Positions 1 through 64,000 of a DNA stretch of 64,000 nucleotides are shown piece after piece. The stretch spans positions 1,984,001-2,048,000 of the forward strand of contig NZ_CP089095.1 in NCBI RefSeq assembly GCF_021172145.1, written 5' to 3'. This DNA comes from Flavobacterium cyclinae. Lineage in GTDB: Bacteria; Bacteroidota; Bacteroidia; Flavobacteriales; Flavobacteriaceae. Each line of letters begins with the position of its first letter. The stretch's first letter is position 1. Made by a program: the position numbers and the translations under genes. The notes beneath the pieces are model-generated. The model was not told the origin of the DNA and searched no databases. It was given only the letters and a program-made list of their open reading frames with translations.

Positions 1-9
1 TTTGCTTTT

Positions 10-735
10 TTAGAAATTGGGTGATAAATTGTATTTTTTATAGAAGTTATCTAATGCTTCTAACACCTCATCTTCTGTATCAACCACTTTGATTAAGTTC
101 ATATCATCTGGACTGGCATTTTTCATTTTGTCAATCATTACATTTTTAATCCAATCTAATAAACCTGACCAGAATTCTGTTCCTACTAAAATAATTGGGA
201 ATTTTCCAATTTTCTTAGTCTGAATTAATGTTATCGCTTCGAATAATTCGTCTAAAGTTCCAAAACCTCCTGGCATTACCACAAAACCTTGTGAATATTT
301 TACAAACATTACTTTTCTCACGAAAAAGTAATCAAAATTTAAGTTTTTATCCTTATCAATGTACGGATTAAAGTGTTGCTCAAAAGGCAATTCAATGTTT
401 AAACCTACCGATGTTCCACCTCCATAATGTGCTCCTTTGTTTCCGGCTTCCATGATACCAGGACCACCACCTGTAATAACGCCATATCCTGCTTTACTGA
501 TTTTGAAAGCAATTTTTTCAGCTAATAAATAGTATTTGTCTTCTGGTTTTGTTCTTGCTGAACCAAAAATAGATACACAAGGACCAATTCTTCCCATTGA
601 TTCGTAACCATTTACGAATTCTGACATGATTTTAAAAATTGCCCATGAATCATTAGTTCTTATTTCATTCCAAGTCTTTTGCTTGAATTTCTCTTGAATT
701 CTGTGGTCTTCGTTTTCGTACTGATCTGCTGCCAT
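10..735 (-). CDS. LOG-family Rossmann-fold nucleotide-binding protein
   Basis: About 241 residues. It carries the two LOG-family (TIGR00730) signatures: a glycine-rich GGGPGIMEAGNKGA segment near residue 90 and PGGFGTLDE near residue 155, which bind the phosphoribosyl or nucleotide group. Related proteins hydrolyse nucleoside 5'-monophosphates (for example cytokinin riboside phosphate) to the base and ribose 5-phosphate. They are often misnamed lysine decarboxylases. I start it at the ATG at 735 (MAADQYENED...) because the in-frame extension to 765 begins with TTG and lies in a palindrome. It lies downstream of uvrA on the same strand with an 88-base gap. The exact substrate cannot be read from sequence. 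Confidence 0.9.
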   Translation of the reverse strand: MAADQYENEDHRIQEKFKQKTWNEIRTNDSWAIFKIMSEFVNGYESMGRIGPCVSIFGSARTKPEDKYYLLAEKIAFKISKAGYGVITGGGPGIMEAGNKGAHYGGGTSVGLNIELPFEQHFNPYIDKDKNLNFDYFFVRKVMFVKYSQGFVVMPGGFGTLDELFEAITLIQTKKIGKFPIILVGTEFWSGLLDWIKNVMIDKMKNASPDDMNLIKVVDTEDEVLEALDNFYKKYNLSPNF

Positions 736-753
736 AATAATTTTAGTTAATTT

Positions 754-767
754 GTTTGTAAACAAAC
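754..767. promoter_or_regulatory. 14-bp palindrome upstream of the LOG gene
   Basis: GTTTGT-AA-ACAAAC is a perfect two-fold symmetric sequence 19 bases upstream of the ATG at 735. It could be an operator or chance symmetry in AT-rich DNA. No run of T follows, so it does not look like a terminator. Confidence 0.3.
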
Positions 768-823
768 TATTACGATTAAATAATAAAGTTGTAGCAGTGT
801 TGTTGTGTGTAGTAATTAGGTTG

Positions 824-3655
824 CTAAGATAATTCTTTTTTCAAAAACTGCGCTGTATAACTTTTTTTATTTTTCACGATTTCCTCTGGAGTTCCTTTAG
901 CTACAACTTCTCCGCCGCCTTTTCCACCTTCATAACCAATGTCGATAATGTAATCTGATAATTTTACTACGTCTAAATTATGCTCGATAATCAACACGGT
1001 GTTTCCTTTATCCACTAACTTATTAATTACATCCATTAATACACGAATGTCTTCAAAATGTAATCCCGTTGTTGGTTCATCAAGAATATAAAACGTATTA
1101 CCCGTATCTTTTTTAGAGAGTTCTGTTGCTAATTTAATACGTTGCGCTTCACCTCCAGAAAGTGTAGTACTTTGTTGGCCTAATGTAATATAACCTAATC
1201 CAACATCTTGTATTGTTTTTACTTTTCTATAGATTTTTGGAATATTTTCAAAAAACTCAACAGCTTCATCTACTGTCATATTCAACACATCAGAAATCGA
1301 TTTTCCTTTATATCGAATTTCTAATGTTTCTCGGTTGAATCGCTTGCCTTGACAAGTTTCGCATTCCACATAAACGTCTGGTAAAAAGCTCATTTCAATG
1401 GTTCGAACTCCAGAACCTTCACAAGTTTCACAGCGACCGCCTTTTACATTAAAACTAAATCTTCCTGGCTTATAACCACGAATCATCGCTTCTGGAACTT
1501 GGGTAAACAGACTTCTTATTTCCGAAAAAACATCAGTATATGTTGCAGGATTAGAGCGCGGTGTTCTTCCAATCGGACTTTGGTCAATGTCAATTACTTT
1601 GTCGATATGTTCTAAACCTTCGATTTTTTTGTACGGTTGTGGTTTCTTAACTGCATTAAAAAAATGCGCATTTAATATTGGATACAAGGTTTCGTTAATC
1701 AATGTCGATTTTCCACTTCCTGAAACTCCAGTAACACAAACCAATTTTCCTAACGGAATTTCAACCGAAACATTTTTTAAGTTATTTCCTGTTGCACCTG
1801 ATAATTTGATGGATTTTCCATTGCCTTCTCTGCGAGATTTTGGAACTTCAATCTGCATTTTACCACTCATGTACTGAGCTGTAATGGTATTTTCCTTCAG
1901 TAATTCTTTCGGTGTCCCTTTACTGATGATTTGTCCACCAAAACGACCTGCTTTTGGACCAATATCAATCACATAATCGGCACGTTCAATCATGTCTTTA
2001 TCATGTTCCACAACGATTACTGAGTTTCCAATATCGCGTAAACTTTCTAATGATTTAATCAAACGTTCATTGTCTCTTTGGTGCAAACCGATACTTGGTT
2101 CATCCAAAATATACAATACCCCAACCAATTGTGACCCAATTTGCGTTGCCAATCGAATACGTTGGGCCTCTCCACCAGATAGCGATTTTGAACTTCGGTT
2201 TAAGGATAAATAGTTCAAACCAACATCCAACAAAAACTGTAATCGAGCTGTAATTTCTTTTAAAATTTCAGTTGAAATAACTTGCTGTTTTTCAGAAAGG
2301 TGATTTGGTAAATCGGCAAACCATTCGGATAATTCGGCAACGTCCATTTGGACTAATTCGCCAATATTTTTTCCGTTTAATTTGAAATATAATGATTCTT
2401 TTCTCAAACGAGTTCCTTCACATTCTGGACAAACATTTTCATCCATAAATTCTTTTGCCCAACGTTTAATACTTGCTGAATCGGAATTATCATATTGATT
2501 TTTGATGAAGTTAGAAATCCCTTCAAAATCAATTTTATAATCTTTCGTAATTCCCATAACCTTAGATACGACAGAGAATTTTTCGTTTCCACCGTACAAA
2601 ATCATATCCATCGCTTCTTGCGGAATTTCCTCAATAGCATCGGTTATTTTGAAATCATATTTTTGTGCAATAATTTCCAATTGCTTGAAAATCCAAGAAC
2701 TTTTATATTCACCTAAAGGAGCAAAACCACCATTTTTAATTGATGCTTTTGGATTTGGGATAATTTTTTGAAGATTGATTTCATTCACTGTTCCTAATCC
2801 GTTACAACACGGACAAGCTCCTTTTGGGGAATTGAATGAAAAGTTATTCGGTTCCGGATTTGGATACGAAATTCCAGAAGACGGACACATTAAATTACGA
2901 CTGTAAAAACGTACTTCTTGACTTTCTTGTTCGATTACCATCATTACATCTTCTCCATGATACATAGCGGTTTTGATACTTTCTGAAAGGCGCTTATCAG
3001 TATCTTCTTCTGAATCAATTGCCATTCTATCAATTACAATTTCGATGTCATGCGTTTTGTAACGATCGACTTTCATTCCGTATTCTAAATCGCGAATTTC
3101 TCCATTCACACGAACTTTTAAGAAACCTTGTTTGGCAATTTGCTCAAATAATTCGCGATAATGTCCTTTACGTGAACGAACCACTGGTGCTAAAATATTG
3201 ATGCGTTTGCCATTAAAATCCTCCAGAATCAATTGCTTAATTTGCTCATCAGAATAAGAAACCATTTTTTCACCCGTATTGTAACTGTAAGCATCGGCGC
3301 CACGAGCGTATAACAAACGTAAGAAATCATAAATTTCGGTAATCGTTCCTACAGTAGAGCGAGGCGATTTACTCGTGGTTTTTTGCTCAATAGCAATCAC
3401 AGGAGAAAGTCCGTCGATTTTATCTACATCAGGACGCTCTAATCCTCCAAGAAATTGACGAGCATAAGCTGAAAAAGTTTCGATGTATCTTCGTTGTCCT
3501 TCGGCATAAATCGTATCAAAAGCCAATGACGATTTCCCAGATCCCGATAAACCTGTAATTACTACCAGTTTTTCGCGTGGAATCGTAACATCTATGTTCT
3601 TAAGATTATGAGCTCTTGCTCCAATAATTTCGATAGTTTCTTCTGTGTGTTGCAT
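824..3655 (-). CDS. uvrA: Excinuclease ABC subunit A (UvrA)
   Basis: DNA-damage recognition ATPase of nucleotide excision repair, which loads UvrB at lesions. About 943 residues, as expected for the family. It has two ABC ATPase modules: Walker [10 protein letters not shown] near residue 37 and GVSGSGKST near 645, with two LSGGEAQR signatures. The C-terminal zinc finger is intact (CETCEGSG...CETCQGKR), and a second CPECEGTR motif is present. The first finger reads CPSS...CPCC, so one of its four cysteines is missing. I start at the ATG at 3655, since a -7 promoter box overlaps the in-frame extension to 3676. Transcription may run on into the LOG gene. Confidence 0.97.
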
Positions 3656-3673
3656 GATTTTTTTGGCAAAACG

Positions 3674-3681
3674 CAAAGATA
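3674..3681 (-). promoter_or_regulatory. Candidate -7 box for uvrA
   Basis: On the minus strand this reads TATCTTTG, a match to the Bacteroidetes TAnnTTTG -7 element, 18 bases upstream of the uvrA ATG at 3655. I see no clear TTG at the usual -33 distance. Confidence 0.5.
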
Positions 3682-3701
3682 TTGAATTCTAATCAATATT
3701 T

Positions 3702-3716
3702 ACAGTTGACAACTGT
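3702..3716. promoter_or_regulatory. 15-bp perfect palindrome upstream of uvrA (possible operator)
   Basis: ACAGTTG-A-CAACTGT has two 7-base arms around one central base. It lies about 20 bases upstream of the uvrA -7 box, over the expected -33 region. A one-base loop makes a terminator hairpin unlikely, so a dimeric repressor site is the better reading. A link to DNA-damage control is inference from position only. Confidence 0.4.
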
Positions 3717-3751
3717 GAAGAATTCTGTTAAATACAATTTTAAAAACGAAA

Positions 3752-5569
3752 TTACTCAATAATCATCGATTTCAATCGCATTCTGTATTTTTCAAGAATG
3801 AGTTGTTTGTGGATGAATCCAAGGAAGATGCCATCTTTTAAAACTGGTAAGACTTTACAACCTGATGTATCAAATTTCTCCATAATGGTTTCTAAGGTTT
3901 CATCATAGAATATAATTTCTTTTGGTGGTTGCATTACTTCATTTGTGGAAGTGTATTTTACTTTGAATTGAGAGAAAACAATTGGTCGGATTTCATCTAA
4001 TAAAATCAATCCTAATAAGGTGTTTTTTTCATCTAAAACAGGAAAAATATCACAATCCGATTGTTGTATTTTTTCAACTAATTCGTTTAAATTATCACTT
4101 ACTGAAACAGATTTAAAATCAGTTTGAATTAATTTAGCAACATCAATAGAATTCAAAATATTAGCATCTCGATTATCGGTAAATACTTCGCCTTTGTCAG
4201 CTAAATTTTTAATATCAAATGAATAGGGTTCAAAACGTTTAGAAATTGCAAAACTAACCGAAGAAACTATCATTAAAGGTACCATCAAATTATAACCTCC
4301 CGTAATTTCAGCAATCAGGAATATTGCCGTTAAAGGAGCATGAAACAATCCACTTAAAATTCCTGCCATACCAACCAGTGTAAAATTACCCACCGTAAGT
4401 TTTGAAATCCCTGTTAAATTAACCAAATAAGCGACACAGAATCCTAAATAAGAACCTACGAAGAGTGATGGTGCAAAATTACCTCCATTACCTCCAGCTC
4501 CAAGAGTTAAACTTGTGGCATATACTTTAATCAACATAGTAGCTCCCACAAATAACAATAAAATCCATTTTGAATCCTGAAAACTTTCAAAAACGGTATT
4601 TTGCAATAAACGCTCTGGATTACTATCCGCAAGAAATTTGATACTCTCATATCCTTCCCCAAAAAGAGAAGGAAATAAAAAAATTAAAACTCCAAGTATA
4701 CCCGCTCCTAATAAAGCTTTGTTTATAATATTATATTTTAAACCGCTAAAATAATGTTCTATTTTTCTAAATGTTCTAGCATAATTTATTGAAACCAATC
4801 CACTTAAAACACCTAATAGAATATAATATGGTAAATTATGATAATCAAAAAACTGCACTTTTTTAAATGAGAATAAAATATCCTCATTAAGCATAACCGT
4901 TGATACCAAAGCACCAGTAGCAGCACTAATCATAATAGGGATGAATGCTGTAATACTAATTTCGGCTAAAACTACTTCAATAGCAAATAAAACCCCTGCA
5001 ATAGGTGCATTAAATGCGGCAGCAATACCAGCAGCCACACCACAAGCTAATAAAAGAGTACGATCTTTATAACTTAGACGATAATTTTGCGCATAATTAC
5101 TTCCAAAAGCAGCACCGGTAATAGTAATGGGTGATTCTAAACCGGCACTTCCACCCATACCTACAGTAAACGAACTTGTGATAATTTGGGCAAACATTTG
5201 TTTTCGCGGCATGATTCCTCGTTTCTTAGCAACGGCATACATAATTTGAGAAGTTCCTTTTTCAATTGAACCGTCTAAGACTTTTTTTACAATAATCACC
5301 GTAATAATAATACCAATAATTGGTAACATACTATTACTGTAAGGTAGGTGAAGAATATCATCTAATTTTTGAGATGATTTAAATACCCAATGTGCAAAAG
5401 TTTTCAGAATAATTACTGCTAATGCAGAAGACATTCCAACTAAAACACATGAAAAATAAATAAATTGACGAGGAGTTAGTAATGATTTTAAAAGAAAAAC
5501 TAATCGCTCTAAACGTCTGAATGTTTTGAATAAAAACGTTTTTATTGAAAAAGATTTCTTTCTAGGCAT
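3752..5569 (-). CDS. ClC-family chloride channel/transporter with C-terminal CBS pair
   Basis: 605 residues: a hydrophobic ClC core (about 35-440) followed by two CBS domains (about 465-600) that usually bind adenine nucleotides. Anion-path motifs are present. GLESP at 143-147 supplies the gating glutamate (E145), and GGNGGNFAPSLF corresponds to the GxFxP loop. GTSQI at 105-109 stands in place of the classic GSGIP. The internal proton-glutamate position (E203 in E. coli ClC) reads AIEV, so it is valine 199, as in eukaryotic channel-type ClCs. This hints at channel-like or uncoupled transport, but that is inference. A possible -7 box (CAAATTTA on the plus strand at 5618) overlaps the end of the next gene upstream. 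Confidence 0.92.
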   Translation of the reverse strand: MPRKKSFSIKTFLFKTFRRLERLVFLLKSLLTPRQFIYFSCVLVGMSSALAVIILKTFAHWVFKSSQKLDDILHLPYSNSMLPIIGIIITVIIVKKVLDGSIEKGTSQIMYAVAKKRGIMPRKQMFAQIITSSFTVGMGGSAGLESPITITGAAFGSNYAQNYRLSYKDRTLLLACGVAAGIAAAFNAPIAGVLFAIEVVLAEISITAFIPIMISAATGALVSTVMLNEDILFSFKKVQFFDYHNLPYYILLGVLSGLVSINYARTFRKIEHYFSGLKYNIINKALLGAGILGVLIFLFPSLFGEGYESIKFLADSNPERLLQNTVFESFQDSKWILLLFVGATMLIKVYATSLTLGAGGNGGNFAPSLFVGSYLGFCVAYLVNLTGISKLTVGNFTLVGMAGILSGLFHAPLTAIFLIAEITGGYNLMVPLMIVSSVSFAISKRFEPYSFDIKNLADKGEVFTDNRDANILNSIDVAKLIQTDFKSVSVSDNLNELVEKIQQSDCDIFPVLDEKNTLLGLILLDEIRPIVFSQFKVKYTSTNEVMQPPKEIIFYDETLETIMEKFDTSGCKVLPVLKDGIFLGFIHKQLILEKYRMRLKSMIIE

Positions 5570-5622
5570 TGTAATAAAGTATTTTGCGAAGTTAAATCTT
5601 TAATATGAAAAATAAAACAAAT

Positions 5623-6288
5623 TTATAGTAAACGTAATGCTTCTCTTTTACTCAAAGGTTTTAAATCTGTATTTTTAACATATGCTTCTACTCCATTTGG
5701 ATTAAATCTACTGTAATCGCGTAATGCCCATCCAATTGCTTTTTGAATAAAAAATTCATTGGAATATTTGTGCTTTTCACATTCCGATTTTAAAATTTCG
5801 AAATTCGTTTTCTCTTTATAGCTCAATTGAAACAAAATTGCACTTCGATTCAACCACATGTTGTTAGAATTTGAAAATTGCTCTATTACATTTAATGTTT
5901 CCTCAGGAAACTGCAATAAATAACCTCCAAGTAGATATTTTGCAATAGTATCAACGGAATCCCACCAAGAATTCGTAACTAAGAATTTCTCAATGAGTTG
6001 AATATCCTTTAAGACATAATTTTTCTTGAATTTTTTAATCAATAAATCAATGGCTACTTGATGATATTCGCGCTCCTTCATTTGAAATAGGTTCCAAGCT
6101 ATTGATCTAAAATCCGATTGTATTTCTACTTTATTTCGTTCATAAATTGATTTAAAAATAGCCCGTCTTTTTTCTGTTTTTATTCCTAAAAAAGGAAAAT
6201 TATTTTTCATATAATTCTCCATTGGAACAGCAACCTCTCTGTTGGATTCTTGTTTGAAAGCCGCTTCTAATTCGCTACAAAATTTCAT
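5623..6288 (-). CDS. AlkD-like DNA alkylation repair protein
   Basis: 221 residues, all-helical HEAT-like repeat type. It contains NSWWDSVDTIAKYLLG, which matches the AlkD-family motif carrying the catalytic-site Trp and Asp, followed by NMWLNRSAILFQL with the conserved arginine. AlkD excises N3- and N7-alkylpurines by a base-stacking mechanism without flipping the lesion. Its start overlaps the end of the upstream ACP-phosphodiesterase gene by 14 bases, so the two are translationally coupled in one transcript. The family call is solid. Lesion specificity is unknown. Confidence 0.9.
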   Translation of the reverse strand: MKFCSELEAAFKQESNREVAVPMENYMKNNFPFLGIKTEKRRAIFKSIYERNKVEIQSDFRSIAWNLFQMKEREYHQVAIDLLIKKFKKNYVLKDIQLIEKFLVTNSWWDSVDTIAKYLLGGYLLQFPEETLNVIEQFSNSNNMWLNRSAILFQLSYKEKTNFEILKSECEKHKYSNEFFIQKAIGWALRDYSRFNPNGVEAYVKNTDLKPLSKREALRLL

Positions 6289-6871
6289 TGAGTTCTTTTA
6301 ATTTTTGTTCGCAAGAACGTTGTAATTCTTCAAAAAATAAAAAAAATTCAGATTCAAATTCGGAATAAAAATCTTGAATTTCAACAATTGCTTCTTGCAT
6401 ATGGGCAATATGTTTCGTTTTATAATCCATTTGAAACAATATCATTTCTAAACCCGAAATAGTTGCATAACTTACAAACCAATTTCTAGCAATCATATAA
6501 GGCATCATTTTCTTAATACGCTCAGTCAAAATATCATAATTACTAAGCGCTAATTCATAAAATTTTGATGCATATTCTTCTAATTTTTCATCTGAATATT
6601 TTTCCCAATTTTTAGCCAAAAAATGATCATAAGCAATATCCATTATCACACCTGAATAATGACCATATTTTTGATGTAATCGACGCTTACTTTTTCTATA
6701 AATAGGATGTGAATCTGTAAAACTATCAATATGGCGGTGTAATAATATTCCTTTTTGAATAACATTAGGATATTCTAAATATTGAGAACCTCGAATGCTA
6801 TCAGCCATAAAATTGCCAATTTTTACAAGTTCATCTTCACCAGACAAATAGATATGAGCTAGAAAATTCAA
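6275..6871 (-). CDS. ACP phosphodiesterase-like protein (AcpH/DUF479 family)
   Basis: 198 residues starting MNFLAHIYLSG, the conserved N-terminus of the acyl-carrier-protein phosphodiesterase family. GNFMADSIRG and GILLHRHIDSFTDSHP follow, supplying the His and Asp residues of the HD-like metal centre. Family members remove 4'-phosphopantetheine from holo-ACP. The start codon is TTG at 6869-6871. No in-frame ATG lies between it and the upstream stop, and homologues begin at this residue. It is the first gene of a two-gene unit with the AlkD-like gene. Confidence 0.85.
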   Translation of the reverse strand: MNFLAHIYLSGEDELVKIGNFMADSIRGSQYLEYPNVIQKGILLHRHIDSFTDSHPIYRKSKRRLHQKYGHYSGVIMDIAYDHFLAKNWEKYSDEKLEEYASKFYELALSNYDILTERIKKMMPYMIARNWFVSYATISGLEMILFQMDYKTKHIAHMQEAIVEIQDFYSEFESEFFLFFEELQRSCEQKLKELNEIL

Positions 6872-6975
6872 ATTTATAAGGGTTAAAAGTTATAATGAAA
6901 AACACTTAAATGTTCAACTTATCGTAAATATATAAAAATCTTTACAAGTTTATCCAATTCCAATTTGTAACTTTT

Positions 6976-6983
6976 TATATTTG
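6976..6983 (+). promoter_or_regulatory. -7 promoter box for glmM
   Basis: TATATTTG, a full match to TAnnTTTG, 58 bases upstream of the glmM ATG. I see no TTG at the usual distance, so the -33 element is weak or absent. Confidence 0.55.
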
Positions 6984-7041
6984 TGTTAGAATTTGGTTTA
7001 CACCTAAACATTTTAAACCTATAACCTTTTAAAAAAATAAA

Positions 7042-8430
7042 ATGACTTTAATTAAATCTATATCTGGAATACGAGGAACCATTGGTGGAAAAGTTGGAGA
7101 TAACTTAACTCCTGTGGATGCTGTAAAATTTGCATCGGCTTATGGGACTTTTTTAAAACAAAATATTACTAAAGAAAAACTGAAAGTAGTCATTGGTAGA
7201 GATGCCAGAATTTCTGGACCAATGATTCATAATTTAGTAGTAAATACATTAGTTGGATTAGGAATTGATGTTATTGATTTAGGCTTATCTACTACTCCAA
7301 CTGTTGAAATTGCAGTTCCAATGGAAAAAGCAGATGGTGGAATTATTTTGACTGCATCGCACAATCCAAAACAATGGAATGCTCTAAAATTATTAAATGC
7401 AAAAGGAGAATTTTTAAGTGGTGCCGATGGGGCTAAAATTCTAGAAATTGCGGAAGCGGAAGCTTTTGATTTTGCCGATGTAGATTCACTAGGTGAAATA
7501 ACGGAGAATAATGCTTACATGGACATTCACATTGATGAAGTATTAGAATTACCGCTAGTAGATGCTGAATTGGTAAAAACTAAGAAATTCAAGGTAGTTG
7601 TTGATGCTGTTAATTCTTCAGGAGGAATAATTATCCCTAATTTGCTAGAACAAATGGGAGTTGAAGTGGTAAAATTGTATTGCGAACCTAACGGACACTT
7701 TCCTCATAACCCAGAACCTTTGAAAGAGCATTTGGGAGACATTTGCAAATTAGTTGTTGAAGAAAAAGCGGATTTTGGAATTGTTGTAGACCCTGATGTG
7801 GACAGATTAGCTTTCATTTCAAACGATGGTGAAATGTTTGGCGAAGAATACACTTTGGTAGCAGTTGCTGATTATGTTTTATCAAAAACTCCAGGAAACA
7901 CGGTTTCAAATATGTCTTCATCTCGAGCTTTACGAGATATTACCGAAAAACATGGCGGAACTTACCAAGCAAGTGCTGTAGGAGAAGTTAATGTAGTTGA
8001 ATTAATGAAAAAAACTAATGCAATTATTGGTGGTGAAGGTAATGGTGGAATTATTTATCCATCATCGCATTATGGAAGAGATAGTATAGTAGGTGCTGCA
8101 TTATTTTTAACCTATTTGGCCAATCAAGATAAAACTGTGGCTGAAATTAGAGCAAGTTTTCCTCAATATTATATGAGCAAAAACAAAATTGAGTTAACAC
8201 CTCAAATTGATGTAGACAATGTTTTAGCAACCTTAACGGAAAAATATAAATCGGAAAATATTTCAACTATAGACGGTGTAAAAATAGATTTCCCAACAGA
8301 ATGGGTGCATTTAAGAAAATCTAATACTGAACCAATTATTAGAATTTACACAGAAGCTCCAACTCAAAATGAAGCGGATGTATTAGCAGAGAGATTTGTT
8401 AAAGAATTAAAAGAAATAGCAGGAATTTAA
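7042..8430 (+). CDS. glmM: Phosphoglucosamine mutase
   Basis: Converts glucosamine 6-phosphate to glucosamine 1-phosphate on the route to UDP-GlcNAc, peptidoglycan and LPS. It is a 462-residue alpha-D-phosphohexomutase. The phosphoserine loop TASHNP is at 104-109 with Ser106 as phosphoryl carrier. The metal-binding loop DPDVDR lies near residue 250, the sugar-binding GEGNGG near 330, and the phosphate-binding RKSNTEPIIR near the C-terminus. The N-terminus SISGIRGTIGG is typical of the Bacteroidetes enzymes. A phosphomannomutase role is possible in this superfamily, but GlmM fits best. It is monocistronic, ending in a shared hairpin terminator. Confidence 0.93.
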   Translation: MTLIKSISGIRGTIGGKVGDNLTPVDAVKFASAYGTFLKQNITKEKLKVVIGRDARISGPMIHNLVVNTLVGLGIDVIDLGLSTTPTVEIAVPMEKADGGIILTASHNPKQWNALKLLNAKGEFLSGADGAKILEIAEAEAFDFADVDSLGEITENNAYMDIHIDEVLELPLVDAELVKTKKFKVVVDAVNSSGGIIIPNLLEQMGVEVVKLYCEPNGHFPHNPEPLKEHLGDICKLVVEEKADFGIVVDPDVDRLAFISNDGEMFGEEYTLVAVADYVLSKTPGNTVSNMSSSRALRDITEKHGGTYQASAVGEVNVVELMKKTNAIIGGEGNGGIIYPSSHYGRDSIVGAALFLTYLANQDKTVAEIRASFPQYYMSKNKIELTPQIDVDNVLATLTEKYKSENISTIDGVKIDFPTEWVHLRKSNTEPIIRIYTEAPTQNEADVLAERFVKELKEIAGI

Positions 8431-8438
8431 AATAAGAA

Positions 8439-8466
8439 AAAAGGTCAGATTAAAATCTGACCTTTT
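8439..8466. terminator. Bidirectional terminator between glmM and the endonuclease gene
   Basis: AAAAGGTCAGAT / ATCTGACCTTTT form a 12-bp stem with a 4-base loop, flanked by A and T tracts on both sides. It serves the two convergent genes. The stop codon of the minus-strand gene (8465-8467) touches the end of the stem. Confidence 0.9.
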
Positions 8467-10453
8467 ATTTTACAATAATCTTTTTTGTAGTCGATTGAAC
8501 TCCATTAGATACTTTTACCAAATACATTCCTGATTTTAAATCTAAATTTATTCGAATATCATTATTGAATTCATTTTCCAAAACTAATTGTCCTGAAATA
8601 GTATAAACTTCAACTTTTGAAGCTCCTTCTAAACCCGAAATTATGATATATTCTGTAGCGGGATTTGGATATACTGCCACTTTATTTTCAATTGGAATTT
8701 GATTAGATAGAGCAGCCGACCATGGCTGTCCATAATTAGCACCAAAAATATAATCAACTAAACTAGGATGATCAATAAAAGGATTGCGATTCATTTGCCA
8801 AGTGTAAATGTAATTGTTTCGATTCATTTCAAAATCATCACTAGGATCAGTTATATGCCAATTTAATAATGTTGCTAAATCACCTATATTTCCTGAAGCA
8901 ATTGTAGTACTTGGCAAATATTCGCTTGGATCTCCATTAACTACATTCAATCCATCAAAACGAACAGCCATATAAAATAAAGCTCTTGCCACATCACCTT
9001 TCCAAGAACCTTGATTACCAGTAGGACCGGCATATACAGTTGCCGAATTTACTTCGCCATAATTTTTATTATTTCTAGAGGAATTTTCTTGGCCATTTTC
9101 GGCTCTGATATGATGCGCATCTGAAACACCATCAACAGTTGTTGTAGGACCAGTTGAACTCCAAATATTTATTCCATCAGCGGTATCTCCTTGTGCTACT
9201 TCAAAACCACCTCTTGACTGACAAAAAATATGCTCTCTATTCCACTTTCCTACAATACTACTGGTGTTTTGCTGATCCAATTTTGCCATTGGAGCTTCAA
9301 CATACATACACCAAACTTGATTATTATTCAATGGATTTCTATCGGAAGATCTTAAAATTTCCCATATATCAGCATAACTATGAAGCCTAACAACAGCTGG
9401 ATTAGCAATAATATTTTGCAATTCTTGTTTTAGAGCATCTCCTGATAAACCTTCTAAAGAATTATAATACCCTGGTGGAATAGTTGGAGTTACTACATTG
9501 TAGGTAGGATTTAATGGTGTTCCCCATGGATCTGTAGCAAAATTAGCATCTAAAACTCTGTAAATTATGTTGTCATTATTTGCTAAATAATCAGCAGGTA
9601 ATGGCTGAAAAACAAATTTCATTTCTTCATCGCCCTCATCTAATCCATCATCAAGTAATATGATACCAGTTTGACCAGAAGATTGACCAACAGGTATAGA
9701 AACTGTTAATCCTCCTGAAAAATCAGACATATTGAAATTACCATTATTTAAAGTAAAATTGATAATTAAAGTTTCATTTTGAACAGGTTGACTAGTAGTA
9801 AAAATAAAATTAAAACTATCACCTTCAGAAAAAGTTGTTTGAGAAGTAGATACTGTTATGTAATTAAATACAATTCCAGAACCATCATTTGGCATACCCG
9901 GTGTAGGTGTTTTTACTTCGTAAGTTCCATCATTTTTTCTTTGAATTGATTTAGAAATGGAAGTTGAATTTTCAATATCAGGGGTACTTACAGTAATATT
10001 CAACGCAGTCATTAAATTTGAAGCCGTTGTAGAATTACTATTAGAGTAAGCCAATGCATCAATTAAATTTAAAGTTGTAGGTGAAGTTCCAGATGGAAAG
10101 TCAGTAGCATTTGCTAGATATAATGCAGCTACATCAGGACCGTTTTGAAAAAAATTTGCACTTAAAATTAAACTAGGTGAAGGAGTAACACCCGAATTTC
10201 CAAAGTGAATTATTCCATTCGCATCTGTAGAATAACCATCTAAATCAATAGCTAAATAACTTGCAATAGTACCTTCATTATAAAAGACTATCACATATCC
10301 ATCTAATGAGAAATTTGGTGTGTCTGATTTTAATTCAATAAATTCTTTAGTATCACTTCCAGGATTATCAGCATCTACTTCATTTATAACAACTTGAGAA
10401 TTGATATGAAGGCTAAAAAAAAATAAAACTAATGCAAGTAATTTTTTTCTCAT
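8465..10453 (-). CDS. Secreted endonuclease I with lamin-tail and type IX sorting domains
   Basis: 662 residues. Signal peptide 1-20, then a lamin-tail-like beta domain (about 20-190, starting VVINEVDADNPGS), then a Calx-beta-like segment with acidic DDGLDEGDEE (about 200-300). An endonuclease I (EndA/NucM) catalytic domain follows at about 330-570, with WNREHIF at 404-410, DAHHIR at 445-450 and ENSSRNNKNYG after it. The C-terminus is a type A Por sorting domain from YPNP at 595. Family members are non-specific metal-dependent DNA/RNA nucleases. Here the protein is expected to be exported by the type IX system and released or surface-anchored. A likely role is scavenging phosphate and nucleotides from extracellular DNA. 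Confidence 0.93.
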   Translation of the reverse strand: MRKKLLALVLFFFSLHINSQVVINEVDADNPGSDTKEFIELKSDTPNFSLDGYVIVFYNEGTIASYLAIDLDGYSTDANGIIHFGNSGVTPSPSLILSANFFQNGPDVAALYLANATDFPSGTSPTTLNLIDALAYSNSNSTTASNLMTALNITVSTPDIENSTSISKSIQRKNDGTYEVKTPTPGMPNDGSGIVFNYITVSTSQTTFSEGDSFNFIFTTSQPVQNETLIINFTLNNGNFNMSDFSGGLTVSIPVGQSSGQTGIILLDDGLDEGDEEMKFVFQPLPADYLANNDNIIYRVLDANFATDPWGTPLNPTYNVVTPTIPPGYYNSLEGLSGDALKQELQNIIANPAVVRLHSYADIWEILRSSDRNPLNNNQVWCMYVEAPMAKLDQQNTSSIVGKWNREHIFCQSRGGFEVAQGDTADGINIWSSTGPTTTVDGVSDAHHIRAENGQENSSRNNKNYGEVNSATVYAGPTGNQGSWKGDVARALFYMAVRFDGLNVVNGDPSEYLPSTTIASGNIGDLATLLNWHITDPSDDFEMNRNNYIYTWQMNRNPFIDHPSLVDYIFGANYGQPWSAALSNQIPIENKVAVYPNPATEYIIISGLEGASKVEVYTISGQLVLENEFNNDIRINLDLKSGMYLVKVSNGVQSTTKKIIVK

Positions 10454-10467
10454 AAATACAATTTTAT

Positions 10468-10475
10468 CAAAAATA
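10468..10475 (-). promoter_or_regulatory. Candidate -7 box for the endonuclease gene
   Basis: On the minus strand this reads TATTTTTG (TAnnTTTG), 14 bases upstream of the ATG at 10453. No clear -33 TTG is seen. Confidence 0.45.
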
Positions 10476-10625
10476 CGAATATTAATTGAACCTAATGTTT
10501 TTTATACTTAATATAATTAATTTTAAGCTAATTTTAATTCGATTGTACGAGTATTTTTATATTTTGCATTGCATTAAGCAACTTTTTACTTAATTTGTCA
10601 TCTAAATAAAAAAGCCATTACGATT

Positions 10626-13445
10626 TTGAAATTAGTTTTAAAAATAATCCTCCTTATTTTCCCTTTTCTAATTTATTCACAACATTCTACAAAGATGATT
10701 GTGAGAGTAAATATTGAAGATCATACACTACTAATCAATCAAACTTTAACTTATAACAACACTAGTAACGATACTTTACAACATATCATTTTAAACGACT
10801 GGAATAATGCTTTTTCTTCAAAATCATCTGCATTAGCTAAACGCTTTTCGGATGAATTCATCAGAGCTTTCCATTTAGCTACTGACAAAGAAAGAGGATA
10901 TACCAATATTACTTCAATTGTAGATGAAAATTACCAAAATATTTATTGGGAAAGACCAAATGATAAAGTCGACTTAGTTAAATTAAATCTGAACCAACCT
11001 CTTTTACCTTGTTCAAAAAAAACATTTACATTAGTCTATGTAATTAAAATTCCTGATTCAAAATTCACAAAATATGGATTTGATAGCAATGGAAGAATTA
11101 CATTAAAAGATTGGTTTTTAAATCCATCTAAGTATGAATACAAACAATTTGTCCAACAAAGCAATGAAAATTTAGATGACATTCCAAACGCAGCATCTGA
11201 TTTTGAAATAGAATTTGAATTACCTTCAAATTATTTTTTATCTAGCAACTTAAACGAAATTAACACTATTGAACAAAACACTACCAAAAAAGTAATCTTA
11301 AGTTCAGAAAATAAAAATGATATTTCAATAATCATACAACCCACTAACACTTACCAAACCTATAAAAATGAAATTATTGAAGTTAGTTGCGGTATTGAAG
11401 ACAATCATGTAAATGAAATTCAAAAGGCAATAATATTTGATAAAATCACAAGATTTACAGCATCAAAATTAGGAATGCCTTTAACAAAAAAAATAGTAAT
11501 TAGTAATGAAGATTATGCCAGACAACCTTTTTATGGCCTAAATCAATTACCAAGTTTTTTAAGTCCTTTTCCTAATGACCTTTTGTATGAATTAAAATTT
11601 ATTAAATCTTACTTAAATAACTATTTAAAAGAAAACATTGATTTAAATCACAGAAAAGATTATTGGATTCATGATGGTATTCAAGTATTTTTAATGATGC
11701 AATATATTGATGAATTTTATCCAGATTTAAAAATGACGGGAAATATTTCAAGTTTAAAATTATTAAAACCTTATCATTTTATAAATCTTGATTTTAACCT
11801 ACAGCACAATTATTTGTACATGCTTATGGCCAGAAAAAATTTAGACCAACCATTAAATGAACCAAAAAATAAACTCATAAAATTTAACGAACAAATTGCC
11901 AGTAAATATAGAGCAGGTTTAAGTTTTAAATATCTAGATAGTTATCTTGGAAACGACATTGTTCACAATTCAATAAAAGAATACATTCAAGAGAATCAAT
12001 TTTTTGGTACAAACTCACGTCAATTTGAAACTATATTATTAAAAAATAGCCCTAAAGATATCAATTGGTTTTTTAGAACTGTTGTTGAAACTCGCGACTT
12101 AATTGATTATAAATTTGGTAAGGTAACGAAAACTAAAGATTCATTATCAGTAAACATCATTAATAAAACAGGAACTAATGTTCCCATATCATTATATCAT
12201 ATTAAGAACAATGAGGTTATTCACAAAAGCTGGATTACAAATATCACAAGCGATTCTACCATCGTAATTCCTAGATTTGATGCCGATAAATTAACTCTGA
12301 ATTACAACAACGAAGTCCCTGAATATAATTTGAGAAATAATTGGAAATCTTTAAAAGGATTTTTCTTCAATAACAGACCATTTAAATTCTTATTTTTTAG
12401 AGATTTAGAAAACCCGTACTACAATCAAATATTTTATGTTCCCGAAGCCGAATTTAATATTTATGATGGAGTAGCTTTAGGAATGAGAATTAACAACAAA
12501 TCCATTTTAAACAAACCTTTTACATTTAGTGCAACACCTATGTACTCTAGTAACACAGGAAAATTTGTTGGGAAATTCTCAGCAGTGGTTGAAGACAACA
12601 TAAGAGAGAAAGGCAAATTGTACAGTATTCGCTATTTGGTAACTGGAAGCCGATTTCATTATGCCAAAGACGCCTTTTATTCTAACTTTGTTCCAATAGT
12701 TCAATTTAGATTCAGAGATGAAAACTTAAGAACCAATAAAAACGAGTTTATCCAACTTAGACAAGTGTACATTAACCGAGATAAATCTGAATTTACAATT
12801 GATACAAATACAGAAAATTATAATATTTTCAATATTAAATACGGAAATTATCAATCTGAAGGAACCAAACATTTCTCGCTCTTAAATGATTTTCAATTAT
12901 CTGGTTCTTTTGGTAAAGTAGCTACTGAAATACATTATCGTAAACTTTTCGAAAACAATCGTCAAATTAGTTTACGTCTTTTTGCAGGTGCTTTTATGTA
13001 CAGAAGTACCAATTCAGATTTCTTTAGTTTTGGATTAGATAGACTAAATGATTATATGTTTGATTATAGTCTTTTAGGTAGAAGCGAAACTACCGGAATT
13101 TACAGCCAACAATATGTTTATGCTGAAGGTGGATTTAAATCTAAATTGGATACTAGATTTGCAAATCAATGGATGACAACTCTTAATGGAACATTCAATA
13201 TTTGGAATTGGATACAAGTCTATGGAGATGCTGGTATGCTAAAAAACAAACATACAAGTGCTAAATTTGTTTACGATTCAGGATTACATTTCAATTTGGT
13301 ACCCGATTATTTTGAACTTTTCTTACCTGTCTATTCATCAAACGGATTCGCTTTAGATGATGCTAATTATGGACAACAAATTCGTTTCGTTGTTACATTA
13401 AGTCCAAAAACATTAATTTCACTATTTACTAGAAAATGGTTTTAA
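10626..13445 (+). CDS. Degenerate M1-aminopeptidase-like protein with C-terminal outer-membrane barrel
   Basis: 939 residues. Signal peptide 1-19 (...FLIYSQ), then an M1-type N-terminal beta domain (about 20-250), then a helical region where the gluzincin active site should be. The expected HEXXH position reads YELKFIKSYLNNYL (321-334). The usual WLNEG downstream reads YWIHDGIQ (346-353), so the zinc ligands are missing. The last 350 or so residues look like repeated amphipathic strands and end in RKWF with a terminal Phe, suggesting an outer-membrane barrel. The start is TTG at 10626, because the first in-frame ATG (10695) would remove the signal peptide. I infer a non-catalytic surface or periplasmic protein of unknown function. 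Confidence 0.7.
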   Translation: MKLVLKIILLIFPFLIYSQHSTKMIVRVNIEDHTLLINQTLTYNNTSNDTLQHIILNDWNNAFSSKSSALAKRFSDEFIRAFHLATDKERGYTNITSIVDENYQNIYWERPNDKVDLVKLNLNQPLLPCSKKTFTLVYVIKIPDSKFTKYGFDSNGRITLKDWFLNPSKYEYKQFVQQSNENLDDIPNAASDFEIEFELPSNYFLSSNLNEINTIEQNTTKKVILSSENKNDISIIIQPTNTYQTYKNEIIEVSCGIEDNHVNEIQKAIIFDKITRFTASKLGMPLTKKIVISNEDYARQPFYGLNQLPSFLSPFPNDLLYELKFIKSYLNNYLKENIDLNHRKDYWIHDGIQVFLMMQYIDEFYPDLKMTGNISSLKLLKPYHFINLDFNLQHNYLYMLMARKNLDQPLNEPKNKLIKFNEQIASKYRAGLSFKYLDSYLGNDIVHNSIKEYIQENQFFGTNSRQFETILLKNSPKDINWFFRTVVETRDLIDYKFGKVTKTKDSLSVNIINKTGTNVPISLYHIKNNEVIHKSWITNITSDSTIVIPRFDADKLTLNYNNEVPEYNLRNNWKSLKGFFFNNRPFKFLFFRDLENPYYNQIFYVPEAEFNIYDGVALGMRINNKSILNKPFTFSATPMYSSNTGKFVGKFSAVVEDNIREKGKLYSIRYLVTGSRFHYAKDAFYSNFVPIVQFRFRDENLRTNKNEFIQLRQVYINRDKSEFTIDTNTENYNIFNIKYGNYQSEGTKHFSLLNDFQLSGSFGKVATEIHYRKLFENNRQISLRLFAGAFMYRSTNSDFFSFGLDRLNDYMFDYSLLGRSETTGIYSQQYVYAEGGFKSKLDTRFANQWMTTLNGTFNIWNWIQVYGDAGMLKNKHTSAKFVYDSGLHFNLVPDYFELFLPVYSSNGFALDDANYGQQIRFVVTLSPKTLISLFTRKWF

Positions 13446-13461
13446 TAGATTTTTATCTATT
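13444..13461 (+). terminator. Weak AT-rich hairpin after the M1-like gene
   Basis: AATAGAT-TTTT-ATCTATT overlaps the stop codon and is followed by TTGTTT. The stem is AT-only apart from one G-C pair, so termination is likely inefficient. Confidence 0.35.
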
Positions 13462-13569
13462 TGTTTAACAATTTAACAATAAAAAGTGATTTTAAAATGA
13501 ATTCATTGCGTTTTTCAAATCAAAACCATTGATAATTTAATAATAATTAAAAAAATATTAAACATCATA

Positions 13570-13599
13570 TTGTTTTGTAACTCGTTTTATTTAAATTTG
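13570..13599 (+). promoter_or_regulatory. Bacteroidetes-type promoter for the E1 dehydrogenase gene
   Basis: TTG at 13570-13572, a 19-base spacer, then TAAATTTG at 13592-13599. This is the consensus -33/-7 arrangement. It lies 29 bases upstream of the ATG. Confidence 0.8.
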
Positions 13600-13628
13600 T
13601 TGAATTATCAATTTCGTATATCCAGCTT

Positions 13629-16031
13629 ATGAAAACAGCAACAACATCGGAAGTAGTTTCTTTTGAAGATTTTAAAAAAGAAGTCATTAACGATTATAAA
13701 ATCGCCCGAATCAGTAGAGAATGTAGCCTTCTTGGAAGAAAAGAAGTACTTACTGGTAAAGCAAAGTTCGGAATTTTTGGTGATGGTAAAGAAGTACCGC
13801 AATTAGCCATGGCAAAAGCATTTCAAAACGGTGATTTTCGTTCAGGATATTACCGTGACCAAACCTTTATGATGGCAATTGGCGCTTTAAATATTGAGCA
13901 ATTTTTCGCTGGGTTATATGGCCATACAGATATTAATTTTGACCCAATGAGTGCTGGACGTCAAATGGGTGGTCACTTTGCTACGCATTCTTTAGACGAA
14001 AACGGAAATTGGAACAACTTAACTCAACAAAAGAATTCGAGTTCTGATATCTCTCCTACCGCTGGGCAAATGCCTCGTTTGTTAGGATTGGCTCAGGCTT
14101 CAAAAATATATAGAAATGTATCAGGTATCAACCAAACCAACTTCTCCGAAAACGGAAACGAAGTAGCTTGGGGAACTATCGGAAATGCTTCAACTTCTGA
14201 AGGATTATTCTTCGAAACCATCAACGCTGCCGGTGTTTTACAAGTACCAATGGTAATGAGTGTTTGGGACGACGAATATGGGATTTCAGTTCATGCTCGC
14301 CATCAAACTACAAAAGAAAACATCTCTGAAATCTTAAAAGGTTTCCAACGTGATGAAAATACAAAAGGGTATGAAATTTTACGTGTTAAAGGTTGGGATT
14401 ACCCAAGCTTAGTAGAAACGTATCAAAAAGCTTCTCAAATTGCACGTGAAGAACATGTACCAGTTTTAGTTCACGTTCAAGAATTAACGCAACCACAAGG
14501 TCACTCTACTTCTGGAAGTCACGAACGTTATAAAAATGCTGAACGTTTGGCTTGGGAAGCAGAATTTGATTGTATCGCAAAGATGAAAACTTGGTTAATT
14601 GAAAACAATATCGCTACTTCAGAAGAACTAGATGAAATTGATAACCAAGCTAAAAAAGATGTTTTAGAAGGTAAAAAAGCGGCTTGGACCAACTTTACTA
14701 CTCCAATTAAAGCAGAACAACAAGATTTAGTTGCTCTATTAAACACCATCGCTTCACAAAGTGAAAACAAAGTGTTTATTGAAAAAATTGCTAATGATAT
14801 TGCTTCAATAAAAGAACCTATTCGTAAAGATATTTTAGTAGCGGCACGTAAAGTGTTACGAATGATTATAAAAGAAAATTCTCGAACTAATTTGGCGTCT
14901 TGGATTGAAAATTATACAGAAAAAATTCAACCTAAATTCAGTTCGCATTTATTTTCTCAATCAGATAAAAACGTATTAAAAACCAAAGAAGTAGCTCCAA
15001 CATACGATGCAACAGCTGAAGATGTAGATGCTCGTTTGGTTTTAAGAGATAACTTTGATGCTATCTTTTCTAAATATCCAGAAACGTTAATTTTTGGTGA
15101 GGATTCTGGAAATATTGGTGACGTAAACCAAGGTTTGGAAGGCATGCAAGAAAAATACGGAGAATTACGTGTTGCCGATGTCGGAATTCGTGAAGCTACA
15201 ATTTTAGGTCAAGGAATTGGAATGGCAATGAGAGGATTACGTCCAATTGCTGAGATTCAATATTTAGATTATTTGTTGTATGCTATTCAAATCATGAGTG
15301 ATGATTTAGCTACATTACAATATAGAACCGCTGGTCGTCAAAAAGCACCTTTAATCATCAGAACTCGTGGTCACCGTTTAGAAGGTGTTTGGCATTCGGG
15401 TTCTCCTATGGGAATGATTATCAATGCAATTAGAGGGATTCACGTTTTGGTTCCAAGAAACATGACCAAAGCTGCAGGTTTTTACAACACTTTATTAGAA
15501 ACTGACGAACCTGCATTAGTTGTAGAATGTTTGAATGGTTATCGTTTAAAAGAAAAAATGCCAACCAACTTAGGCGAATTCAAAACACCTATCGGAGTTG
15601 TTGAAACTATAAAACAAGGAATGGATATTACCTTAGTTTCTTACGGTTCTACATTGCGCTTAGTAGAACAAGCGGCAAATGAATTAGAATCTGTTGGAAT
15701 TAGCGCTGAAATCATTGACATTCAATCGTTACTTCCTTTCGATATTAATCATGACATCGTAAAATCGGTAGCAAAAACAAATCGTTTGTTAGTAATTGAT
15801 GAAGACGTTCCTGGTGGAGCAAGCGCTTATATTTTACAAGAAATTGTAGAAAATCAAAACGCTTATAAACATTTAGATAGCGCTCCTCAAACATTAGCTT
15901 CAAAAGCACACCGACCAGCTTACGGAACAGACGGCGATTACTTCTCAAAACCTTCTGCAGAAGACATTTTTGAAAAAGTTTACGCTATTATGAACGAGGC
16001 AAATCCAACAAAATATCCAAGTTTATATTAA
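13629..16031 (+). CDS. 2-oxoacid dehydrogenase E1, fused alpha and beta subunits
   Basis: 800 residues. The alpha-type half (about 1-390) is joined by a helical linker to a beta-type transketolase-like half (about 470-800, from RLVLRDNFDAIF...FGEDSGNIGDVNQG). It is the ThDP-dependent decarboxylase of a branched-chain 2-oxoacid (2-oxoisovalerate) or pyruvate dehydrogenase complex and feeds acyl groups to a lipoyl E2. The ThDP site is a variant: GNASTSEG replaces GDGxxxEG, and the later Asn segment reads DDEYGIS. No E2 or E3 gene is adjacent. The fused form is common in Bacteroidetes and usually annotated as branched-chain, but the substrate cannot be fixed from sequence. Confidence 0.88.
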   Translation: MKTATTSEVVSFEDFKKEVINDYKIARISRECSLLGRKEVLTGKAKFGIFGDGKEVPQLAMAKAFQNGDFRSGYYRDQTFMMAIGALNIEQFFAGLYGHTDINFDPMSAGRQMGGHFATHSLDENGNWNNLTQQKNSSSDISPTAGQMPRLLGLAQASKIYRNVSGINQTNFSENGNEVAWGTIGNASTSEGLFFETINAAGVLQVPMVMSVWDDEYGISVHARHQTTKENISEILKGFQRDENTKGYEILRVKGWDYPSLVETYQKASQIAREEHVPVLVHVQELTQPQGHSTSGSHERYKNAERLAWEAEFDCIAKMKTWLIENNIATSEELDEIDNQAKKDVLEGKKAAWTNFTTPIKAEQQDLVALLNTIASQSENKVFIEKIANDIASIKEPIRKDILVAARKVLRMIIKENSRTNLASWIENYTEKIQPKFSSHLFSQSDKNVLKTKEVAPTYDATAEDVDARLVLRDNFDAIFSKYPETLIFGEDSGNIGDVNQGLEGMQEKYGELRVADVGIREATILGQGIGMAMRGLRPIAEIQYLDYLLYAIQIMSDDLATLQYRTAGRQKAPLIIRTRGHRLEGVWHSGSPMGMIINAIRGIHVLVPRNMTKAAGFYNTLLETDEPALVVECLNGYRLKEKMPTNLGEFKTPIGVVETIKQGMDITLVSYGSTLRLVEQAANELESVGISAEIIDIQSLLPFDINHDIVKSVAKTNRLLVIDEDVPGGASAYILQEIVENQNAYKHLDSAPQTLASKAHRPAYGTDGDYFSKPSAEDIFEKVYAIMNEANPTKYPSLY

Positions 16032-16036
16032 AAAAT

Positions 16037-16068
16037 TTGGTTATTCAAAAATTAATTACAAATATTTG
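16037..16068 (+). promoter_or_regulatory. Probable promoter of the trp operon leader
   Basis: TTG at 16037-16039, a 21-base spacer, then AATATTTG at 16061-16068, one mismatch from TAnnTTTG. It lies 17 bases upstream of the leader-peptide ATG, so transcription would begin just before the leader. Confidence 0.5.
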
Positions 16069-16085
16069 CATATACAATTAAGAAA

Positions 16086-16142
16086 ATGATTTCAATTTTA
16101 AACAATACTTGGTGGTGGTCTAACTTACGTCAAACGTCGTGA
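16086..16142 (+). CDS. trpL: trp operon leader peptide (three consecutive Trp codons)
   Basis: An 18-codon ORF, MISILNNTWWWSNLRQTS, ends at TGA 16140-16142. Codons 9-11 are TGG TGG TGG. Trp is one of the rarest residues, and the ORF sits between a promoter-like site and a strong terminator just before trpE. This is the layout of ribosome-mediated attenuation: when charged tRNA-Trp is scarce the ribosome stalls on the Trp run and the terminator does not form. The gene is too short for normal gene finders. Naming it trpL is by analogy. Confidence 0.85.
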   Translation: MISILNNTWWWSNLRQTS

Positions 16143-16182
16143 GCGAAACCTGCTATAGTATAATTTAAAACCAAATACATAG

Positions 16183-16217
16183 AAAAGGCTTGTCAATCAC
16201 GACAAGCCTTTTTTTAT
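16183..16217 (+). terminator. trp attenuator terminator
   Basis: AAGGCTTGTC (16185-16194), loop AATCAC, GACAAGCCTT (16201-16210), then a run of T. This is a 10-bp perfect stem, extended by flanking A/T pairs, ending about 20 bases before the trpE ATG. By eye I find only weak antiterminator candidates: 16139-16144 (GTGAGC) with 16188-16193 (GCTTGT) using G-U pairs. In addition, TACTTGGT (16106-16113) in the Trp-codon region can pair with ACCAAATA (16170-16177) at 7 of 8 positions. Confidence 0.88.
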
Positions 16218-16237
16218 TGTCAAAAATTAAATCAAAT

Positions 16238-17638
16238 ATGAAAAAATATAAATTACATACCCACTACAAACAAATTCTAGCCGACACCATTACACCAGTG
16301 AGTATTTACTTGAAGATTCGCGATAAATTTCCAAACAGTATTCTTTTGGAGAGTTCTGATTATCATGCGAATGACAACAGTTTTTCGTATATCTGTTTTA
16401 ATCCAATTGCATCAATAAAAGTAGAAAACAGAAAGATTGAAACACAATTACCAGATGGTTTTTCAGAAATTATCCCAATTGATGCTGATGTTAATGTTGC
16501 TAAAGAAATCGAAAACTTTTCAAATCAATTTGAAACAGAAAAGTCAGATTTTAAATTCATAACACAAGGATTATTTGGTTATTTAGCTTATGATTCGATT
16601 CAATATTTTGAAAAAGTATCAATTGCAAAAAAATCAACAGAAAACGAAATTCCTGAAATCTTTTACGCTGTTTATCAGAATATAATCGCAATCAATCATT
16701 TTAAAAACGAAGCGTATATATTCTGTCATAGTGTTGACGGAAGCAACAATATAGCTGAAATCGAACAATTATTTCAAGCGAAAAACTTTGCTTCATTCTC
16801 CTTCCAAAAATCAGGAAACGGAACTTCTAACTTAACTGATGACGAATTCAAAAATTATGTTACATTAGCCAAAAAACATTGTTTACGTGGTGAAGTTTTT
16901 CAATTGGTTTTATCTAGAAGATTTTCTCAAGATTTCAAAGGTGATGAATTCAATGTGTATCGTGCTTTACGAAGTATCAATCCTTCACCTTATTTGTTTT
17001 ATTTCGATTACGGAAATTTCAAAATATTTGGTTCATCGCCTGAAGCACAATTGGTTATCAAAAACAATCTTGCTGAAATTCATCCTATCGCTGGTACATT
17101 CAAACGCACAGGAAACGACGAACAAGATGCCGAATTAGCTAAAAAATTAGGCGAAGACACCAAAGAAAACAGCGAACACGTTATGTTAGTCGATTTAGCT
17201 AGAAATGATTTAAGCAGAAGCTGTAACGAAGTGAAAGTAGAAAAATACAAGGAAGTCCAATTTTTCTCTCACGTAATTCATTTGGTTTCAAAAGTATCAG
17301 GAAAATTAAAAGAAAATCATACTTTTATGGAGTTAGTTGCTAAAACTTTTCCAGCCGGAACACTAACTGGTGCTCCAAAAATAAAAGCTATGGAATTGAT
17401 TGAAAACATTGAAAAAACCAACAGAAGTTTTTATGGTGGCGCCATCGGAGTTTTGGATTTTGAAGGGAATTTCAATCACGCTATTATGATTCGTTCTTTT
17501 TTGAGTAAAAATCATACTTTACATTTTCGGGCGGGAGCCGGAATTGTAGAAAGTTCCTCAGAAGAAAACGAAATGCAAGAAGTTTATAATAAATTAGGAG
17601 CATTACAAAAAGCATTAGATTTAGCAGAAAACATATAA
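16238..17638 (+). CDS. trpE: Anthranilate synthase component I
   Basis: Chorismate to anthranilate, using ammonia from TrpG. It catalyses the first committed step of Trp synthesis. 466 residues from the ATG at 16238. A longer in-frame reading from TTG 16190 is rejected because it begins inside the attenuator stem. The LLESS motif near residue 37 matches the Trp feedback-inhibition site of TrpE proteins. The chorismate-binding C-terminal half carries PSPYLFYFDYG, IAGTFKRTG, VDLARNDLSR and FPAGTLTGAPK. It is followed by a 171-base gap to trpG that holds a partial palindromic repeat. Presence with trpG and the other trp genes excludes pabB. Confidence 0.95.
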   Translation: MKKYKLHTHYKQILADTITPVSIYLKIRDKFPNSILLESSDYHANDNSFSYICFNPIASIKVENRKIETQLPDGFSEIIPIDADVNVAKEIENFSNQFETEKSDFKFITQGLFGYLAYDSIQYFEKVSIAKKSTENEIPEIFYAVYQNIIAINHFKNEAYIFCHSVDGSNNIAEIEQLFQAKNFASFSFQKSGNGTSNLTDDEFKNYVTLAKKHCLRGEVFQLVLSRRFSQDFKGDEFNVYRALRSINPSPYLFYFDYGNFKIFGSSPEAQLVIKNNLAEIHPIAGTFKRTGNDEQDAELAKKLGEDTKENSEHVMLVDLARNDLSRSCNEVKVEKYKEVQFFSHVIHLVSKVSGKLKENHTFMELVAKTFPAGTLTGAPKIKAMELIENIEKTNRSFYGGAIGVLDFEGNFNHAIMIRSFLSKNHTLHFRAGAGIVESSSEENEMQEVYNKLGALQKALDLAENI

Positions 17639-17688
17639 ACAAGTGCAAGAACAAGTTCAAGAACAAAAACAAAAATCAAGTACAAATT

Positions 17689-17711
17689 GTCAAGTCGAGC
17701 GAAGTCGAGAC
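17689..17711. repeat. Partial palindromic intergenic repeat between trpE and trpG
   Basis: TGTCAAGTCGAGCGAAGTCG followed by AGA: one half of the element seen complete at 19463-19519 (shared TCGAGCG and AGTCGAGA cores). It can fold as AGTC...GACT with the same two-base bulge seen there. The rest of this 171-base gap is an A-rich, CAAG-rich stretch with no gene. Confidence 0.65.
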
Positions 17712-17809
17712 TTTTTAAATTTATCAAATTTCTAAAATCTGTGTTTTAAAAAAAAGAACTTGAATTTTGAAATTGAATTTGCCCTTGAAATTGAAAAAAA
17801 ATTAAAGAA

Positions 17810-18373
17810 ATGAAAATAGCAGTTATAGACAATTACGATAGTTTTACATATAATTTGGTTCACTATTTAGAAGATTTGAACGCTGAAGTAACCGTTTTCA
17901 GAAACGACGAGTTTGAATTAAATGAATTGGAAAAATTTGATAAAATTCTACTTTCTCCAGGACCAGGAATACCTGATGAAGCGGGTTTACTAAAAGATGT
18001 GATAAAAAAATACGCTTCTTCAAAAAGTATTTTTGGTGTATGCCTTGGTTTGCAAGCAATTGGTGAAGTTTTCGGAGGAAAATTAACCAACTTAGAAAAA
18101 GTCTATCATGGTGTAGCTACAAAAGTTACTAAAAATGAAGATGATTTTATTTTTAATGATTTACCTAACGAATTCGAAGTTGGGCGTTACCATTCTTGGG
18201 TCGTTTCAAATGAAAACCTTCCAGAAGATTTAATCGTAACTTCTACTGATGAAAACGGTCAAATCATGTCGATGAAACACGCTCATTTTGATATTCGAGG
18301 TGTTCAATATCATCCAGAAAGCGTTTTAACGCCTTACGGAAAAAAAATCCTAGAGAATTGGCTTAGCCATTAA
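17810..18373 (+). CDS. trpG: Anthranilate synthase component II (glutamine amidotransferase)
   Basis: 187 residues, class I glutamine amidotransferase that hydrolyses glutamine and passes ammonia to TrpE. The nucleophile cysteine lies in GVCLGLQAIGE (near residue 80). The oxyanion segment SPGPGIPDEAG and the His-Glu pair in HPESVLTP are present. The N-terminus IDNYDSFTYNLVHY is canonical. In some bacteria the same subunit also serves PabB. Only the trp context is visible here. Confidence 0.95.
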   Translation: MKIAVIDNYDSFTYNLVHYLEDLNAEVTVFRNDEFELNELEKFDKILLSPGPGIPDEAGLLKDVIKKYASSKSIFGVCLGLQAIGEVFGGKLTNLEKVYHGVATKVTKNEDDFIFNDLPNEFEVGRYHSWVVSNENLPEDLIVTSTDENGQIMSMKHAHFDIRGVQYHPESVLTPYGKKILENWLSH

Positions 18374-18403
18374 TTAGCAACAACATACAGGCTAAATTTC
18401 TTG

Positions 18404-18428
18404 CTTCACTAAAACAAAATTAGTGAAG
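18404..18428 (+). other. Perfect hairpin in the trpG-trpD gap
   Basis: CTTCACTAA - AACAAAA - TTAGTGAAG: a 9-bp stem with a 7-base loop, 38 bases before the trpD start. No T-run follows, so it is not a classic terminator. It may stabilise or process the mRNA. It is unrelated in sequence to the neighbouring palindromic repeats. Confidence 0.6.
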
Positions 18429-18465
18429 TACAGCCCAACTTATGTCTAATTTTAAAATTAAAAAA

Positions 18466-19458
18466 ATGAAAAATATATTAAATCGTTTAATTCAACACGA
18501 AATCTTAACTAAAGAGGAAGCTAAAGATGTTTTGGTCAATATTTCTTCAGGAAGTTACAATCCGAGTCAAATTGCAGCATTTATGACGGTTTACATGATG
18601 CGAAGCATTACCATTGAAGAACTAGCTGGTTTACGTGAAGCTTTGTTGGAATTGTGTATTCCTGTTGATTTTTCCGCCTACAATACCATCGATTTGTGTG
18701 GAACGGGTGGAGATGGTAAAGACACGTTCAATATTTCCACTTTAGCTTCTTTCATCGTAGCTGGAGCAGGAATTAAAGTCGCGAAACATGGAAATTACGG
18801 TGTTTCTTCGATTTCAGGATCGAGCAATGTAATGGAAAAAATGGGCGTAAAATTCACAAATGATATTAGTTTTTTGACCAAGTCTATCGAAGAAACCAAT
18901 ATTGCCATTCTTCATGCTCCACTCTTCCACCCTGCTATGAAAAATGTTGGACCAATTCGAAAAGAACTTGGTGTAAAAACGTTTTTTAATATGTTGGGAC
19001 CAATGGTAAATCCTTCCTTTCCAAAAAATCAAATGGTGGGAGTTTTTAGTTTGGAATTAGCGCGAATGTATGCCTATTTATATCAAAACACTACTACCAA
19101 CTACTCCATTTTACACGGATTAAGTGGTTTTGACGAAGTTTCCTTAACCGATGAAGTAAAATTAATTTCTAATACATCCGAACAAATCTTAAAACCAACA
19201 GATTTTAAACTTCCCGAATGTAAATTAGAAACTATCAAAGGCGGAACAACTGTTGATGAATCAGCTAAAATTTTCTACGATGTCATTTCTGGAAAAGGAA
19301 CAACGGCTCAAAACAATGTTGTTTGCGCTAATGCAGCCATCGCCATTCAAACGGTTGAAAAATTAAATTATGATGAAGCTTTAGCCAAAGCGCAAGAAAG
19401 TTTAACCAGCGGAAAAGCATTGGAGAAATTGAAAAAATTAATCGCAATAAGTAACTAA
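18466..19458 (+). CDS. trpD: Anthranilate phosphoribosyltransferase
   Basis: Joins anthranilate to PRPP to give phosphoribosyl-anthranilate. About 330 residues from the ATG at 18466 (MKNILNRLIQHE...), which matches the usual N-terminus. An in-frame ATG at 18442 would add eight residues (MSNFKIKK) and cannot be fully excluded. The PRPP-binding GTGGDGKDTFNIST, the KHGNYGVSSISGSSN loop and the anthranilate-site RKELGVKTFFNMLGP are all present. It is followed by a 74-base gap that holds a palindromic repeat before trpC. Confidence 0.94.
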   Translation: MKNILNRLIQHEILTKEEAKDVLVNISSGSYNPSQIAAFMTVYMMRSITIEELAGLREALLELCIPVDFSAYNTIDLCGTGGDGKDTFNISTLASFIVAGAGIKVAKHGNYGVSSISGSSNVMEKMGVKFTNDISFLTKSIEETNIAILHAPLFHPAMKNVGPIRKELGVKTFFNMLGPMVNPSFPKNQMVGVFSLELARMYAYLYQNTTTNYSILHGLSGFDEVSLTDEVKLISNTSEQILKPTDFKLPECKLETIKGGTTVDESAKIFYDVISGKGTTAQNNVVCANAAIAIQTVEKLNYDEALAKAQESLTSGKALEKLKKLIAISN

Positions 19459-19462
19459 AATT

Positions 19463-19519
19463 TGTCAGTTCGAGCGCAATCGAGAACTTATGAACATCTC
19501 GACTGCGCTCGATGTGACA
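19463..19519. repeat. Palindromic intergenic repeat between trpD and trpC
   Basis: TGTCA...TGACA ends enclose two arms, TCGAGCGCAATCGAGA (19470-19485) and TCTCGACTGCGCTCGA (19497-19512), reverse complements at 15 of 16 positions. Each arm can also fold on itself with a two-base bulge, so either one long hairpin or a three-way junction is possible. The high GC contrasts with its surroundings. A related partial copy lies at 17689, and an element of the same design but different sequence lies at 51174. I infer a REP-like mobile repeat. Confidence 0.75.
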
Positions 19520-19532
19520 CAAAATAATAACT

Positions 19533-20318
19533 ATGAATATTTTAGATAAAATCATCACCGACAAAAAACGTGAAGTCGAACTAAAGAAAAGCATCATTCC
19601 CGTTTCGCAATTAGAAACTTCTGTTTTATTCAATTCTCGAACCTATTCAATGAGTAAGTTATTAAAAAACAGCTTTTCAGGAATTATTGCGGAGCATAAA
19701 CGTCGTTCACCATCGAAATCGGTTATCAATAATAATCATTCCGTTGAAGATGTGGTTTTAGGTTATCAAAATGCTGGAGTATGCGGAATTTCCGTTTTGA
19801 CGGATGCTAAATATTTTGGTGGAAGTTTAGATGATTTATTATTAGCGAAATCTTCGGTAAATGTTCCGTTGTTACGAAAAGAATTCATTGTTGACGAATA
19901 CCAAATTTTAGAAGCCAAAGCCCACGGAGCCGATGTAATCTTACTAATTGCAGCGGTTTTAACTCGAGAAAAAATAAAGCAACTTTCAGAATTTGCACAA
20001 AGTTTAGGTTTAGAAGTATTGTTAGAAGTTCACAATTTGGAAGAATTGGAAAAATCGATTATGCCAAGTTTGGATATGATTGGCGTGAACAATCGCAATT
20101 TAAAAACTTTTGAAGTGAGTTTAGATTACAGCAAAGAATTAGCTACTAAAATTCCAGACGAATTTGTAAAAGTATCTGAAAGTGGCATTAGTTCAATTGA
20201 GGCTGTAAATGAATTGCAACAATTTGGCTATCAAGGCTTTTTAACGGGAGAACATTTCATGAAAACCGAAAATCCTGGTTTGGAAGCTAAACGATTCATT
20301 CAAAAACTAATGTCATGA
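19533..20318 (+). CDS. trpC: Indole-3-glycerol phosphate synthase
   Basis: Closes the ring of carboxyphenylamino-deoxyribulose phosphate to indole-3-glycerol phosphate. 261-residue TIM barrel. The N-terminal LDKIITDKKREV helix is typical. The catalytic-site lysine and phosphate-loop residues lie in IIAEHKRRSPSK, KEFIVDEYQI and GVNNRNLKTFEV, with a VSESGISS phosphate-binding motif late in the chain. The last four bases overlap the trpF start (ATGA). Confidence 0.95.
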   Translation: MNILDKIITDKKREVELKKSIIPVSQLETSVLFNSRTYSMSKLLKNSFSGIIAEHKRRSPSKSVINNNHSVEDVVLGYQNAGVCGISVLTDAKYFGGSLDDLLLAKSSVNVPLLRKEFIVDEYQILEAKAHGADVILLIAAVLTREKIKQLSEFAQSLGLEVLLEVHNLEELEKSIMPSLDMIGVNNRNLKTFEVSLDYSKELATKIPDEFVKVSESGISSIEAVNELQQFGYQGFLTGEHFMKTENPGLEAKRFIQKLMS

Positions 20319-20950
20319 AAAATATAAAACTAAAAATTTGTGGCATGAAAGATTCAGAAAACATCATGGAAATTTCTGCTTTACAACCTGATTATCTTGG
20401 TTTTATCTTTTGGGAAAAATCAAAACGAAATATGACTTTAGATGTTATTCCTGAACTTCTTGAAACTACAAAAAGAGTTGGGGTTTTTGTGAATGCGTCC
20501 ATACAAGAAATTGCTTCGAAAATTAATCAATACCAATTAGACATCATTCAATTACATGGAAATGAGTCGGTTATTTTTTGTAAAAACGTAAAAAAACTCG
20601 GTGTTGAAGTCATCAAAGTTTTTTCTATGGATTCGAATTTCAATTTTTCTGTGGTTAAAGATTATGTATTAGCTGTCGATTATTTTCTTTTTGATACCAA
20701 AGGAAAATTACCGGGAGGAAATGGCATTACTTTCGATTGGAATGTCTTGGAAAACTATCACTTTAATGTTCCGTATTTTTTAAGTGGTGGAATTGGAACA
20801 ACAGAAATTGACGGATTAAAAGAATTTCTAAAATCACCCGGTGCAAAAAAATGCTACGCAATTGATGTTAACAGTCGTTTTGAGAAAAAACCTGGAATCA
20901 AAAATAAAATCAAATTACAAAAATTTAAAAAATTGCTATATGAAATATAA
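20315..20950 (+). CDS. trpF: Phosphoribosylanthranilate isomerase
   Basis: Amadori rearrangement of phosphoribosyl-anthranilate, acting just before TrpC in the pathway. 211-residue TIM barrel. The general-base cysteine is in KLKICGMKD (about residue 8), and the general-acid aspartate lies in LFDTKG (near residue 128). The phosphate-binding FLSGGIG segment is present. It overlaps trpC by 4 bases and trpB by 11 bases, so all three are translationally coupled. Confidence 0.94.
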
Positions 20951-22130
20951 TGTTGATGAAAACGGATTTTACGGAAAATTTGGAGGTGCTTTTATTCCAG
21001 AAATGTTGTATCCCAATGTTGAAGAATTAAAAGTAAACTATCTTAAAATAATGACTGAACCTTCTTTCCAAGAAGAGTTTAACGACTTATTACAACAATT
21101 TGTAGGTCGCCCAACGCCTCTGTATTTTGCCAAACGCTTATCCGAAAAATACAATACCAAAATCTACTTGAAGCGAGAAGATTTATGTCACACTGGAGCA
21201 CACAAAATCAACAACACCATCGGTCAAATTTTAGTTGCCAAGCGTTTAGGAAAAACCAGAATTATTGCAGAAACTGGCGCAGGACAACACGGCGTGGCAA
21301 CGGCAACGGTTTGTGCTCTAATGGGATTAGAATGTATTGTGTATATGGGTGAAGTTGATATTAAACGTCAGGCTCCAAATGTAGCTCGCATGAAAATGTT
21401 AGGCGCAGAAGTTCGTGCTGCAACTTCGGGGTCAAAAACTTTAAAAGATGCTACAAACGAAGCCATTCGCGATTGGATTAATAACCCAATTGATACGTTT
21501 TATATTATAGGTTCTGTGGTTGGACCTCATCCTTATCCTGATATGGTGGCACGCTTTCAAAGTGTTATTTCCAAAGAAATTAAATCCCAACTTTTAAAAC
21601 AAGAAGGCAGAGAAAATCCAGATTACGTAATTGCTTGTGTGGGTGGCGGAAGTAATGCTGCTGGTGCTTTTTACGAATTTTTAGATGAAGAATCAGTTAA
21701 ATTAATTGCTGTGGAAGCTGCAGGACATGGCGTTGATTCAGGTGAAAGTGCTGCGACATCTGTTTTAGGAAAAATTGGAATTATTCACGGAAGTAAAACC
21801 TTATTAATGCAAACAGAAGACGGACAAATTACCGAACCTTATTCAATTTCAGCAGGTTTAGATTATCCTGGAGTTGGACCACTTCATGCTCATTTACACG
21901 ATACTAAAAGAGCAGAATTCATTGCAATAACAGATTCCGAAGCCATGCAAGCTGGATTAGAAGTATCAAAAACAGAAGGCATTATTCCAGCCATTGAAAC
22001 GGCACATGCTTTTTCAGTTTTGGATAAAAAACAATTCCAACCTAATGATATTGTTGTAATCAACTTATCAGGAAGAGGCGACAAAGATTTAAATACTTAT
22101 ATTGATTATTTTAATTTAAGTGATAAGTAA
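20940..22130 (+). CDS. trpB: Tryptophan synthase beta chain
   Basis: PLP enzyme that condenses indole with serine. 396 residues from the ATG at 20940 ([16 protein letters not shown]), which overlaps the trpF stop. A longer in-frame reading back into trpF lacks support. The PLP lysine is in HTGAHKINN, the substrate loop in [10 protein letters not shown], and the phosphate cup in GGGSNAAG. The C-terminal NLSGRGDKD is canonical. The length is typical of TrpB1-type chains that pair with TrpA. Confidence 0.97.
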
Positions 22131-22163
22131 TTAGTGAATAGTGATTAGCTAAAAACAAAAAAC

Positions 22164-22925
22164 ATGAACAGAATCAACCAAAAATTACAAGAAGATAAAA
22201 AACTGCTTTCTATCTATTTTACAGCAGGATTTCCAAAATTAAACGATACGGTTACCATTATCCAAGAATTGGAGAAAAACGGTGTTGATATGATTGAAAT
22301 TGGGTTACCATTTTCAGATCCGTTAGCCGATGGACCAACCATTCAAGAAAGTTCGACAATTGCAATTGAAAATGGAATGACGACTTCGCTTCTATTTGAG
22401 CAATTAAAAAACATTAGAAAATCGGTTCAAATTCCTTTAATTATAATGGGTTATTTCAATCCGATGATGCAATTTGGAATGGAAAAGTTCTGTCAAAAAT
22501 GCGCTGAAGTTGGGATTGATGGCTTAATTATTCCTGATTTACCACTATTCGTTTACGAAACCGAATACAAGTCGATTTTCGAAAAATACCATTTGAAAAA
22601 CATCTTTTTAATTTCGCCACAAACATCAAACGAACGTATAAAACAAATTGATACAATTTCGGATAGTTTTATTTATATGGTTAGCTCGGCTGCGGTTACT
22701 GGAAGCCAATCTGGTTTTGGTTCAGAGCAAATGGATTATTTCAAAAGAATTTCCGAATTAAAACTAAAAAATCAGCAAATAGTTGGATTTGGAATTAAAG
22801 ACAAAACCACCTTCAATCAAGCAACTGAATTTCAAAAAGGCGCAATCATTGGCAGTGCTTTTATATCGTTTTTAAAATATAATCCAATTTCCAACATCCA
22901 AGAATTTATCAATAAAATATGGTAA
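22164..22925 (+). CDS. trpA: Tryptophan synthase alpha chain
   Basis: Cleaves indole-3-glycerol phosphate to indole, which is channelled to TrpB. 253-residue TIM barrel. The catalytic glutamate is in MIEIGLPFSDPLADGP, and the catalytic aspartate lies in the GLIIPDLP strand. The N-terminal YFTAGFP is canonical. It is the last gene of the trp unit, 33 bases after trpB with no terminator between. An AT-rich inverted repeat follows the stop, but no convincing terminator does, so some transcript may run into the next pair. Confidence 0.95.
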   Translation: MNRINQKLQEDKKLLSIYFTAGFPKLNDTVTIIQELEKNGVDMIEIGLPFSDPLADGPTIQESSTIAIENGMTTSLLFEQLKNIRKSVQIPLIIMGYFNPMMQFGMEKFCQKCAEVGIDGLIIPDLPLFVYETEYKSIFEKYHLKNIFLISPQTSNERIKQIDTISDSFIYMVSSAAVTGSQSGFGSEQMDYFKRISELKLKNQQIVGFGIKDKTTFNQATEFQKGAIIGSAFISFLKYNPISNIQEFINKIW

Positions 22926-23009
22926 TTTTAAAGTTAGTTAGCAGTATTTTTTTTAAAATTGTAACTTTTTGTAAAACTAATCGTATAATTAGAAAACAAA
23001 CTGATAACT

Positions 23010-23567
23010 ATGAATTTTTTAGAACATTATGAGCCTTTACTCAAGGCTTTTTGGTACATTGCTTTACCGGTAAGTATTTTTTTTCTATTACAAACTATTT
23101 CAACTTTTATTGGATTTAGTGGTTCTGAAACCGATGCCGATACAGATGGCGGTGATGGTGATATGCCTTTCGAAATATTTACTCTTAGAAACTTAATCAA
23201 CTTTTTATTAGGTTTTAGCTGGACTGGAATTTCACTTTATGATTCTATTGAAAACAAAACGATTTTAATTGGTATTTCATTACTAGTTGGAATTCTATTT
23301 GTTGGTGTTTTCTTTTTAATTATCAAACAAATAGTAAAACTTTCAGAAGATAATAGTTTCAAAATTGAAAATACTATCAATAAAACGGGTGAAGTATATT
23401 TGACCATTCCTGAATCTAAATCTGGTAAAGGTAAAATCCAAATAAGTGTAAATGGTTCATTTCATGAATTGGATGCTATTACTAATTCATCTGAAAAACT
23501 TTCTTCTGGAATTGCTGTAAAAGTAGTTGCAGTAGAGTACAACTTAGTTATCGTAGAAAAAATCTAA
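23010..23567 (+). CDS. NfeD-like membrane protein
   Basis: 185 residues. About three hydrophobic segments (roughly 13-35, 58-80 and 83-108) with an acidic loop (ETDADTDGGDGD) after the first. A short C-terminal OB-fold-like beta domain follows (about 120-185, KTGEVYLTIPES...GKIQISVNG), as in NfeD1b/YuaF proteins. NfeD proteins of this type are nearly always encoded next to a flotillin/SPFH protein, and one lies 12 bases downstream here. The pair is thought to organise membrane microdomains. The biochemical role is not established. Confidence 0.85.
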   Translation: MNFLEHYEPLLKAFWYIALPVSIFFLLQTISTFIGFSGSETDADTDGGDGDMPFEIFTLRNLINFLLGFSWTGISLYDSIENKTILIGISLLVGILFVGVFFLIIKQIVKLSEDNSFKIENTINKTGEVYLTIPESKSGKGKIQISVNGSFHELDAITNSSEKLSSGIAVKVVAVEYNLVIVEKI

Positions 23568-23579
23568 TCCTTTATTTAT

Positions 23580-25100
23580 ATGAACATTTTACCTATTATT
23601 ATTGTACTAGCTTTCGTAGTATTTGTTACTATCGTAACTTTAATCTCGCGTTACAAAAGATGTCCTTCAGACAAAATTTTAGTAATTTATGGAAAAACTG
23701 GTGGCACATCTGCAAAATGTGTTCATGGTGGTGGTGCCTTTATTTGGCCTGTAATTCAGGATTTTCAATATTTAGATTTAAAACCCATTTCTATTGAAGC
23801 GAATTTAACCAATGCGCTTTCAAGACAAAACATTCGTGTTGACGTTCCTTGTCGTTTTACAATTGCAATTTCTACTGAAACAGACAGCATGAATACAGCA
23901 GCTGAGCGTTTGTTAGGTTTACATCCGGAACAAATTCAAGAGTTGGCAAAAGATATCTTATTTGGTCAATTACGTTTGGTAATCGCAACGATGACGATTG
24001 AAGAAATTAACTCGGATAGAGATAAATTTTTAGATAACATTTCTAAAAACGTAGATTCTGAATTAAAGAAAATCGGATTAAAATTAATCAACGTTAACGT
24101 TACCGATATCAAAGATGAATCGGGTTATATTGAAGCTTTAGGAAAAGAAGCGGCTGCAAAAGCAATTAACGAAGCTAAAATTTCAGTTGCTGAGCAAGAG
24201 AAAATCGGGGAAACTGGAAAAGCAGTTGCTGATCGTGAAAAAGACGTTCAAATTGCAGAAACGCACAGAGATCGTGATGTTAAAATCGCAGTAACAAACA
24301 AAGACAGAGAAGTAAGTATTGCTGCAGCTTTTAGAGATGAAAGTATTGGTAAAGCAGAAGCGCAAAGAGATACTCGTGTAGCAACTTCTGAAGCAAACGC
24401 GATTGCGATTAAGGGAGAAAATGAGGCGAAAATTGCCATTGCTCAATCAGAAGCAGCAAGACGTGAAAAAGAAGCAGAAGCATTACGTATTGCGTTAGCT
24501 TCTGAAAAAGTACAACAAGCAAAAGCATTAGAAGAAGCATATCAAGCGGAACAAAAAGCGGAAGCTGCTCGTGCTGAAAGAGAACGTTCTACTCAAAATG
24601 CTAACATTGTAATTCCAGCTGAAATTGCAAAACAAAAAGCAGTTATTGACGCACAAGCAGAAGCAGAGAGAATTAGAGTGCAAGCAAAAGGAGAAGCTGA
24701 TGCGATTTTTGCAAAAATGGAAGCGGAAGCAAAAGGTTTGTATGAAATCTTAACAAAACAAGCAGAAGGTTATCGTGAAGTTGTAGGCGCAGCTGGTGGT
24801 GATCCAACAAAAGCATTCCAATTATTGTTGATTGAAAAATTACCTGAATTGGTTAAAACACAAGTTGAAGCTGTTAAGAATATCAAGATTGATAAAATCA
24901 CGGTTTGGGATTCAGGAAATAATACAGATGGTAATGGTTCTACAGCAAATTTTGTGTCAGGAATGATGAAAACTGTTCCTCCTTTAAACGATCTATTTAA
25001 TATGGCTGGTTTAAATTTACCAACGTATTTAAAAGGAGAAGATGTTCCTAAAGATGTTTCTAATTCTAACGATATTACTCCAACAGAAGAAGTAAAATAA
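23580..25100 (+). CDS. Flotillin-like SPFH-domain protein
   Basis: 506 residues. N-terminal membrane anchor (about 3-24), SPFH/band 7 domain (about 30-200), then a long Ala/Glu/Lys-rich coiled coil (about 190-390) with many EAE/AEAER repeats, then a short C-terminal region. This is the flotillin (YuaG/FloT) layout. Such proteins oligomerise at the inner membrane and affect fluidity and assembly of membrane complexes. It is cotranscribed with the NfeD-like gene and ends in a strong hairpin. Confidence 0.9.
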   Translation: MNILPIIIVLAFVVFVTIVTLISRYKRCPSDKILVIYGKTGGTSAKCVHGGGAFIWPVIQDFQYLDLKPISIEANLTNALSRQNIRVDVPCRFTIAISTETDSMNTAAERLLGLHPEQIQELAKDILFGQLRLVIATMTIEEINSDRDKFLDNISKNVDSELKKIGLKLINVNVTDIKDESGYIEALGKEAAAKAINEAKISVAEQEKIGETGKAVADREKDVQIAETHRDRDVKIAVTNKDREVSIAAAFRDESIGKAEAQRDTRVATSEANAIAIKGENEAKIAIAQSEAARREKEAEALRIALASEKVQQAKALEEAYQAEQKAEAARAERERSTQNANIVIPAEIAKQKAVIDAQAEAERIRVQAKGEADAIFAKMEAEAKGLYEILTKQAEGYREVVGAAGGDPTKAFQLLLIEKLPELVKTQVEAVKNIKIDKITVWDSGNNTDGNGSTANFVSGMMKTVPPLNDLFNMAGLNLPTYLKGEDVPKDVSNSNDITPTEEVK

Positions 25101-25121
25101 TCGTTTAAAATTATAATTTAG

Positions 25122-25158
25122 AAATCCCAAATTCCAGTTTAATGGATTTGGGATTTTT
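25122..25158 (+). terminator. Terminator after the flotillin gene
   Basis: AAATCCCAAAT...ATTTGGGATTT stem with an inner TCCA/TGGA pairing, followed by TTTT. Confidence 0.85.
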
Positions 25159-25205
25159 TATTGTTAAAAATCGGTAATAAAAAATCATTTTTAGCTACTA
25201 ACTAT

Positions 25206-25213
25206 TATATTTG
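25206..25213 (+). promoter_or_regulatory. -7 box for the M28 lipoprotein gene
   Basis: TATATTTG, a full match to TAnnTTTG, 30 bases upstream of the ATG. No TTG at the expected -33 position. Confidence 0.5.
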
Positions 25214-25243
25214 TTAAAACTATTAATTTAAACGAACTAAACT

Positions 25244-26269
25244 ATGAAGAAAATATTTTTTTCAGGTGCTATCCTAACCCTTCTATTAGCGAGTTGTTCT
25301 TCTACTCAAACCGCCAAAAAAAAGGAAGCTGAAGCAGGAACTTATATTACTACAATTACTGCTCCCGAACTAAGCAAGCACTTATATATTGTAGCTGGTG
25401 ATGAAATGCAAGGTAGAAACACTGGAGAACCTGGACAAAAAAAGGCAGGTGAGTATTTGATTAATGAATACAAAAAAATGGGAATTAGCTTTCCTCCTGG
25501 CGCTACAGATTTCTATCAAAAAGTACCTTCTGAATTTATGAAAAGAGGTTTTGCTCCTAAATTGAATGATTCAGAAAACATTTGGGCTTTTATCAAAGGT
25601 TCGGAAAAACCAGATGAAATTTTAGTGATTTCTGCTCACTATGACCATGTGGGAATGAAAAATGGTGAAATCTATAATGGTGCTGATGATGATGGTTCTG
25701 GAACTGTTGCTTTGCTAGAAATTGCTCAAGCATTTAAAGAAGCTCAGAAAAAAGGACATGGACCTAAACGCTCTATCTTGTTTTTACACGTAACAGGTGA
25801 AGAACATGGATTACATGGTTCAAGATATTATTCTGAGAATCCTTTATTCCCATTGGCAAACACAATTGCTGATATTAATATTGATATGATTGGAAGAAGA
25901 GATACACTCCATCCAAACACAAATAATTACATTTATGTTATTGGTTCAGACAGATTAAGTAGTGAATTACATGATATTAATGAAGCTGTAAACACTAAAT
26001 ATACCCAATTAGAATTGGATTACAAATACAATGATAGAAAAGATCCGGAAAGAATATATTTCCGTTCAGACCACTATAACTTTGCAAAAAAAGGAATTCC
26101 TTCAATTTTTTTCTTTAACGGAATACATGCAGATTATCACTTACCAAGTGATACTCCAGACAAAATTGAATACGATGCCTTAGCAAAACGAGCTCAATTA
26201 GCTTTTGCTTTAGCGTGGGAATTAGCCAATCGTCCTGAACGAATTAAAGTAGATAGAGACGGAAAATAA
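25244..26269 (+). CDS. M28-family peptidase, lipoprotein
   Basis: 341 residues. Lipoprotein signal with lipobox LLASC (Cys18). The M28 di-zinc site is intact: AHYDH (His132, Asp134), GADDDGSG (bridging Asp near 149), GEEHG (Glu186/187), DMIG (Asp214) and YHLPSDT (His299). It is probably an aminopeptidase anchored in the outer or inner membrane and facing the periplasm or surface, where it trims peptides. It is monocistronic, with its own -7 box and a terminator shared with glyA. Confidence 0.92.
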   Translation: MKKIFFSGAILTLLLASCSSTQTAKKKEAEAGTYITTITAPELSKHLYIVAGDEMQGRNTGEPGQKKAGEYLINEYKKMGISFPPGATDFYQKVPSEFMKRGFAPKLNDSENIWAFIKGSEKPDEILVISAHYDHVGMKNGEIYNGADDDGSGTVALLEIAQAFKEAQKKGHGPKRSILFLHVTGEEHGLHGSRYYSENPLFPLANTIADINIDMIGRRDTLHPNTNNYIYVIGSDRLSSELHDINEAVNTKYTQLELDYKYNDRKDPERIYFRSDHYNFAKKGIPSIFFFNGIHADYHLPSDTPDKIEYDALAKRAQLAFALAWELANRPERIKVDRDGK

Positions 26270-26307
26270 TTACGAATAAGAAAATTACGAATTTAGAAGT
26301 CAAAATA

Positions 26308-26336
26308 AAAAATCCGAGCAATGCTCGGATTTTTTA
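26308..26336. terminator. Bidirectional terminator between the M28 gene and glyA
   Basis: AAAATCCGAGC - AAT - GCTCGGATTTT with A and T tracts at the two ends, between convergent genes. Confidence 0.9.
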
Positions 26337-26356
26337 TTTAATATTTAATCTTTCAA

Positions 26357-27631
26357 TTAAAAAACAAACATTGCTCTTTCGCTCATTAATTCATTAACTT
26401 CTTCAGCAACTTGTTCTAAAACTGCTTCATCGGTATGATTCATTAATACTTTATCGATTAAAGCTACCACTGTTTCCATATCTTCTTCAACTAAACCACG
26501 AGTTGTAATTGCAGGAGTTCCCACACGAATACCAGAAGTTACAAATGGTGATTTATCATCAAATGGCACCATGTTTTTATTTACTGTAATTTCTGCTTTT
26601 ACTAATGCATTTTCAGCATCTTTACCAGAAATTCCTTTGTTTCTTAAATCAATCAACATCATGTGGTTATCTGTACCACCCGAAATTAATTTATAACCTC
26701 TTTTATTGAAAGCTTCTGCCATTGCTTGTGCATTTTTCTTCACTTGCATTGCATAACGGAAAAACTCATCTGTTAATGCTTCACCAAAAGCAACTGCTTT
26801 AGCAGCAATAATATGCATTAAAGGTCCACCTTGATTTCCAGGAAAAACCGACATATCTAAAACGTGAGACATCATTCTGATTTCTCCTTTTGGAGTGGTT
26901 AATCCCCATGGATTTTCAAAATCTTTCCCCATCATAATCATTCCTCCTCTTGGACCTCTTAATGTTTTATGAGTCGTTGTAGTTACAATATGACAATGTG
27001 GAATTGGATCATTTAATAAACCTTTTGCAATTAACCCAGATGGATGTGAAATATCGGCTAATAATAAAGCACCAACGCTATCTGCAATCTCTCTAAATCG
27101 TTTAAAATCCATGTCACGAGAATAAGCTGAAGCTCCAGCAATAATCATTTTTGGTTTTTCTCTTAAAGCAATTTCTTGAATTTTATCATAATTCAATACT
27201 CCTGTCTCTTCTTCTACTCCATAAAATACAGGACGATATAATTTTCCTGAGAAATTAACTGGAGAACCATGAGTTAAGTGCCCACCATGAGATAAATCAA
27301 ATCCTAAAATGGTATCACCTGGTTGCAAACAAGCTGCAAAAACCGCAGTATTTGCTTGAGAACCTGAGTGAGGTTGCACGTTTACATACTCAGCACCAAA
27401 CAAAGCTTTGGCTCTGTCAATTGCTATTTGTTCTACAATATCTACCACTTCACATCCTCCGTAATATCTTTTACCAGGATACCCTTCGGCATATTTGTTA
27501 GTTAAACATGAACCTGCAGCTTCCATTACTTGGTCGCTTACAAAGTTTTCAGAAGCAATTAATTCAATTCCGTGAATTTGTCTATCTTGTTCATCAAGAA
27601 TTAGGTCAAAAATTTGTTCGTCGCGTTGCAT
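26357..27631 (-). CDS. glyA: Serine hydroxymethyltransferase
   Basis: Interconverts serine and glycine with tetrahydrofolate and is the main source of one-carbon units. 424-residue fold-type I PLP enzyme. The PLP lysine is in [14 protein letters not shown], with ENFVS near the N-terminus, [13 protein letters not shown] for substrate binding, and [10 protein letters not shown]. It is monocistronic and divergent from the fumarylacetoacetase gene. Confidence 0.97.
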
Positions 27632-27658
27632 TGCAATAAATATTCGTTAAAATTAGGT

Positions 27659-27666
27659 CAAAATTA
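27659..27666 (-). promoter_or_regulatory. Candidate -7 box for glyA
   Basis: On the minus strand this reads TAATTTTG (TAnnTTTG), 27 bases upstream of the glyA ATG. The -33 region of this promoter would overlap the fah promoter on the other strand. Confidence 0.4.
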
Positions 27667-27676
27667 CAAAAAAGGT

Positions 27677-27706
27677 TTGTTACATTAATAGATAATTTTA
27701 TATTTG
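27677..27706 (+). promoter_or_regulatory. Promoter of the fumarylacetoacetase gene
   Basis: TTG at 27677-27679 (within TTTG), a 19-base spacer, then TATATTTG at 27699-27706. Full consensus, 37 bases before the ATG. Confidence 0.8.
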
Positions 27707-27743
27707 ATTCATAATTTTTCAACAACAAACTAACAATATAAAT

Positions 27744-29030
27744 ATGCCTAACACAGCAAACGACCCAAATAGAAAATCATGGATAAATGTTCCTGAAAAT
27801 AGTGATTTCCCTATCCAAAACATTCCTTTTGGTGTTTTTATTACAAAAGAAGATGTTATTACTATTGGTACAAGAATAGGAAATTGTGCAATAGACATGG
27901 GAGCTTTACAACAATTAGGGTATTTTGATGGAATAGAACTTACTGACGATATGTTCATGCAAGATACTCTAAATGATTTTATTTCTGATGGAAAAAAGAC
28001 ATGGAGGTTAGTTAGAAATCGTTTAGCCGAACTTTTTGACGAAAATAACCCTAAACTTAGAGATAATAAAGATCATAGAGAGGTTGTAATCTTTAATGTA
28101 GAAGATATCGAAATGCTTTTGCCAGTTCAAATTGGTGATTATACTGATTTTTACAGTTCTAAAGAACATGCTACTAACGTTGGAAAAATGTTCCGTGATC
28201 CAGAAAACGCATTATTACCAAACTGGTTACACATTCCAGTAGGCTATCACGGAAGAAGCTCTACAATAGTTCCATCTGGAATTCCAGTGCACAGACCATA
28301 CGGACAAACGTTGCCAAACGGAGAAACAACACCCGTGTTTGGACCATCAAGATTAGTGGATTTTGAATTAGAAACTGCTTTTATTACAACTGACGCTAAT
28401 TTAATGGGAGAACCTATTCCGGTTGAAGAAGCAGAAGATCATATCTTTGGAATGGTTTTATTCAACGACTGGAGCGCACGTGATATTCAAAAATGGGAAT
28501 ATGTGCCTCTTGGTCCTTTCTTAGCAAAAAACTTCGCTTCATCAATTTCACCATGGATTGTAACCATGGATGCCTTAGAACCATTTAGAGTTAAAGGTCC
28601 TGAGCAATCACCAAAACCATTACCTTATTTGCAACAAAAAGGAGAAAAAGCATTTGATATTAATTTAGAAGTTATAATCAAACCTGAAAATTCGGAAGAA
28701 ACTGTTGTTTCTCGTTCAAACTTCAAATATATGTATTGGTCAATGGCGCAACAATTAGCGCATCATACAATAAATGGATGTAGAGTAAACTCAGGTGATA
28801 TGATGGGTAGTGGAACCATTTCTGGACCAACAGAAGATTCTTTCGGTTCAATGTTAGAATTGACTTGGGGTGGTCAAAAACCAATTCAAATGAAAGATGG
28901 CTCTGAGCGAAAATTCATTAACGATAATGACACCGTGATTATTAGAGGTTTCTGTCAAAAAGATAAATTAAGAATTGGATTTGGTGAAGTTTCTAGTAAA
29001 CTTTTACCAGCTGTTGATTTGAAATTTTAA
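27744..29030 (+). CDS. fahA: Fumarylacetoacetase
   Basis: Last step of tyrosine degradation: fumarylacetoacetate to fumarate and acetoacetate. 428 residues. The N-terminal SH3-like domain is followed by the FAH fold. Metal and catalytic residues can be seen in YTDFYSSKEHATNVG, WLHIPVGYHGRSS, LVDFELETAF (Glu ligands), LFNDWSARDIQKWE and SGDMMGSGTISGP. Other tyrosine-catabolic genes (hmgA, hpd) are not in the window, so it is scattered here. It ends in a strong terminator. Confidence 0.95.
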   Translation: MPNTANDPNRKSWINVPENSDFPIQNIPFGVFITKEDVITIGTRIGNCAIDMGALQQLGYFDGIELTDDMFMQDTLNDFISDGKKTWRLVRNRLAELFDENNPKLRDNKDHREVVIFNVEDIEMLLPVQIGDYTDFYSSKEHATNVGKMFRDPENALLPNWLHIPVGYHGRSSTIVPSGIPVHRPYGQTLPNGETTPVFGPSRLVDFELETAFITTDANLMGEPIPVEEAEDHIFGMVLFNDWSARDIQKWEYVPLGPFLAKNFASSISPWIVTMDALEPFRVKGPEQSPKPLPYLQQKGEKAFDINLEVIIKPENSEETVVSRSNFKYMYWSMAQQLAHHTINGCRVNSGDMMGSGTISGPTEDSFGSMLELTWGGQKPIQMKDGSERKFINDNDTVIIRGFCQKDKLRIGFGEVSSKLLPAVDLKF

Positions 29031-29052
29031 AAATTAAATCCTAAAATAATAG

Positions 29053-29083
29053 AAACTCCGAAAGTTATTTTCGGAGTTTTTTT
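29053..29083 (+). terminator. Terminator after the fumarylacetoacetase gene
   Basis: AAACTCCGAAA - GTTA - TTTTCGGAGTTT followed by a T run. Confidence 0.88.
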
Positions 29084-29160
29084 GCTCAAAACTATCCTGT
29101 TTTCAATCATCGATTATTCACGACATTTTATCAAAAAAATTGAATTTAGTTACATTTTAA

Positions 29161-29238
29161 GACATTATGTCGTAAATTTATATGGTTTTCGGAACTTTAT
29201 CAGTCATTTTGTCTTGATTTAAGCATTGGAATACCAAT
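29161..29238. promoter_or_regulatory. clpB upstream region with two inverted repeats
   Basis: The 277-base gap before clpB holds two short dyads: GACAT-T-ATGTC (29161-29171) and ATTGG-AATA-CCAAT (29225-29238). There is no CIRCE (HrcA) element and no exact TAnnTTTG box. The gap's other half is AT-rich without a gene. Heat-shock control is expected for clpB, but which dyad, if any, is used cannot be told. Confidence 0.35.
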
Positions 29239-29307
29239 TGCAATACTCCTTTCAAAATCATTAAATTGAAATAAAAACGAATCCCCAACTCGATAACAAC
29301 TAAAAAA

Positions 29308-31923
29308 ATGAACTTAAAAAATTTTACTATTAAATCGCAAGAAGCTTTGCATCAAGCACAGCAAATTGCACAAAGTTTTGGGCACCAACAGCTTGAAAAC
29401 GAACATATATTCAAAGGAATTTTAGAAGTCGATGAGAACGTAACTCCTTTTATTTTGAAAAAATTGAATGTCAATGTAGATATTTTCAAAAAAGTATTGG
29501 ATAGTACCATTCAGAGTTTTCCAAAAGTTACAGGTAGCGATTTAATGTTCTCTCGTGATGCAGTTTCTTCACTTACTGAAGCTGAAATCATTGCTAAAAA
29601 AATGAACGATGAATACGTTTCTATCGAACATTTGATTTTAGCCATTTTCAAATCTAAAAGTAAGGTAGCCCAAATATTAAAAGATCAAAGTGTAACCGAA
29701 AAAGGTTTAGAAACAGCTATTGCGGAAATTAGAAAAGGAGAACGAGTAACTTCAGCTTCTGCAGAGGAAACCTATAATTCACTAAACAAATACGCTAAAA
29801 ATCTAAATGATTTAGCAAGAAATGGAAAATTAGACCCAGTTATTGGTCGCGATGAGGAAATTCGTAGAGTGCTACAAATCCTAACTCGTAGAACCAAAAA
29901 TAATCCAATGTTAATTGGAGAACCAGGCGTTGGTAAAACAGCTATTGCTGAAGGTCTAGCACATCGAATTGTAGATGGCGATGTTCCCGAAAATCTTAAA
30001 GATAAAATTGTTTACTCCTTAGATATGGGTGCACTAATTGCGGGTGCGAAATATAAAGGGGAATTTGAAGAACGTTTGAAAGCCATAGTGAAAGAAGTAA
30101 CTTCTGCTGAAGGTGATATCGTATTATTCATCGATGAGATTCACACTTTAGTGGGTGCTGGTGGTGGCGAAGGCGCAATGGATGCTGCCAATATTTTAAA
30201 ACCAGCCCTAGCACGAGGCGAATTACGTGCGATTGGTGCAACCACTTTAGACGAATATCAAAAGTATTTCGAAAAAGACAAAGCTTTAGAAAGACGTTTC
30301 CAAAAGGTAATGATAGACGAACCTGACACAGAAAGTGCGATTTCAATTTTACGTGGTATCAAGGAAAAATATGAAACACATCATAAAGTGCGTATCAAAG
30401 ACGATGCAATTATTGCTGCCGTGGAACTTTCGCAACGTTACATTACGAATCGTTTCTTACCAGATAAAGCTATCGACTTGATGGACGAAGCGGCTTCAAA
30501 ATTGCGTATGGAAATCAATTCAAAACCAGAAGAATTAGACGTTTTGGATAGAAAAATAATGCAATTAGAAATTGAAATTGAGGCAATTAAACGTGAGAAT
30601 GACGAAACCAAATTGAAATCTCTTGGATTAGATTTAGCGAACTTAAAAGAAGAACGCAACGAAATTTTCACCAAGTGGAAATCAGAAAAAGACGTTGTAG
30701 ATAATATTCAAGCAGTAAAACTTGAGATTGAAGATTTCAAATTAGAAGCGGAACGAGCAGAACGCGATGGAGATTATGGTAAAGTAGCTGAAATTCGTTA
30801 CGGAAAAATTAAAGAAGCGCAAGAACGATTAGATGCTTTACAAACACAATTAGCAGAAAATCAAGCTGGTAATTCTTTAATCAAAGAAGAAGTTACGCAT
30901 GATGATATTGCAGAAGTGGTAGCCAAATGGACAGGAATTCCAGTTACTAAAATGCTTCAAAGTGAGAGAGAAAAACTACTCAAATTAGAAGATGAATTAC
31001 ATCGAAGAGTAGTTGGCCAAGAAGAAGCAATTGAAGCAATAAGTGATGCTCTTAGAAGAAGTCGCGCAGGTTTACAAGATACAAAAAAACCTATTGGTTC
31101 GTTTTTATTCTTAGGAACAACTGGTGTTGGTAAAACTGAACTTGCAAAAGCATTAGCCGAATATCTATTCGATGATGAAAATGCGATGACCAGAATTGAT
31201 ATGAGTGAATATCAAGAACGTCATGCGGTAAGCAGATTGGTTGGAGCGCCTCCAGGATATGTTGGTTATGATGAAGGCGGACAATTAACGGAAGCCGTTC
31301 GAAGAAAGCCATATTCAGTAGTATTGTTAGACGAAATTGAAAAGGCACATCCTGATACATTTAATATCTTATTACAAGTATTAGATGAAGGTCGATTAAC
31401 CGACAACAAAGGACGTGTAGCGGATTTTAAAAATACGATTATCATCATGACTTCTAATATGGGAAGCCATATCATTCAAGAGAAATTCGATCCCGAAGTT
31501 TCGGGATTAAAAGGCGGAATTGAAGCAGCAACCGAAGCAGCAAAAACTGAAGTTTTAGGCTTATTGAAACAAACCGTTAGACCTGAGTTTATCAACCGTA
31601 TCGATGAAATTGTAATGTTCACTCCTTTGACTGATAAAAATATCAATGAAATCGTAGGCTTACAATTGAAAAGTGTGATTAAAATGTTAGCACAACAACA
31701 CATTACCATGGATGCAACTCCAGAAGCGGTAGCGTATTTAGCAGAAAAAGGATATGATCCTCAATTTGGAGCAAGACCTGTAAAACGTGTTATTCAACGT
31801 GAAGTATTGAATCAACTTTCAAAAGAAATATTAGCTGGAAAAGTAACTACAGATAGTATTATATTACTAGATAGTTTTGATAATCAATTAGTGTTTAGAA
31901 ATCAAAATGAATTGGTTCAATAA
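29308..31923 (+). CDS. clpB: ATP-dependent disaggregase ClpB
   Basis: Hexameric AAA+ chaperone that threads aggregated proteins with help from DnaK. 871 residues, typical. N-terminal Clp repeats (about 1-145), AAA-1 with GEPGVGKT and LFIDEIHT, and the coiled-coil middle domain (about 400-520, long Glu/Lys/Arg heptads) that tells ClpB from ClpA/ClpC. AAA-2 follows with GTTGVGKT and [11 protein letters not shown] single gene with a long upstream region and its own terminator, consistent with separate stress control. Confidence 0.97.
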
Positions 31924-31986
31924 GTCCAATTCTCCATAACACCATAATCCAGGGTCTAAAATGGGTTACGTTTGTTTTAGTTTGGG

Positions 31987-32022
31987 AAACACCAATTCGA
32001 AATTGAATTGGTGTTTCTTTTT
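31987..32022. terminator. Bidirectional terminator between clpB and the M28/FN3 gene
   Basis: AAACACCAATTC - GAAATT - GAATTGGTGTTT, a 12-bp perfect stem followed by C and a T run. It lies between convergent genes. Confidence 0.88.
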
Positions 32023-32027
32023 AGTAA

Positions 32028-33383
32028 TTATTTTCTCTTGAAAGTAGTTCGGATAATATCATTTGGAAAAACAACCACACTTTCATGACCTGATTTTGAA
32101 ACTGAAGCTACTCCAAAATAATAATTATCAATCACAATCCCTTTCAATTCAAAATTATCAACATCGCCCACAAAACGGCTAAATTCCCATTGTGGTGAAG
32201 TAGTTAATCGCCAATAAATTTTATATCCAACGATATTTTCATCATTTGGTTTTTCCCAACGTAATTTGGTATTTGGCTCAACAATTCCGCCTATTCTCAC
32301 ATTTTTTGGTTCAGGAGTTGCCCAAGTTAAACTGGCTAAAGTAATAGCATTTACAGCAGTTAATTTAGAAGCATATTCAAAATTTACACCTTCTATAACA
32401 TCTCCATATTTAATCCCATTTTCAGTTCGTAAATCTTGATGTTGGCGGTTGTAATTTTCATGAGCTTCCATAATTCGAACACCTGCAAAACCTAAATCAT
32501 TGAATGGTCGATGATGACCACCACGCCCAAATCGATCCAATCTATATACTAACATTGGATTCATCTCAGGCATATACGTTGTGGTAAGTTTGTGAATATA
32601 TCTAGCCAATTGTCTAGAATTCCCATCAACTTCTCCTCCATAAAAACGACGATTATTTCGATCTCTTTCTGTTTCGGTAGTAGGTGTTGGTTCAGAGAAA
32701 ATGCGGAACGTTCTATTATCAATTACACCGTCAACTCCTTCTATATTTCCAATCATATCGTTATTTAAAACCCCTATGATATCCCAACCTTGTTTTTTAG
32801 CATATTCAGCAAAGCCTTTTCCGCCAAACAAGCCTTGCTCCTCGCCTGACAATCCTAAATAGACAATGTTGTAATCGAATTTATATTGAGATAAAACTCT
32901 TGCAGCTTCAATAGTTCCTGCCATTCCAGAAGCATTATCATTAGCTCCTGGAGCATCTTTTGAAAAATCTATTGGATCCGAATTTCTACTATCAATATCG
33001 CCAGTCATGATGACATAACGATTGCTGTTTTTAGTTCCTTTTTGAACCGCTACCACATTTACAATCCAAGTATCTTTGGGCACTCGTTCACCATCATTTG
33101 TAGTTACAAAATCTTTTTGATAGAAGACTTCTAAGCAATTTGAACATTCTTTAGATACTTTTTCAAATTCTGATTTGATCCAACGTCTAGCGGCTCCAAT
33201 TCCTCTTTTATTAGAAATGGTATCACTAAATGTGTTTCGAGTACCAAAATTAGCTAACGTTCGAATGTCATTTTCAATTCGTTTTGAAGAAACAGCATTG
33301 ATAATTTCATAAATTCTAGCATCGGTTTGAGAAAAGATAAATTGATTTAAAATCAAAAAAACAACCAAATAGTATTTTTTCAT
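32028..33383 (-). CDS. Secreted M28-type metallopeptidase homologue with C-terminal FN3-like domain
   Basis: 451 residues. Signal peptide 1-19, M28 domain (about 25-345), then a fibronectin III-like module (about 355-445). Di-zinc motifs can be followed: GANDNASG (Asp149), SGEEQG (Glu181/182), NDMIG (Asp209) and RQHQD (His315). The first ligand differs: TGDIDSRN (127-134) has Asp129 where M28 enzymes normally have His (GHYDS). The metal site may be altered or the enzyme weak. It has its own promoter and no operon partner. Confidence 0.85.
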   Translation of the reverse strand: MKKYYLVVFLILNQFIFSQTDARIYEIINAVSSKRIENDIRTLANFGTRNTFSDTISNKRGIGAARRWIKSEFEKVSKECSNCLEVFYQKDFVTTNDGERVPKDTWIVNVVAVQKGTKNSNRYVIMTGDIDSRNSDPIDFSKDAPGANDNASGMAGTIEAARVLSQYKFDYNIVYLGLSGEEQGLFGGKGFAEYAKKQGWDIIGVLNNDMIGNIEGVDGVIDNRTFRIFSEPTPTTETERDRNNRRFYGGEVDGNSRQLARYIHKLTTTYMPEMNPMLVYRLDRFGRGGHHRPFNDLGFAGVRIMEAHENYNRQHQDLRTENGIKYGDVIEGVNFEYASKLTAVNAITLASLTWATPEPKNVRIGGIVEPNTKLRWEKPNDENIVGYKIYWRLTTSPQWEFSRFVGDVDNFELKGIVIDNYYFGVASVSKSGHESVVVFPNDIIRTTFKRK

Positions 33384-33396
33384 ATTTTTTTTATTT

Positions 33397-33428
33397 CAAA
33401 TTTAAGGATTAGAAGTGAAATGAATCAA
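33397..33428 (-). promoter_or_regulatory. Promoter of the M28/FN3 gene
   Basis: On the minus strand: TTG (33426-33428), a 21-base spacer, TAAATTTG (33397-33404), 13 bases upstream of the ATG. Confidence 0.65.
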
Positions 33429-33551
33429 TATAAACCAACACAAAACCCACAAAATTTGTTAAAGTTTTTTGTTGAAAAATTGTACACAACCCAATTCGTT
33501 TAAACACATTAATAGTTATTTTTACCAAATTAACGAACCAATAACTGCGTC

Positions 33552-34796
33552 ATGACTGATTTTACATTGAAAGAAAAATTAAAACATCTTCTATCTTTTC
33601 CAGTAATTGTAGCTGCTTTAGGCTATTTTGTAGATATTTATGACTTACTTCTTTTTGGAATAGTTCGTGTACCTAGTTTAAAAGACCTGAATTTAGATAT
33701 TGATACTGCAGGCACATTAATCCTAAACTATCAAATGGTTGGATTACTTCTTGGAGGTATCCTTTGGGGAATTTTAGGGGATAAAAAAGGGAGACTCTCT
33801 GTATTATTTGGTTCCATTTTAGTGTATTCTTTGGCTAATCTAGCTTGTGGATTTTTACCTCATTTTCCAGTAGAAGATAAAACCATGTTGTATGCATGGT
33901 TGCGATTTATAGCAGGAATTGGTTTAGCAGGAGAGCTCGGTGCTGGAATTACTTTGGTTTCTGAATCATTACCTAAACAATTACGAGCAATTGGAACTTC
34001 TATTGTGGCAGGTTTTGGACTACTTGGGGCAGTTGTTGCTCAACTAACAGTTGAGTTAGCAGGTGATTGGACCGTTGCTTACTACATTGGTGGTGGTTTA
34101 GGTTTAACTCTTTTAGTACTTCGAATTAGTGTTGCAGAATCGGGTATTTACAGTGACATTCAACATGATTTGGATATTAAAAAAGGAAATTTCTTTTCAT
34201 TTTTCACCAACTGGAATCGTTTTGTAAAATACATGAAATGTATTGCTATTGGATTACCCACTTGGTTTTGCATCGGAATTTTAGCCGTTATGTCCAATCA
34301 GTTTGCAAGCGTAATGGGAATTGAAAATATTCAACCTGGAAAAGCAATTATGTGGGCTTATATTGGAATTTCTGTAGGGGATTTTGCAAGTGGATTTATA
34401 TCCCATTGGTTACATTCACGAAAAAAAGCCATATTTTATATGATGTTATTTACCATTATCGGCGTACTATTAATGCTATATGGAGGAACTAAATCTGAAA
34501 ATATGTATTATTTTTATTGTGCATGGCTAGGTCTAGGAACTGGATATTGGGCTATGTTTGTAACCGTTGGAGCGGAGCAATTTGGAACAAACATTAGAAG
34601 TACAGCAACAACTACTATTCCTAATATGGTTCGTGGATTAGTTCCGGTAATGTTACTAGCTTTTGATGGATTAAAAGCAAATAACGGCGTTATAACTGCT
34701 GCAGCTATTGTAGGTTTCTTCGCTTTTGCACTTGGCATCTATGCTACTTTAACCATTTCAGAAACCCATAATAAGGATTTAGATTTCATTGAATAA
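33552..34796 (+). CDS. MFS transporter
   Basis: 414 residues with about 12 hydrophobic segments. The loop 2-3 signature GILGDKKGR matches the MFS G-x-x-x-D-(R/K)-x-G-R motif, with a second related loop near the middle. The overall form resembles the metabolite:H+ symporter and sugar-phosphate-like branches. FVDIYDLLLFG in the first helix carries acidic residues typical of proton-coupled carriers. The substrate is unknown, and neighbours give no clue. Confidence 0.85.
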   Translation: MTDFTLKEKLKHLLSFPVIVAALGYFVDIYDLLLFGIVRVPSLKDLNLDIDTAGTLILNYQMVGLLLGGILWGILGDKKGRLSVLFGSILVYSLANLACGFLPHFPVEDKTMLYAWLRFIAGIGLAGELGAGITLVSESLPKQLRAIGTSIVAGFGLLGAVVAQLTVELAGDWTVAYYIGGGLGLTLLVLRISVAESGIYSDIQHDLDIKKGNFFSFFTNWNRFVKYMKCIAIGLPTWFCIGILAVMSNQFASVMGIENIQPGKAIMWAYIGISVGDFASGFISHWLHSRKKAIFYMMLFTIIGVLLMLYGGTKSENMYYFYCAWLGLGTGYWAMFVTVGAEQFGTNIRSTATTTIPNMVRGLVPVMLLAFDGLKANNGVITAAAIVGFFAFALGIYATLTISETHNKDLDFIE

Positions 34797-34802
34797 TTTT
34801 AT

Positions 34803-34810
34803 TAAATTTG
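34803..34810 (+). promoter_or_regulatory. -7 box before the DUF4199 gene
   Basis: TAAATTTG, a full match to TAnnTTTG, in the 41-base gap after the MFS gene and 27 bases before the next ATG. It could drive the DUF4199-GNAT-epimerase trio. Confidence 0.45.
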
Positions 34811-34837
34811 ATTTACTAACCAAAAAAAAAATATATT

Positions 34838-35344
34838 ATGTTAAAAAATATTTTAAAAAACGGGATAATCGGAGGTTGTATTGTTAGTGCATTGCTAATC
34901 GCTATATCTTTTTACATGAAAGCAAATCCAGAAAAAGAAGTAAACATGATGATTGGATTTGCTGGAATGCTTATAGCTTTTTTGTTTGTTGCTGTTGGAA
35001 TAAAAAAACAACGTGAATTAAATAATGGATACCTTTCATTTGGCAAAGCATTTTTAACTGGTTTTTTAATTACACTCATCATTTCTACTATTTATGTTTT
35101 AGTTTGGTTAGTCATTTTGTATAACTACTTCCCTAATTTTGCCGAACATTATACCAATATGGCTATTGAGAAAGCTAGTCCGGAAGAAGTAGCTAAAGTA
35201 ACCGAAGAAATGAATTCATTTAAGGAAATGTATAAAAATCCAATTTTGGTTATTTTAATAACTTATATAGAAATTTTACCATTAGGAATTGTATACACCT
35301 TAATTAGCGCTTTAATTATAAAGAAAAAAAATGTTACTACTTAA
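34838..35344 (+). CDS. DUF4199 family membrane protein
   Basis: 168 residues with four hydrophobic segments (about 7-27, 37-55, 70-95 and 137-160) and an amphipathic, acidic stretch between the third and fourth. This matches DUF4199, a Bacteroidetes-rich family of unknown function. The 3' end overlaps the next gene by 14 bases, indicating cotranscription and coupled translation. Confidence 0.8.
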   Translation: MLKNILKNGIIGGCIVSALLIAISFYMKANPEKEVNMMIGFAGMLIAFLFVAVGIKKQRELNNGYLSFGKAFLTGFLITLIISTIYVLVWLVILYNYFPNFAEHYTNMAIEKASPEEVAKVTEEMNSFKEMYKNPILVILITYIEILPLGIVYTLISALIIKKKNVTT

Positions 35345-35891
35345 CTTCTCGCCTTTCCCAATACTAAAATCGGAACGTTTACATTTTAGAAAATTGACGG
35401 ATCATGATGCCCCTGAAATTTTAGAATTACGAGGCAATCCTGAAACCATGAAATTCATACCAAGACCTTTAGTAACGGATATCGAAGGCGCTTTGGCACA
35501 TATAAAAATGATAAATGATAAAATTGATGAGAACTTAGATATTAATTGGGCTGTAACCGAAAAAGGAAGTGATAAATGTATTGGAATAATGGGATTTTAC
35601 AGAACCCAACCCGAACATTACAGAACAGAATTAGGTTACATGATTCATACAGAATATTGGGGAAAAGGATATGTTACAGAAGCAGTAAATACACTTTTAG
35701 ATTTTGCTTTCAATACACTTAATTTTCACTCCATTGAAGCGGTAATTGATTCAAGACATACAGCTTCGGAACGTGTTTTACAAAAAAATGGCTTTGAAAA
35801 AGAAGCGCATTTTAAAGAGAATTTTTATTACAATAACGAGTTTACTGATACTGTAATTTACAGTTTATTAAAACGTAATTTTAGAATATGA
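35331..35891 (+). CDS. GNAT-family N-acetyltransferase (RimJ/RimL type)
   Basis: 186 residues. It opens with LKSERLHFRKLTDHD, as in RimJ/RimL/MDR-type acetyltransferases. The acetyl-CoA loop is in ELGYMIHTEYWGKGYVTEA (the Q/RxxGxG/A equivalent WGKGYV), and the C-terminal VLQKNGFEKE is the usual end of the fold. It acetylates an amino group of an unknown protein or small molecule. It overlaps both neighbours. Confidence 0.88.
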   Translation: MLLLNFSPFPILKSERLHFRKLTDHDAPEILELRGNPETMKFIPRPLVTDIEGALAHIKMINDKIDENLDINWAVTEKGSDKCIGIMGFYRTQPEHYRTELGYMIHTEYWGKGYVTEAVNTLLDFAFNTLNFHSIEAVIDSRHTASERVLQKNGFEKEAHFKENFYYNNEFTDTVIYSLLKRNFRI

Positions 35892-36733
35892 TAATCACAA
35901 TTTCAAATACAAAAATTTCAGCAACAATTAATTCAATTGGTGCCGAATTAATTCGATTAGAAAAAGACAATAAAAATTACATTTGGACAGTTGACGAAAC
36001 CTATTGGAACAAAACATCACCTATTCTATTTCCAATAGTAGGTCGATTGAAAAATGATTCTTACTCGATAAATAACACAACTTTTGAGTTGCCACGACAT
36101 GGTTTTGCTCGAAATTATGATTTTCAAATTGTAAACCAAACCGAAAATTCGGTGCTTTTTCAATTAGAAAGCAATTCGGAAACTTTAAAAAACTACCCAT
36201 TTGATTTTCAATTGCAATTGGAATATGTTTTAGAAGGCAATTCCTTAAAAACGAAGTATTCGATTGTAAATAAATCAAATACAACGATGCCTTTTTCTAT
36301 TGGAGCACATCCTGCATTTGCAATTGACAATAATTTTAAAGACTATTCTTTACGTTTTAATAAAGAAGATAAATTCATCTCATTCGAATTAGAAAACGAA
36401 CAATTTAATAATTCATTCAAAGAAATCAGTACAGTTAATAACACCATTTCTTTAGATTACTCGCTTTTTGAAAAAGATGCTTTGGTATTTAAACATTTAA
36501 ATTCAAATGAATTAACTTTATTAGAAAACGAACAAGAAGTTCTATCCGTTCAATTTGATGGTTTCCCTTATTTGGGAATTTGGACAAAACCAAATGCTCC
36601 GTTTTTGTGTATTGAACCTTGGTGTGGTTTAGCAGACAATGTTAATCATAATGGAGAACTTTCTGTAAAAGAAGGTATTAATTTATTAGAAAAAGATGCT
36701 ACTTTTAATAGAACAATGATAATTAGATTATAA
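35888..36733 (+). CDS. Aldose 1-epimerase (mutarotase)-like protein
   Basis: 281-residue beta-sandwich of the galactose mutarotase-like superfamily. Candidate catalytic residues are in LPRHGFARNYDF (His) and IGAHPAF (His), with a late Glu in CIEPWCG. It belongs to the aldose 1-epimerase/YeaD-like group. It probably interconverts anomers of a hexose or hexose phosphate. It starts in a 4-base ATGA overlap with the GNAT gene and ends in a tail-to-tail 6-base overlap with the next, opposite-strand gene. Confidence 0.85.
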   Translation: MIITISNTKISATINSIGAELIRLEKDNKNYIWTVDETYWNKTSPILFPIVGRLKNDSYSINNTTFELPRHGFARNYDFQIVNQTENSVLFQLESNSETLKNYPFDFQLQLEYVLEGNSLKTKYSIVNKSNTTMPFSIGAHPAFAIDNNFKDYSLRFNKEDKFISFELENEQFNNSFKEISTVNNTISLDYSLFEKDALVFKHLNSNELTLLENEQEVLSVQFDGFPYLGIWTKPNAPFLCIEPWCGLADNVNHNGELSVKEGINLLEKDATFNRTMIIRL

Positions 36734-38755
36734 TAAACCGTTATATTTTCTAACAAACCATTCTGTTGCTAGCGCAATAACAGCAATTATTAGAAGCCAA
36801 ACCCAATCAATTAGTGGTGATTTCTTTATGGTTTCTTTTTGGGTTGGAATGTAGTTATTGTTAGCAATCAAATTTTGAATCAATTTCTCCATTTGATTTG
36901 GATAATAAACCATTCCGTTTGTATTAGCAGCCAATTGTTCTAATCGGTTTTTATCTGGATTTACGAATTGTTTTTCGATTTCAAAATCCAATACTTCAAA
37001 TGCACCAGAAAAACTTGAGTTGGATAATTTTTCAGTTACTTTAAAAGAATAAGTTCCTGCTTCTAAACCATCTAAATTTACTTTATATGAATTGTTTGAT
37101 TTCAATAAATCATAATTCTTAGATGCTTTGGTTTTCGAATTTACTATTTGTATTGTGAGTTGGGCTTTCTCATCAAACTCATAGTTTTTATTAAAATATT
37201 CGGCAGTTATTTCTATGCTTTCACCAGCGTTATAAAAACTTTCGTACGTAACATTCAAATTCTTTTTTGAAGAATTCGAAACCAAAAACTGCATAATTTT
37301 ATCAGAAAATAAATCAAATTCTTCAAAAGATTTTTTAGACAAATGATTTTCTAATCGCCATTTCCAAATATTTTCGCCAAACAAATAAGCACTTCTTTTA
37401 CTACCATTTTCTGTAAATGTCAGTAAAGGATTTTGAAGTTGCACATTTCTAATTCTAGCAGAAAGTAAGGTATTAACTTTAGCTTTTACCGCAATAGTTC
37501 CAAAATTATTTTCTAAAGGTGGAAAATTCTCAAAATTAATATTTGATTGTGAAAACAAATTAAAACCCGATTCATAAGTAGCCAAATAATCTTCTTTTTG
37601 ATTGGCTAATTTGAACCAGAATTCATCTTGTTTTTGATTAAGAAAATTAAAATCCGTAGCAGTTCCAGTAATCAAAAATGTATTGACTTGAGCTACTTTA
37701 TTTTGATCAAATATTGGTTTAAAAGAAGCATTAGGTTGATACAAAATTAAAACATTATAATTTTGCAAAGATTTTACTTCATTAGGCTTAAGAATGGTTA
37801 CTTTACGCTGTTGATTTTGTTCAATACTTCGTTTTAATGCACCTAAATCAGGGTGATTGATTGCTGAAATTAAAGCAATCTCACTTCGTTGGTCTATTAC
37901 TTCAACAGCAAAATTCTTAGTATTGTTAACAGTATTTCGTTCCTTAATATTAGAAGAAATTATGGCTTTGTATTTAGCAATCCCAACTTTATCAGCATTT
38001 AATAAAACTGTAACTGCTTGTGCTTTTTTGTCTTTTGAAAAAGCAATAGTTTGCTTGTGAACTGTTTGGTTTCCTGATTGAATGGAAAAATTAGTTGTAA
38101 TACTTTCATTTCCATTGTATTGTAAAAATACTTCAACTGGAAATTTATTTTTTAAAAAAGCGTATTTGTTAACGTTGATTTGGTTAATTTTTATATCCAA
38201 AATTGTTGTAGTATCCCCAAGAACTATAGGATAAACACTTGCATTTTCTTGAAAACCAAAAACATAATCATTTCCCATGGTTTGATTTCCATCAGTAAAT
38301 AAAACTATTGGATAATTGGTATTTCGATACAATTGTTTTACATTTTTTGCAACGCCATCAATATGCGATTGATTTCCTTTGAAATCTAATTTTTCTAGTG
38401 ATTGAAATTCTTCAGCAAACGAAAATAATTGTACATCATATTTTTCAGTAATCGCTTTATTTTCAGAAATAGCACGATATAAAGACGAGGCTTCTTTAGT
38501 GGCTTTTAATTCAGAAATTGATTTAGAATTATCTACTACTATAGGTAACGGAGTTTTCTTAATTTCTATTATTTTTCGACTGATAATTGGATTAATCAGC
38601 AATAAAAAAACAGAAAGCAAACTTATGAAACGTAAAAAAGCCAAAAACCAATACCATTTCGATTGATTTTTGACTTTGTATAAATATTGATAAAACGACA
38701 ATCCAGCAGCAATAATTACTGACAATAATAGAAGTAAAACTGTGCTTGTTGTCAT
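36728..38755 (-). CDS. BatA-like VWA-fold membrane protein
   Basis: 675 residues. Two N-terminal membrane helices (about 5-25 and 37-60), then a VWA-like domain with VDNSKS (MIDAS DxSxS) near residue 74 and FTDGNQT near 153. A large beta-rich extracytoplasmic region follows, and a final helix near 650-668. This is the layout of the big hypothetical membrane proteins related to Bacteroidetes aerotolerance (Bat) proteins. It is separated from fabG by 14 bases and so likely cotranscribed. No bat or moxR genes are nearby, so the function is open. Confidence 0.75.
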   Translation of the reverse strand: MTTSTVLLLLLSVIIAAGLSFYQYLYKVKNQSKWYWFLAFLRFISLLSVFLLLINPIISRKIIEIKKTPLPIVVDNSKSISELKATKEASSLYRAISENKAITEKYDVQLFSFAEEFQSLEKLDFKGNQSHIDGVAKNVKQLYRNTNYPIVLFTDGNQTMGNDYVFGFQENASVYPIVLGDTTTILDIKINQINVNKYAFLKNKFPVEVFLQYNGNESITTNFSIQSGNQTVHKQTIAFSKDKKAQAVTVLLNADKVGIAKYKAIISSNIKERNTVNNTKNFAVEVIDQRSEIALISAINHPDLGALKRSIEQNQQRKVTILKPNEVKSLQNYNVLILYQPNASFKPIFDQNKVAQVNTFLITGTATDFNFLNQKQDEFWFKLANQKEDYLATYESGFNLFSQSNINFENFPPLENNFGTIAVKAKVNTLLSARIRNVQLQNPLLTFTENGSKRSAYLFGENIWKWRLENHLSKKSFEEFDLFSDKIMQFLVSNSSKKNLNVTYESFYNAGESIEITAEYFNKNYEFDEKAQLTIQIVNSKTKASKNYDLLKSNNSYKVNLDGLEAGTYSFKVTEKLSNSSFSGAFEVLDFEIEKQFVNPDKNRLEQLAANTNGMVYYPNQMEKLIQNLIANNNYIPTQKETIKKSPLIDWVWLLIIAVIALATEWFVRKYNGLL

Positions 38756-38769
38756 TTATAGTTTAACTA

Positions 38770-39516
38770 TTACGTTAACATTCCACCGTCAACATTAATA
38801 ACTTGACCTGTAACATAGGCACTCATATCTGATGCTAAGAAAACACAAACGTTTGCAACATCTTCAGGAGTTCCACCGCGTTTTAAAGGAATAGCATCTC
38901 TCCAACCTTTTACTACGTCTTCGTTCAGTTTAGCCGTCATTTCAGTTTCAATAAATCCTGGTGCAATAGCATTACAACGAATATTTCTTGAGCCTAATTC
39001 TAAAGCAATTGATTTTGTAAATCCGTTCATACCTGCTTTAGAAGCAGCATAGTTAGCTTGACCAGCGTTTCCTTTTACTCCTACTACACTACTCATATTT
39101 ACGATAGAACCTTTACGGTTTTTCAACATAATTTTTTGCACTGCTTTTGTCATATTGAAAACCGATTTCAAGTTAATTTCGATAACTTTATCAAAATCTT
39201 CTTCAGACATTCTCATTAATAAGTTGTCTTTTGTAATTCCAGCATTATTAATTAATACATCGATAGTTCCAAACTCAGCAATTACATCATCTACTAATTT
39301 TTGAGCTTCATTAAAATCCGCAGCATTTGATTGATATCCTTTTGCTTTAATTCCTAAAGCATTTAATTCATTTTCTAACGCCATTGCAGATTCAACAGAT
39401 GAACTATATGTAAACGCAACATTAGCACCTTGCTCTGCAAAAACTTTTGCAATTCCGCTACCTATTCCTCGGCTTGCACCTGTAATAATGGCAACTTTTC
39501 CTTCTAATAATTTCAT
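38770..39516 (-). CDS. fabG: 3-oxoacyl-[acyl-carrier-protein] reductase
   Basis: NADPH-dependent reduction of beta-ketoacyl-ACP in fatty-acid elongation. 248-residue classical SDR. Cofactor loop TGASRGIG (12-19), NNAG, catalytic Ser in NMSSVVG, Tyr-x-x-x-Lys in ANYAASKAG, and C-terminal QVINVDGGM. High similarity to the FabG consensus makes this more than a generic SDR. It is the first gene of a two-gene transcript with the VWA protein. Confidence 0.94.
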   Translation of the reverse strand: MKLLEGKVAIITGASRGIGSGIAKVFAEQGANVAFTYSSSVESAMALENELNALGIKAKGYQSNAADFNEAQKLVDDVIAEFGTIDVLINNAGITKDNLLMRMSEEDFDKVIEINLKSVFNMTKAVQKIMLKNRKGSIVNMSSVVGVKGNAGQANYAASKAGMNGFTKSIALELGSRNIRCNAIAPGFIETEMTAKLNEDVVKGWRDAIPLKRGGTPEDVANVCVFLASDMSAYVTGQVINVDGGMLT

Positions 39517-39553
39517 GGTAAATATTGGTATTAGTTTGTTTTCAATTAATGCT

Positions 39554-39561
39554 CAAATATA
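39554..39561 (-). promoter_or_regulatory. -7 box for fabG
   Basis: On the minus strand this reads TATATTTG, a full match to TAnnTTTG, 37 bases upstream of the fabG ATG. Confidence 0.5.
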
Positions 39562-39653
39562 GGAATATTTTAAAGTATAAAAAAAATTACAAATTCAATT
39601 AAACCTTTTTTATAAATCGTAGTCTTATTAAAATAATCTTAAAACAAACTATT

Positions 39654-40835
39654 ATGAGAAACCAAATTTTTCTTAGTCTCTTTGCGATATGTGGATTGAC
39701 TTCTTGTAGCAATAGTTCTGATAATTACGAAGAAATTCCGCAATATCCTTTTGTTGAAGCTGAATTTGGTTCTACAATTGATTTAAACAACTTAGCTAAC
39801 TATGCAAATCAAACTGTGCCTTCCTACATTACTAAAGATAATTCACAAGGAAATGCAATAACCGATGCTGGTGCTACTTTAGGTCGTGTACTTTTTTACG
39901 ATAAAAATCTATCTTCAAACAACACCATTTCATGTGCTAGCTGTCATAAGCAAGAATTTGCATTTAGTGATACCGATGTTGCTAGTACTGGAGTAAATGG
40001 AACAACCGGAAGACATTCTATGCGCTTGATAAATGTGAAATTTGCTACAGAAACTAAGTTTTTTTGGAATGAACGTGCTATAAACCTTGAAACTCAAACT
40101 ACCATGCCTATTAAAGATCATGGAGAAATGGGATTTAGTGGAGAAAATGGCGATATGTCATTCGATGATTTAATCACCCGATTAAATGGAATTGGATATT
40201 ATAAGGAACTATTTAAATTTGTTTATGGTACAGAAGAAATTACAGAAGCAAAAATACAAAGTGCACTAGCCCAATTTATAAGAAGTATTCAATCATTTGA
40301 TTCAAAATATGATACTGGAAGAGCCTTAGCTGCAAATGACGGACAACCTTTTTCTAATTTCACTGCTCAAGAAAATATGGGTAAAAACTTGTTTTTAACT
40401 CCACCTACTTTCAATTCTAATTCTGTAAGAACTTCAGGTGGATTAGGATGTGGCGGTTGTCATAGAGCGCCAGAGTTTGATATTGATCCTAATTCTTTGA
40501 GCAATGGTTTTGGTGGTTCAATTAATGGCGGACCAGATCTTACTAATACAAAAGCACCTACTTTACGAAATTTAATTCAAACAAATGAAACATTAAACGG
40601 ACCTATGATGCATACTGGTATTATTACTAGTTTACAAGCTGCTATTGGTCATTATGGAAATCTTACTACTGCAGCTCAAAACAATTCTAATCTTGATCCA
40701 AGACTTAAACCAAACGGCATAGGACAACAATTAAATTTAAATGCTACTGAAATGGATGCTGTAATTGCGTTTTTAAAAACATTATCGGGTACAGATGTTT
40801 ATACGAATCAAAAATGGTCAAATCCATTCAATTAA
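39654..40835 (+). CDS. Di-haem cytochrome c peroxidase (MauG/CcpA family), lipoprotein
   Basis: 393 residues. Lipoprotein signal (GLTSC, Cys18). Two haem c sites: CASCH (94-98) and CGGCH (second half). It has the typical LGRVLFYDKNLSSNNTISCASCH start of bacterial di-haem peroxidases, and MMHTGIITSLQAAIGHYG near the C-terminus. It reduces hydrogen peroxide to water with electrons from a periplasmic carrier. A parasitic or c-type oxidase link is not visible here. Confidence 0.92.
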   Translation: MRNQIFLSLFAICGLTSCSNSSDNYEEIPQYPFVEAEFGSTIDLNNLANYANQTVPSYITKDNSQGNAITDAGATLGRVLFYDKNLSSNNTISCASCHKQEFAFSDTDVASTGVNGTTGRHSMRLINVKFATETKFFWNERAINLETQTTMPIKDHGEMGFSGENGDMSFDDLITRLNGIGYYKELFKFVYGTEEITEAKIQSALAQFIRSIQSFDSKYDTGRALAANDGQPFSNFTAQENMGKNLFLTPPTFNSNSVRTSGGLGCGGCHRAPEFDIDPNSLSNGFGGSINGGPDLTNTKAPTLRNLIQTNETLNGPMMHTGIITSLQAAIGHYGNLTTAAQNNSNLDPRLKPNGIGQQLNLNATEMDAVIAFLKTLSGTDVYTNQKWSNPFN

Positions 40836-40855
40836 ATTTTGTTCTATAAAATTGT

Positions 40856-40863
40856 TACATTTG
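40856..40863 (+). promoter_or_regulatory. -7 box for the 40881 gene
   Basis: TACATTTG (TAnnTTTG) lies 17 bases upstream of the ATG at 40881. Its place inside the in-frame extension to TTG 40839 argues for the later start. Confidence 0.5.
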
Positions 40864-40880
40864 TTAAAAACATATATAAC

Positions 40881-41354
40881 ATGATAAAATTTTATATAAC
40901 ATTATTACTATTCAGTAGTGTAACATTTGCTCAAGAACATCATTTTAAAGCAGAAAGAAAAGAGGTTACTTGGAAAGCTGAATTCCAAACAAATGAAGTT
41001 GATATTTTAAATAAGATTGACAAAAATCATACTAAAATATTTACTAATAAAACAGATAATACTGGTAAAGGAGTTAATTTAAATTGTGACTGTAAGGAAG
41101 GTAGTTGGTATTTTGAACAATCATTTGATTTAAATTTTATTGTAGAATTTTCTGAAGGAAAATATAGTGTAATTGTTTTTGATATTATTTTTGATGGTGA
41201 AGGCGAAAGCAACAGCAATAATAGACTAGAAAATTATGTGTTGAAATTAGGACAAAGTAATTTTCACACCACGAAAAAAAACTTGATAAATTTAAATTGT
41301 TTAGAAAAGTATTTTATTAAACTATTTCAAATAGAAGGAGCAAAAATCATATAA
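40881..41354 (+). CDS. Secreted protein of unknown function
   Basis: 157 residues from the ATG at 40881 with a clear signal peptide (MIKFYITLLLFSSVTFAQ). The mature part is rich in Lys, Asn and Asp with a predicted mixed alpha/beta pattern. It has three cysteines: a CDC pair near residue 70 and one more near the C-terminus. I do not recognise the family. It sits alone between the peroxidase and the ribosomal cluster and ends in a strong terminator. Confidence 0.75.
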   Translation: MIKFYITLLLFSSVTFAQEHHFKAERKEVTWKAEFQTNEVDILNKIDKNHTKIFTNKTDNTGKGVNLNCDCKEGSWYFEQSFDLNFIVEFSEGKYSVIVFDIIFDGEGESNSNNRLENYVLKLGQSNFHTTKKNLINLNCLEKYFIKLFQIEGAKII

Positions 41355-41356
41355 AA

Positions 41357-41387
41357 AAAATATCCCACAAATGTGGGATATTTTTTT
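41357..41387. terminator. Bidirectional terminator before rplI
   Basis: AAATATCCCACA - AA - TGTGGGATATTT between A and T runs. Shared by the secreted-protein gene and the rpsF-rpsR-rplI cluster. Confidence 0.9.
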
Positions 41388-41403
41388 ATTATAATTCAAA
41401 ACA

Positions 41404-41847
41404 TTATGCTTTCTCACCTACAATTTCGTATGGTAATTCAACGATAACATCTCTATGTAATCTTACGCTTGCAGTATATTTACCTACACGTTTTACTACA
41501 CCACTAGTAATGAATTTTTTCTCAATTGAATGTCCGTTAGCTTCTAATGCTTCAACGATGTTAGCACTAGTAACTGAACCAAACAATTTATCACCACCTG
41601 CTTTAGCAGTAATTTTAATTTCTAAAGCTTTTAAAGCTTCAGCTAAAGATTTTGCATCAGCAACTAATTTAGCTTCTTTGTGAGCTTTTTGCTTTAAGTT
41701 TTCAGCTAATACTTTTTTAGCTGATGGAGTTGCTAAAATAGCAAAACCTTGAGGAATTAAATAATTACGACCATAACCGTTTTTAACTGTTACTACGTCA
41801 TCTTTAAATCCTAAATTTTGAACGTCTTGTTTTAAGATAAGTTCCAT
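41404..41847 (-). CDS. rplI: Ribosomal protein bL9
   Basis: 147-residue large-subunit protein. The N-terminal domain is highly conserved (MELILKQDVQNLGFKDDVVTVKNGYGRNYLIP, in parts), followed by a long helix and a C-terminal domain. It is the last gene of rpsF-rpsR-rplI. The 67-base gap from rpsR includes AAAAGGA 8-14 bases before the ATG, one of the few Shine-Dalgarno-like sites here. Confidence 0.96.
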   Translation of the reverse strand: MELILKQDVQNLGFKDDVVTVKNGYGRNYLIPQGFAILATPSAKKVLAENLKQKAHKEAKLVADAKSLAEALKALEIKITAKAGGDKLFGSVTSANIVEALEANGHSIEKKFITSGVVKRVGKYTASVRLHRDVIVELPYEIVGEKA

Positions 41848-41914
41848 GTTGTTGTCCTTTTAAATTTTAGAAGTTAGCTCACCAACGGCGAAGCAACAAC
41901 TATATTGTTAATTA

Positions 41915-42211
41915 TTATTTTAATAAATCGGCCACGTATGGCATTAAAGCTAAGTGACGTGCTCTTTTAACAGCTACAGAAACTTTTCTTTGGTATTTTA
42001 ATGAAGTACCTGTTAAACGTCTTGGTAAAATTTTACCTTGCTCGTTAACAAATTTTAATAAAAAGTCTGCGTCTTTATAATCGATATATTTAATACCTGA
42101 TTTTTTGAAACGACAGTATTTTTTAGTTTTGTTTGTATCTATGTTTAAAGGCGTAAGATATCTGATATCTCCGTCTTTTTTCCCTTTTGCAGATTGCTCT
42201 AAAGTAGACAT
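41915..42211 (-). CDS. rpsR: Ribosomal protein bS18
   Basis: 98 residues, longer at the N-terminus than the E. coli protein, as is usual in Bacteroidetes. The core ([17 protein letters not shown]...[24 protein letters not shown]) is canonical. In the Flavobacterium johnsoniae ribosome, bS18 with bS6 and bS21 helps shield the anti-Shine-Dalgarno tail of 16S rRNA, which fits the lack of SD sites in this window. It begins 2 bases after rpsF. Confidence 0.96.
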
Positions 42212-42213
42212 AA

Positions 42214-42555
42214 TTAGTTAGTTTTAGATTTTAATTTAGCTCTTCTTCTTTCAGCCCAAGCTACAGCGTGTTTATCTAAAGACACTGTTAAAAAACGCAT
42301 TACACGCTCGTCACGACGGAACTCAGTTTCAAATGCAGCAATAATGTTAGCTGGCGCTTTGAATTCAAATAAGTGATAAAATCCACTTTTCTTGTGTTGA
42401 ATTTCGTAAGCTAATTTTTTTAAGCCCCAATCTTCTTTTGATACCATCTCAGACCCTTTAGAAGTAAGAAAATCTTCAAACTTGCTTACTGTTTCCTTTA
42501 TCTGTTGTTCAGATAAAACGGGATTCAAGATGAAAACAGTTTCATAATGATTCAT
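42214..42555 (-). CDS. rpsF: Ribosomal protein bS6
   Basis: 113 residues: [19 protein letters not shown] start, the [22 protein letters not shown] core strand and a basic C-terminus. It forms a heterodimer with bS18 on the 30S platform. It heads the rpsF-rpsR-rplI transcript and has a consensus promoter. No ssb gene lies between rpsF and rpsR, unlike in E. coli and Firmicutes. Confidence 0.96.
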
Positions 42556-42587
42556 AATTTCTATATTTATTGTTATAAAATTGGGTG

Positions 42588-42617
42588 CAAAAATAATACT
42601 TTTTTTATATTTAACAA
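42588..42617 (-). promoter_or_regulatory. Promoter of the rpsF-rpsR-rplI cluster
   Basis: On the minus strand: TTG (42615-42617), a 19-base spacer, TATTTTTG (42588-42595), 32 bases upstream of the rpsF ATG. Confidence 0.75.
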
Positions 42618-42705
42618 TACAATTTATGTTATTTTTTTTATATCAAAAGTTGTTAAATATTAAAATAATTTACTATTTTTATCGGTATTAATAAAATATA
42701 AGCCC

Positions 42706-43401
42706 ATGAAGTTGAATTGTATAGTTGTAGATGATAGTTCGATTCAAAGAATGATAATCACAAAATTAGTTAACGAATCAACATTATTAAATTTAGTAGG
42801 TGATTTTGCTAATGCTTTTGAAGCAAAAAATTGTATTAACAATAATCCCATTGATCTTATCTTCTTAGATATTGAAATGCCATTAATTAATGGTTTTGAT
42901 CTTTTAGACGGACTTAAGAAAAAGCCTCAAATTATCTTTATTACGGCAAAATCGGATTATGCAATGAAAGCTTTTGATTATGAAGCTACTGATTTCCTTC
43001 AAAAACCAATTTCAAAAGAACGTTTCATTAAAGCTATAAAAAAAGCTAGTGAATTACATATTCTACGTAATGAAATTCATGAAGATGCTGGCGAGAGTAT
43101 CGTAATCAAAAGCAACTTAAAGAAACTTAAAATATTTGTTTCTAAAATTAAGTGGGTTGAAGCTTATGGTGATTATATCAAAATTGTTACCGATGATGAA
43201 AGTCATTTAGTATTGTCTACCATGAAAAATTTCGAAAAAGAACTTCCTTTAAATAAATTTATTAGAGTTCACAAATCGTATATTATTAACTTAGATCGTG
43301 TGGAGAAATTCAATAGTAAGTTTGCCGAAATTGGAAATACAAAAATACCATTGAGCAGAAATAAAAAAGAGGAGATTGTAAAAGCTATTGAAAAAGCTTA
43401 A
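42706..43401 (+). CDS. LytTR-family response regulator
   Basis: 231 residues. Receiver domain (about 1-120) with the acidic pair VVDDS (8-10), phospho-acceptor aspartate in FLDIEMP (near 54), ITAKSD and KP near the end. A LytTR DNA-binding domain follows (about 130-231: WVEAYGDYIKIVTDD...RVHKSYIINLDRVEKF). No histidine kinase is adjacent, so it is an orphan. The LytTR class usually controls surface, adhesion or virulence functions. Its stop codon interlocks with that of priA on the other strand. Confidence 0.92.
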   Translation: MKLNCIVVDDSSIQRMIITKLVNESTLLNLVGDFANAFEAKNCINNNPIDLIFLDIEMPLINGFDLLDGLKKKPQIIFITAKSDYAMKAFDYEATDFLQKPISKERFIKAIKKASELHILRNEIHEDAGESIVIKSNLKKLKIFVSKIKWVEAYGDYIKIVTDDESHLVLSTMKNFEKELPLNKFIRVHKSYIINLDRVEKFNSKFAEIGNTKIPLSRNKKEEIVKAIEKA

Positions 43402-45848
43402 TAAACATCAACATCTACTTTAACCTTAATAGATCGATATTGCGAAATTGCTTCAAAACTCATGAGTACTTTCGCAATATTTTTTTTGGTATTCCCTAAA
43501 TGTTTCTGAACCGGAATTTTAACCATTATTGTTCGAATATATTCATTACGAATTCTATTAATCGCTGGCTCTTCCGGACCCAAAACGGGCATATCTAAAT
43601 TTTGGGATAATACATTATACAACCACATTGAACCTTCTTTCAATTTATCAAAATCACGATGCTTTAAAGTTAATTTTATCAATCTAAAAAAAGGTGGATA
43701 TTTAAAATTCTGACGTTCGTAAATCTGCTCTTTATACATTCCCATATAATCATTATTCAAAACCTGTTGAATGGTATTATGATATGTATTATACGTTTGA
43801 ATTACCACTTTCCCTTTTTTCTCTGAACGCCCTGCCCTACCCGAAACTTGCATCATCATCTGATATGCTCTTTCATAAGCTCTAAAATGAGGCTGATTCA
43901 ACAGATTATCGGCATTTAAAATTCCTACAAGCGTAACATTATCAAAATCCAACCCTTTGGCTAACATTTGTGTTCCAACTAATACATCAATTTCTCTATT
44001 TTTGAAGGAATCGATAATTTTTTCAAAGCCGAATTTTCCACGAGTAGTATCTTGATCCATTCTTCCAATGTTTTTCTCTGGAAAAAGGGTTTTCAATTCC
44101 ATTTCAATTTGTTCGGTTCCGAAACCTTTAGTAGTTAAATCAACTGATTGACAACTATGACAATGAGTAGGATTTGCAATAGTATAACCACAATAATGAC
44201 AACGCAATTGATTTTTAAATTTATAATAAGTCAGACTTACATCGCAACTTGGACAATGCGGCACATGTCCACACGTCATACATTCTACATAAGGTGAAAA
44301 TCCTCTTCTGTTTTGAAACAATATCACTTGTTCACCTTTCGATAACGTTTCCGTAATTTCCTCCAATAATTCATCGGAAAAATGCCCCGACATTTTTTTT
44401 CTGAAATATTTATCTTTTAAATCAACCAACTGAATTTCAGGCAACACTACATTTCCGTAACGCACTTTTAATTCAGTTAAACCATACTTTTTAGTTTGTA
44501 CATTATAAAAGGTTTCCAAAGATGGAGTCGCACTTCCTAAAACCACTTTTGCGCCATGTTGCTTGGCTAAAACTATAGCGGCATCACGTGCATGATATCG
44601 TGGTGCAGGATCTTGTTGCTTGAAGGTTTGTTCATGTTCTTCATCTACAATTATACATCCTAAATTAGAAAACGGAAGAAACAAAGCGCTGCGAACCCCA
44701 ATAACCACTTTTGCTTTAGGAGAATTTTCTAAAACTTGATTCCAAACTTCTATCCGTTCGTTATTAGTATATTTCGAATGAAAAACAGCAACTTCATTTC
44801 CAAAATAAGCCGTTAATCGCTGAACTAATTGTGTGGTTAATGCAATTTCGGGCAACAGAAATAACACTTGTTTTCCATCTTTTATATATTCTTCTAAAAG
44901 TTTAATATAAATTTCCGTTTTACCCGAAGCTGTAACACCATGTAATAAATTTACATCATAACTTTTTAAATTTTCTCGAATACTTTCAAAAGCAGATAAT
45001 TGTGCTTCACTTAATGAAAAATGACTATTCTCTTCTTTATTAAATGCAACTCTATCTTGCGCAATATAATACTCTTCAAAAATGGTTTTATCTACCAAAG
45101 ATTTTACAATAGCCGATGAACTTCCGGATGTTTCAATTAGTTTTTTTACAGAAATTGGTGTTTTTTCTCGAGCTTGTAATTGAAAATAATGCAAAACTAA
45201 TTCGCGTTGTTTTTTTGCCTTTGACAACACTTCTAACAATTCTGCCAATCTTTCTTGTTGCAGAAATTCGTCTTGTAATCTAATGTATCGAACTAGTTTT
45301 GGTTTATATTGCTCTGATATTTCTTCTTGTAAAACCAAAGCGCCTTTTGCTAATAATCGATTAATTATTGGAAAAACCGTTTTTTTTCCTAAAATCTTAA
45401 TTACTTCTTGAACAGTTATTGAAGTTTGACTTTTAAGAGCTTCTAAAATTAGATATTCATCATCTTTTAATTCATTAGTGTCAATTTCAGAATTGTCTTT
45501 AGCTGAAATAATAGTTTCGCTCTCCAAAATATACCCTGCAGGTAAAGCACTACGAAAAACTTCACCTAACGAACACATATAATAGGACGCTATCCATTTC
45601 CAATGTTCAATTTGATGATAATTAACAACTGGTTTTTCGTCTAAAATTTGATGAATCTCTTTTGCTTCGTATAATTGGGGAGGATTATTTGATTTATTTA
45701 AAACCAATGCTGTAAAAATCTTTGATTTACCAAATGGAACAGCTACTCGCATTCCAATTTGAATGTAGTGAAACTCGGCTTCAGAAACTTGATAAGTAAA
45801 GGTTTTTGATACCGCTAATGGTAAAACAACTTCAATAAAATACAGCAT
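43398..45848 (-). CDS. priA: Primosomal protein N' (replication restart helicase)
   Basis: 816 residues. Reloads the replicative helicase at stalled forks. An N-terminal 3'-end-binding region (PLAVSKTFTYQV) is followed by a winged-helix region. The superfamily 2 helicase core has GVTASGKTEIY (Walker A) and IIVDEEHE. An eight-cysteine zinc region follows (CMTCGHVPHCPSC...CHYCGY...CHSC), then the helicase C domain with QMLAKGLDFDNVTLVG. It carries a -7 box (45853-45860) and a 14-bp tandem repeat right upstream. Confidence 0.96.
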   Translation of the reverse strand: MLYFIEVVLPLAVSKTFTYQVSEAEFHYIQIGMRVAVPFGKSKIFTALVLNKSNNPPQLYEAKEIHQILDEKPVVNYHQIEHWKWIASYYMCSLGEVFRSALPAGYILESETIISAKDNSEIDTNELKDDEYLILEALKSQTSITVQEVIKILGKKTVFPIINRLLAKGALVLQEEISEQYKPKLVRYIRLQDEFLQQERLAELLEVLSKAKKQRELVLHYFQLQAREKTPISVKKLIETSGSSSAIVKSLVDKTIFEEYYIAQDRVAFNKEENSHFSLSEAQLSAFESIRENLKSYDVNLLHGVTASGKTEIYIKLLEEYIKDGKQVLFLLPEIALTTQLVQRLTAYFGNEVAVFHSKYTNNERIEVWNQVLENSPKAKVVIGVRSALFLPFSNLGCIIVDEEHEQTFKQQDPAPRYHARDAAIVLAKQHGAKVVLGSATPSLETFYNVQTKKYGLTELKVRYGNVVLPEIQLVDLKDKYFRKKMSGHFSDELLEEITETLSKGEQVILFQNRRGFSPYVECMTCGHVPHCPSCDVSLTYYKFKNQLRCHYCGYTIANPTHCHSCQSVDLTTKGFGTEQIEMELKTLFPEKNIGRMDQDTTRGKFGFEKIIDSFKNREIDVLVGTQMLAKGLDFDNVTLVGILNADNLLNQPHFRAYERAYQMMMQVSGRAGRSEKKGKVVIQTYNTYHNTIQQVLNNDYMGMYKEQIYERQNFKYPPFFRLIKLTLKHRDFDKLKEGSMWLYNVLSQNLDMPVLGPEEPAINRIRNEYIRTIMVKIPVQKHLGNTKKNIAKVLMSFEAISQYRSIKVKVDVDVY

Positions 45849-45852
45849 AGAA

Positions 45853-45860
45853 CAAATATA
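45853..45860 (-). promoter_or_regulatory. -7 box for priA
   Basis: On the minus strand this reads TATATTTG (TAnnTTTG), only 4 bases upstream of the priA ATG, so the message would be nearly leaderless. Confidence 0.4.
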
Positions 45861-45864
45861 GTTT

Positions 45865-45903
45865 GAAAAAAGAGAATAGAAAAAAGAGAATAGAAAAAAG
45901 ATA
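45865..45903. repeat. 14-bp tandem repeat upstream of priA
   Basis: Unit GAAAAAAGAGAATA, two full copies (45865-45878, 45879-45892) and a partial third. It lies exactly where the -33 element and spacer of the priA promoter would fall. Confidence 0.8.
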
Positions 45904-45913
45904 AATTCTTGAA

Positions 45914-45942
45914 TAAAAAAAGCGTCCTCATTGAGAACGCTT
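45914..45942 (-). terminator. Terminator after the chalcone-isomerase-like gene
   Basis: AAGCGT-C-CTC - ATT - GAG-A-ACGCTT, with an A run on its left side (T run on the minus strand), right after the stop at 45963. Confidence 0.82.
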
Positions 45943-45962
45943 GATTTTGTATTTCGTTAAGA

Positions 45963-46526
45963 TTATTTTCCTAACATTTCATCTTTTAATCCTTTATCTG
46001 CTGGTTTATCACATAACCAAATTCCAAACAATGCCTTTTTAAAATCGTGTCCATCAATACTTCCTTTTTTAACACCATTTTTAAAAACTACAATTCCTTC
46101 ACTTGGAACATACATAATAATAAAAACATCTCCTTTTTTAATTTCTTCTTTGAAGAAACCTTTAAACTTATCAATTTTAGCTTTCAATGGAGCTGTTTTC
46201 TTTCCGGTTGAATTCTCAAAACCTTCATTAATAGCAGAAACCATTTTATCAGAAGTAATTAATCCTGAAACAATGTTTAGCTTAATAGCTGCAGCTTCTT
46301 TACTATTCATGATTTCGTTTGCATTAGCACTCTTTTTTTCTAAATAAAGAGCTCCTACATACATATCCATAAATAATTTTACACGTGTTCCAGCACCATT
46401 TAAAACCAAAGATTGATTCTCTAGATTTAACTTAGCATCAACTTTAACTCCTGAAACTGTTTTTTGTGCATTAACTGTAAATACAGTTGCAATCAACATT
46501 AAAAATGTAATCACTTGTTTTCTCAT
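45963..46526 (-). CDS. Chalcone isomerase-fold periplasmic protein
   Basis: 187 residues. Signal peptide (cleavage after VNA-Q near residue 20). The mature part shows the bacterial chalcone-isomerase-like fold: VDAKLNLENQSLVLNGAG, LFMDMYVGALYLEK, SAINEGFENS, FKGFF, and a C-terminal KKALFGIWLCDKPADKGLKDEMLGK. Bacterial members lack the plant enzyme's flavonoid context and are thought to bind fatty acids or have unknown roles. It follows the YihY-type gene on the same strand with a 19-base gap. Confidence 0.85.
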   Translation of the reverse strand: MRKQVITFLMLIATVFTVNAQKTVSGVKVDAKLNLENQSLVLNGAGTRVKLFMDMYVGALYLEKKSANANEIMNSKEAAAIKLNIVSGLITSDKMVSAINEGFENSTGKKTAPLKAKIDKFKGFFKEEIKKGDVFIIMYVPSEGIVVFKNGVKKGSIDGHDFKKALFGIWLCDKPADKGLKDEMLGK

Positions 46527-46545
46527 AATCTTTTTTTTAGTTTGG

Positions 46546-47469
46546 TTAAATATATAAATTTTTTCTTTTCAATTTAGAAATTGTTGCATTTAATTCAAAA
46601 CCTAATAGCAAAACCATACAGTTTATCCATATGTAAAACATTAAAACAAGAAGTGTACCAATTGAACCATATAACTCATTGTACTTAGCAAATTTTGTTA
46701 CATAAATCCCAAAAATATAAGACGACAATACAAATAATATAGTAGTAAAAACGGCTCCATAACTTATAAAAGAAATAGTTGACGTTTCTTTTGTGCCGTA
46801 TTTATATAAAATAGAAGTGGTAATTAATATCATTAATAAGATAAAACCATATCTACTCCATTCAATAACTGAAACATCAGCAACATAACCTCTAATATTT
46901 ATTTTTTGAATCATTACTTCAGTAATCACAATTGCAGCAACAGTAATAAGAAGTATCATAGATAAGACAAGCGATATTGCTAAAGAAATAAAATATTGCC
47001 TAAAAAAACCTCTTGTAATAGTAATATGAGCCGACATTTCAAATCCGCCTAAAATAGCATTAATTCCGTTGGTCATTAATAATATAGACAAAATAAAACC
47101 AGAAGACAACAACCCTTGATGACTTGTTCCCATAATATCTTTTAATATGACTTCAATGGCTTCATATGTATTTGGAGGCACACCATTTTCAACAAATCGC
47201 AAAAAATCTGCTTGAAAATTATCTAAGGGAATAAACGGAATTAGATTTAAAATAAAGAGCGCAAAAGGAAATAATGCCATAAAAAAACTAAAGGCAATAG
47301 CACTAGCTCTGTATGAAAATGCCCCTCTAAAAATTCCTAAAACATATAATTCTAAAATATCATAAAGCGACAATCCTTCTAAAGATTTTAACTTTATAGA
47401 TTTAATTAGAATAACCAATTGTTTTACAACGGGTATTTTATTCAGTTTATTTTCAATTTCTTCAGACAT
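46546..47469 (-). CDS. YihY/BrkB-family inner-membrane protein
   Basis: 307 residues with about six membrane helices. It carries the family's AFSYRASAIAFSFFMALFPF region near residue 55 and a terminal YGSIGTLLVLMFYIWINCM helix. The family was once misnamed ribonuclease BN. Its function is not settled, though a transport role is suggested. It lies 3 bases after nadC, so it is cotranscribed. Confidence 0.88.
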   Translation of the reverse strand: MSEEIENKLNKIPVVKQLVILIKSIKLKSLEGLSLYDILELYVLGIFRGAFSYRASAIAFSFFMALFPFALFILNLIPFIPLDNFQADFLRFVENGVPPNTYEAIEVILKDIMGTSHQGLLSSGFILSILLMTNGINAILGGFEMSAHITITRGFFRQYFISLAISLVLSMILLITVAAIVITEVMIQKINIRGYVADVSVIEWSRYGFILLMILITTSILYKYGTKETSTISFISYGAVFTTILFVLSSYIFGIYVTKFAKYNELYGSIGTLLVLMFYIWINCMVLLLGFELNATISKLKRKNLYI

Positions 47470-47472
47470 AAA

Positions 47473-48330
47473 TTATATTGCTTTTAAACTTAAATCCATA
47501 TTATAAATTGAATGCGTTAAAGCACCTGAAGAAATATAATCTACACCACATTCAGCATAATGACGAATGGTTTTTTCATTGATATTACCTGAAGATTCTG
47601 TTAACGATTGACTTCCAATCATAGCAACCGCTTTCTTCGTCATTTCATAATCGAAATTGTCTAATAAAATTCGGTAAACGCCACCAGCAGCTAAAATTTG
47701 TTGCACTTCATCTAAATCTCTTGCTTCAACAATAATTTTCAAATCTTTGTTATTATCAATTAAATATTGTTTTGTTTTAGCTATAGCTTGCGGAATTCCA
47801 CCTGCAAAATCAATATGATTATCCTTTAACATAATCATATCATATAAGGCAAAACGATGATTTTCACCACCACCAATTTTTACTGCCCATTTTTCAATAG
47901 CACGAATTCCAGGTGTGGTTTTTCTAGTATCTAAAATTTTAGTTTTTGTACCTTCCAACAAATCAACAAACATTTTAGTTTTTGTAGCGATAGCGCTCAT
48001 ACGTTGCATTGAATTCAATACCAAACGTTCTGCTTTTAAAATAGACTGTGAACTTCCAGAAACATGAAATACTACATCACCCTGTTTTACTTTTTCACCA
48101 TCATTGATAAAGGTTTCCACTTTCATGTCTTTATCCACATAATGAAAAATCATTTTGGCAAATTCTACTCCAGCAATAATCCCATCATCTTTAACTAATA
48201 ACTTCGCTTTTCCTTGCACTGAAGATGGAATACACGCGAGTGAACTGTGATCGCCATCTCCAACATCCTCACGAATGGCATTACTTATAATTAATTCTAA
48301 TTCTTTTTGAAATTGCGCTTCTGAAATCAT
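47473..48330 (-). CDS. nadC: Nicotinate-nucleotide pyrophosphorylase (carboxylating)
   Basis: Quinolinate plus PRPP to nicotinate mononucleotide, in de novo NAD synthesis. 285 residues. The active-site signature LDTRKTTPGIRAIEKWAVKIGGG, KDNHID and a late GALTHS are present. The N-terminal swapped-hairpin domain is intact. It heads a probable nadC-yihY-chalcone unit. nadA and nadB are not in the window. Confidence 0.95.
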   Translation of the reverse strand: MISEAQFQKELELIISNAIREDVGDGDHSSLACIPSSVQGKAKLLVKDDGIIAGVEFAKMIFHYVDKDMKVETFINDGEKVKQGDVVFHVSGSSQSILKAERLVLNSMQRMSAIATKTKMFVDLLEGTKTKILDTRKTTPGIRAIEKWAVKIGGGENHRFALYDMIMLKDNHIDFAGGIPQAIAKTKQYLIDNNKDLKIIVEARDLDEVQQILAAGGVYRILLDNFDYEMTKKAVAMIGSQSLTESSGNINEKTIRHYAECGVDYISSGALTHSIYNMDLSLKAI

Positions 48331-48403
48331 GACTACTAAATTGATTTGCTAATGTATGAAATCCTTGGAATTTTAAAAAATTATCAAGATGTAAAAAAAC
48401 AAA

Positions 48404-48429
48404 AAACTCTCAGAAAAATCTGAGAGTTT
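48404..48429 (-). terminator. Terminator after sucC
   Basis: AAACTCTCAGA - AAAA - TCTGAGAGTTT, with an A run on the left (T run on the minus strand), just past the sucC stop. Confidence 0.87.
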
Positions 48430-48454
48430 CTTTATAATTGAATATAAAATTCGA

Positions 48455-49648
48455 TTAAGATAAAGCAGCTTTAACTTGGTCAGCAGCTTCTTGGAATTGA
48501 ACTGCAGATAAAATTGGCATACCTGAATTATCAATTAATTCTTTAGCAATTTCTGCGTTAGTTCCTTGTAAACGAACGATGATTGGCACTTTAATAGCAT
48601 CCCCCATGTTTTTGTATGCATCTACAACACCTTGAGCAACACGGTCACAACGAACGATTCCACCAAAAATGTTAATTAAAATAGCTTTTACGTTTGGATC
48701 TTTTAAGATGATACGGAAAGCGGTTTCAACACGTTTCGCATCAGCAGTTCCACCTACGTCTAAGAAGTTAGCTGGCTCAAAACCTGCATATTTAATTAAA
48801 TCCATTGTAGCCATTGCTAAACCAGCTCCGTTTACCATACAACCTACAGTTCCATCTAAATCTACGTAGTTTAATCCTACTTCTTTAGCTTCAACTTCAA
48901 TTGGATTTTCTTCTCTAACGTCTCTCATTTCAGCATATTTTGCTTGTCTGAATAAAGCGTTATCGTCAATATTTACTTTAGCATCAACTGCTAAGATTTT
49001 GTTATCAGATGTTTTTAAAACCGGGTTGATTTCAAACATTGAAGAATCTGAACCGATATACGCTTTGTATAAAGCATCGATAAATTTCACCATTTCTTTG
49101 AAAGCCTCACCAGATAAACCTAAATTGAAAGCAATTTTTCTAGCTTGGAAACCTTGTAATCCGTAAGCTGGATCAATTTCTTCTGTAAAAATTAAATGTG
49201 GAGTATGTTCAGCCACTTCTTCGATATCCATTCCACCTTCAGTAGAATACATAATCATGTTACGTCCAGTAGCTCTGTTTAATAAAACTGAAACATAAAA
49301 TTCAGATGTTTCACTTTCACCAGGATAATATACATCTTCAGCAATTAATACTTTGTGTACTGTTTTTCCTTCTGGTGGAGTTTGTGGTGTAACTAATTGC
49401 ATTCCTATAATTTGTTCAGAAAGCTCCGTAACTTGTTCTAAGTTTTTAGCTAACTTAACTCCCCCACCTTTTCCTCTACCACCAGCATGGATTTGTGCTT
49501 TTACAACGTACCAACTTGTACCTGTTTCTGCAGTTAATTGTTTTGCTGCAGCTACCGCCTCAACTGGATTGTTAGCAACAATACCACGTTGAACACGTAC
49601 TCCATAACTAGCTAGGATTTCTTTACCCTGATATTCGTGTATGTTCAT
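48455..49648 (-). CDS. sucC: Succinyl-CoA synthetase beta subunit (ADP/GDP-forming)
   Basis: 397 residues. ATP-grasp domain ([18 protein letters not shown] near residue 46) and C-terminal CoA-ligase domain ([29 protein letters not shown]). It couples succinyl-CoA cleavage to nucleotide triphosphate formation in the TCA cycle. The partner sucD is not adjacent. Monocistronic between a promoter facing lysA and a strong terminator. Confidence 0.97.
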
Positions 49649-49683
49649 AATTGTTATGCGTTTATCTTATTAAAAAAGTGCCA

Positions 49684-49691
49684 CAAAAATA
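49684..49691 (-). promoter_or_regulatory. -7 box for sucC
   Basis: On the minus strand this reads TATTTTTG (TAnnTTTG), 35 bases upstream of the sucC ATG. It has no clear -33 TTG. Confidence 0.45.
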
Positions 49692-49835
49692 ACAAAGTAA
49701 TTTTTAATGGACTAACTTTTTTTGTTTTAATTTGGGAAATTAATATACATAATCAAAACCAAATTAAAATTCAAAAAACAACAAATGTTATATTTTAAAC
49801 ATTTTGTTATATTTTGTTAATAATTGTTTTAAAAA

Positions 49836-49865
49836 TTGCTTTGAATTAAAATTAGGCTACTTTTG
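49836..49865 (+). promoter_or_regulatory. Promoter of lysA
   Basis: TTG at 49836-49838, a 19-base spacer, TACTTTTG at 49858-49865, 18 bases before the ATG. Full consensus. It settles the lysA start, because an in-frame TTG at 49863 lies inside the -7 box. Confidence 0.8.
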
Positions 49866-49883
49866 CAGGAAATTAAATCAATT

Positions 49884-51089
49884 ATGAAACCAGAAGTTTT
49901 AGAACAATTAGCAACAGAATTTGGGAGTCCGCTATATGTTTATGATGCAGAAAAAATTGCCTTTCAATACAATCGTTTAGTAAATGCTTTTAGTAAAATA
50001 GAACGCTTTAAAGTGCATTATGCGGTTAAAGCTTTATCAAATGTATCTGTTTTGAAATACTTAAAAAGTTTAGGTTCAGGACTAGACACGGTTTCTTTAC
50101 AAGAGGTACAACTGGGATTACATGCAGGTGTAAATCCTAAAGACATTATTTACACTCCTAACGGGGTTTCGATGGAAGAAATTGAAGAAGTAGCGGCTTT
50201 AGGGGTACAAATCAACATTGATAATTTATCGATATTAGAGCAATTTGGTACAAAACATCCAAATGTACCAGTTTGTATTCGAATCAATCCACATGTGATG
50301 GCGGGTGGAAATGCGAATATTTCGGTGGGACATATTGATAGTAAATTTGGGATTTCGATTCATCAATTGCCTCATATTTTACGAATTATTGAAAACACGA
50401 AAATGCATATCAACGGAATCCACATGCATACAGGTTCGGATATTTTAGATGTAGAAGTGTTTTTATATGCAGCCGAAATTTTGTTTGAAACGGCTAAAAA
50501 TTTCAAAGAATTAGATTTTATTGATTTTGGAAGTGGTTTTAAAGTACCTTATAAAAAAGATGATATTGAAACCAATGTGGAAGAGTTTGGAAAAAAATTA
50601 ACGAAACGTTTTTTAGCATTCGAAAAAGAATATGGAAGACCTTTGACTTTGGCTTTTGAGCCAGGAAAATTTTTGGTAAGCGAAGCAGGTTATTTCTTGG
50701 CAAAAGTGAATGTAGTAAAACAAACTACCTCAACTGTTTTTGCAGGAATTGATTCGGGATTTAATCATTTGATTCGTCCGATGTTGTATGGATCGCAACA
50801 TCATATTGAAAATATTTCTAATCCTAATGGAAAAGAGCGTTATTATTCAGTAGTGGGATACATTTGTGAAACCGATACTTTTGCTAGCAATCGAAGAATT
50901 ACAGAAATTCACGAAGGGGATATTTTATGTTTTAGAAACGCAGGCGCTTATTGCTTTTCAATGGCATCTAACTATAACTCACGATTAAAACCAGCCGAAG
51001 TATTATGGAAAGACGGAAAAGGGCACTTAATCAGAGAGCGCGAAACGTTTGACGATATTTTGAAAAATCAAGTAATGATTGAAATTTAG
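49884..51089 (+). CDS. lysA: Diaminopimelate decarboxylase
   Basis: Last step of lysine synthesis (meso-DAP to lysine). 401 residues from the ATG at 49884. Fold-type III PLP barrel with the PLP lysine in YAVKALSN, HMHTGSD, EPGKFLV and the C-terminal FRNAGAYCFSMASNYNSRL with the conserved Cys and Tyr. The substrate-recognition YDAEK start is typical. Monocistronic, followed by a terminator and a palindromic repeat. Confidence 0.96.
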   Translation: MKPEVLEQLATEFGSPLYVYDAEKIAFQYNRLVNAFSKIERFKVHYAVKALSNVSVLKYLKSLGSGLDTVSLQEVQLGLHAGVNPKDIIYTPNGVSMEEIEEVAALGVQINIDNLSILEQFGTKHPNVPVCIRINPHVMAGGNANISVGHIDSKFGISIHQLPHILRIIENTKMHINGIHMHTGSDILDVEVFLYAAEILFETAKNFKELDFIDFGSGFKVPYKKDDIETNVEEFGKKLTKRFLAFEKEYGRPLTLAFEPGKFLVSEAGYFLAKVNVVKQTTSTVFAGIDSGFNHLIRPMLYGSQHHIENISNPNGKERYYSVVGYICETDTFASNRRITEIHEGDILCFRNAGAYCFSMASNYNSRLKPAEVLWKDGKGHLIRERETFDDILKNQVMIEI

Positions 51090-51102
51090 TTTTTGGTTAA
51101 GA

Positions 51103-51138
51103 AAAAATCCCGGATAATTAATTTAATTCGGGATTTTT
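51103..51138 (+). terminator. Terminator after lysA
   Basis: AAAAATCCCG (51103-51112) and CGGGATTTTT (51129-51138) with a long AT-rich loop. Confidence 0.8.
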
Positions 51139-51173
51139 GATTTTGCTTAATACTTTATAAACTATATCGACAT

Positions 51174-51235
51174 TTGTCAAGCTGAACTTGTTTCAGCTTC
51201 TAACGTAAGATTCCGAAACGTGTTCGGAATGACAA
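51174..51235. repeat. Cloverleaf-like palindromic repeat after lysA
   Basis: A 62-base element. Outer pairing TTGTCA (51174-51179) with TGACAA (51230-51235). Inside are two hairpins with 8-bp perfect stems and 5-base loops: AAGCTGAA-CTTGT-TTCAGCTT (51179-51199) and ATTCCGAA-ACGTG-TTCGGAAT (51210-51230). It resembles the short palindromic intergenic repeats common in Flavobacteriia. It shares the TGTCA/TGACA ends, but not the core, with the trp-operon repeats. Confidence 0.8.
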
Positions 51236-51253
51236 TATTGAGTTAATTTAAAC

Positions 51254-51278
51254 TCGAATTTCACAAATTAGCACGAAT
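51254..51278. repeat. Possible second short repeat (TTCACAAATTAGCACGAAT type)
   Basis: The segment reads TCGAATTTCACAAATTAG then CACGAAT. It is like another short repeat I recall in Flavobacterium intergenic DNA, but only one copy is seen here, so this is tentative. It completes the 205-base gap between lysA and the next gene, which holds no ORF of note. Confidence 0.25.
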
Positions 51279-51294
51279 GAAAAAGCATCAAATT

Positions 51295-51807
51295 TTAGTT
51301 TGATCCTTTATTATTATTCTGAATTTCAGTATATTTCTTTAATCTGTAGATGAATTTTTCTTCTTTTAATAAAACAGCTTTTGAATTGATTGATTTTATC
51401 TTTTCATTTTTAAAATAAACTTCTGTTTTATTCATTTTAGGATACACAATAAAAATAGAATCATGAAATTTATGATAATCTCCATCTTTAAAACTATCCC
51501 AATCTGCTTGAACTTTCCTCAAAACTATTCTTTCTATCGAATCAGTATTTAAGTCAAAATAAACTCTTCTCTCAGAAAAACCGGCTTCTGGATTATATCT
51601 AAATTTCAAATATTTAAGTTTTGAATCTATAAAAAAATTCTCTTGAGGAACTAAACCATCGTCTAAATATTTAAATTCTTCTGCTTTTGTATTGGCAATA
51701 GCTGTTCTAAACTCTTTCTCTAAATCAGAATCTAAAATGTCATTATTTGAATTTTCACATCCAATAAATAAAAAAGATAAAAATAGAAGTCTAATAAAAA
51801 TATTCAT
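51295..51807 (-). CDS. Small lipoprotein of unknown function
   Basis: About 170 residues from the ATG at 51807. An upstream in-frame TTG at 51813 is less likely. Lipoprotein signal MNIFIRLLFLSFLFIGC with lipobox FIGC. The mature part is mixed alpha/beta, Lys- and Glu-rich, and unrecognised. It follows the PafA-type phosphatase by 8 bases, so the two are cotranscribed and the protein may act at the envelope with it. Confidence 0.8.
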   Translation of the reverse strand: MNIFIRLLFLSFLFIGCENSNNDILDSDLEKEFRTAIANTKAEEFKYLDDGLVPQENFFIDSKLKYLKFRYNPEAGFSERRVYFDLNTDSIERIVLRKVQADWDSFKDGDYHKFHDSIFIVYPKMNKTEVYFKNEKIKSINSKAVLLKEEKFIYRLKKYTEIQNNNKGSN

Positions 51808-51815
51808 AAACAAAT

Positions 51816-53426
51816 TTACTTACCTAAAACTTCCAACAAAACCTTACCATCAGAACTATTAGGCATGGTTATTTTTAGCATTTGCGTAATGGTTGGTGCA
51901 ATTTGTGTAATTTCTTTTCTATCGTGAGATTGTCCTTTTTTAATATTCCATCCATAAAATAATAATGGAACGTGTGTATCATAAGAATAAGGCGAACCAT
52001 GAGTTGTGCCTGTTGCCGAATATTCTACATAACCAGGTTTAAAAATGACAACTAACTCACCATTCTGCGTTGGATCGTAACCTTTTGCAACAAAATTCAA
52101 ATAGTAATCCGTTGCATTTGCATTTGCAACTTCTTCTTCTGTGTAAGCTCTTTTTATGTAATCTTGCTTTTGTAAATAATCCTTAAAAGTTTGTTTAACT
52201 TCTTGTAAATTCAAGCCTTTTGATTTCACTTTATCTTTATCAAAAAACACATTGAAATTAGAATAATTCAAAAGTAAATCTTCTCCATACGTTTTTTCTG
52301 AGAATTCTTTTAATTCTTTTTGAATGTTCTTGTAATTAATGTTATCAACTTTATATCGGTTATCCTTTAAATAGGTTACATTTTCTGCTCCTGCATGGTC
52401 AGCCGTTAAGAAAACTAAGTAATTTCCTTTTCCAACGGTTTTATCTAGATACGCTAAGAAATCGGCAATAGTTTCATCTAATCGTAAATAGGTATCTTGT
52501 AGCTCAATTGATCTTGGTCCTAAAAGATGCCCAACATAATCAGTTGAAGAGAAACTAATTGCTAAGAAATCGGTGATGTTATCTTTTCCTAAATTTTCGC
52601 TTTCGATGGCTTTTTTAGCAAAATCAGCCAATAAATTATTTCCGAAAGGTGTAGAACGCAAAACTCCTGCATCATTGGCATCATACATATCTTGCAAATT
52701 GTAGGGCATGAATGGCGCTTTTTTATACAATTTTCCTTCGTAAGGATTGTTGTCGTTTAAACTTTCATTATATGTTTCTTTGGGCTTCAGTAATTCCCAA
52801 TTCTTGCTTAAATATTTTAAATAATGTTTTTCCGAATTGAATTGGGTTGCCCAATCTGGTAATTTTTCACCATAGTATGTACTCGAAATAAAAGCACCCG
52901 TTTTACTATACCAAAAAGCCCAATCCGCAAAATGTCCGGCTGGTAAAATAGCACCTCTATCTTTAATACTGATTCCAATTACCTTTCCTTTGAAATTAGT
53001 TGCTAATTTTAACTCATCGGTCATGGTAGAACTTTGTAAATTTCTTGGCGACATTTTACCTTCTTTATCTGAATTATCACCTATGGTACTCACTGATTCA
53101 TCATCGGTACAATACGTTTCTTTACCAGTAGCTTTATTGAACCATTCATTTCCAACAATTCCATGAACCGCAGGCGTTGTTCCTGTATAAACAGAAGCAT
53201 GGCCAGGTGCCGTATATGTTGGCATGTAATTGTAATGTGTATTATGAAAGGTAAATCCTTCATTCATTAAGCGTTTAAAACCATTGTCTGAAAAGTCATT
53301 TGAAAAACGGTATAAATATTCCATTTTCATTTGGTCTACTACGATTCCTACAACTAATTTTGGTTTATCTTGAGCTTTAGAGGTTAAACTAACTAAGACA
53401 ATTATAAAGGCAATTGCTTTTTTCAT
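51816..53426 (-). CDS. PafA-type alkaline phosphatase (NPP/AP superfamily)
   Basis: 536 residues with a signal peptide (about 1-18). Zinc-site residues fit PafA: D31 in VVDQ, nucleophile Thr72 in TYTAPGHAS, N in GIVGNEW, STDYVGH (Asp and His), TADHAG (Asp-His) and THGSPYSYDTHVP (His). SIKDRG carries the Lys and Arg that give phosphomonoesterase preference in Elizabethkingia PafA. It is therefore likely a periplasmic or outer-membrane phosphatase that releases phosphate from organic esters. It is the first gene of a unit with the lipoprotein. Confidence 0.9.
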   Translation of the reverse strand: MKKAIAFIIVLVSLTSKAQDKPKLVVGIVVDQMKMEYLYRFSNDFSDNGFKRLMNEGFTFHNTHYNYMPTYTAPGHASVYTGTTPAVHGIVGNEWFNKATGKETYCTDDESVSTIGDNSDKEGKMSPRNLQSSTMTDELKLATNFKGKVIGISIKDRGAILPAGHFADWAFWYSKTGAFISSTYYGEKLPDWATQFNSEKHYLKYLSKNWELLKPKETYNESLNDNNPYEGKLYKKAPFMPYNLQDMYDANDAGVLRSTPFGNNLLADFAKKAIESENLGKDNITDFLAISFSSTDYVGHLLGPRSIELQDTYLRLDETIADFLAYLDKTVGKGNYLVFLTADHAGAENVTYLKDNRYKVDNINYKNIQKELKEFSEKTYGEDLLLNYSNFNVFFDKDKVKSKGLNLQEVKQTFKDYLQKQDYIKRAYTEEEVANANATDYYLNFVAKGYDPTQNGELVVIFKPGYVEYSATGTTHGSPYSYDTHVPLLFYGWNIKKGQSHDRKEITQIAPTITQMLKITMPNSSDGKVLLEVLGK

Positions 53427-53443
53427 TTTAAAATTTATTTATA

Positions 53444-53451
53444 CAAAAATA
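53444..53451 (-). promoter_or_regulatory. -7 box for the PafA-type gene
   Basis: On the minus strand this reads TATTTTTG (TAnnTTTG), 17 bases upstream of the ATG. Confidence 0.45.
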
Positions 53452-53486
53452 CATTTTTGATGTAAAAGGAATGTTAATTAATAAAA

Positions 53487-53522
53487 AAATGACTCTTTAT
53501 TTAATCAAATAAAAAGTCATTT
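53487..53522 (-). terminator. Terminator after the 53541 gene
   Basis: AAATGACT-C-TTTATTT - AATC - AAATAAA-A-AGTCATTT: 15 pairs with one mismatch, A run on the left (T run on the minus strand). Confidence 0.75.
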
Positions 53523-53540
53523 CAAGATATTTTAAAAATA

Positions 53541-53972
53541 TTATTTTTTCTTTGAAGAATTATCTTCAAGTACGGTCATATTATAGGCAATAATCATATC
53601 TTGATAGGTGATATATAATTGATTGCGTCCGCCTTGTTTTTTTCGAGTATAAATGGTTAAGATACATTCCACTCCATTATTGTCAACACAATCAAATTTT
53701 ACTACATCGTCATCACCTATTGTTTCTTGATTTCCATATTTCATTATGGAAAAAAGTTGAAGAATTTCAGAATACACCACAATTCGATGACTTTCCATAT
53801 CTAACAATACTGTCATTTCTGATTTTTGTAGTTTTGACCAATCGCTCCAGTTTCCTTTATTATCTTTCTGGCTTACCATATATCCAGAAGTCTTAAAGTT
53901 AAACTTTTGCGCATAACTTACAGTAGATACAAAAAACAAAAATAATAGTAGGGATTTTAAATGCTTCATCAT
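53541..53972 (-). CDS. Secreted protein of unknown function
   Basis: About 143 residues from the ATG at 53972. A TTG 18 bases upstream would overlap the previous gene. Signal peptide MMKHLKSLLLFLFFVSTVSYAQ. The mature part has strand-like segments (MTVLLDMESHRIVVYS, VKFDCVDNNGVECILTIYTR) and a basic C-terminus (SSKKK). It is not a family I can name, though such small proteins are common in Flavobacteriia. It lies just after the flavoprotein gene on the same strand. Confidence 0.75.
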   Translation of the reverse strand: MMKHLKSLLLFLFFVSTVSYAQKFNFKTSGYMVSQKDNKGNWSDWSKLQKSEMTVLLDMESHRIVVYSEILQLFSIMKYGNQETIGDDDVVKFDCVDNNGVECILTIYTRKKQGGRNQLYITYQDMIIAYNMTVLEDNSSKKK

Positions 53973-53979
53973 ATAAATA

Positions 53980-54924
53980 TTAAAATTCAAAGGTAGTAAC
54001 CTCTTTTTTAGCCAAGTTAAATTCGGTTATGATATTATCAACAATAGTTTCAACAGGTAAAATATCATGAATTAATCCGGCAATTTGACCAATTTCTAAT
54101 TCGCCTTCCACTAAATCACCTTCAAACATACCTCTTTTTGCTCTTCTTTTTCCTAGTAAATTCTCTAAATCTTCTTTTGACGGACATTTGGCATATAATT
54201 CCTGAACATCGTTGTAAAATTTATTTTTGATTAATCGAACGGGTGCCAATTCTTTTAACGTTAATTGCGTATCACCTTCACCTGTTTCTACAATAGTTCG
54301 TTTGAATTCATCATGCGCCGAACTTTCCGTTGAAGCTGCAAAACGACTTCCCATTTGAACACCATCAGCACCTAATGTCATAGCAGCTAACATTCCTCTA
54401 CCCGTTGCAATTCCTCCTGCTGCAATTAACGGAATAGAAATTTGTTCGCGAACCATTGGAATTAAGGTTAAAGTAGTGGTTTCTTCTCTACCGTTGTGTC
54501 CGCCAGCTTCAAAACCTTCTGCAACTACAGCATCTACTCCAGCTTCTTGTGCTTTTAACGCGAATTTAGAACTACTTACCACATGAACAACCGTTATTCC
54601 ATTTTCTTTAAGAAAAGGAGTCCAAGTTTTTGGATTTCCTGCAGAAGTGAAAACAATCTTCACGCCTTCTTCTTTTAGAATTTGCATAATTTCTTCAATA
54701 TTTGGATATAGCATTGGAACGTTTACTCCAAAAGGTTTATCGGTTGCTTTTTTGCATTTTTGGATGTGCTCTCTAAGCACTTCTGGATACATAGATCCCG
54801 CACCTATTAAACCTAATCCACCTGCATTACTAACAGCACTCGCTAATTTATAACCACTATTCCAAATCATTCCACCTTGAATAATTGGATATTTTATATT
54901 GAAGAGTTGGGTAATTTTATTCAT
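53980..54924 (-). CDS. Nitronate monooxygenase / NADH flavin oxidoreductase-like protein
   Basis: 314-residue FMN TIM barrel. Signatures: IIQGGMIW, GGLGLIGAGSM, EGFEAGGHNG, PLIAAGGIATGRGM, GADGVQMGSRF. These fit the 2-nitropropane dioxygenase family, which includes nitronate monooxygenases and the enoyl-ACP reductase FabK. The FabK role cannot be told from sequence alone, but the context has no other fatty-acid genes. It starts in a TAATG overlap with the subtilisin gene upstream, so it is translationally coupled. Confidence 0.85.
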   Translation of the reverse strand: MNKITQLFNIKYPIIQGGMIWNSGYKLASAVSNAGGLGLIGAGSMYPEVLREHIQKCKKATDKPFGVNVPMLYPNIEEIMQILKEEGVKIVFTSAGNPKTWTPFLKENGITVVHVVSSSKFALKAQEAGVDAVVAEGFEAGGHNGREETTTLTLIPMVREQISIPLIAAGGIATGRGMLAAMTLGADGVQMGSRFAASTESSAHDEFKRTIVETGEGDTQLTLKELAPVRLIKNKFYNDVQELYAKCPSKEDLENLLGKRRAKRGMFEGDLVEGELEIGQIAGLIHDILPVETIVDNIITEFNLAKKEVTTFEF

Positions 54925-56543
54925 TATAATTTCAATAATTTTCCTTTTGCTGAATTATTAGCAAATTCTATTTGGTAAAAGTACAAACCAGATGCCAAAC
55001 TTTCTAAATAAATTGTAGCATTTGTTGCATCAACAACATAAGAATTTACTTGTTGTCCCAAATTGTTGTATAAGAATAGTTTAGCCGAAGATGTATTGTT
55101 TGGTAAGTTAACCTGAAGTTTATCATTAACAGGATTTGGATACAAAACAACAGAAGCCATTTCATTTGAATTTAAGGAAAGAGCATTGTTTAAAGCCAAT
55201 TGAAAATCGGGAACACCATAACCTTTAAAAACAGTAGGAGTGGCATATAAATCAGCGGATTGTTTTACAAATTGAACAACTTCTGCATTGGTTAGGTTAG
55301 GTACAGCCGACCAAAAAGAAGTCACCATTCCAGCCATAATAGGACTAGAAAACGAAGTTCCGTTTGAGGTTACAATAATTCCAGACGTATTACTAACTGT
55401 AGCACTTAAACCTTTCGCACAAACATCGGGTTTAACCCTTCCGTCAAAAGAAGGTCCGATAGAACTAAAAGAAACATAATTTTCTGAAGCATCAACTGCT
55501 CCAATTGTTAAAGTATAAATTGCATCAGCCGGCGCTCCAATATGAGGTTCAGAAGTAGCTCCAGAATTTCCTGCACTAGTTACACAAATCATACCTTTTG
55601 AAAAAGCGATATCAGCCCCTCTTGAAATAAAAGCTTTTGTTCCATTCATATCAGCATATGTATAGCTGTAATTTGGATTATCATAAGCAAAATAACCTAA
55701 AGATGTATTGATAACATCGACACCCAAGCTGTCTGCAACTTCGGCTGCTTCTACCCAATACGATTCTTCAACAGGATTTTCAGAATTAATATCTTCTGTA
55801 ATAAACAAATAATAGTGTGCATCAGGTGCCGTTCCTACCAATTGATTATCTACAAATCCTCCCATACAAGACAATACATTTGTACCGTGCGAACCTCTTG
55901 AATAAATGGAAGTATTTCTATCAGGGAAATTGTAGCCTCCTAAAATTAAATTATTATCTCGTAAACGTTGAAAAGAACTTGCGGTATTAACACCCGTAAA
56001 GCCATTATCCATTACCGCAATTATTTTACCCTGACCTGTAAAATCTTGTTGGTGCAAAAAATGTCCGTTTAACATTTGAATTTGATTAGCGGAATTTCCA
56101 TAATTGAAATCCACTAATACTTCCAATTCTTTATTTACATTTTGGATTTCATTTACACGATTTGTAGGTACAGTTCTTGAATTCAAATTTCGATCGGCAA
56201 ATTCTATTCTATTAACAAATGAAAAGTTTCGAATTGCTTCTATATCTGTTTGAAGACCTCTAACATGCAAAGCATTTAACCATTTAGACTTAGCTAAAAC
56301 ATTAATTTCACTAGAAGCTACTACTTGGTCAATATAGTTTTGAGAAATAGGCACATCAGATTCGTTTAAACTAATCCCTTGACTCGTTCTTCTGTCTAAC
56401 GCTCTTTGTGATAGCATTTGCAACGGATTGCTCAAATAAAAATCAGCATCAGGTTTATCATTAAAATATACCCAAGCATCTTCCTGAGCTTGAATCCCAT
56501 ATGAAAATAAAAATATAAAAACGAAAAGTAACTTTTTATTCAT
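54924..56543 (-). CDS. Subtilisin-like serine protease with type IX sorting tail
   Basis: About 539 residues from the ATG at 56543. A TTG start at 56567 is inside a -7 box. Signal peptide 1-20 (...YGIQAQ), pro-region (about 25-145), S8 domain with Asp in IAVMDNGFTG, His in RGSHGTNVLS, the oxyanion Asn in SAGNSG and Ser in NGTSFSSPIMAG. A C-terminal Por sorting domain runs from VVLYPNPVNDK. The protease is therefore exported through the type IX system. It is cotranscribed with the flavoprotein, an unexplained pairing. Confidence 0.93.
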   Translation of the reverse strand: MNKKLLFVFIFLFSYGIQAQEDAWVYFNDKPDADFYLSNPLQMLSQRALDRRTSQGISLNESDVPISQNYIDQVVASSEINVLAKSKWLNALHVRGLQTDIEAIRNFSFVNRIEFADRNLNSRTVPTNRVNEIQNVNKELEVLVDFNYGNSANQIQMLNGHFLHQQDFTGQGKIIAVMDNGFTGVNTASSFQRLRDNNLILGGYNFPDRNTSIYSRGSHGTNVLSCMGGFVDNQLVGTAPDAHYYLFITEDINSENPVEESYWVEAAEVADSLGVDVINTSLGYFAYDNPNYSYTYADMNGTKAFISRGADIAFSKGMICVTSAGNSGATSEPHIGAPADAIYTLTIGAVDASENYVSFSSIGPSFDGRVKPDVCAKGLSATVSNTSGIIVTSNGTSFSSPIMAGMVTSFWSAVPNLTNAEVVQFVKQSADLYATPTVFKGYGVPDFQLALNNALSLNSNEMASVVLYPNPVNDKLQVNLPNNTSSAKLFLYNNLGQQVNSYVVDATNATIYLESLASGLYFYQIEFANNSAKGKLLKL

Positions 56544-56564
56544 TTGCAGCAAATGTTTGGATAC

Positions 56565-56572
56565 CAAATATA
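56565..56572 (-). promoter_or_regulatory. -7 box for the subtilisin gene
   Basis: On the minus strand this reads TATATTTG (TAnnTTTG), 21 bases upstream of the ATG at 56543. It overlaps the end of the region before the antiporter stop. Confidence 0.5.
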
Positions 56573-56585
56573 TAAAATATATTTT

Positions 56586-57521
56586 TTACTGAATCGTAAA
56601 ATATATAAATACTATGTATGAGGCTACTAGAAGAATTCCTTCTTTGAATGACAAACTATTTCGTTTTGGTAAAACAACCATTGGTAATAAAATAAAAGCA
56701 AAAGCCAACAACCAATAAATATCGAAAGACATAATTTTACTGTCTACATTTTCTATTGGTTTAATAATAGCTGTAAATCCTAAAACACTTAAAATATTGA
56801 AAATGTTAGATCCAATTATGTTTCCGATAGAAATATCGTTTTCTTTCTTTACTGCCGCAATTATTGATGAAGCTAATTCAGGGATACTAGTTCCAATTGA
56901 TACAACTGTAACAGCAATTACTCTTTTGCTAACTCCTAATCCTTCTGCTAGTTGTACAGCACCATCTACTAATAATTCAGAACCTAACCAAAGTGCGAAA
57001 CCTCCTATTGCTAATAATCCGAAAATCATAGCGTACGACATTTCGGGGTCTTTATCTTCGTTAATTTCGATTTCTATGGTTTTATTTTTTTTGATCAAAT
57101 GAATCACAAAAGCAATTAATAGTAGAACAAAAATTATTCCTTCTGTACGACTTAATTTTCCATCTAACATTAAAAAGAAAAACAACAATACTGAAGCAAT
57201 CATCTTCATTGGCCAATCGGTTGTGTAAAAATTAGTTTCGACCTGAATGGCATTAATTAATAAAACAACTCCAAGCACCAAACCAACATTCCCTATGTTT
57301 GAACCCACAACGTTACCCACAGCAATATCAGGAAAACCATCTAAAGCAGCTTTAATACTTACAATCATTTCGGGTGCAGAAGTAGCAAACGAAACTACTG
57401 TTAATCCCACAATAATTTTTGAGATATTAAATTTTAAGGATAATCCAACAGAAGATTTTAAAAGCCAATTTCCTCCTAAAACTAATAATGTTAAACCTAA
57501 AATAATGTAGATGAAATTCAT
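56586..57521 (-). CDS. Na+/Ca2+ antiporter family protein (YrbG-like)
   Basis: 311 residues, about 10 helices, with the two inverted alpha-repeats of the CaCA superfamily: SFATSAPEMIVSI near residue 47 and VSIGTSIPELASSI near 210. Each carries the acidic residue for Ca2+ binding, and GNVVGSNIGN / GNIIGSNIFN follow. It exchanges Ca2+ for Na+ or H+ across the inner membrane. The first repeat has Ala where Gly is usual (ATSAPE). Confidence 0.9.
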   Translation of the reverse strand: MNFIYIILGLTLLVLGGNWLLKSSVGLSLKFNISKIIVGLTVVSFATSAPEMIVSIKAALDGFPDIAVGNVVGSNIGNVGLVLGVVLLINAIQVETNFYTTDWPMKMIASVLLFFFLMLDGKLSRTEGIIFVLLLIAFVIHLIKKNKTIEIEINEDKDPEMSYAMIFGLLAIGGFALWLGSELLVDGAVQLAEGLGVSKRVIAVTVVSIGTSIPELASSIIAAVKKENDISIGNIIGSNIFNILSVLGFTAIIKPIENVDSKIMSFDIYWLLAFAFILLPMVVLPKRNSLSFKEGILLVASYIVFIYFTIQ

Positions 57522-57549
57522 AAAATTGTATTTCTGATAATTTAATTGA

Positions 57550-58098
57550 TTATTTATTTTTTAAATTAATAACTGAATTATAAATAACCAATGATAATAT
57601 TGCTATAAAAATGCCTTGAATAAAAAATTTTCCAATTTCGTATAAATACATAAAATTGCTATTGGACCAACCAGACGGAGCATGTTCTCTATGAAAATTA
57701 GATACAATAATAACATACATTTCAAAATAAAATCCAATCTTAATAGAAAACGCAACAATTAATACATACCAAAATTTAACCCTTAATTTCTTTGAAAGTA
57801 ATGTAAAAGGAAAAATAGTTGCACAAAAAAGCATTAACCAATAAGACCACCAATATGGACCTGTAGCTCTATTATAAATTGCAACATTATCAGCGTTGAT
57901 AATAATTTCAATTATAAAACGAATCAAAATAATAAAACTGTAGCAAATTACTGTCCAACTAACAATATTCAATACTTTTTTAGAATTGTATTTTTCTTTG
58001 AAAATTGTGTTGGTAATCCATAATGATAAAATCAATGGAATTAAACACAGCATAATATTGGTATCAATACTATTGATAATTGTATCTAACAAATCCAT
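57550..58098 (-). CDS. Half-length NrfD/ActC-like membrane protein
   Basis: 182 residues with about five membrane helices (roughly 15-33, 45-67, 82-102, 108-131, 155-177). The core RATGPYWWSYWLMLF, then SKKLRVKFW, FEMYVIIVSNFHREHAPSGW, closely resembles the C-terminal half of NrfD-type quinol-binding subunits such as ActC of alternative complex III (compare RFVIIV-SLHRDFLPSSW). Those are about 400-500 residues, so this is a stand-alone half. It begins 2 bases after the mnmA stop and is probably cotranscribed. No partner subunits are nearby. Function unknown. Confidence 0.65.
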   Translation of the reverse strand: MDLLDTIINSIDTNIMLCLIPLILSLWITNTIFKEKYNSKKVLNIVSWTVICYSFIILIRFIIEIIINADNVAIYNRATGPYWWSYWLMLFCATIFPFTLLSKKLRVKFWYVLIVAFSIKIGFYFEMYVIIVSNFHREHAPSGWSNSNFMYLYEIGKFFIQGIFIAILSLVIYNSVINLKNK

Positions 58099-58100
58099 TA

Positions 58101-59288
58101 TTAAGCAATTACACCACTTCCCAAAATCTCTTCACCTTGATGCCAAGCTACAAATTGCCCTTCTGTTATAGCAGATTGTGGATTTTCGAAAACTACATAC
58201 ATTCCCTCTTTAAATTGATGTAAAGTTGCATTTTGTAGAGGTTGACGATAACGAATTCTTGCCATCACTTCCATTTTATCACCTTCTTGTAAAGCCAAAT
58301 CTTCTCTTATCCAATGAATTTCATCGTTTGCAATAAACAAGGCTTTTTTAAATAAACCTGGGTGTTGATTTCCTTGACCTGTGTAAACAATATTTTTTTC
58401 AACATCGGTTTCAATGATGAATAATGGCTCTTTTGTTCCTCCCACATTCAGCCCTTTACGTTGTCCTTTAGTAAAATAATGAGCACCTTGGTGTTTTCCA
58501 ACAACTTTACCCGGAACTTTCAAATAGTTAATTCGTCTTGATTCGTAAGCAAAAGCTTCTTCTTCCGAATTAAATTGAGGTTTTTCTTGATTATATATAG
58601 CTGCTTCTGCAGGAATTTCTACAATAATTCCTTCTTTAGGTTGTAATTTTTGTTGCAAAAATTCGGGTAAACGCACTTTTCCGATGAAACAAAGTCCTTG
58701 CGAGTCTTTCTTTTCAGCTGTAATTAAATCTAATCTTGCTGCAATTTCACGAACTTCAGGTTTTGTCAATTCACCTATTGGGAATAAAGCTTTCGAAAGT
58801 TGGTCTTGCGATAATTGACACAAAAAATACGATTGGTCTTTATTTCCATCTTTACCTGCTAACAATTGGTAAATTTCTTTTCCCTCTTTTTCAATAGTTC
58901 CTTTTCTACAATAGTGTCCTGTAGCCACATAGTCTGCACCTAGTGACATGGCTATTTTCATAAAAACATCGAATTTGATTTCACGGTTACACAATACGTC
59001 AGGATTTGGAGTTCTACCTTTTTCGTATTCGTTAAACATATAATCAACGATTTTCTCTTTGTATTGTTCCGATAAATCAACTGTTTGAAATGGAATTCCC
59101 AGTTTTTCGGCTACTAATAAAGCATCATTGCTATCTTCTAACCACGGACATTCATTAGAAATTGTTACCGAATCATCATGCCAATTCTTCATGAATAATC
59201 CAATAACTTCATATCCTTGTTCTTTTAATAAATAAGCGGCAACACTCGAGTCTACACCACCCGAAAGTCCTACTACTACTCTTTTCAT
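58101..59288 (-). CDS. mnmA: tRNA-specific 2-thiouridylase
   Basis: Adds sulphur to U34 of Lys, Glu and Gln tRNAs. 395 residues. PP-loop [12 protein letters not shown] (8-19), the catalytic Cys in [10 protein letters not shown] and the second Cys in QGLCFIGKV, and the RNA-binding [14 protein letters not shown]. It abuts the MORN-repeat gene upstream with no intervening base, and the NrfD-like gene downstream by 2 bases, forming a tight three-gene unit. Confidence 0.96.
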
Positions 59289-60053
59289 TTATTCCTGTCC
59301 TCCTTTTTCTTTTTTTAAATCTTCAAGTGTTTTTGAAACTTCTTCAGTATTTCTTTGTTCGTATTTTATCAATTCTTGACTAAACTTTGCTGCTTTTACT
59401 TGTTTGATAACCTTATTATTTTCATAAAATTTCCAAATTCCAACTCGTTTTCCGTTCACATAATTACCCTCATACCTTTTATTACCTAAACCATCATAAT
59501 AATACGCTGGTCCATCATAAACATTATTTTTATAAATGTGAGAATCAATTAATTCACCTTTTTCTGAGTACGTTTTTGAAGCACCTTCTTTTACACCTAA
59601 TTTATAATTAGTTTCTTCGGCAACCGTTCCGTCTTTATAAAAAACCTTTCGAATTCCATCCAATTTACCGTTTTTATAAAACTCTAAAGACATTAATTGA
59701 GTGGATTCAAAATGATAATATTTCCATTCTCCTTCAGGAAGTTTATTTACTAATTTCCCTTCACTTACTTTATTTCCTTTTTGGTTATAAAAAATAGCAT
59801 AACAAGAACCATCTCCTTTAGTAAAATCGCGAGTTGCAATTACTGTTCCTGCTTTAGTATCATCAAAATATTTAAATATACCGGTTTCTTTTCCGTGATT
59901 AAAAGTACCTTCATATCGAATTCGATTGGATTCTTTATGCGTTCCTCTCCACAAACCATGACGATTTCCTTTATCATCTACTTGATTAATTTTATCTTGT
60001 GCATTTGCTAAAAAAGCACCAAAAAATAAAATCAACATAACTATTTTTTTCAT
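59289..60053 (-). CDS. Secreted MORN-repeat protein
   Basis: 254 residues with a signal peptide (about 1-18). About six MORN-type repeats: GRHGLWRGTH near the start, YEGTFNHGKETGIFKYF, LPEGEWKYYHFES, KLDGIRKVFYKDGT, YDGPAYYYDGLGN and YEGNYVNGKRVGIWKFYEN. These are related to the YwqK-type repeat proteins. Likely a periplasmic or surface scaffold. It ends in a Glu/Lys-rich helix. First gene of the MORN-mnmA-NrfD-like unit. Confidence 0.88.
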   Translation of the reverse strand: MKKIVMLILFFGAFLANAQDKINQVDDKGNRHGLWRGTHKESNRIRYEGTFNHGKETGIFKYFDDTKAGTVIATRDFTKGDGSCYAIFYNQKGNKVSEGKLVNKLPEGEWKYYHFESTQLMSLEFYKNGKLDGIRKVFYKDGTVAEETNYKLGVKEGASKTYSEKGELIDSHIYKNNVYDGPAYYYDGLGNKRYEGNYVNGKRVGIWKFYENNKVIKQVKAAKFSQELIKYEQRNTEEVSKTLEDLKKEKGGQE

Positions 60054-60208
60054 ATTTTTTTATATTGTTTAATTGATATCCTTTCAATTAACTTAATTTA
60101 TTCTACTGTTTCAAAAATCAATCCATTTATTGATTAAACAAAAAATAAATATGAGTTAAATTTCTTTAATAAGTACTAAGACCATTTTTTTTATTGTTTA
60201 ATCTTTTT

Positions 60209-60216
60209 TAATTTTG
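60209..60216 (+). promoter_or_regulatory. -7 box for the fasciclin gene
   Basis: TAATTTTG (TAnnTTTG), 24 bases before the ATG at 60241. The rest of this 187-base gap is AT-rich with no gene seen. Confidence 0.45.
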
Positions 60217-60240
60217 GTTAAACAAAAAAAATAAATATCT

Positions 60241-61170
60241 ATGAAAAACATTGCAAAATTAATCAAATTAACATTATTATCACTAAGTTCAATAATAATG
60301 TTTTCATGCTCAGATGATGATACTTTACCTAAAAACAATTCAATTACAGGAATTGCATCTGAAAACTTAAACTTAACAATACTTGTTGAAGCTTTAAATC
60401 GAACAAATTTGGCAGAGACACTTGATCAAGCTGGTTCATATACAGTATTTGCACCTACTAATGGTGCATTTATGAATTTTTTAGATGAAAATGGTTTTAA
60501 TTCTTTAGATGATGTGCCAGTATCGACTTTAACACAAATTTTACTAAATCACGTTGTTTTAGGAACGAATACATCAAATAATCTTTCAACTGGTTATGTA
60601 AAGACATTAGCAATTGGAAGTGCTTCTCCTTCTAATAACTTAAGTATGTTTATCAATACAGAATCTGGCGTAAGACTAAATGGTGTTTCTAACGTAATTA
60701 CAGCAAATTTAATTGCAAATAATGGTGTAATTCATGTTGTTGATGCTGTTATTGGCTTGCCTACAATTGTAACACATGCAACGGCTAACCCTAATTTCAG
60801 TACATTAGCTACTTTATTAACTCAGCAACAATTAGTAGAAACCTTAAATGGGACTACTAGTTCTCCATTTACTGTTTTTGCTCCTTTGAATAGTGCATTT
60901 GATACTGCTACATTAAATTTATATAGTGGATTAACCTCAACACAAAAAACAGCTGTATTAACTTATCATGTAGTACCAGGTGCTAATGTTTTATCTAACG
61001 CAATTCCTTCAGGGCCAATAACAACTTTTGAATCAGGAACATTTTCAATCACTGGAACAGTTATAACAGATGAACAAAGTAGAAGTACAAATATCATAGC
61101 TACTGATGTACAAGCTTCAAATGGTGTAATTCATGCCATTAACAAAGTATTACTTCCAAACTTAAATTAA
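60241..61170 (+). CDS. Fasciclin (FAS1) domain lipoprotein
   Basis: 309 residues. Lipoprotein signal with lipobox MFSC. Two FAS1 domains in tandem (about 40-175 and 175-309), each with TVFAPTNGAF or TVFAPLNSAF, a L-x-x-H-V/HVV strand (LLNHVV, TYHVV) and a closing NGVIHVVDAVIG or NGVIHAINKVLLP. FAS1 proteins act in cell-surface adhesion. Monocistronic, ending in a bidirectional terminator. Confidence 0.92.
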   Translation: MKNIAKLIKLTLLSLSSIIMFSCSDDDTLPKNNSITGIASENLNLTILVEALNRTNLAETLDQAGSYTVFAPTNGAFMNFLDENGFNSLDDVPVSTLTQILLNHVVLGTNTSNNLSTGYVKTLAIGSASPSNNLSMFINTESGVRLNGVSNVITANLIANNGVIHVVDAVIGLPTIVTHATANPNFSTLATLLTQQQLVETLNGTTSSPFTVFAPLNSAFDTATLNLYSGLTSTQKTAVLTYHVVPGANVLSNAIPSGPITTFESGTFSITGTVITDEQSRSTNIIATDVQASNGVIHAINKVLLPNLN

Positions 61171-61200
61171 TTCGTTTCTATAAATAAAATTGCTATGAAT

Positions 61201-61229
61201 AAAAACGCTTTCTTTAGGAAAGCGTTTTT
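61201..61229. terminator. Bidirectional terminator between the fasciclin gene and proC
   Basis: AAAAACGCTTTC - TTTAG - GAAAGCGTTTTT between A and T runs. Confidence 0.88.
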
Positions 61230-61230
61230 T

Positions 61231-62031
61231 TTATGTCCCTAATTCAATTGCTCTTAAATTTGCGGCTTCTATAGCATCTATAACAATTTGTTGAAGTTTA
61301 TTTTGATTAAAAACAGACAAAGCTGCTTCTGTAGTTCCTCCTTTAGAAGCCACTCTTTGAATCCATGCTTCATTTGATAACTTACTTCTATTTTGTAATT
61401 GAACTGATCCTGAAAATGTTTGGCTCACCAAAAACTCAGCTTCTGAAGCAGTAAAACCTAATTTAATAGCTGATTCAATAATAGCTTGCATGAAATAAAA
61501 AACATAAGCAGGACCACTACCAGAAACGGCTGTGGCTGCGTTTAGCATTTCTTCTTTTTCAATATAAATCGATTTTCCGGTAGTGTTAATTAAATTCTGT
61601 ACAATGAAAAGTTCTTTTCTATCCACAGCACTAGAAGCACAAAAAACAGTCATTCCTTGTCCTATTTGGGTGGGAATGTTTGGCATAGAACGAACAATTT
61701 TTGTAACTCCTAATTCCTTTTGCATCGCTTCAATAGAAATTCCAGCCATAACTGATAAAACAACATGATCTGGATGTAAGAACGCTTTAATCTCAAATGC
61801 TAATTGCTTGAAATCTTGTGGCTTTACCGCTAAAATTAAAATATCTGATTCGAAGATCTTAGGATTTGGTTGGGTATAAAAGTTAACCAATTCAATTCCG
61901 TAAGAATCTTTTTCTGCTACGGCAATTTTATTTAAAATTAAAATATCTGAAGCTCCAACAAAGCCTGAACTCATAAAACTATTGGCATAGGTTTGCCCCA
62001 TATTACCAAATCCGATAATTGCTATTTTCAT
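61231..62031 (-). CDS. proC: Pyrroline-5-carboxylate reductase
   Basis: Last step of proline synthesis. About 266 residues from the ATG at 62031 (MKIAIIGFGNMGQTYANSF). An in-frame extension to 62088 runs through a terminator and is rejected. NADPH loop GFGNMG, the AVKPQ cofactor strand, VVRSMPNIPTQIGQG, and the substrate-binding AVSGSGPAYVF and SKGGTTEAAL. It follows yidC on the same strand past a terminator. Confidence 0.94.
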   Translation of the reverse strand: MKIAIIGFGNMGQTYANSFMSSGFVGASDILILNKIAVAEKDSYGIELVNFYTQPNPKIFESDILILAVKPQDFKQLAFEIKAFLHPDHVVLSVMAGISIEAMQKELGVTKIVRSMPNIPTQIGQGMTVFCASSAVDRKELFIVQNLINTTGKSIYIEKEEMLNAATAVSGSGPAYVFYFMQAIIESAIKLGFTASEAEFLVSQTFSGSVQLQNRSKLSNEAWIQRVASKGGTTEAALSVFNQNKLQQIVIDAIEAANLRAIELGT

Positions 62032-62044
62032 TACTATTTTAAAA

Positions 62045-62076
62045 AAGAAACCCTGCCTTTTGCAGACAGGGTTTTT
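62045..62076 (-). terminator. Terminator after yidC
   Basis: AAACCCTG...CAGGGTTT with partial inner pairing. On the minus strand a T run follows. It supports the shorter proC start. Confidence 0.8.
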
Positions 62077-62087
62077 AAGAGTATACA

Positions 62088-63977
62088 TTATTTTTTCTTT
62101 TGTTGCGCAGCTTTTTGAGCTTCTGCTTGCTCCATCATTTCGCGCATTTTTCTTTGGAATTTACTTTCCTTTTTCTCTTTTGTTTTATTCTCCTGAATTT
62201 GAGCGTGAATTTTTTTCTCGTCTACAATATATTTCTTAATTACTAACATAATTCCGATAGTAATTAAGTTGGAAATAAAGTAATACAAACTCATACCAGA
62301 TGCAAAGTTATTAAAGAAAAACAACATCATAATTGGCGAGATATAAATCATAATTTTCATGATTTTACCCATATCTGGCATACCTTCTTGTGGAGGTGTA
62401 CTCATCGCTTGGTCACCCGTTGTCATTTTCATATAGAAGAAAATAGCAATAGAAGCCAAAATTGGGAATAAACTCACGTGATTTCCATAAAACGGAATAT
62501 AAAATGGTAACTGAATAATATTGTCATATGAAGACAAGTCATCTGCCCATAAAAATGATTTTTGTCTTAAATCAAATACAGATGGAAAAAAATAGATTAA
62601 GGCATATAAAACAGGCATTTGTAATAAAGCAGGTAAACAACCCGCCATTGGATTTACTCCAGCTTTAGAATACAATTTCATTGTTTCTTGCTGTTTCTTC
62701 ATCGGATTATCTTTGAATTTTTCATTCAATTCGGCAATTTCAGGACGTAAAACCTTCATTTTTGCTTGAGATAAAAATGATTTATATGTTACAGGTGATA
62801 AAATTAATTTAACCAAGATTGTTAGCAAAATAATTGAAATACCATAACCAAATCCAATTGAAGAAATTAGTCCGAAAACAGGAATAAATATATAACGATT
62901 CAACCATCCAAAAATTCCCCATCCTAAAGGTAATATTTCATCTAAGTTACGATCATAACTATTTAAAACTTCATATTTTGTAGGGCCATAATACCAATTC
63001 ATATTATAATTTAAAGCACCATTTTTAAATTCTAAAGGAACCTGAGCTAAAAATTTTTTAGTATAAATTGTATCTGTTTTCTCATCTTTAACTAAGTTTT
63101 CAGATTTGAATTTAGCCGTTTTAAAGTTCGTATCTGTTAATAAAATAGACGCGAACAAATGTTGATGAAACGCAATATAAGAAACATCATTAACAGTATC
63201 TTCATCTTCGGTACCAACACTTAAAGAATTATCTTTTCCGCCTTCATACTCAAAGTGAATATCTGTGTAGCGGTTTTCATACATAACACTTTTTTCGTTT
63301 CTGTAGGTTTTTAATTGCCATTCTAAATCTAATGGTTTTGCAGTATTTACCACTTTTTCTAACCCTTGAGAACGGATTGCAAAATCTAACATATATTCGT
63401 TAGGTTTCAATACATATCGATATTCTAAAAACTGATCCGGACCCGCTTTTAATTGTAACGTTAAAACTTGATTTTTACCTTCAATTGTTAACTTAGGTTC
63501 AAAATACATGTCTTTTGTATGCAACGTTCTGTTATCGGTTGTATTTAAAGCGATGTCTAAAGAAGCATTATTATCTTTAATAATTTGAACCGCCTTTTTT
63601 GAATTTTTCTCAAATTGATCAAATCCTAAAACCGTTGCATCCACTATATATCCTCCTTTATTTGAAATTTTAAGCGATAAAACTTCGTTTTTAATTTCAG
63701 TTACAGCATCAGTTGCTGATGGAAGTGTTGCAGAATAGCCAAACGAACCTAATTGGGCTTGGGCTTGAGCAGTTTTTAAAGAATCTGCTTCAGGAGTTGA
63801 AGCAACAGTTGAAGTTACGGTTTTAACTTCTTTTGCTTGCTTTTCAACTTGCTCTTTTTTCTCTTTTTCCTTTAATTCCTCTGGTGTTGGAGCATTTGAC
63901 CAAAGCATCCAAATTAAAATTCCAGAAATTAATACAAATCCAATAATCGAATTAAGGTCTAATTTTTTTTCTTCCAT
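62088..63977 (-). CDS. yidC: Membrane protein insertase YidC
   Basis: 629 residues, typical for Bacteroidetes. N-terminal helix (about 9-25), a linker with Ala/Glu/Lys, and a large periplasmic beta domain (about 80-345). The conserved 60 kDa inner-membrane core follows (about 370-600: ISIILLTILVKLILSPVTYKSFLSQAKMKVL..., MAGCLPALLQMPVLYALIYFFPS), with a basic C-terminal tail that contacts the ribosome. It inserts membrane proteins with or without Sec. The start lies 23 bases from the window edge, so any upstream partner is outside. Confidence 0.97.
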   Translation of the reverse strand: MEEKKLDLNSIIGFVLISGILIWMLWSNAPTPEELKEKEKKEQVEKQAKEVKTVTSTVASTPEADSLKTAQAQAQLGSFGYSATLPSATDAVTEIKNEVLSLKISNKGGYIVDATVLGFDQFEKNSKKAVQIIKDNNASLDIALNTTDNRTLHTKDMYFEPKLTIEGKNQVLTLQLKAGPDQFLEYRYVLKPNEYMLDFAIRSQGLEKVVNTAKPLDLEWQLKTYRNEKSVMYENRYTDIHFEYEGGKDNSLSVGTEDEDTVNDVSYIAFHQHLFASILLTDTNFKTAKFKSENLVKDEKTDTIYTKKFLAQVPLEFKNGALNYNMNWYYGPTKYEVLNSYDRNLDEILPLGWGIFGWLNRYIFIPVFGLISSIGFGYGISIILLTILVKLILSPVTYKSFLSQAKMKVLRPEIAELNEKFKDNPMKKQQETMKLYSKAGVNPMAGCLPALLQMPVLYALIYFFPSVFDLRQKSFLWADDLSSYDNIIQLPFYIPFYGNHVSLFPILASIAIFFYMKMTTGDQAMSTPPQEGMPDMGKIMKIMIYISPIMMLFFFNNFASGMSLYYFISNLITIGIMLVIKKYIVDEKKIHAQIQENKTKEKKESKFQRKMREMMEQAEAQKAAQQKKK

Positions 63978-64000
63978 CTACTATTAGTGTTCAGTGTTCA

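Follow-up and report, generated by a model that had tools for sequence, protein, structure and literature searches.

A trp operon leader of Flavobacterium cyclinae as a probable ribosome-mediated attenuator of the Bacteroid-trp family with a proposed stop-codon:terminator-loop antiterminator

Introduction

The closest described counterpart of the leader treated here is Bacteroid-trp (RF01692), a family with an entry in Table 1 of a 2010 paper (Weinberg 2010, PMC2864571). It is the leader RNA of the trp operon in Bacteroidetes and has already been read as attenuator-like. In a passage of PMC6414381, Bacteroid-Trp is placed upstream of the trp operon of Flavobacterium psychrophilum and likened to the Escherichia coli attenuator, and a section of PMC9723704 reports strong indications that amino-acid operons of the same species are attenuated through leader peptides. 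Since RF01692 is curated and attenuation was proposed earlier, neither the element nor the general idea of attenuation is new.

The trp leader of E. coli has a Shine-Dalgarno site, and the main partner of its segment 2 is the 5′ arm of the terminator. In mycobacterial leaderless short-ORF attenuators, the leader peptide may start at the very 5′ end of the transcript.

We analyzed a trp leader in a 64-kb stretch of F. cyclinae DNA, called the window below. The locus resembles RF01692 in sequence family, in its Trp-rich leader peptide, and in its site upstream of Bacteroidetes trp genes. The RF01692 model, however, stops at position 16194, before the loop and the 3′ arm of the terminator, and the antiterminator proposed here extends beyond it. 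With the E. coli attenuator the locus shares Trp codons in a leader peptide and a terminator and, by prediction, a protector hairpin and three states set by the ribosome, whereas segment 2 here contains the stop codon and is predicted to pair with the terminator loop and 3′ arm. The likeness to the F. psychrophilum attenuators is that attenuation has been proposed at amino-acid operons; the antiterminator pairing is not given in the portions of PMC9723704 and PMC6414381 that were examined. The mycobacterial systems are similar in the possible start at the 5′ end, which is predicted in some relatives only, but belong to another phylum and respond to another amino acid, and the 5′ UTR predicted in the window is 13 nt long. 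The best reading is a three-state attenuator like that of E. coli in which the antiterminator has another geometry. The locus belongs to RF01692 and, judged from sequence, probably controls the trp operon by ribosome-mediated attenuation of transcription, using a modified antiterminator.

Results

Layout of the leader and the trp operon

The leader, its terminator, and the trp operon are on the plus strand. A pyruvate-dehydrogenase-like E1 gene lies just upstream of the leader and ends at 16031. The leader peptide ORF (MISILNNTWWWSNLRQTS, 16086–16142) has 18 codons, starting at ATG 16086 and ending with UGA at 16140–16142, and leader ORFs also occur in relatives. Three consecutive Trp codons (WWW, TGG at 16110–16118) are the proposed sensor. 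An intrinsic terminator separates this tandem-Trp ORF from trpE (16238–17638), the first gene of trpEGDCFBA (16238–22925), in which trpG, trpD, trpC, trpF, trpB, and trpA follow up to the operon end at 22925. The first-pass annotation had described an 18-codon ORF with three TGG codons and trpE after the leader and terminator, and both are present as described. In the 171-base gap between trpE and trpG (17639–17809), two copies of AAGTCGAG are found at 17692–17709, and no gene of at least 80 aa is listed in the gap.

The region 16066–16194 matches RF01692 over the full model (positions 1–131) in cmscan with 85.4 bits against a gathering score of 49, and, as is typical of the family, the match sits upstream of trp genes. 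Ribosome-mediated trp attenuation, which had been assigned from sequence inspection, is still the best reading, now with a match to a curated family. No Rfam family besides RF01692 reaches its gathering cutoff in the window, and the T-box covariance model gives no match at the gathering threshold there. Matches to Atu_C9, RsaJ, and STnc390 over the terminator or its surroundings were dropped, being below their own cutoffs.

Promoter and start of translation

A putative Bacteroidetes-type promoter lies at 16036–16068, composed of TTTG at 16036–16039 (−33 region) and AATATTTG at 16061–16068 (−7 box). The latter is one base off TAnnTTTG; the exact form is absent from the window promoter. In the relevant section of PMC9723704, the −7 box is placed at −12 to −5. 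The sequence predicts a transcription start at 16073, and since AATATTTG ends 17 nt before the leader ATG, a 5′ UTR of 13 nt is predicted. A sigma-70 scan of 16000–16090 gave no plus-strand site, and an E. coli-type promoter was rejected on this basis. The promoter-like site noted earlier is thus retained as a near match of the Bacteroidetes type, and its E. coli-like version is not found.

Exact TAnnTTTG boxes within 45 nt of the leader ATG are found in 131 of the 171 unique upstream sequences, where mononucleotide shuffles predict 6.1. In 61 of these 131, the distance from the end of the nearest box to the ATG is 4–10 nt, and in 20 it is exactly 4 nt, so that the A of ATG would be the first base of the mRNA. 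Leaderless leader-peptide mRNAs are predicted for those 20 upstream sequences (e.g., loci L024, L029, L040, L043, and L047). No Shine-Dalgarno site is seen by eye before the leader ATG in the window. The A at −3 of this ATG agrees with the start preference of F. johnsoniae, given as A at −3 in a section of PMC6847099.

Terminator and folding of the leader

The intrinsic terminator (16183–16215) consists of a stem of 12 perfect pairs between 16183–16194 and 16201–16212, the loop AAUCAC (16195–16200), and a run of seven U (16209–16215). A perfect terminator with a T run had been called before with 10 pairs; the terminator stands, and the count is corrected to 12. In an alignment of 37 rows, called A1 and described below, 99.7% of the cells of this helix are paired, and 8 of 10 pairs show changes on both sides. 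The leader region as a whole folds with z = −4.67 and its 3′ part with z = −6.0, which is beyond chance.

Two further helices should be noted. An outer stem, AUACU:AGUAU (16105–16109 with 16157–16161), appears in both the fold and the structure line of RF01692. A protector hairpin 1:2, CUUACG:CGUGAG (16124–16129 with 16138–16143), forms with a probability of 0.93–1.00 in folds without a ribosome. On the alignment, covariation in hairpin 1:2 is not clear, and sliding the helix by −3 gave a higher score.

Distribution of the element

RF01692 matches were found in 62 of 150 near genomes (E ≤ 0.001; 60 above the cutoff) and in 36 of 395 genomes of the class (E ≤ 0.01; 18 above the cutoff), the genome of the window being counted in each; both searches used stricter filters, by which weak matches are lost, and the loci drawn from the class-wide search leave out its six weakest matches. 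A second set was taken from the regions upstream of TrpE matches (99 regions in 98 genomes). This set mostly leaves out genomes with an RF01692 locus, as well as G313, G410, and weaker matches. RF01692 matches with E ≤ 0.01 occur in 14 of its genomes, some at another place, again with weak matches lost by the filters.

A short ORF with the pattern W.?W is present in 88 of the 99 TrpE-upstream regions, whereas mononucleotide shuffles average 1.8. The conservation of a Trp-rich ORF in relatives, a check proposed in the first-pass annotation, is borne out by this count. The leader ORFs listed carry WWW or WW in the great majority, W or W.?W being part of the ORF search rule. ORF and terminator occur together in 85 of the 99 trpE upstream regions and at 89 of 90 RF01692 loci, giving 174 of 189 regions in total with some genomes represented twice (L072 and L073 were left out as repeats of L035 and L050). 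The 15 regions without the combination are L061, L104, L109, L113, L118, L127, L129, L137, L143, L155, L160, L162, L170, L177, and L201.

The exact triple motif TCGTGA..GGCTTGTC..TCACGA was searched in named genomes and occurs in at least 117 stretches. Among the 80 loci listed, 70 have a WW leader ORF; these 70 are from Flavobacterium, Winogradskyella, Aquimarina, Olleya, Maribacter, and other taxa, including one Paludibacteraceae metagenome-assembled genome, in which the next gene is trpB-like by eye. Six of the listed loci are named outside Bacteroidota (L227, L238, L240, L250, L265, and L280), and these matches are probably due to chance. In L221, L229, and L277, a trpE-like ORF follows but an ATG-started WW ORF is absent; the match in L229 is close to the end of the stretch (28 bases).

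Several loci differ from the window in coding content or position. L061 (over its whole length) and L209 (830–889, minus strand) have the attenuator scaffold with Lys-rich leaders in place of the Trp codons (MNTWIIKKGKKQYLRRTS and MFISVIKKGKKQYLRKKS, respectively). L209 is a triple-motif locus of Myroides phaeus in which the leader precedes an ORF that is aspartokinase-like by eye. The next ORF in L061, which is truncated, matches an NCBIfam subfamily of aspartate kinase below the cutoff. Both loci give the impression of a trp attenuator that was copied and then adapted to the lysine pathway by recoding.

RF01692-like matches below the cutoff are found in family f55 (L083, L084, L086, L087, L091, and L092). 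These Trp leaders lie on another contig or at another place than the best TrpE match of the genome (e.g., contig C22 versus C12 in G426), suggesting that a second gene may be under Trp-leader control. In eight loci (L064, L066, L067, L068, L074, L079, L080, and L088), RF01692 lies about 1.25–1.5 kb before the TrpE match. The 394-aa ORF between the two in L066 is TrpB-like by eye, suggesting that trpB is probably the first gene of the operons at these eight loci.

Pairing of the stop-codon region with the terminator loop

Segment 2, GUCGUGA (16136–16142), includes the leader stop codon UGA. Its exact complement, UCACGAC (16197–16203), begins with four bases of the terminator loop and continues into the 3′ arm for three bases. 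We propose GUCGUGA and UCACGAC as the 5′ and 3′ strands, respectively, of the antiterminator. The 3′ strand is outside the RF01692 model, since the model ends at 16194.

Alignment A1 holds the window and 36 relatives, picked for this geometry from the 174 elements, and covers families f1, f9, f47, f71, f92, and f48, with 19 rows from genus g1. In A1, 88.1% of the cells of the antiterminator helix are paired, whereas versions slid by 1–3 columns reach at most 60.6%. Changes on both sides are seen in five of its eight pairs, against 2.1 in shuffles that ignore kinship, none of the 500 of which did as well; further pair types occur in an unremarkable number (83 of 500 shuffles). The two stop-codon columns should be noted. 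In the first, G:C occurs in 27 rows, A:U in 6, and G:U in 2, with 2 unpaired, which reflects UGA versus UAA or UAG. Five of the six A:U rows have an in-frame UAA (L064, L066, L068, and L079) or UAG (L057) in the segment, and in the sixth, L067, the called ORF runs past the stop of the segment. In the second column, A:U occurs in 33 rows and G:C in 1 (UAG in L057), with 3 unpaired. The stop codon starts exactly four bases into segment 2 in 29 of the 37 rows. A three-way change is found in L165, where segment 2 is AACGUGA and the terminator arms are AAC and GUU.

At the level of sequence, these observations establish the ORF, the terminator, and an antiterminator complementarity with covariation. 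A stop-codon:terminator-loop antiterminator, supported by covariation and different from the E. coli geometry, is newly proposed here. We found no antiterminator for RF01692 in the literature covered, mostly main texts outside subscription journals and in part excerpts; nor did a search of mostly such papers return a match that combines stop codon, leader peptide, antiterminator, and terminator loop.

The first-pass annotation had pointed to two other pairings, GTGAGC (16139–16144) with GCTTGT (16188–16193) and TACTTGGT with ACCAAATA, and both are present in the sequence. The former was rejected as the switch pairing: 80.6% of its cells in A1 are paired, which equals the shuffled mean, and it shows no covariation, so that an antiterminator of the E. 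coli type on the 5′ arm is not supported by this pairing in A1. The latter was set aside because both the fold and the Rfam structure place its 5′ strand in the outer stem. The accompanying suspicion that the switch differs from that of E. coli gains support from GUCGUGA:UCACGAC.

Swap tests across genera and families

In the swap test, the leader segment of one element per genus (66 genera in 29 families, window included) was scored against its own terminator loop with 4 bases on each side and against the loops of other families. The own loop ranks in the best 10% in 29 of the 66 genera (expected 6.6), and with the stop-codon region alone the own partner does so in 27. With one element per family the figure is 13 of 29 (expected 2.9), and the controls give 0 of 29 (the ORF before the Trp codons) and 2 of 29 (the 40 bases after the terminator). 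Of the 66 genera, 18 have a helix of at least seven pairs linking stop codon and loop, whereas swaps predict 4.0.

After removal of the Flavobacterium-like families, the own loop is still preferred in 8 and 9 of the 23 remaining families (expected 2.3; controls 0 and 2 of 23). In these 23, the loop with the 3′ arm alone gives 4 (not significant) and the end of the 5′ arm with the loop gives 6, suggesting that the exact Flavobacterium geometry is not class-wide but the use of the loop is. By eye, pairing with loop and 3′ arm is seen in f1, f9, f47, f71, f92, f48, f82, and some others, and pairing with the end of the 5′ arm plus the loop, or with the 5′ arm, in, e.g., f5, f55, f31, and f56. In many other families the leader pairs instead with the 5′ side of the loop.

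These data bear on the classical E. coli geometry, in which segment 2 would pair with the terminator 5′ arm (GUGAGC:GCUUGU or AAGCU:GGCUU) and loop pairing would be secondary. In some families the partner of the leader is indeed the 5′ arm, or the end of that arm together with the loop (e.g., L060, L084, and L086), in many relatives in the genus the loop helix is accompanied by an inner leader:5′-arm contact, and GTGAGC:GCTTGT is paired in most cells, as given above. However, this level is that of shuffles and lacks covariation, and the leader against the 5′ arm alone reaches the best 10% in 12 of 66 genera (p 0.029) and 4 of 29 families, little above or at chance. The window itself ranks at 0.06 among swaps with the loop and 3′ arm, versus 0.89 with the 5′ arm. 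The classical geometry is the strongest competitor of the stop-codon:loop antiterminator, though an unlikely one.

State-dependent folding and proposed mechanism

For folding, the nascent RNA downstream of the ribosome was used as its 3′ end emerges, with the RNA upstream left out. The ribosome was taken to cover the RNA up to 12 bases downstream of where the A-site codon begins. With a stall on Trp codon 1, 2, or 3, the antiterminator of the window forms with a probability of 0.97–1.00 at 3′ ends 16203–16205, whereas without a ribosome its probability is at most 0.07 and the terminator forms. Folding with and without a ribosome, another check put forward in the earlier annotation, is thus in line with a switch. 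With UGA in the A site, the terminator forms and the antiterminator has a probability of 0.00 (0 of 37 rows), a result imposed by leaving segment 2 out of the fold. Among the 37 rows, the antiterminator reaches P ≥ 0.5 in 35 with a stall on the last Trp codon, the exceptions being L053 and L082, and in 8 even without a ribosome. The count of leader:terminator pairs in the 174 stalled elements lacks a null model and was left out of the evidence. At equilibrium, the terminator wins from 3′ ends 16207, 16208, and 16209 with stalls on Trp codons 1, 2, and 3, respectively. In every state, the terminator is the more stable fold after its 3′ arm has fully emerged, which means that the switch has to work as a kinetic race.

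We infer the ribosome positions, the kinetic win of the antiterminator, and Trp as the signal in the F. cyclinae strain, which give the following scheme. When Trp is available, the ribosome would reach UGA at 16140 and cover segment 2 (16136–16142); the terminator (16183–16215) would then form, and transcription would end before trpE. When Trp is short, the ribosome would wait on the UGG codons, where it would break the outer stem (16105–16109 with 16157–16161) and hinder the 5′ strand of hairpin 1:2. Segment 2, thereby freed, would capture UCACGAC as the loop and 3′ arm emerge. The terminator would lose its loop and its closing GUC:GAC pairs, and the polymerase would continue into trpE. In the absence of a ribosome, hairpin 1:2 and the outer stem would hold segment 2, and the terminator would form.

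The equilibrium result also fits a different role of the same pairing, namely a pseudoknot or other loop contact under which the lower part of the terminator stem persists and termination is not prevented or is even aided. Judged from the sequence, the nine lower terminator pairs are compatible with a loop bound to segment 2. On the other hand, hairpin 1:2 holds segment 2 when no ribosome is present, and a ribosome at the stop codon would cover it, given the assumed footprint. This suggests that loop pairing is available mainly when readthrough is wanted, and we regard a loop contact of this kind as improbable, somewhat more so than the classical geometry.

Discussion

The loop match might also be inherited without any function in a switch, for example through a conserved stop context and a conserved terminator. 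Most of the 37 rows are indeed identical at these columns, and the shuffles take no account of kinship. However, matched changes occur in other families (L057, L064, L068, L079, and L165), and the 23 families outside the Flavobacterium-like group fit their own loops better than expected and better than the controls do, which makes mere inheritance very unlikely. Translational coupling or reinitiation at trpE, in place of transcription attenuation, is hardly credible: leader genes close to structural genes have been proposed as helpers of reinitiation in a passage of PMC4833913 that concerns short distances, but 95 bases and a strong terminator lie between UGA at 16142 and the trpE ATG at 16238, and the idea was rejected because this distance is too long.

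The stop-codon:loop antiterminator can be set in a wider reading, which we offer tentatively, with the balance very slightly against it. Across Bacteroidia, the trp attenuator may pair the stop-codon region of the leader with the terminator loop, and in the Flavobacterium lineage also with the start of the 3′ arm. The choice among UGA, UAA, and UAG would then be tied to the loop, since the stop-codon region pairs with it, and one segment would be held in a three-way match with both arms of the terminator. In some species the scaffold may have been copied and recoded with Lys for aspartokinase.

Trp leader ORFs before trpE are common across the class, beyond the reach of the Rfam model. The proposed antiterminator makes the switch step of RF01692 testable by single base changes. 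If the proposal is true, the stop codon of the RF01692 leader would itself serve as a switch strand, and the antiterminator of this attenuator would capture the loop and the 3′ arm of the terminator.
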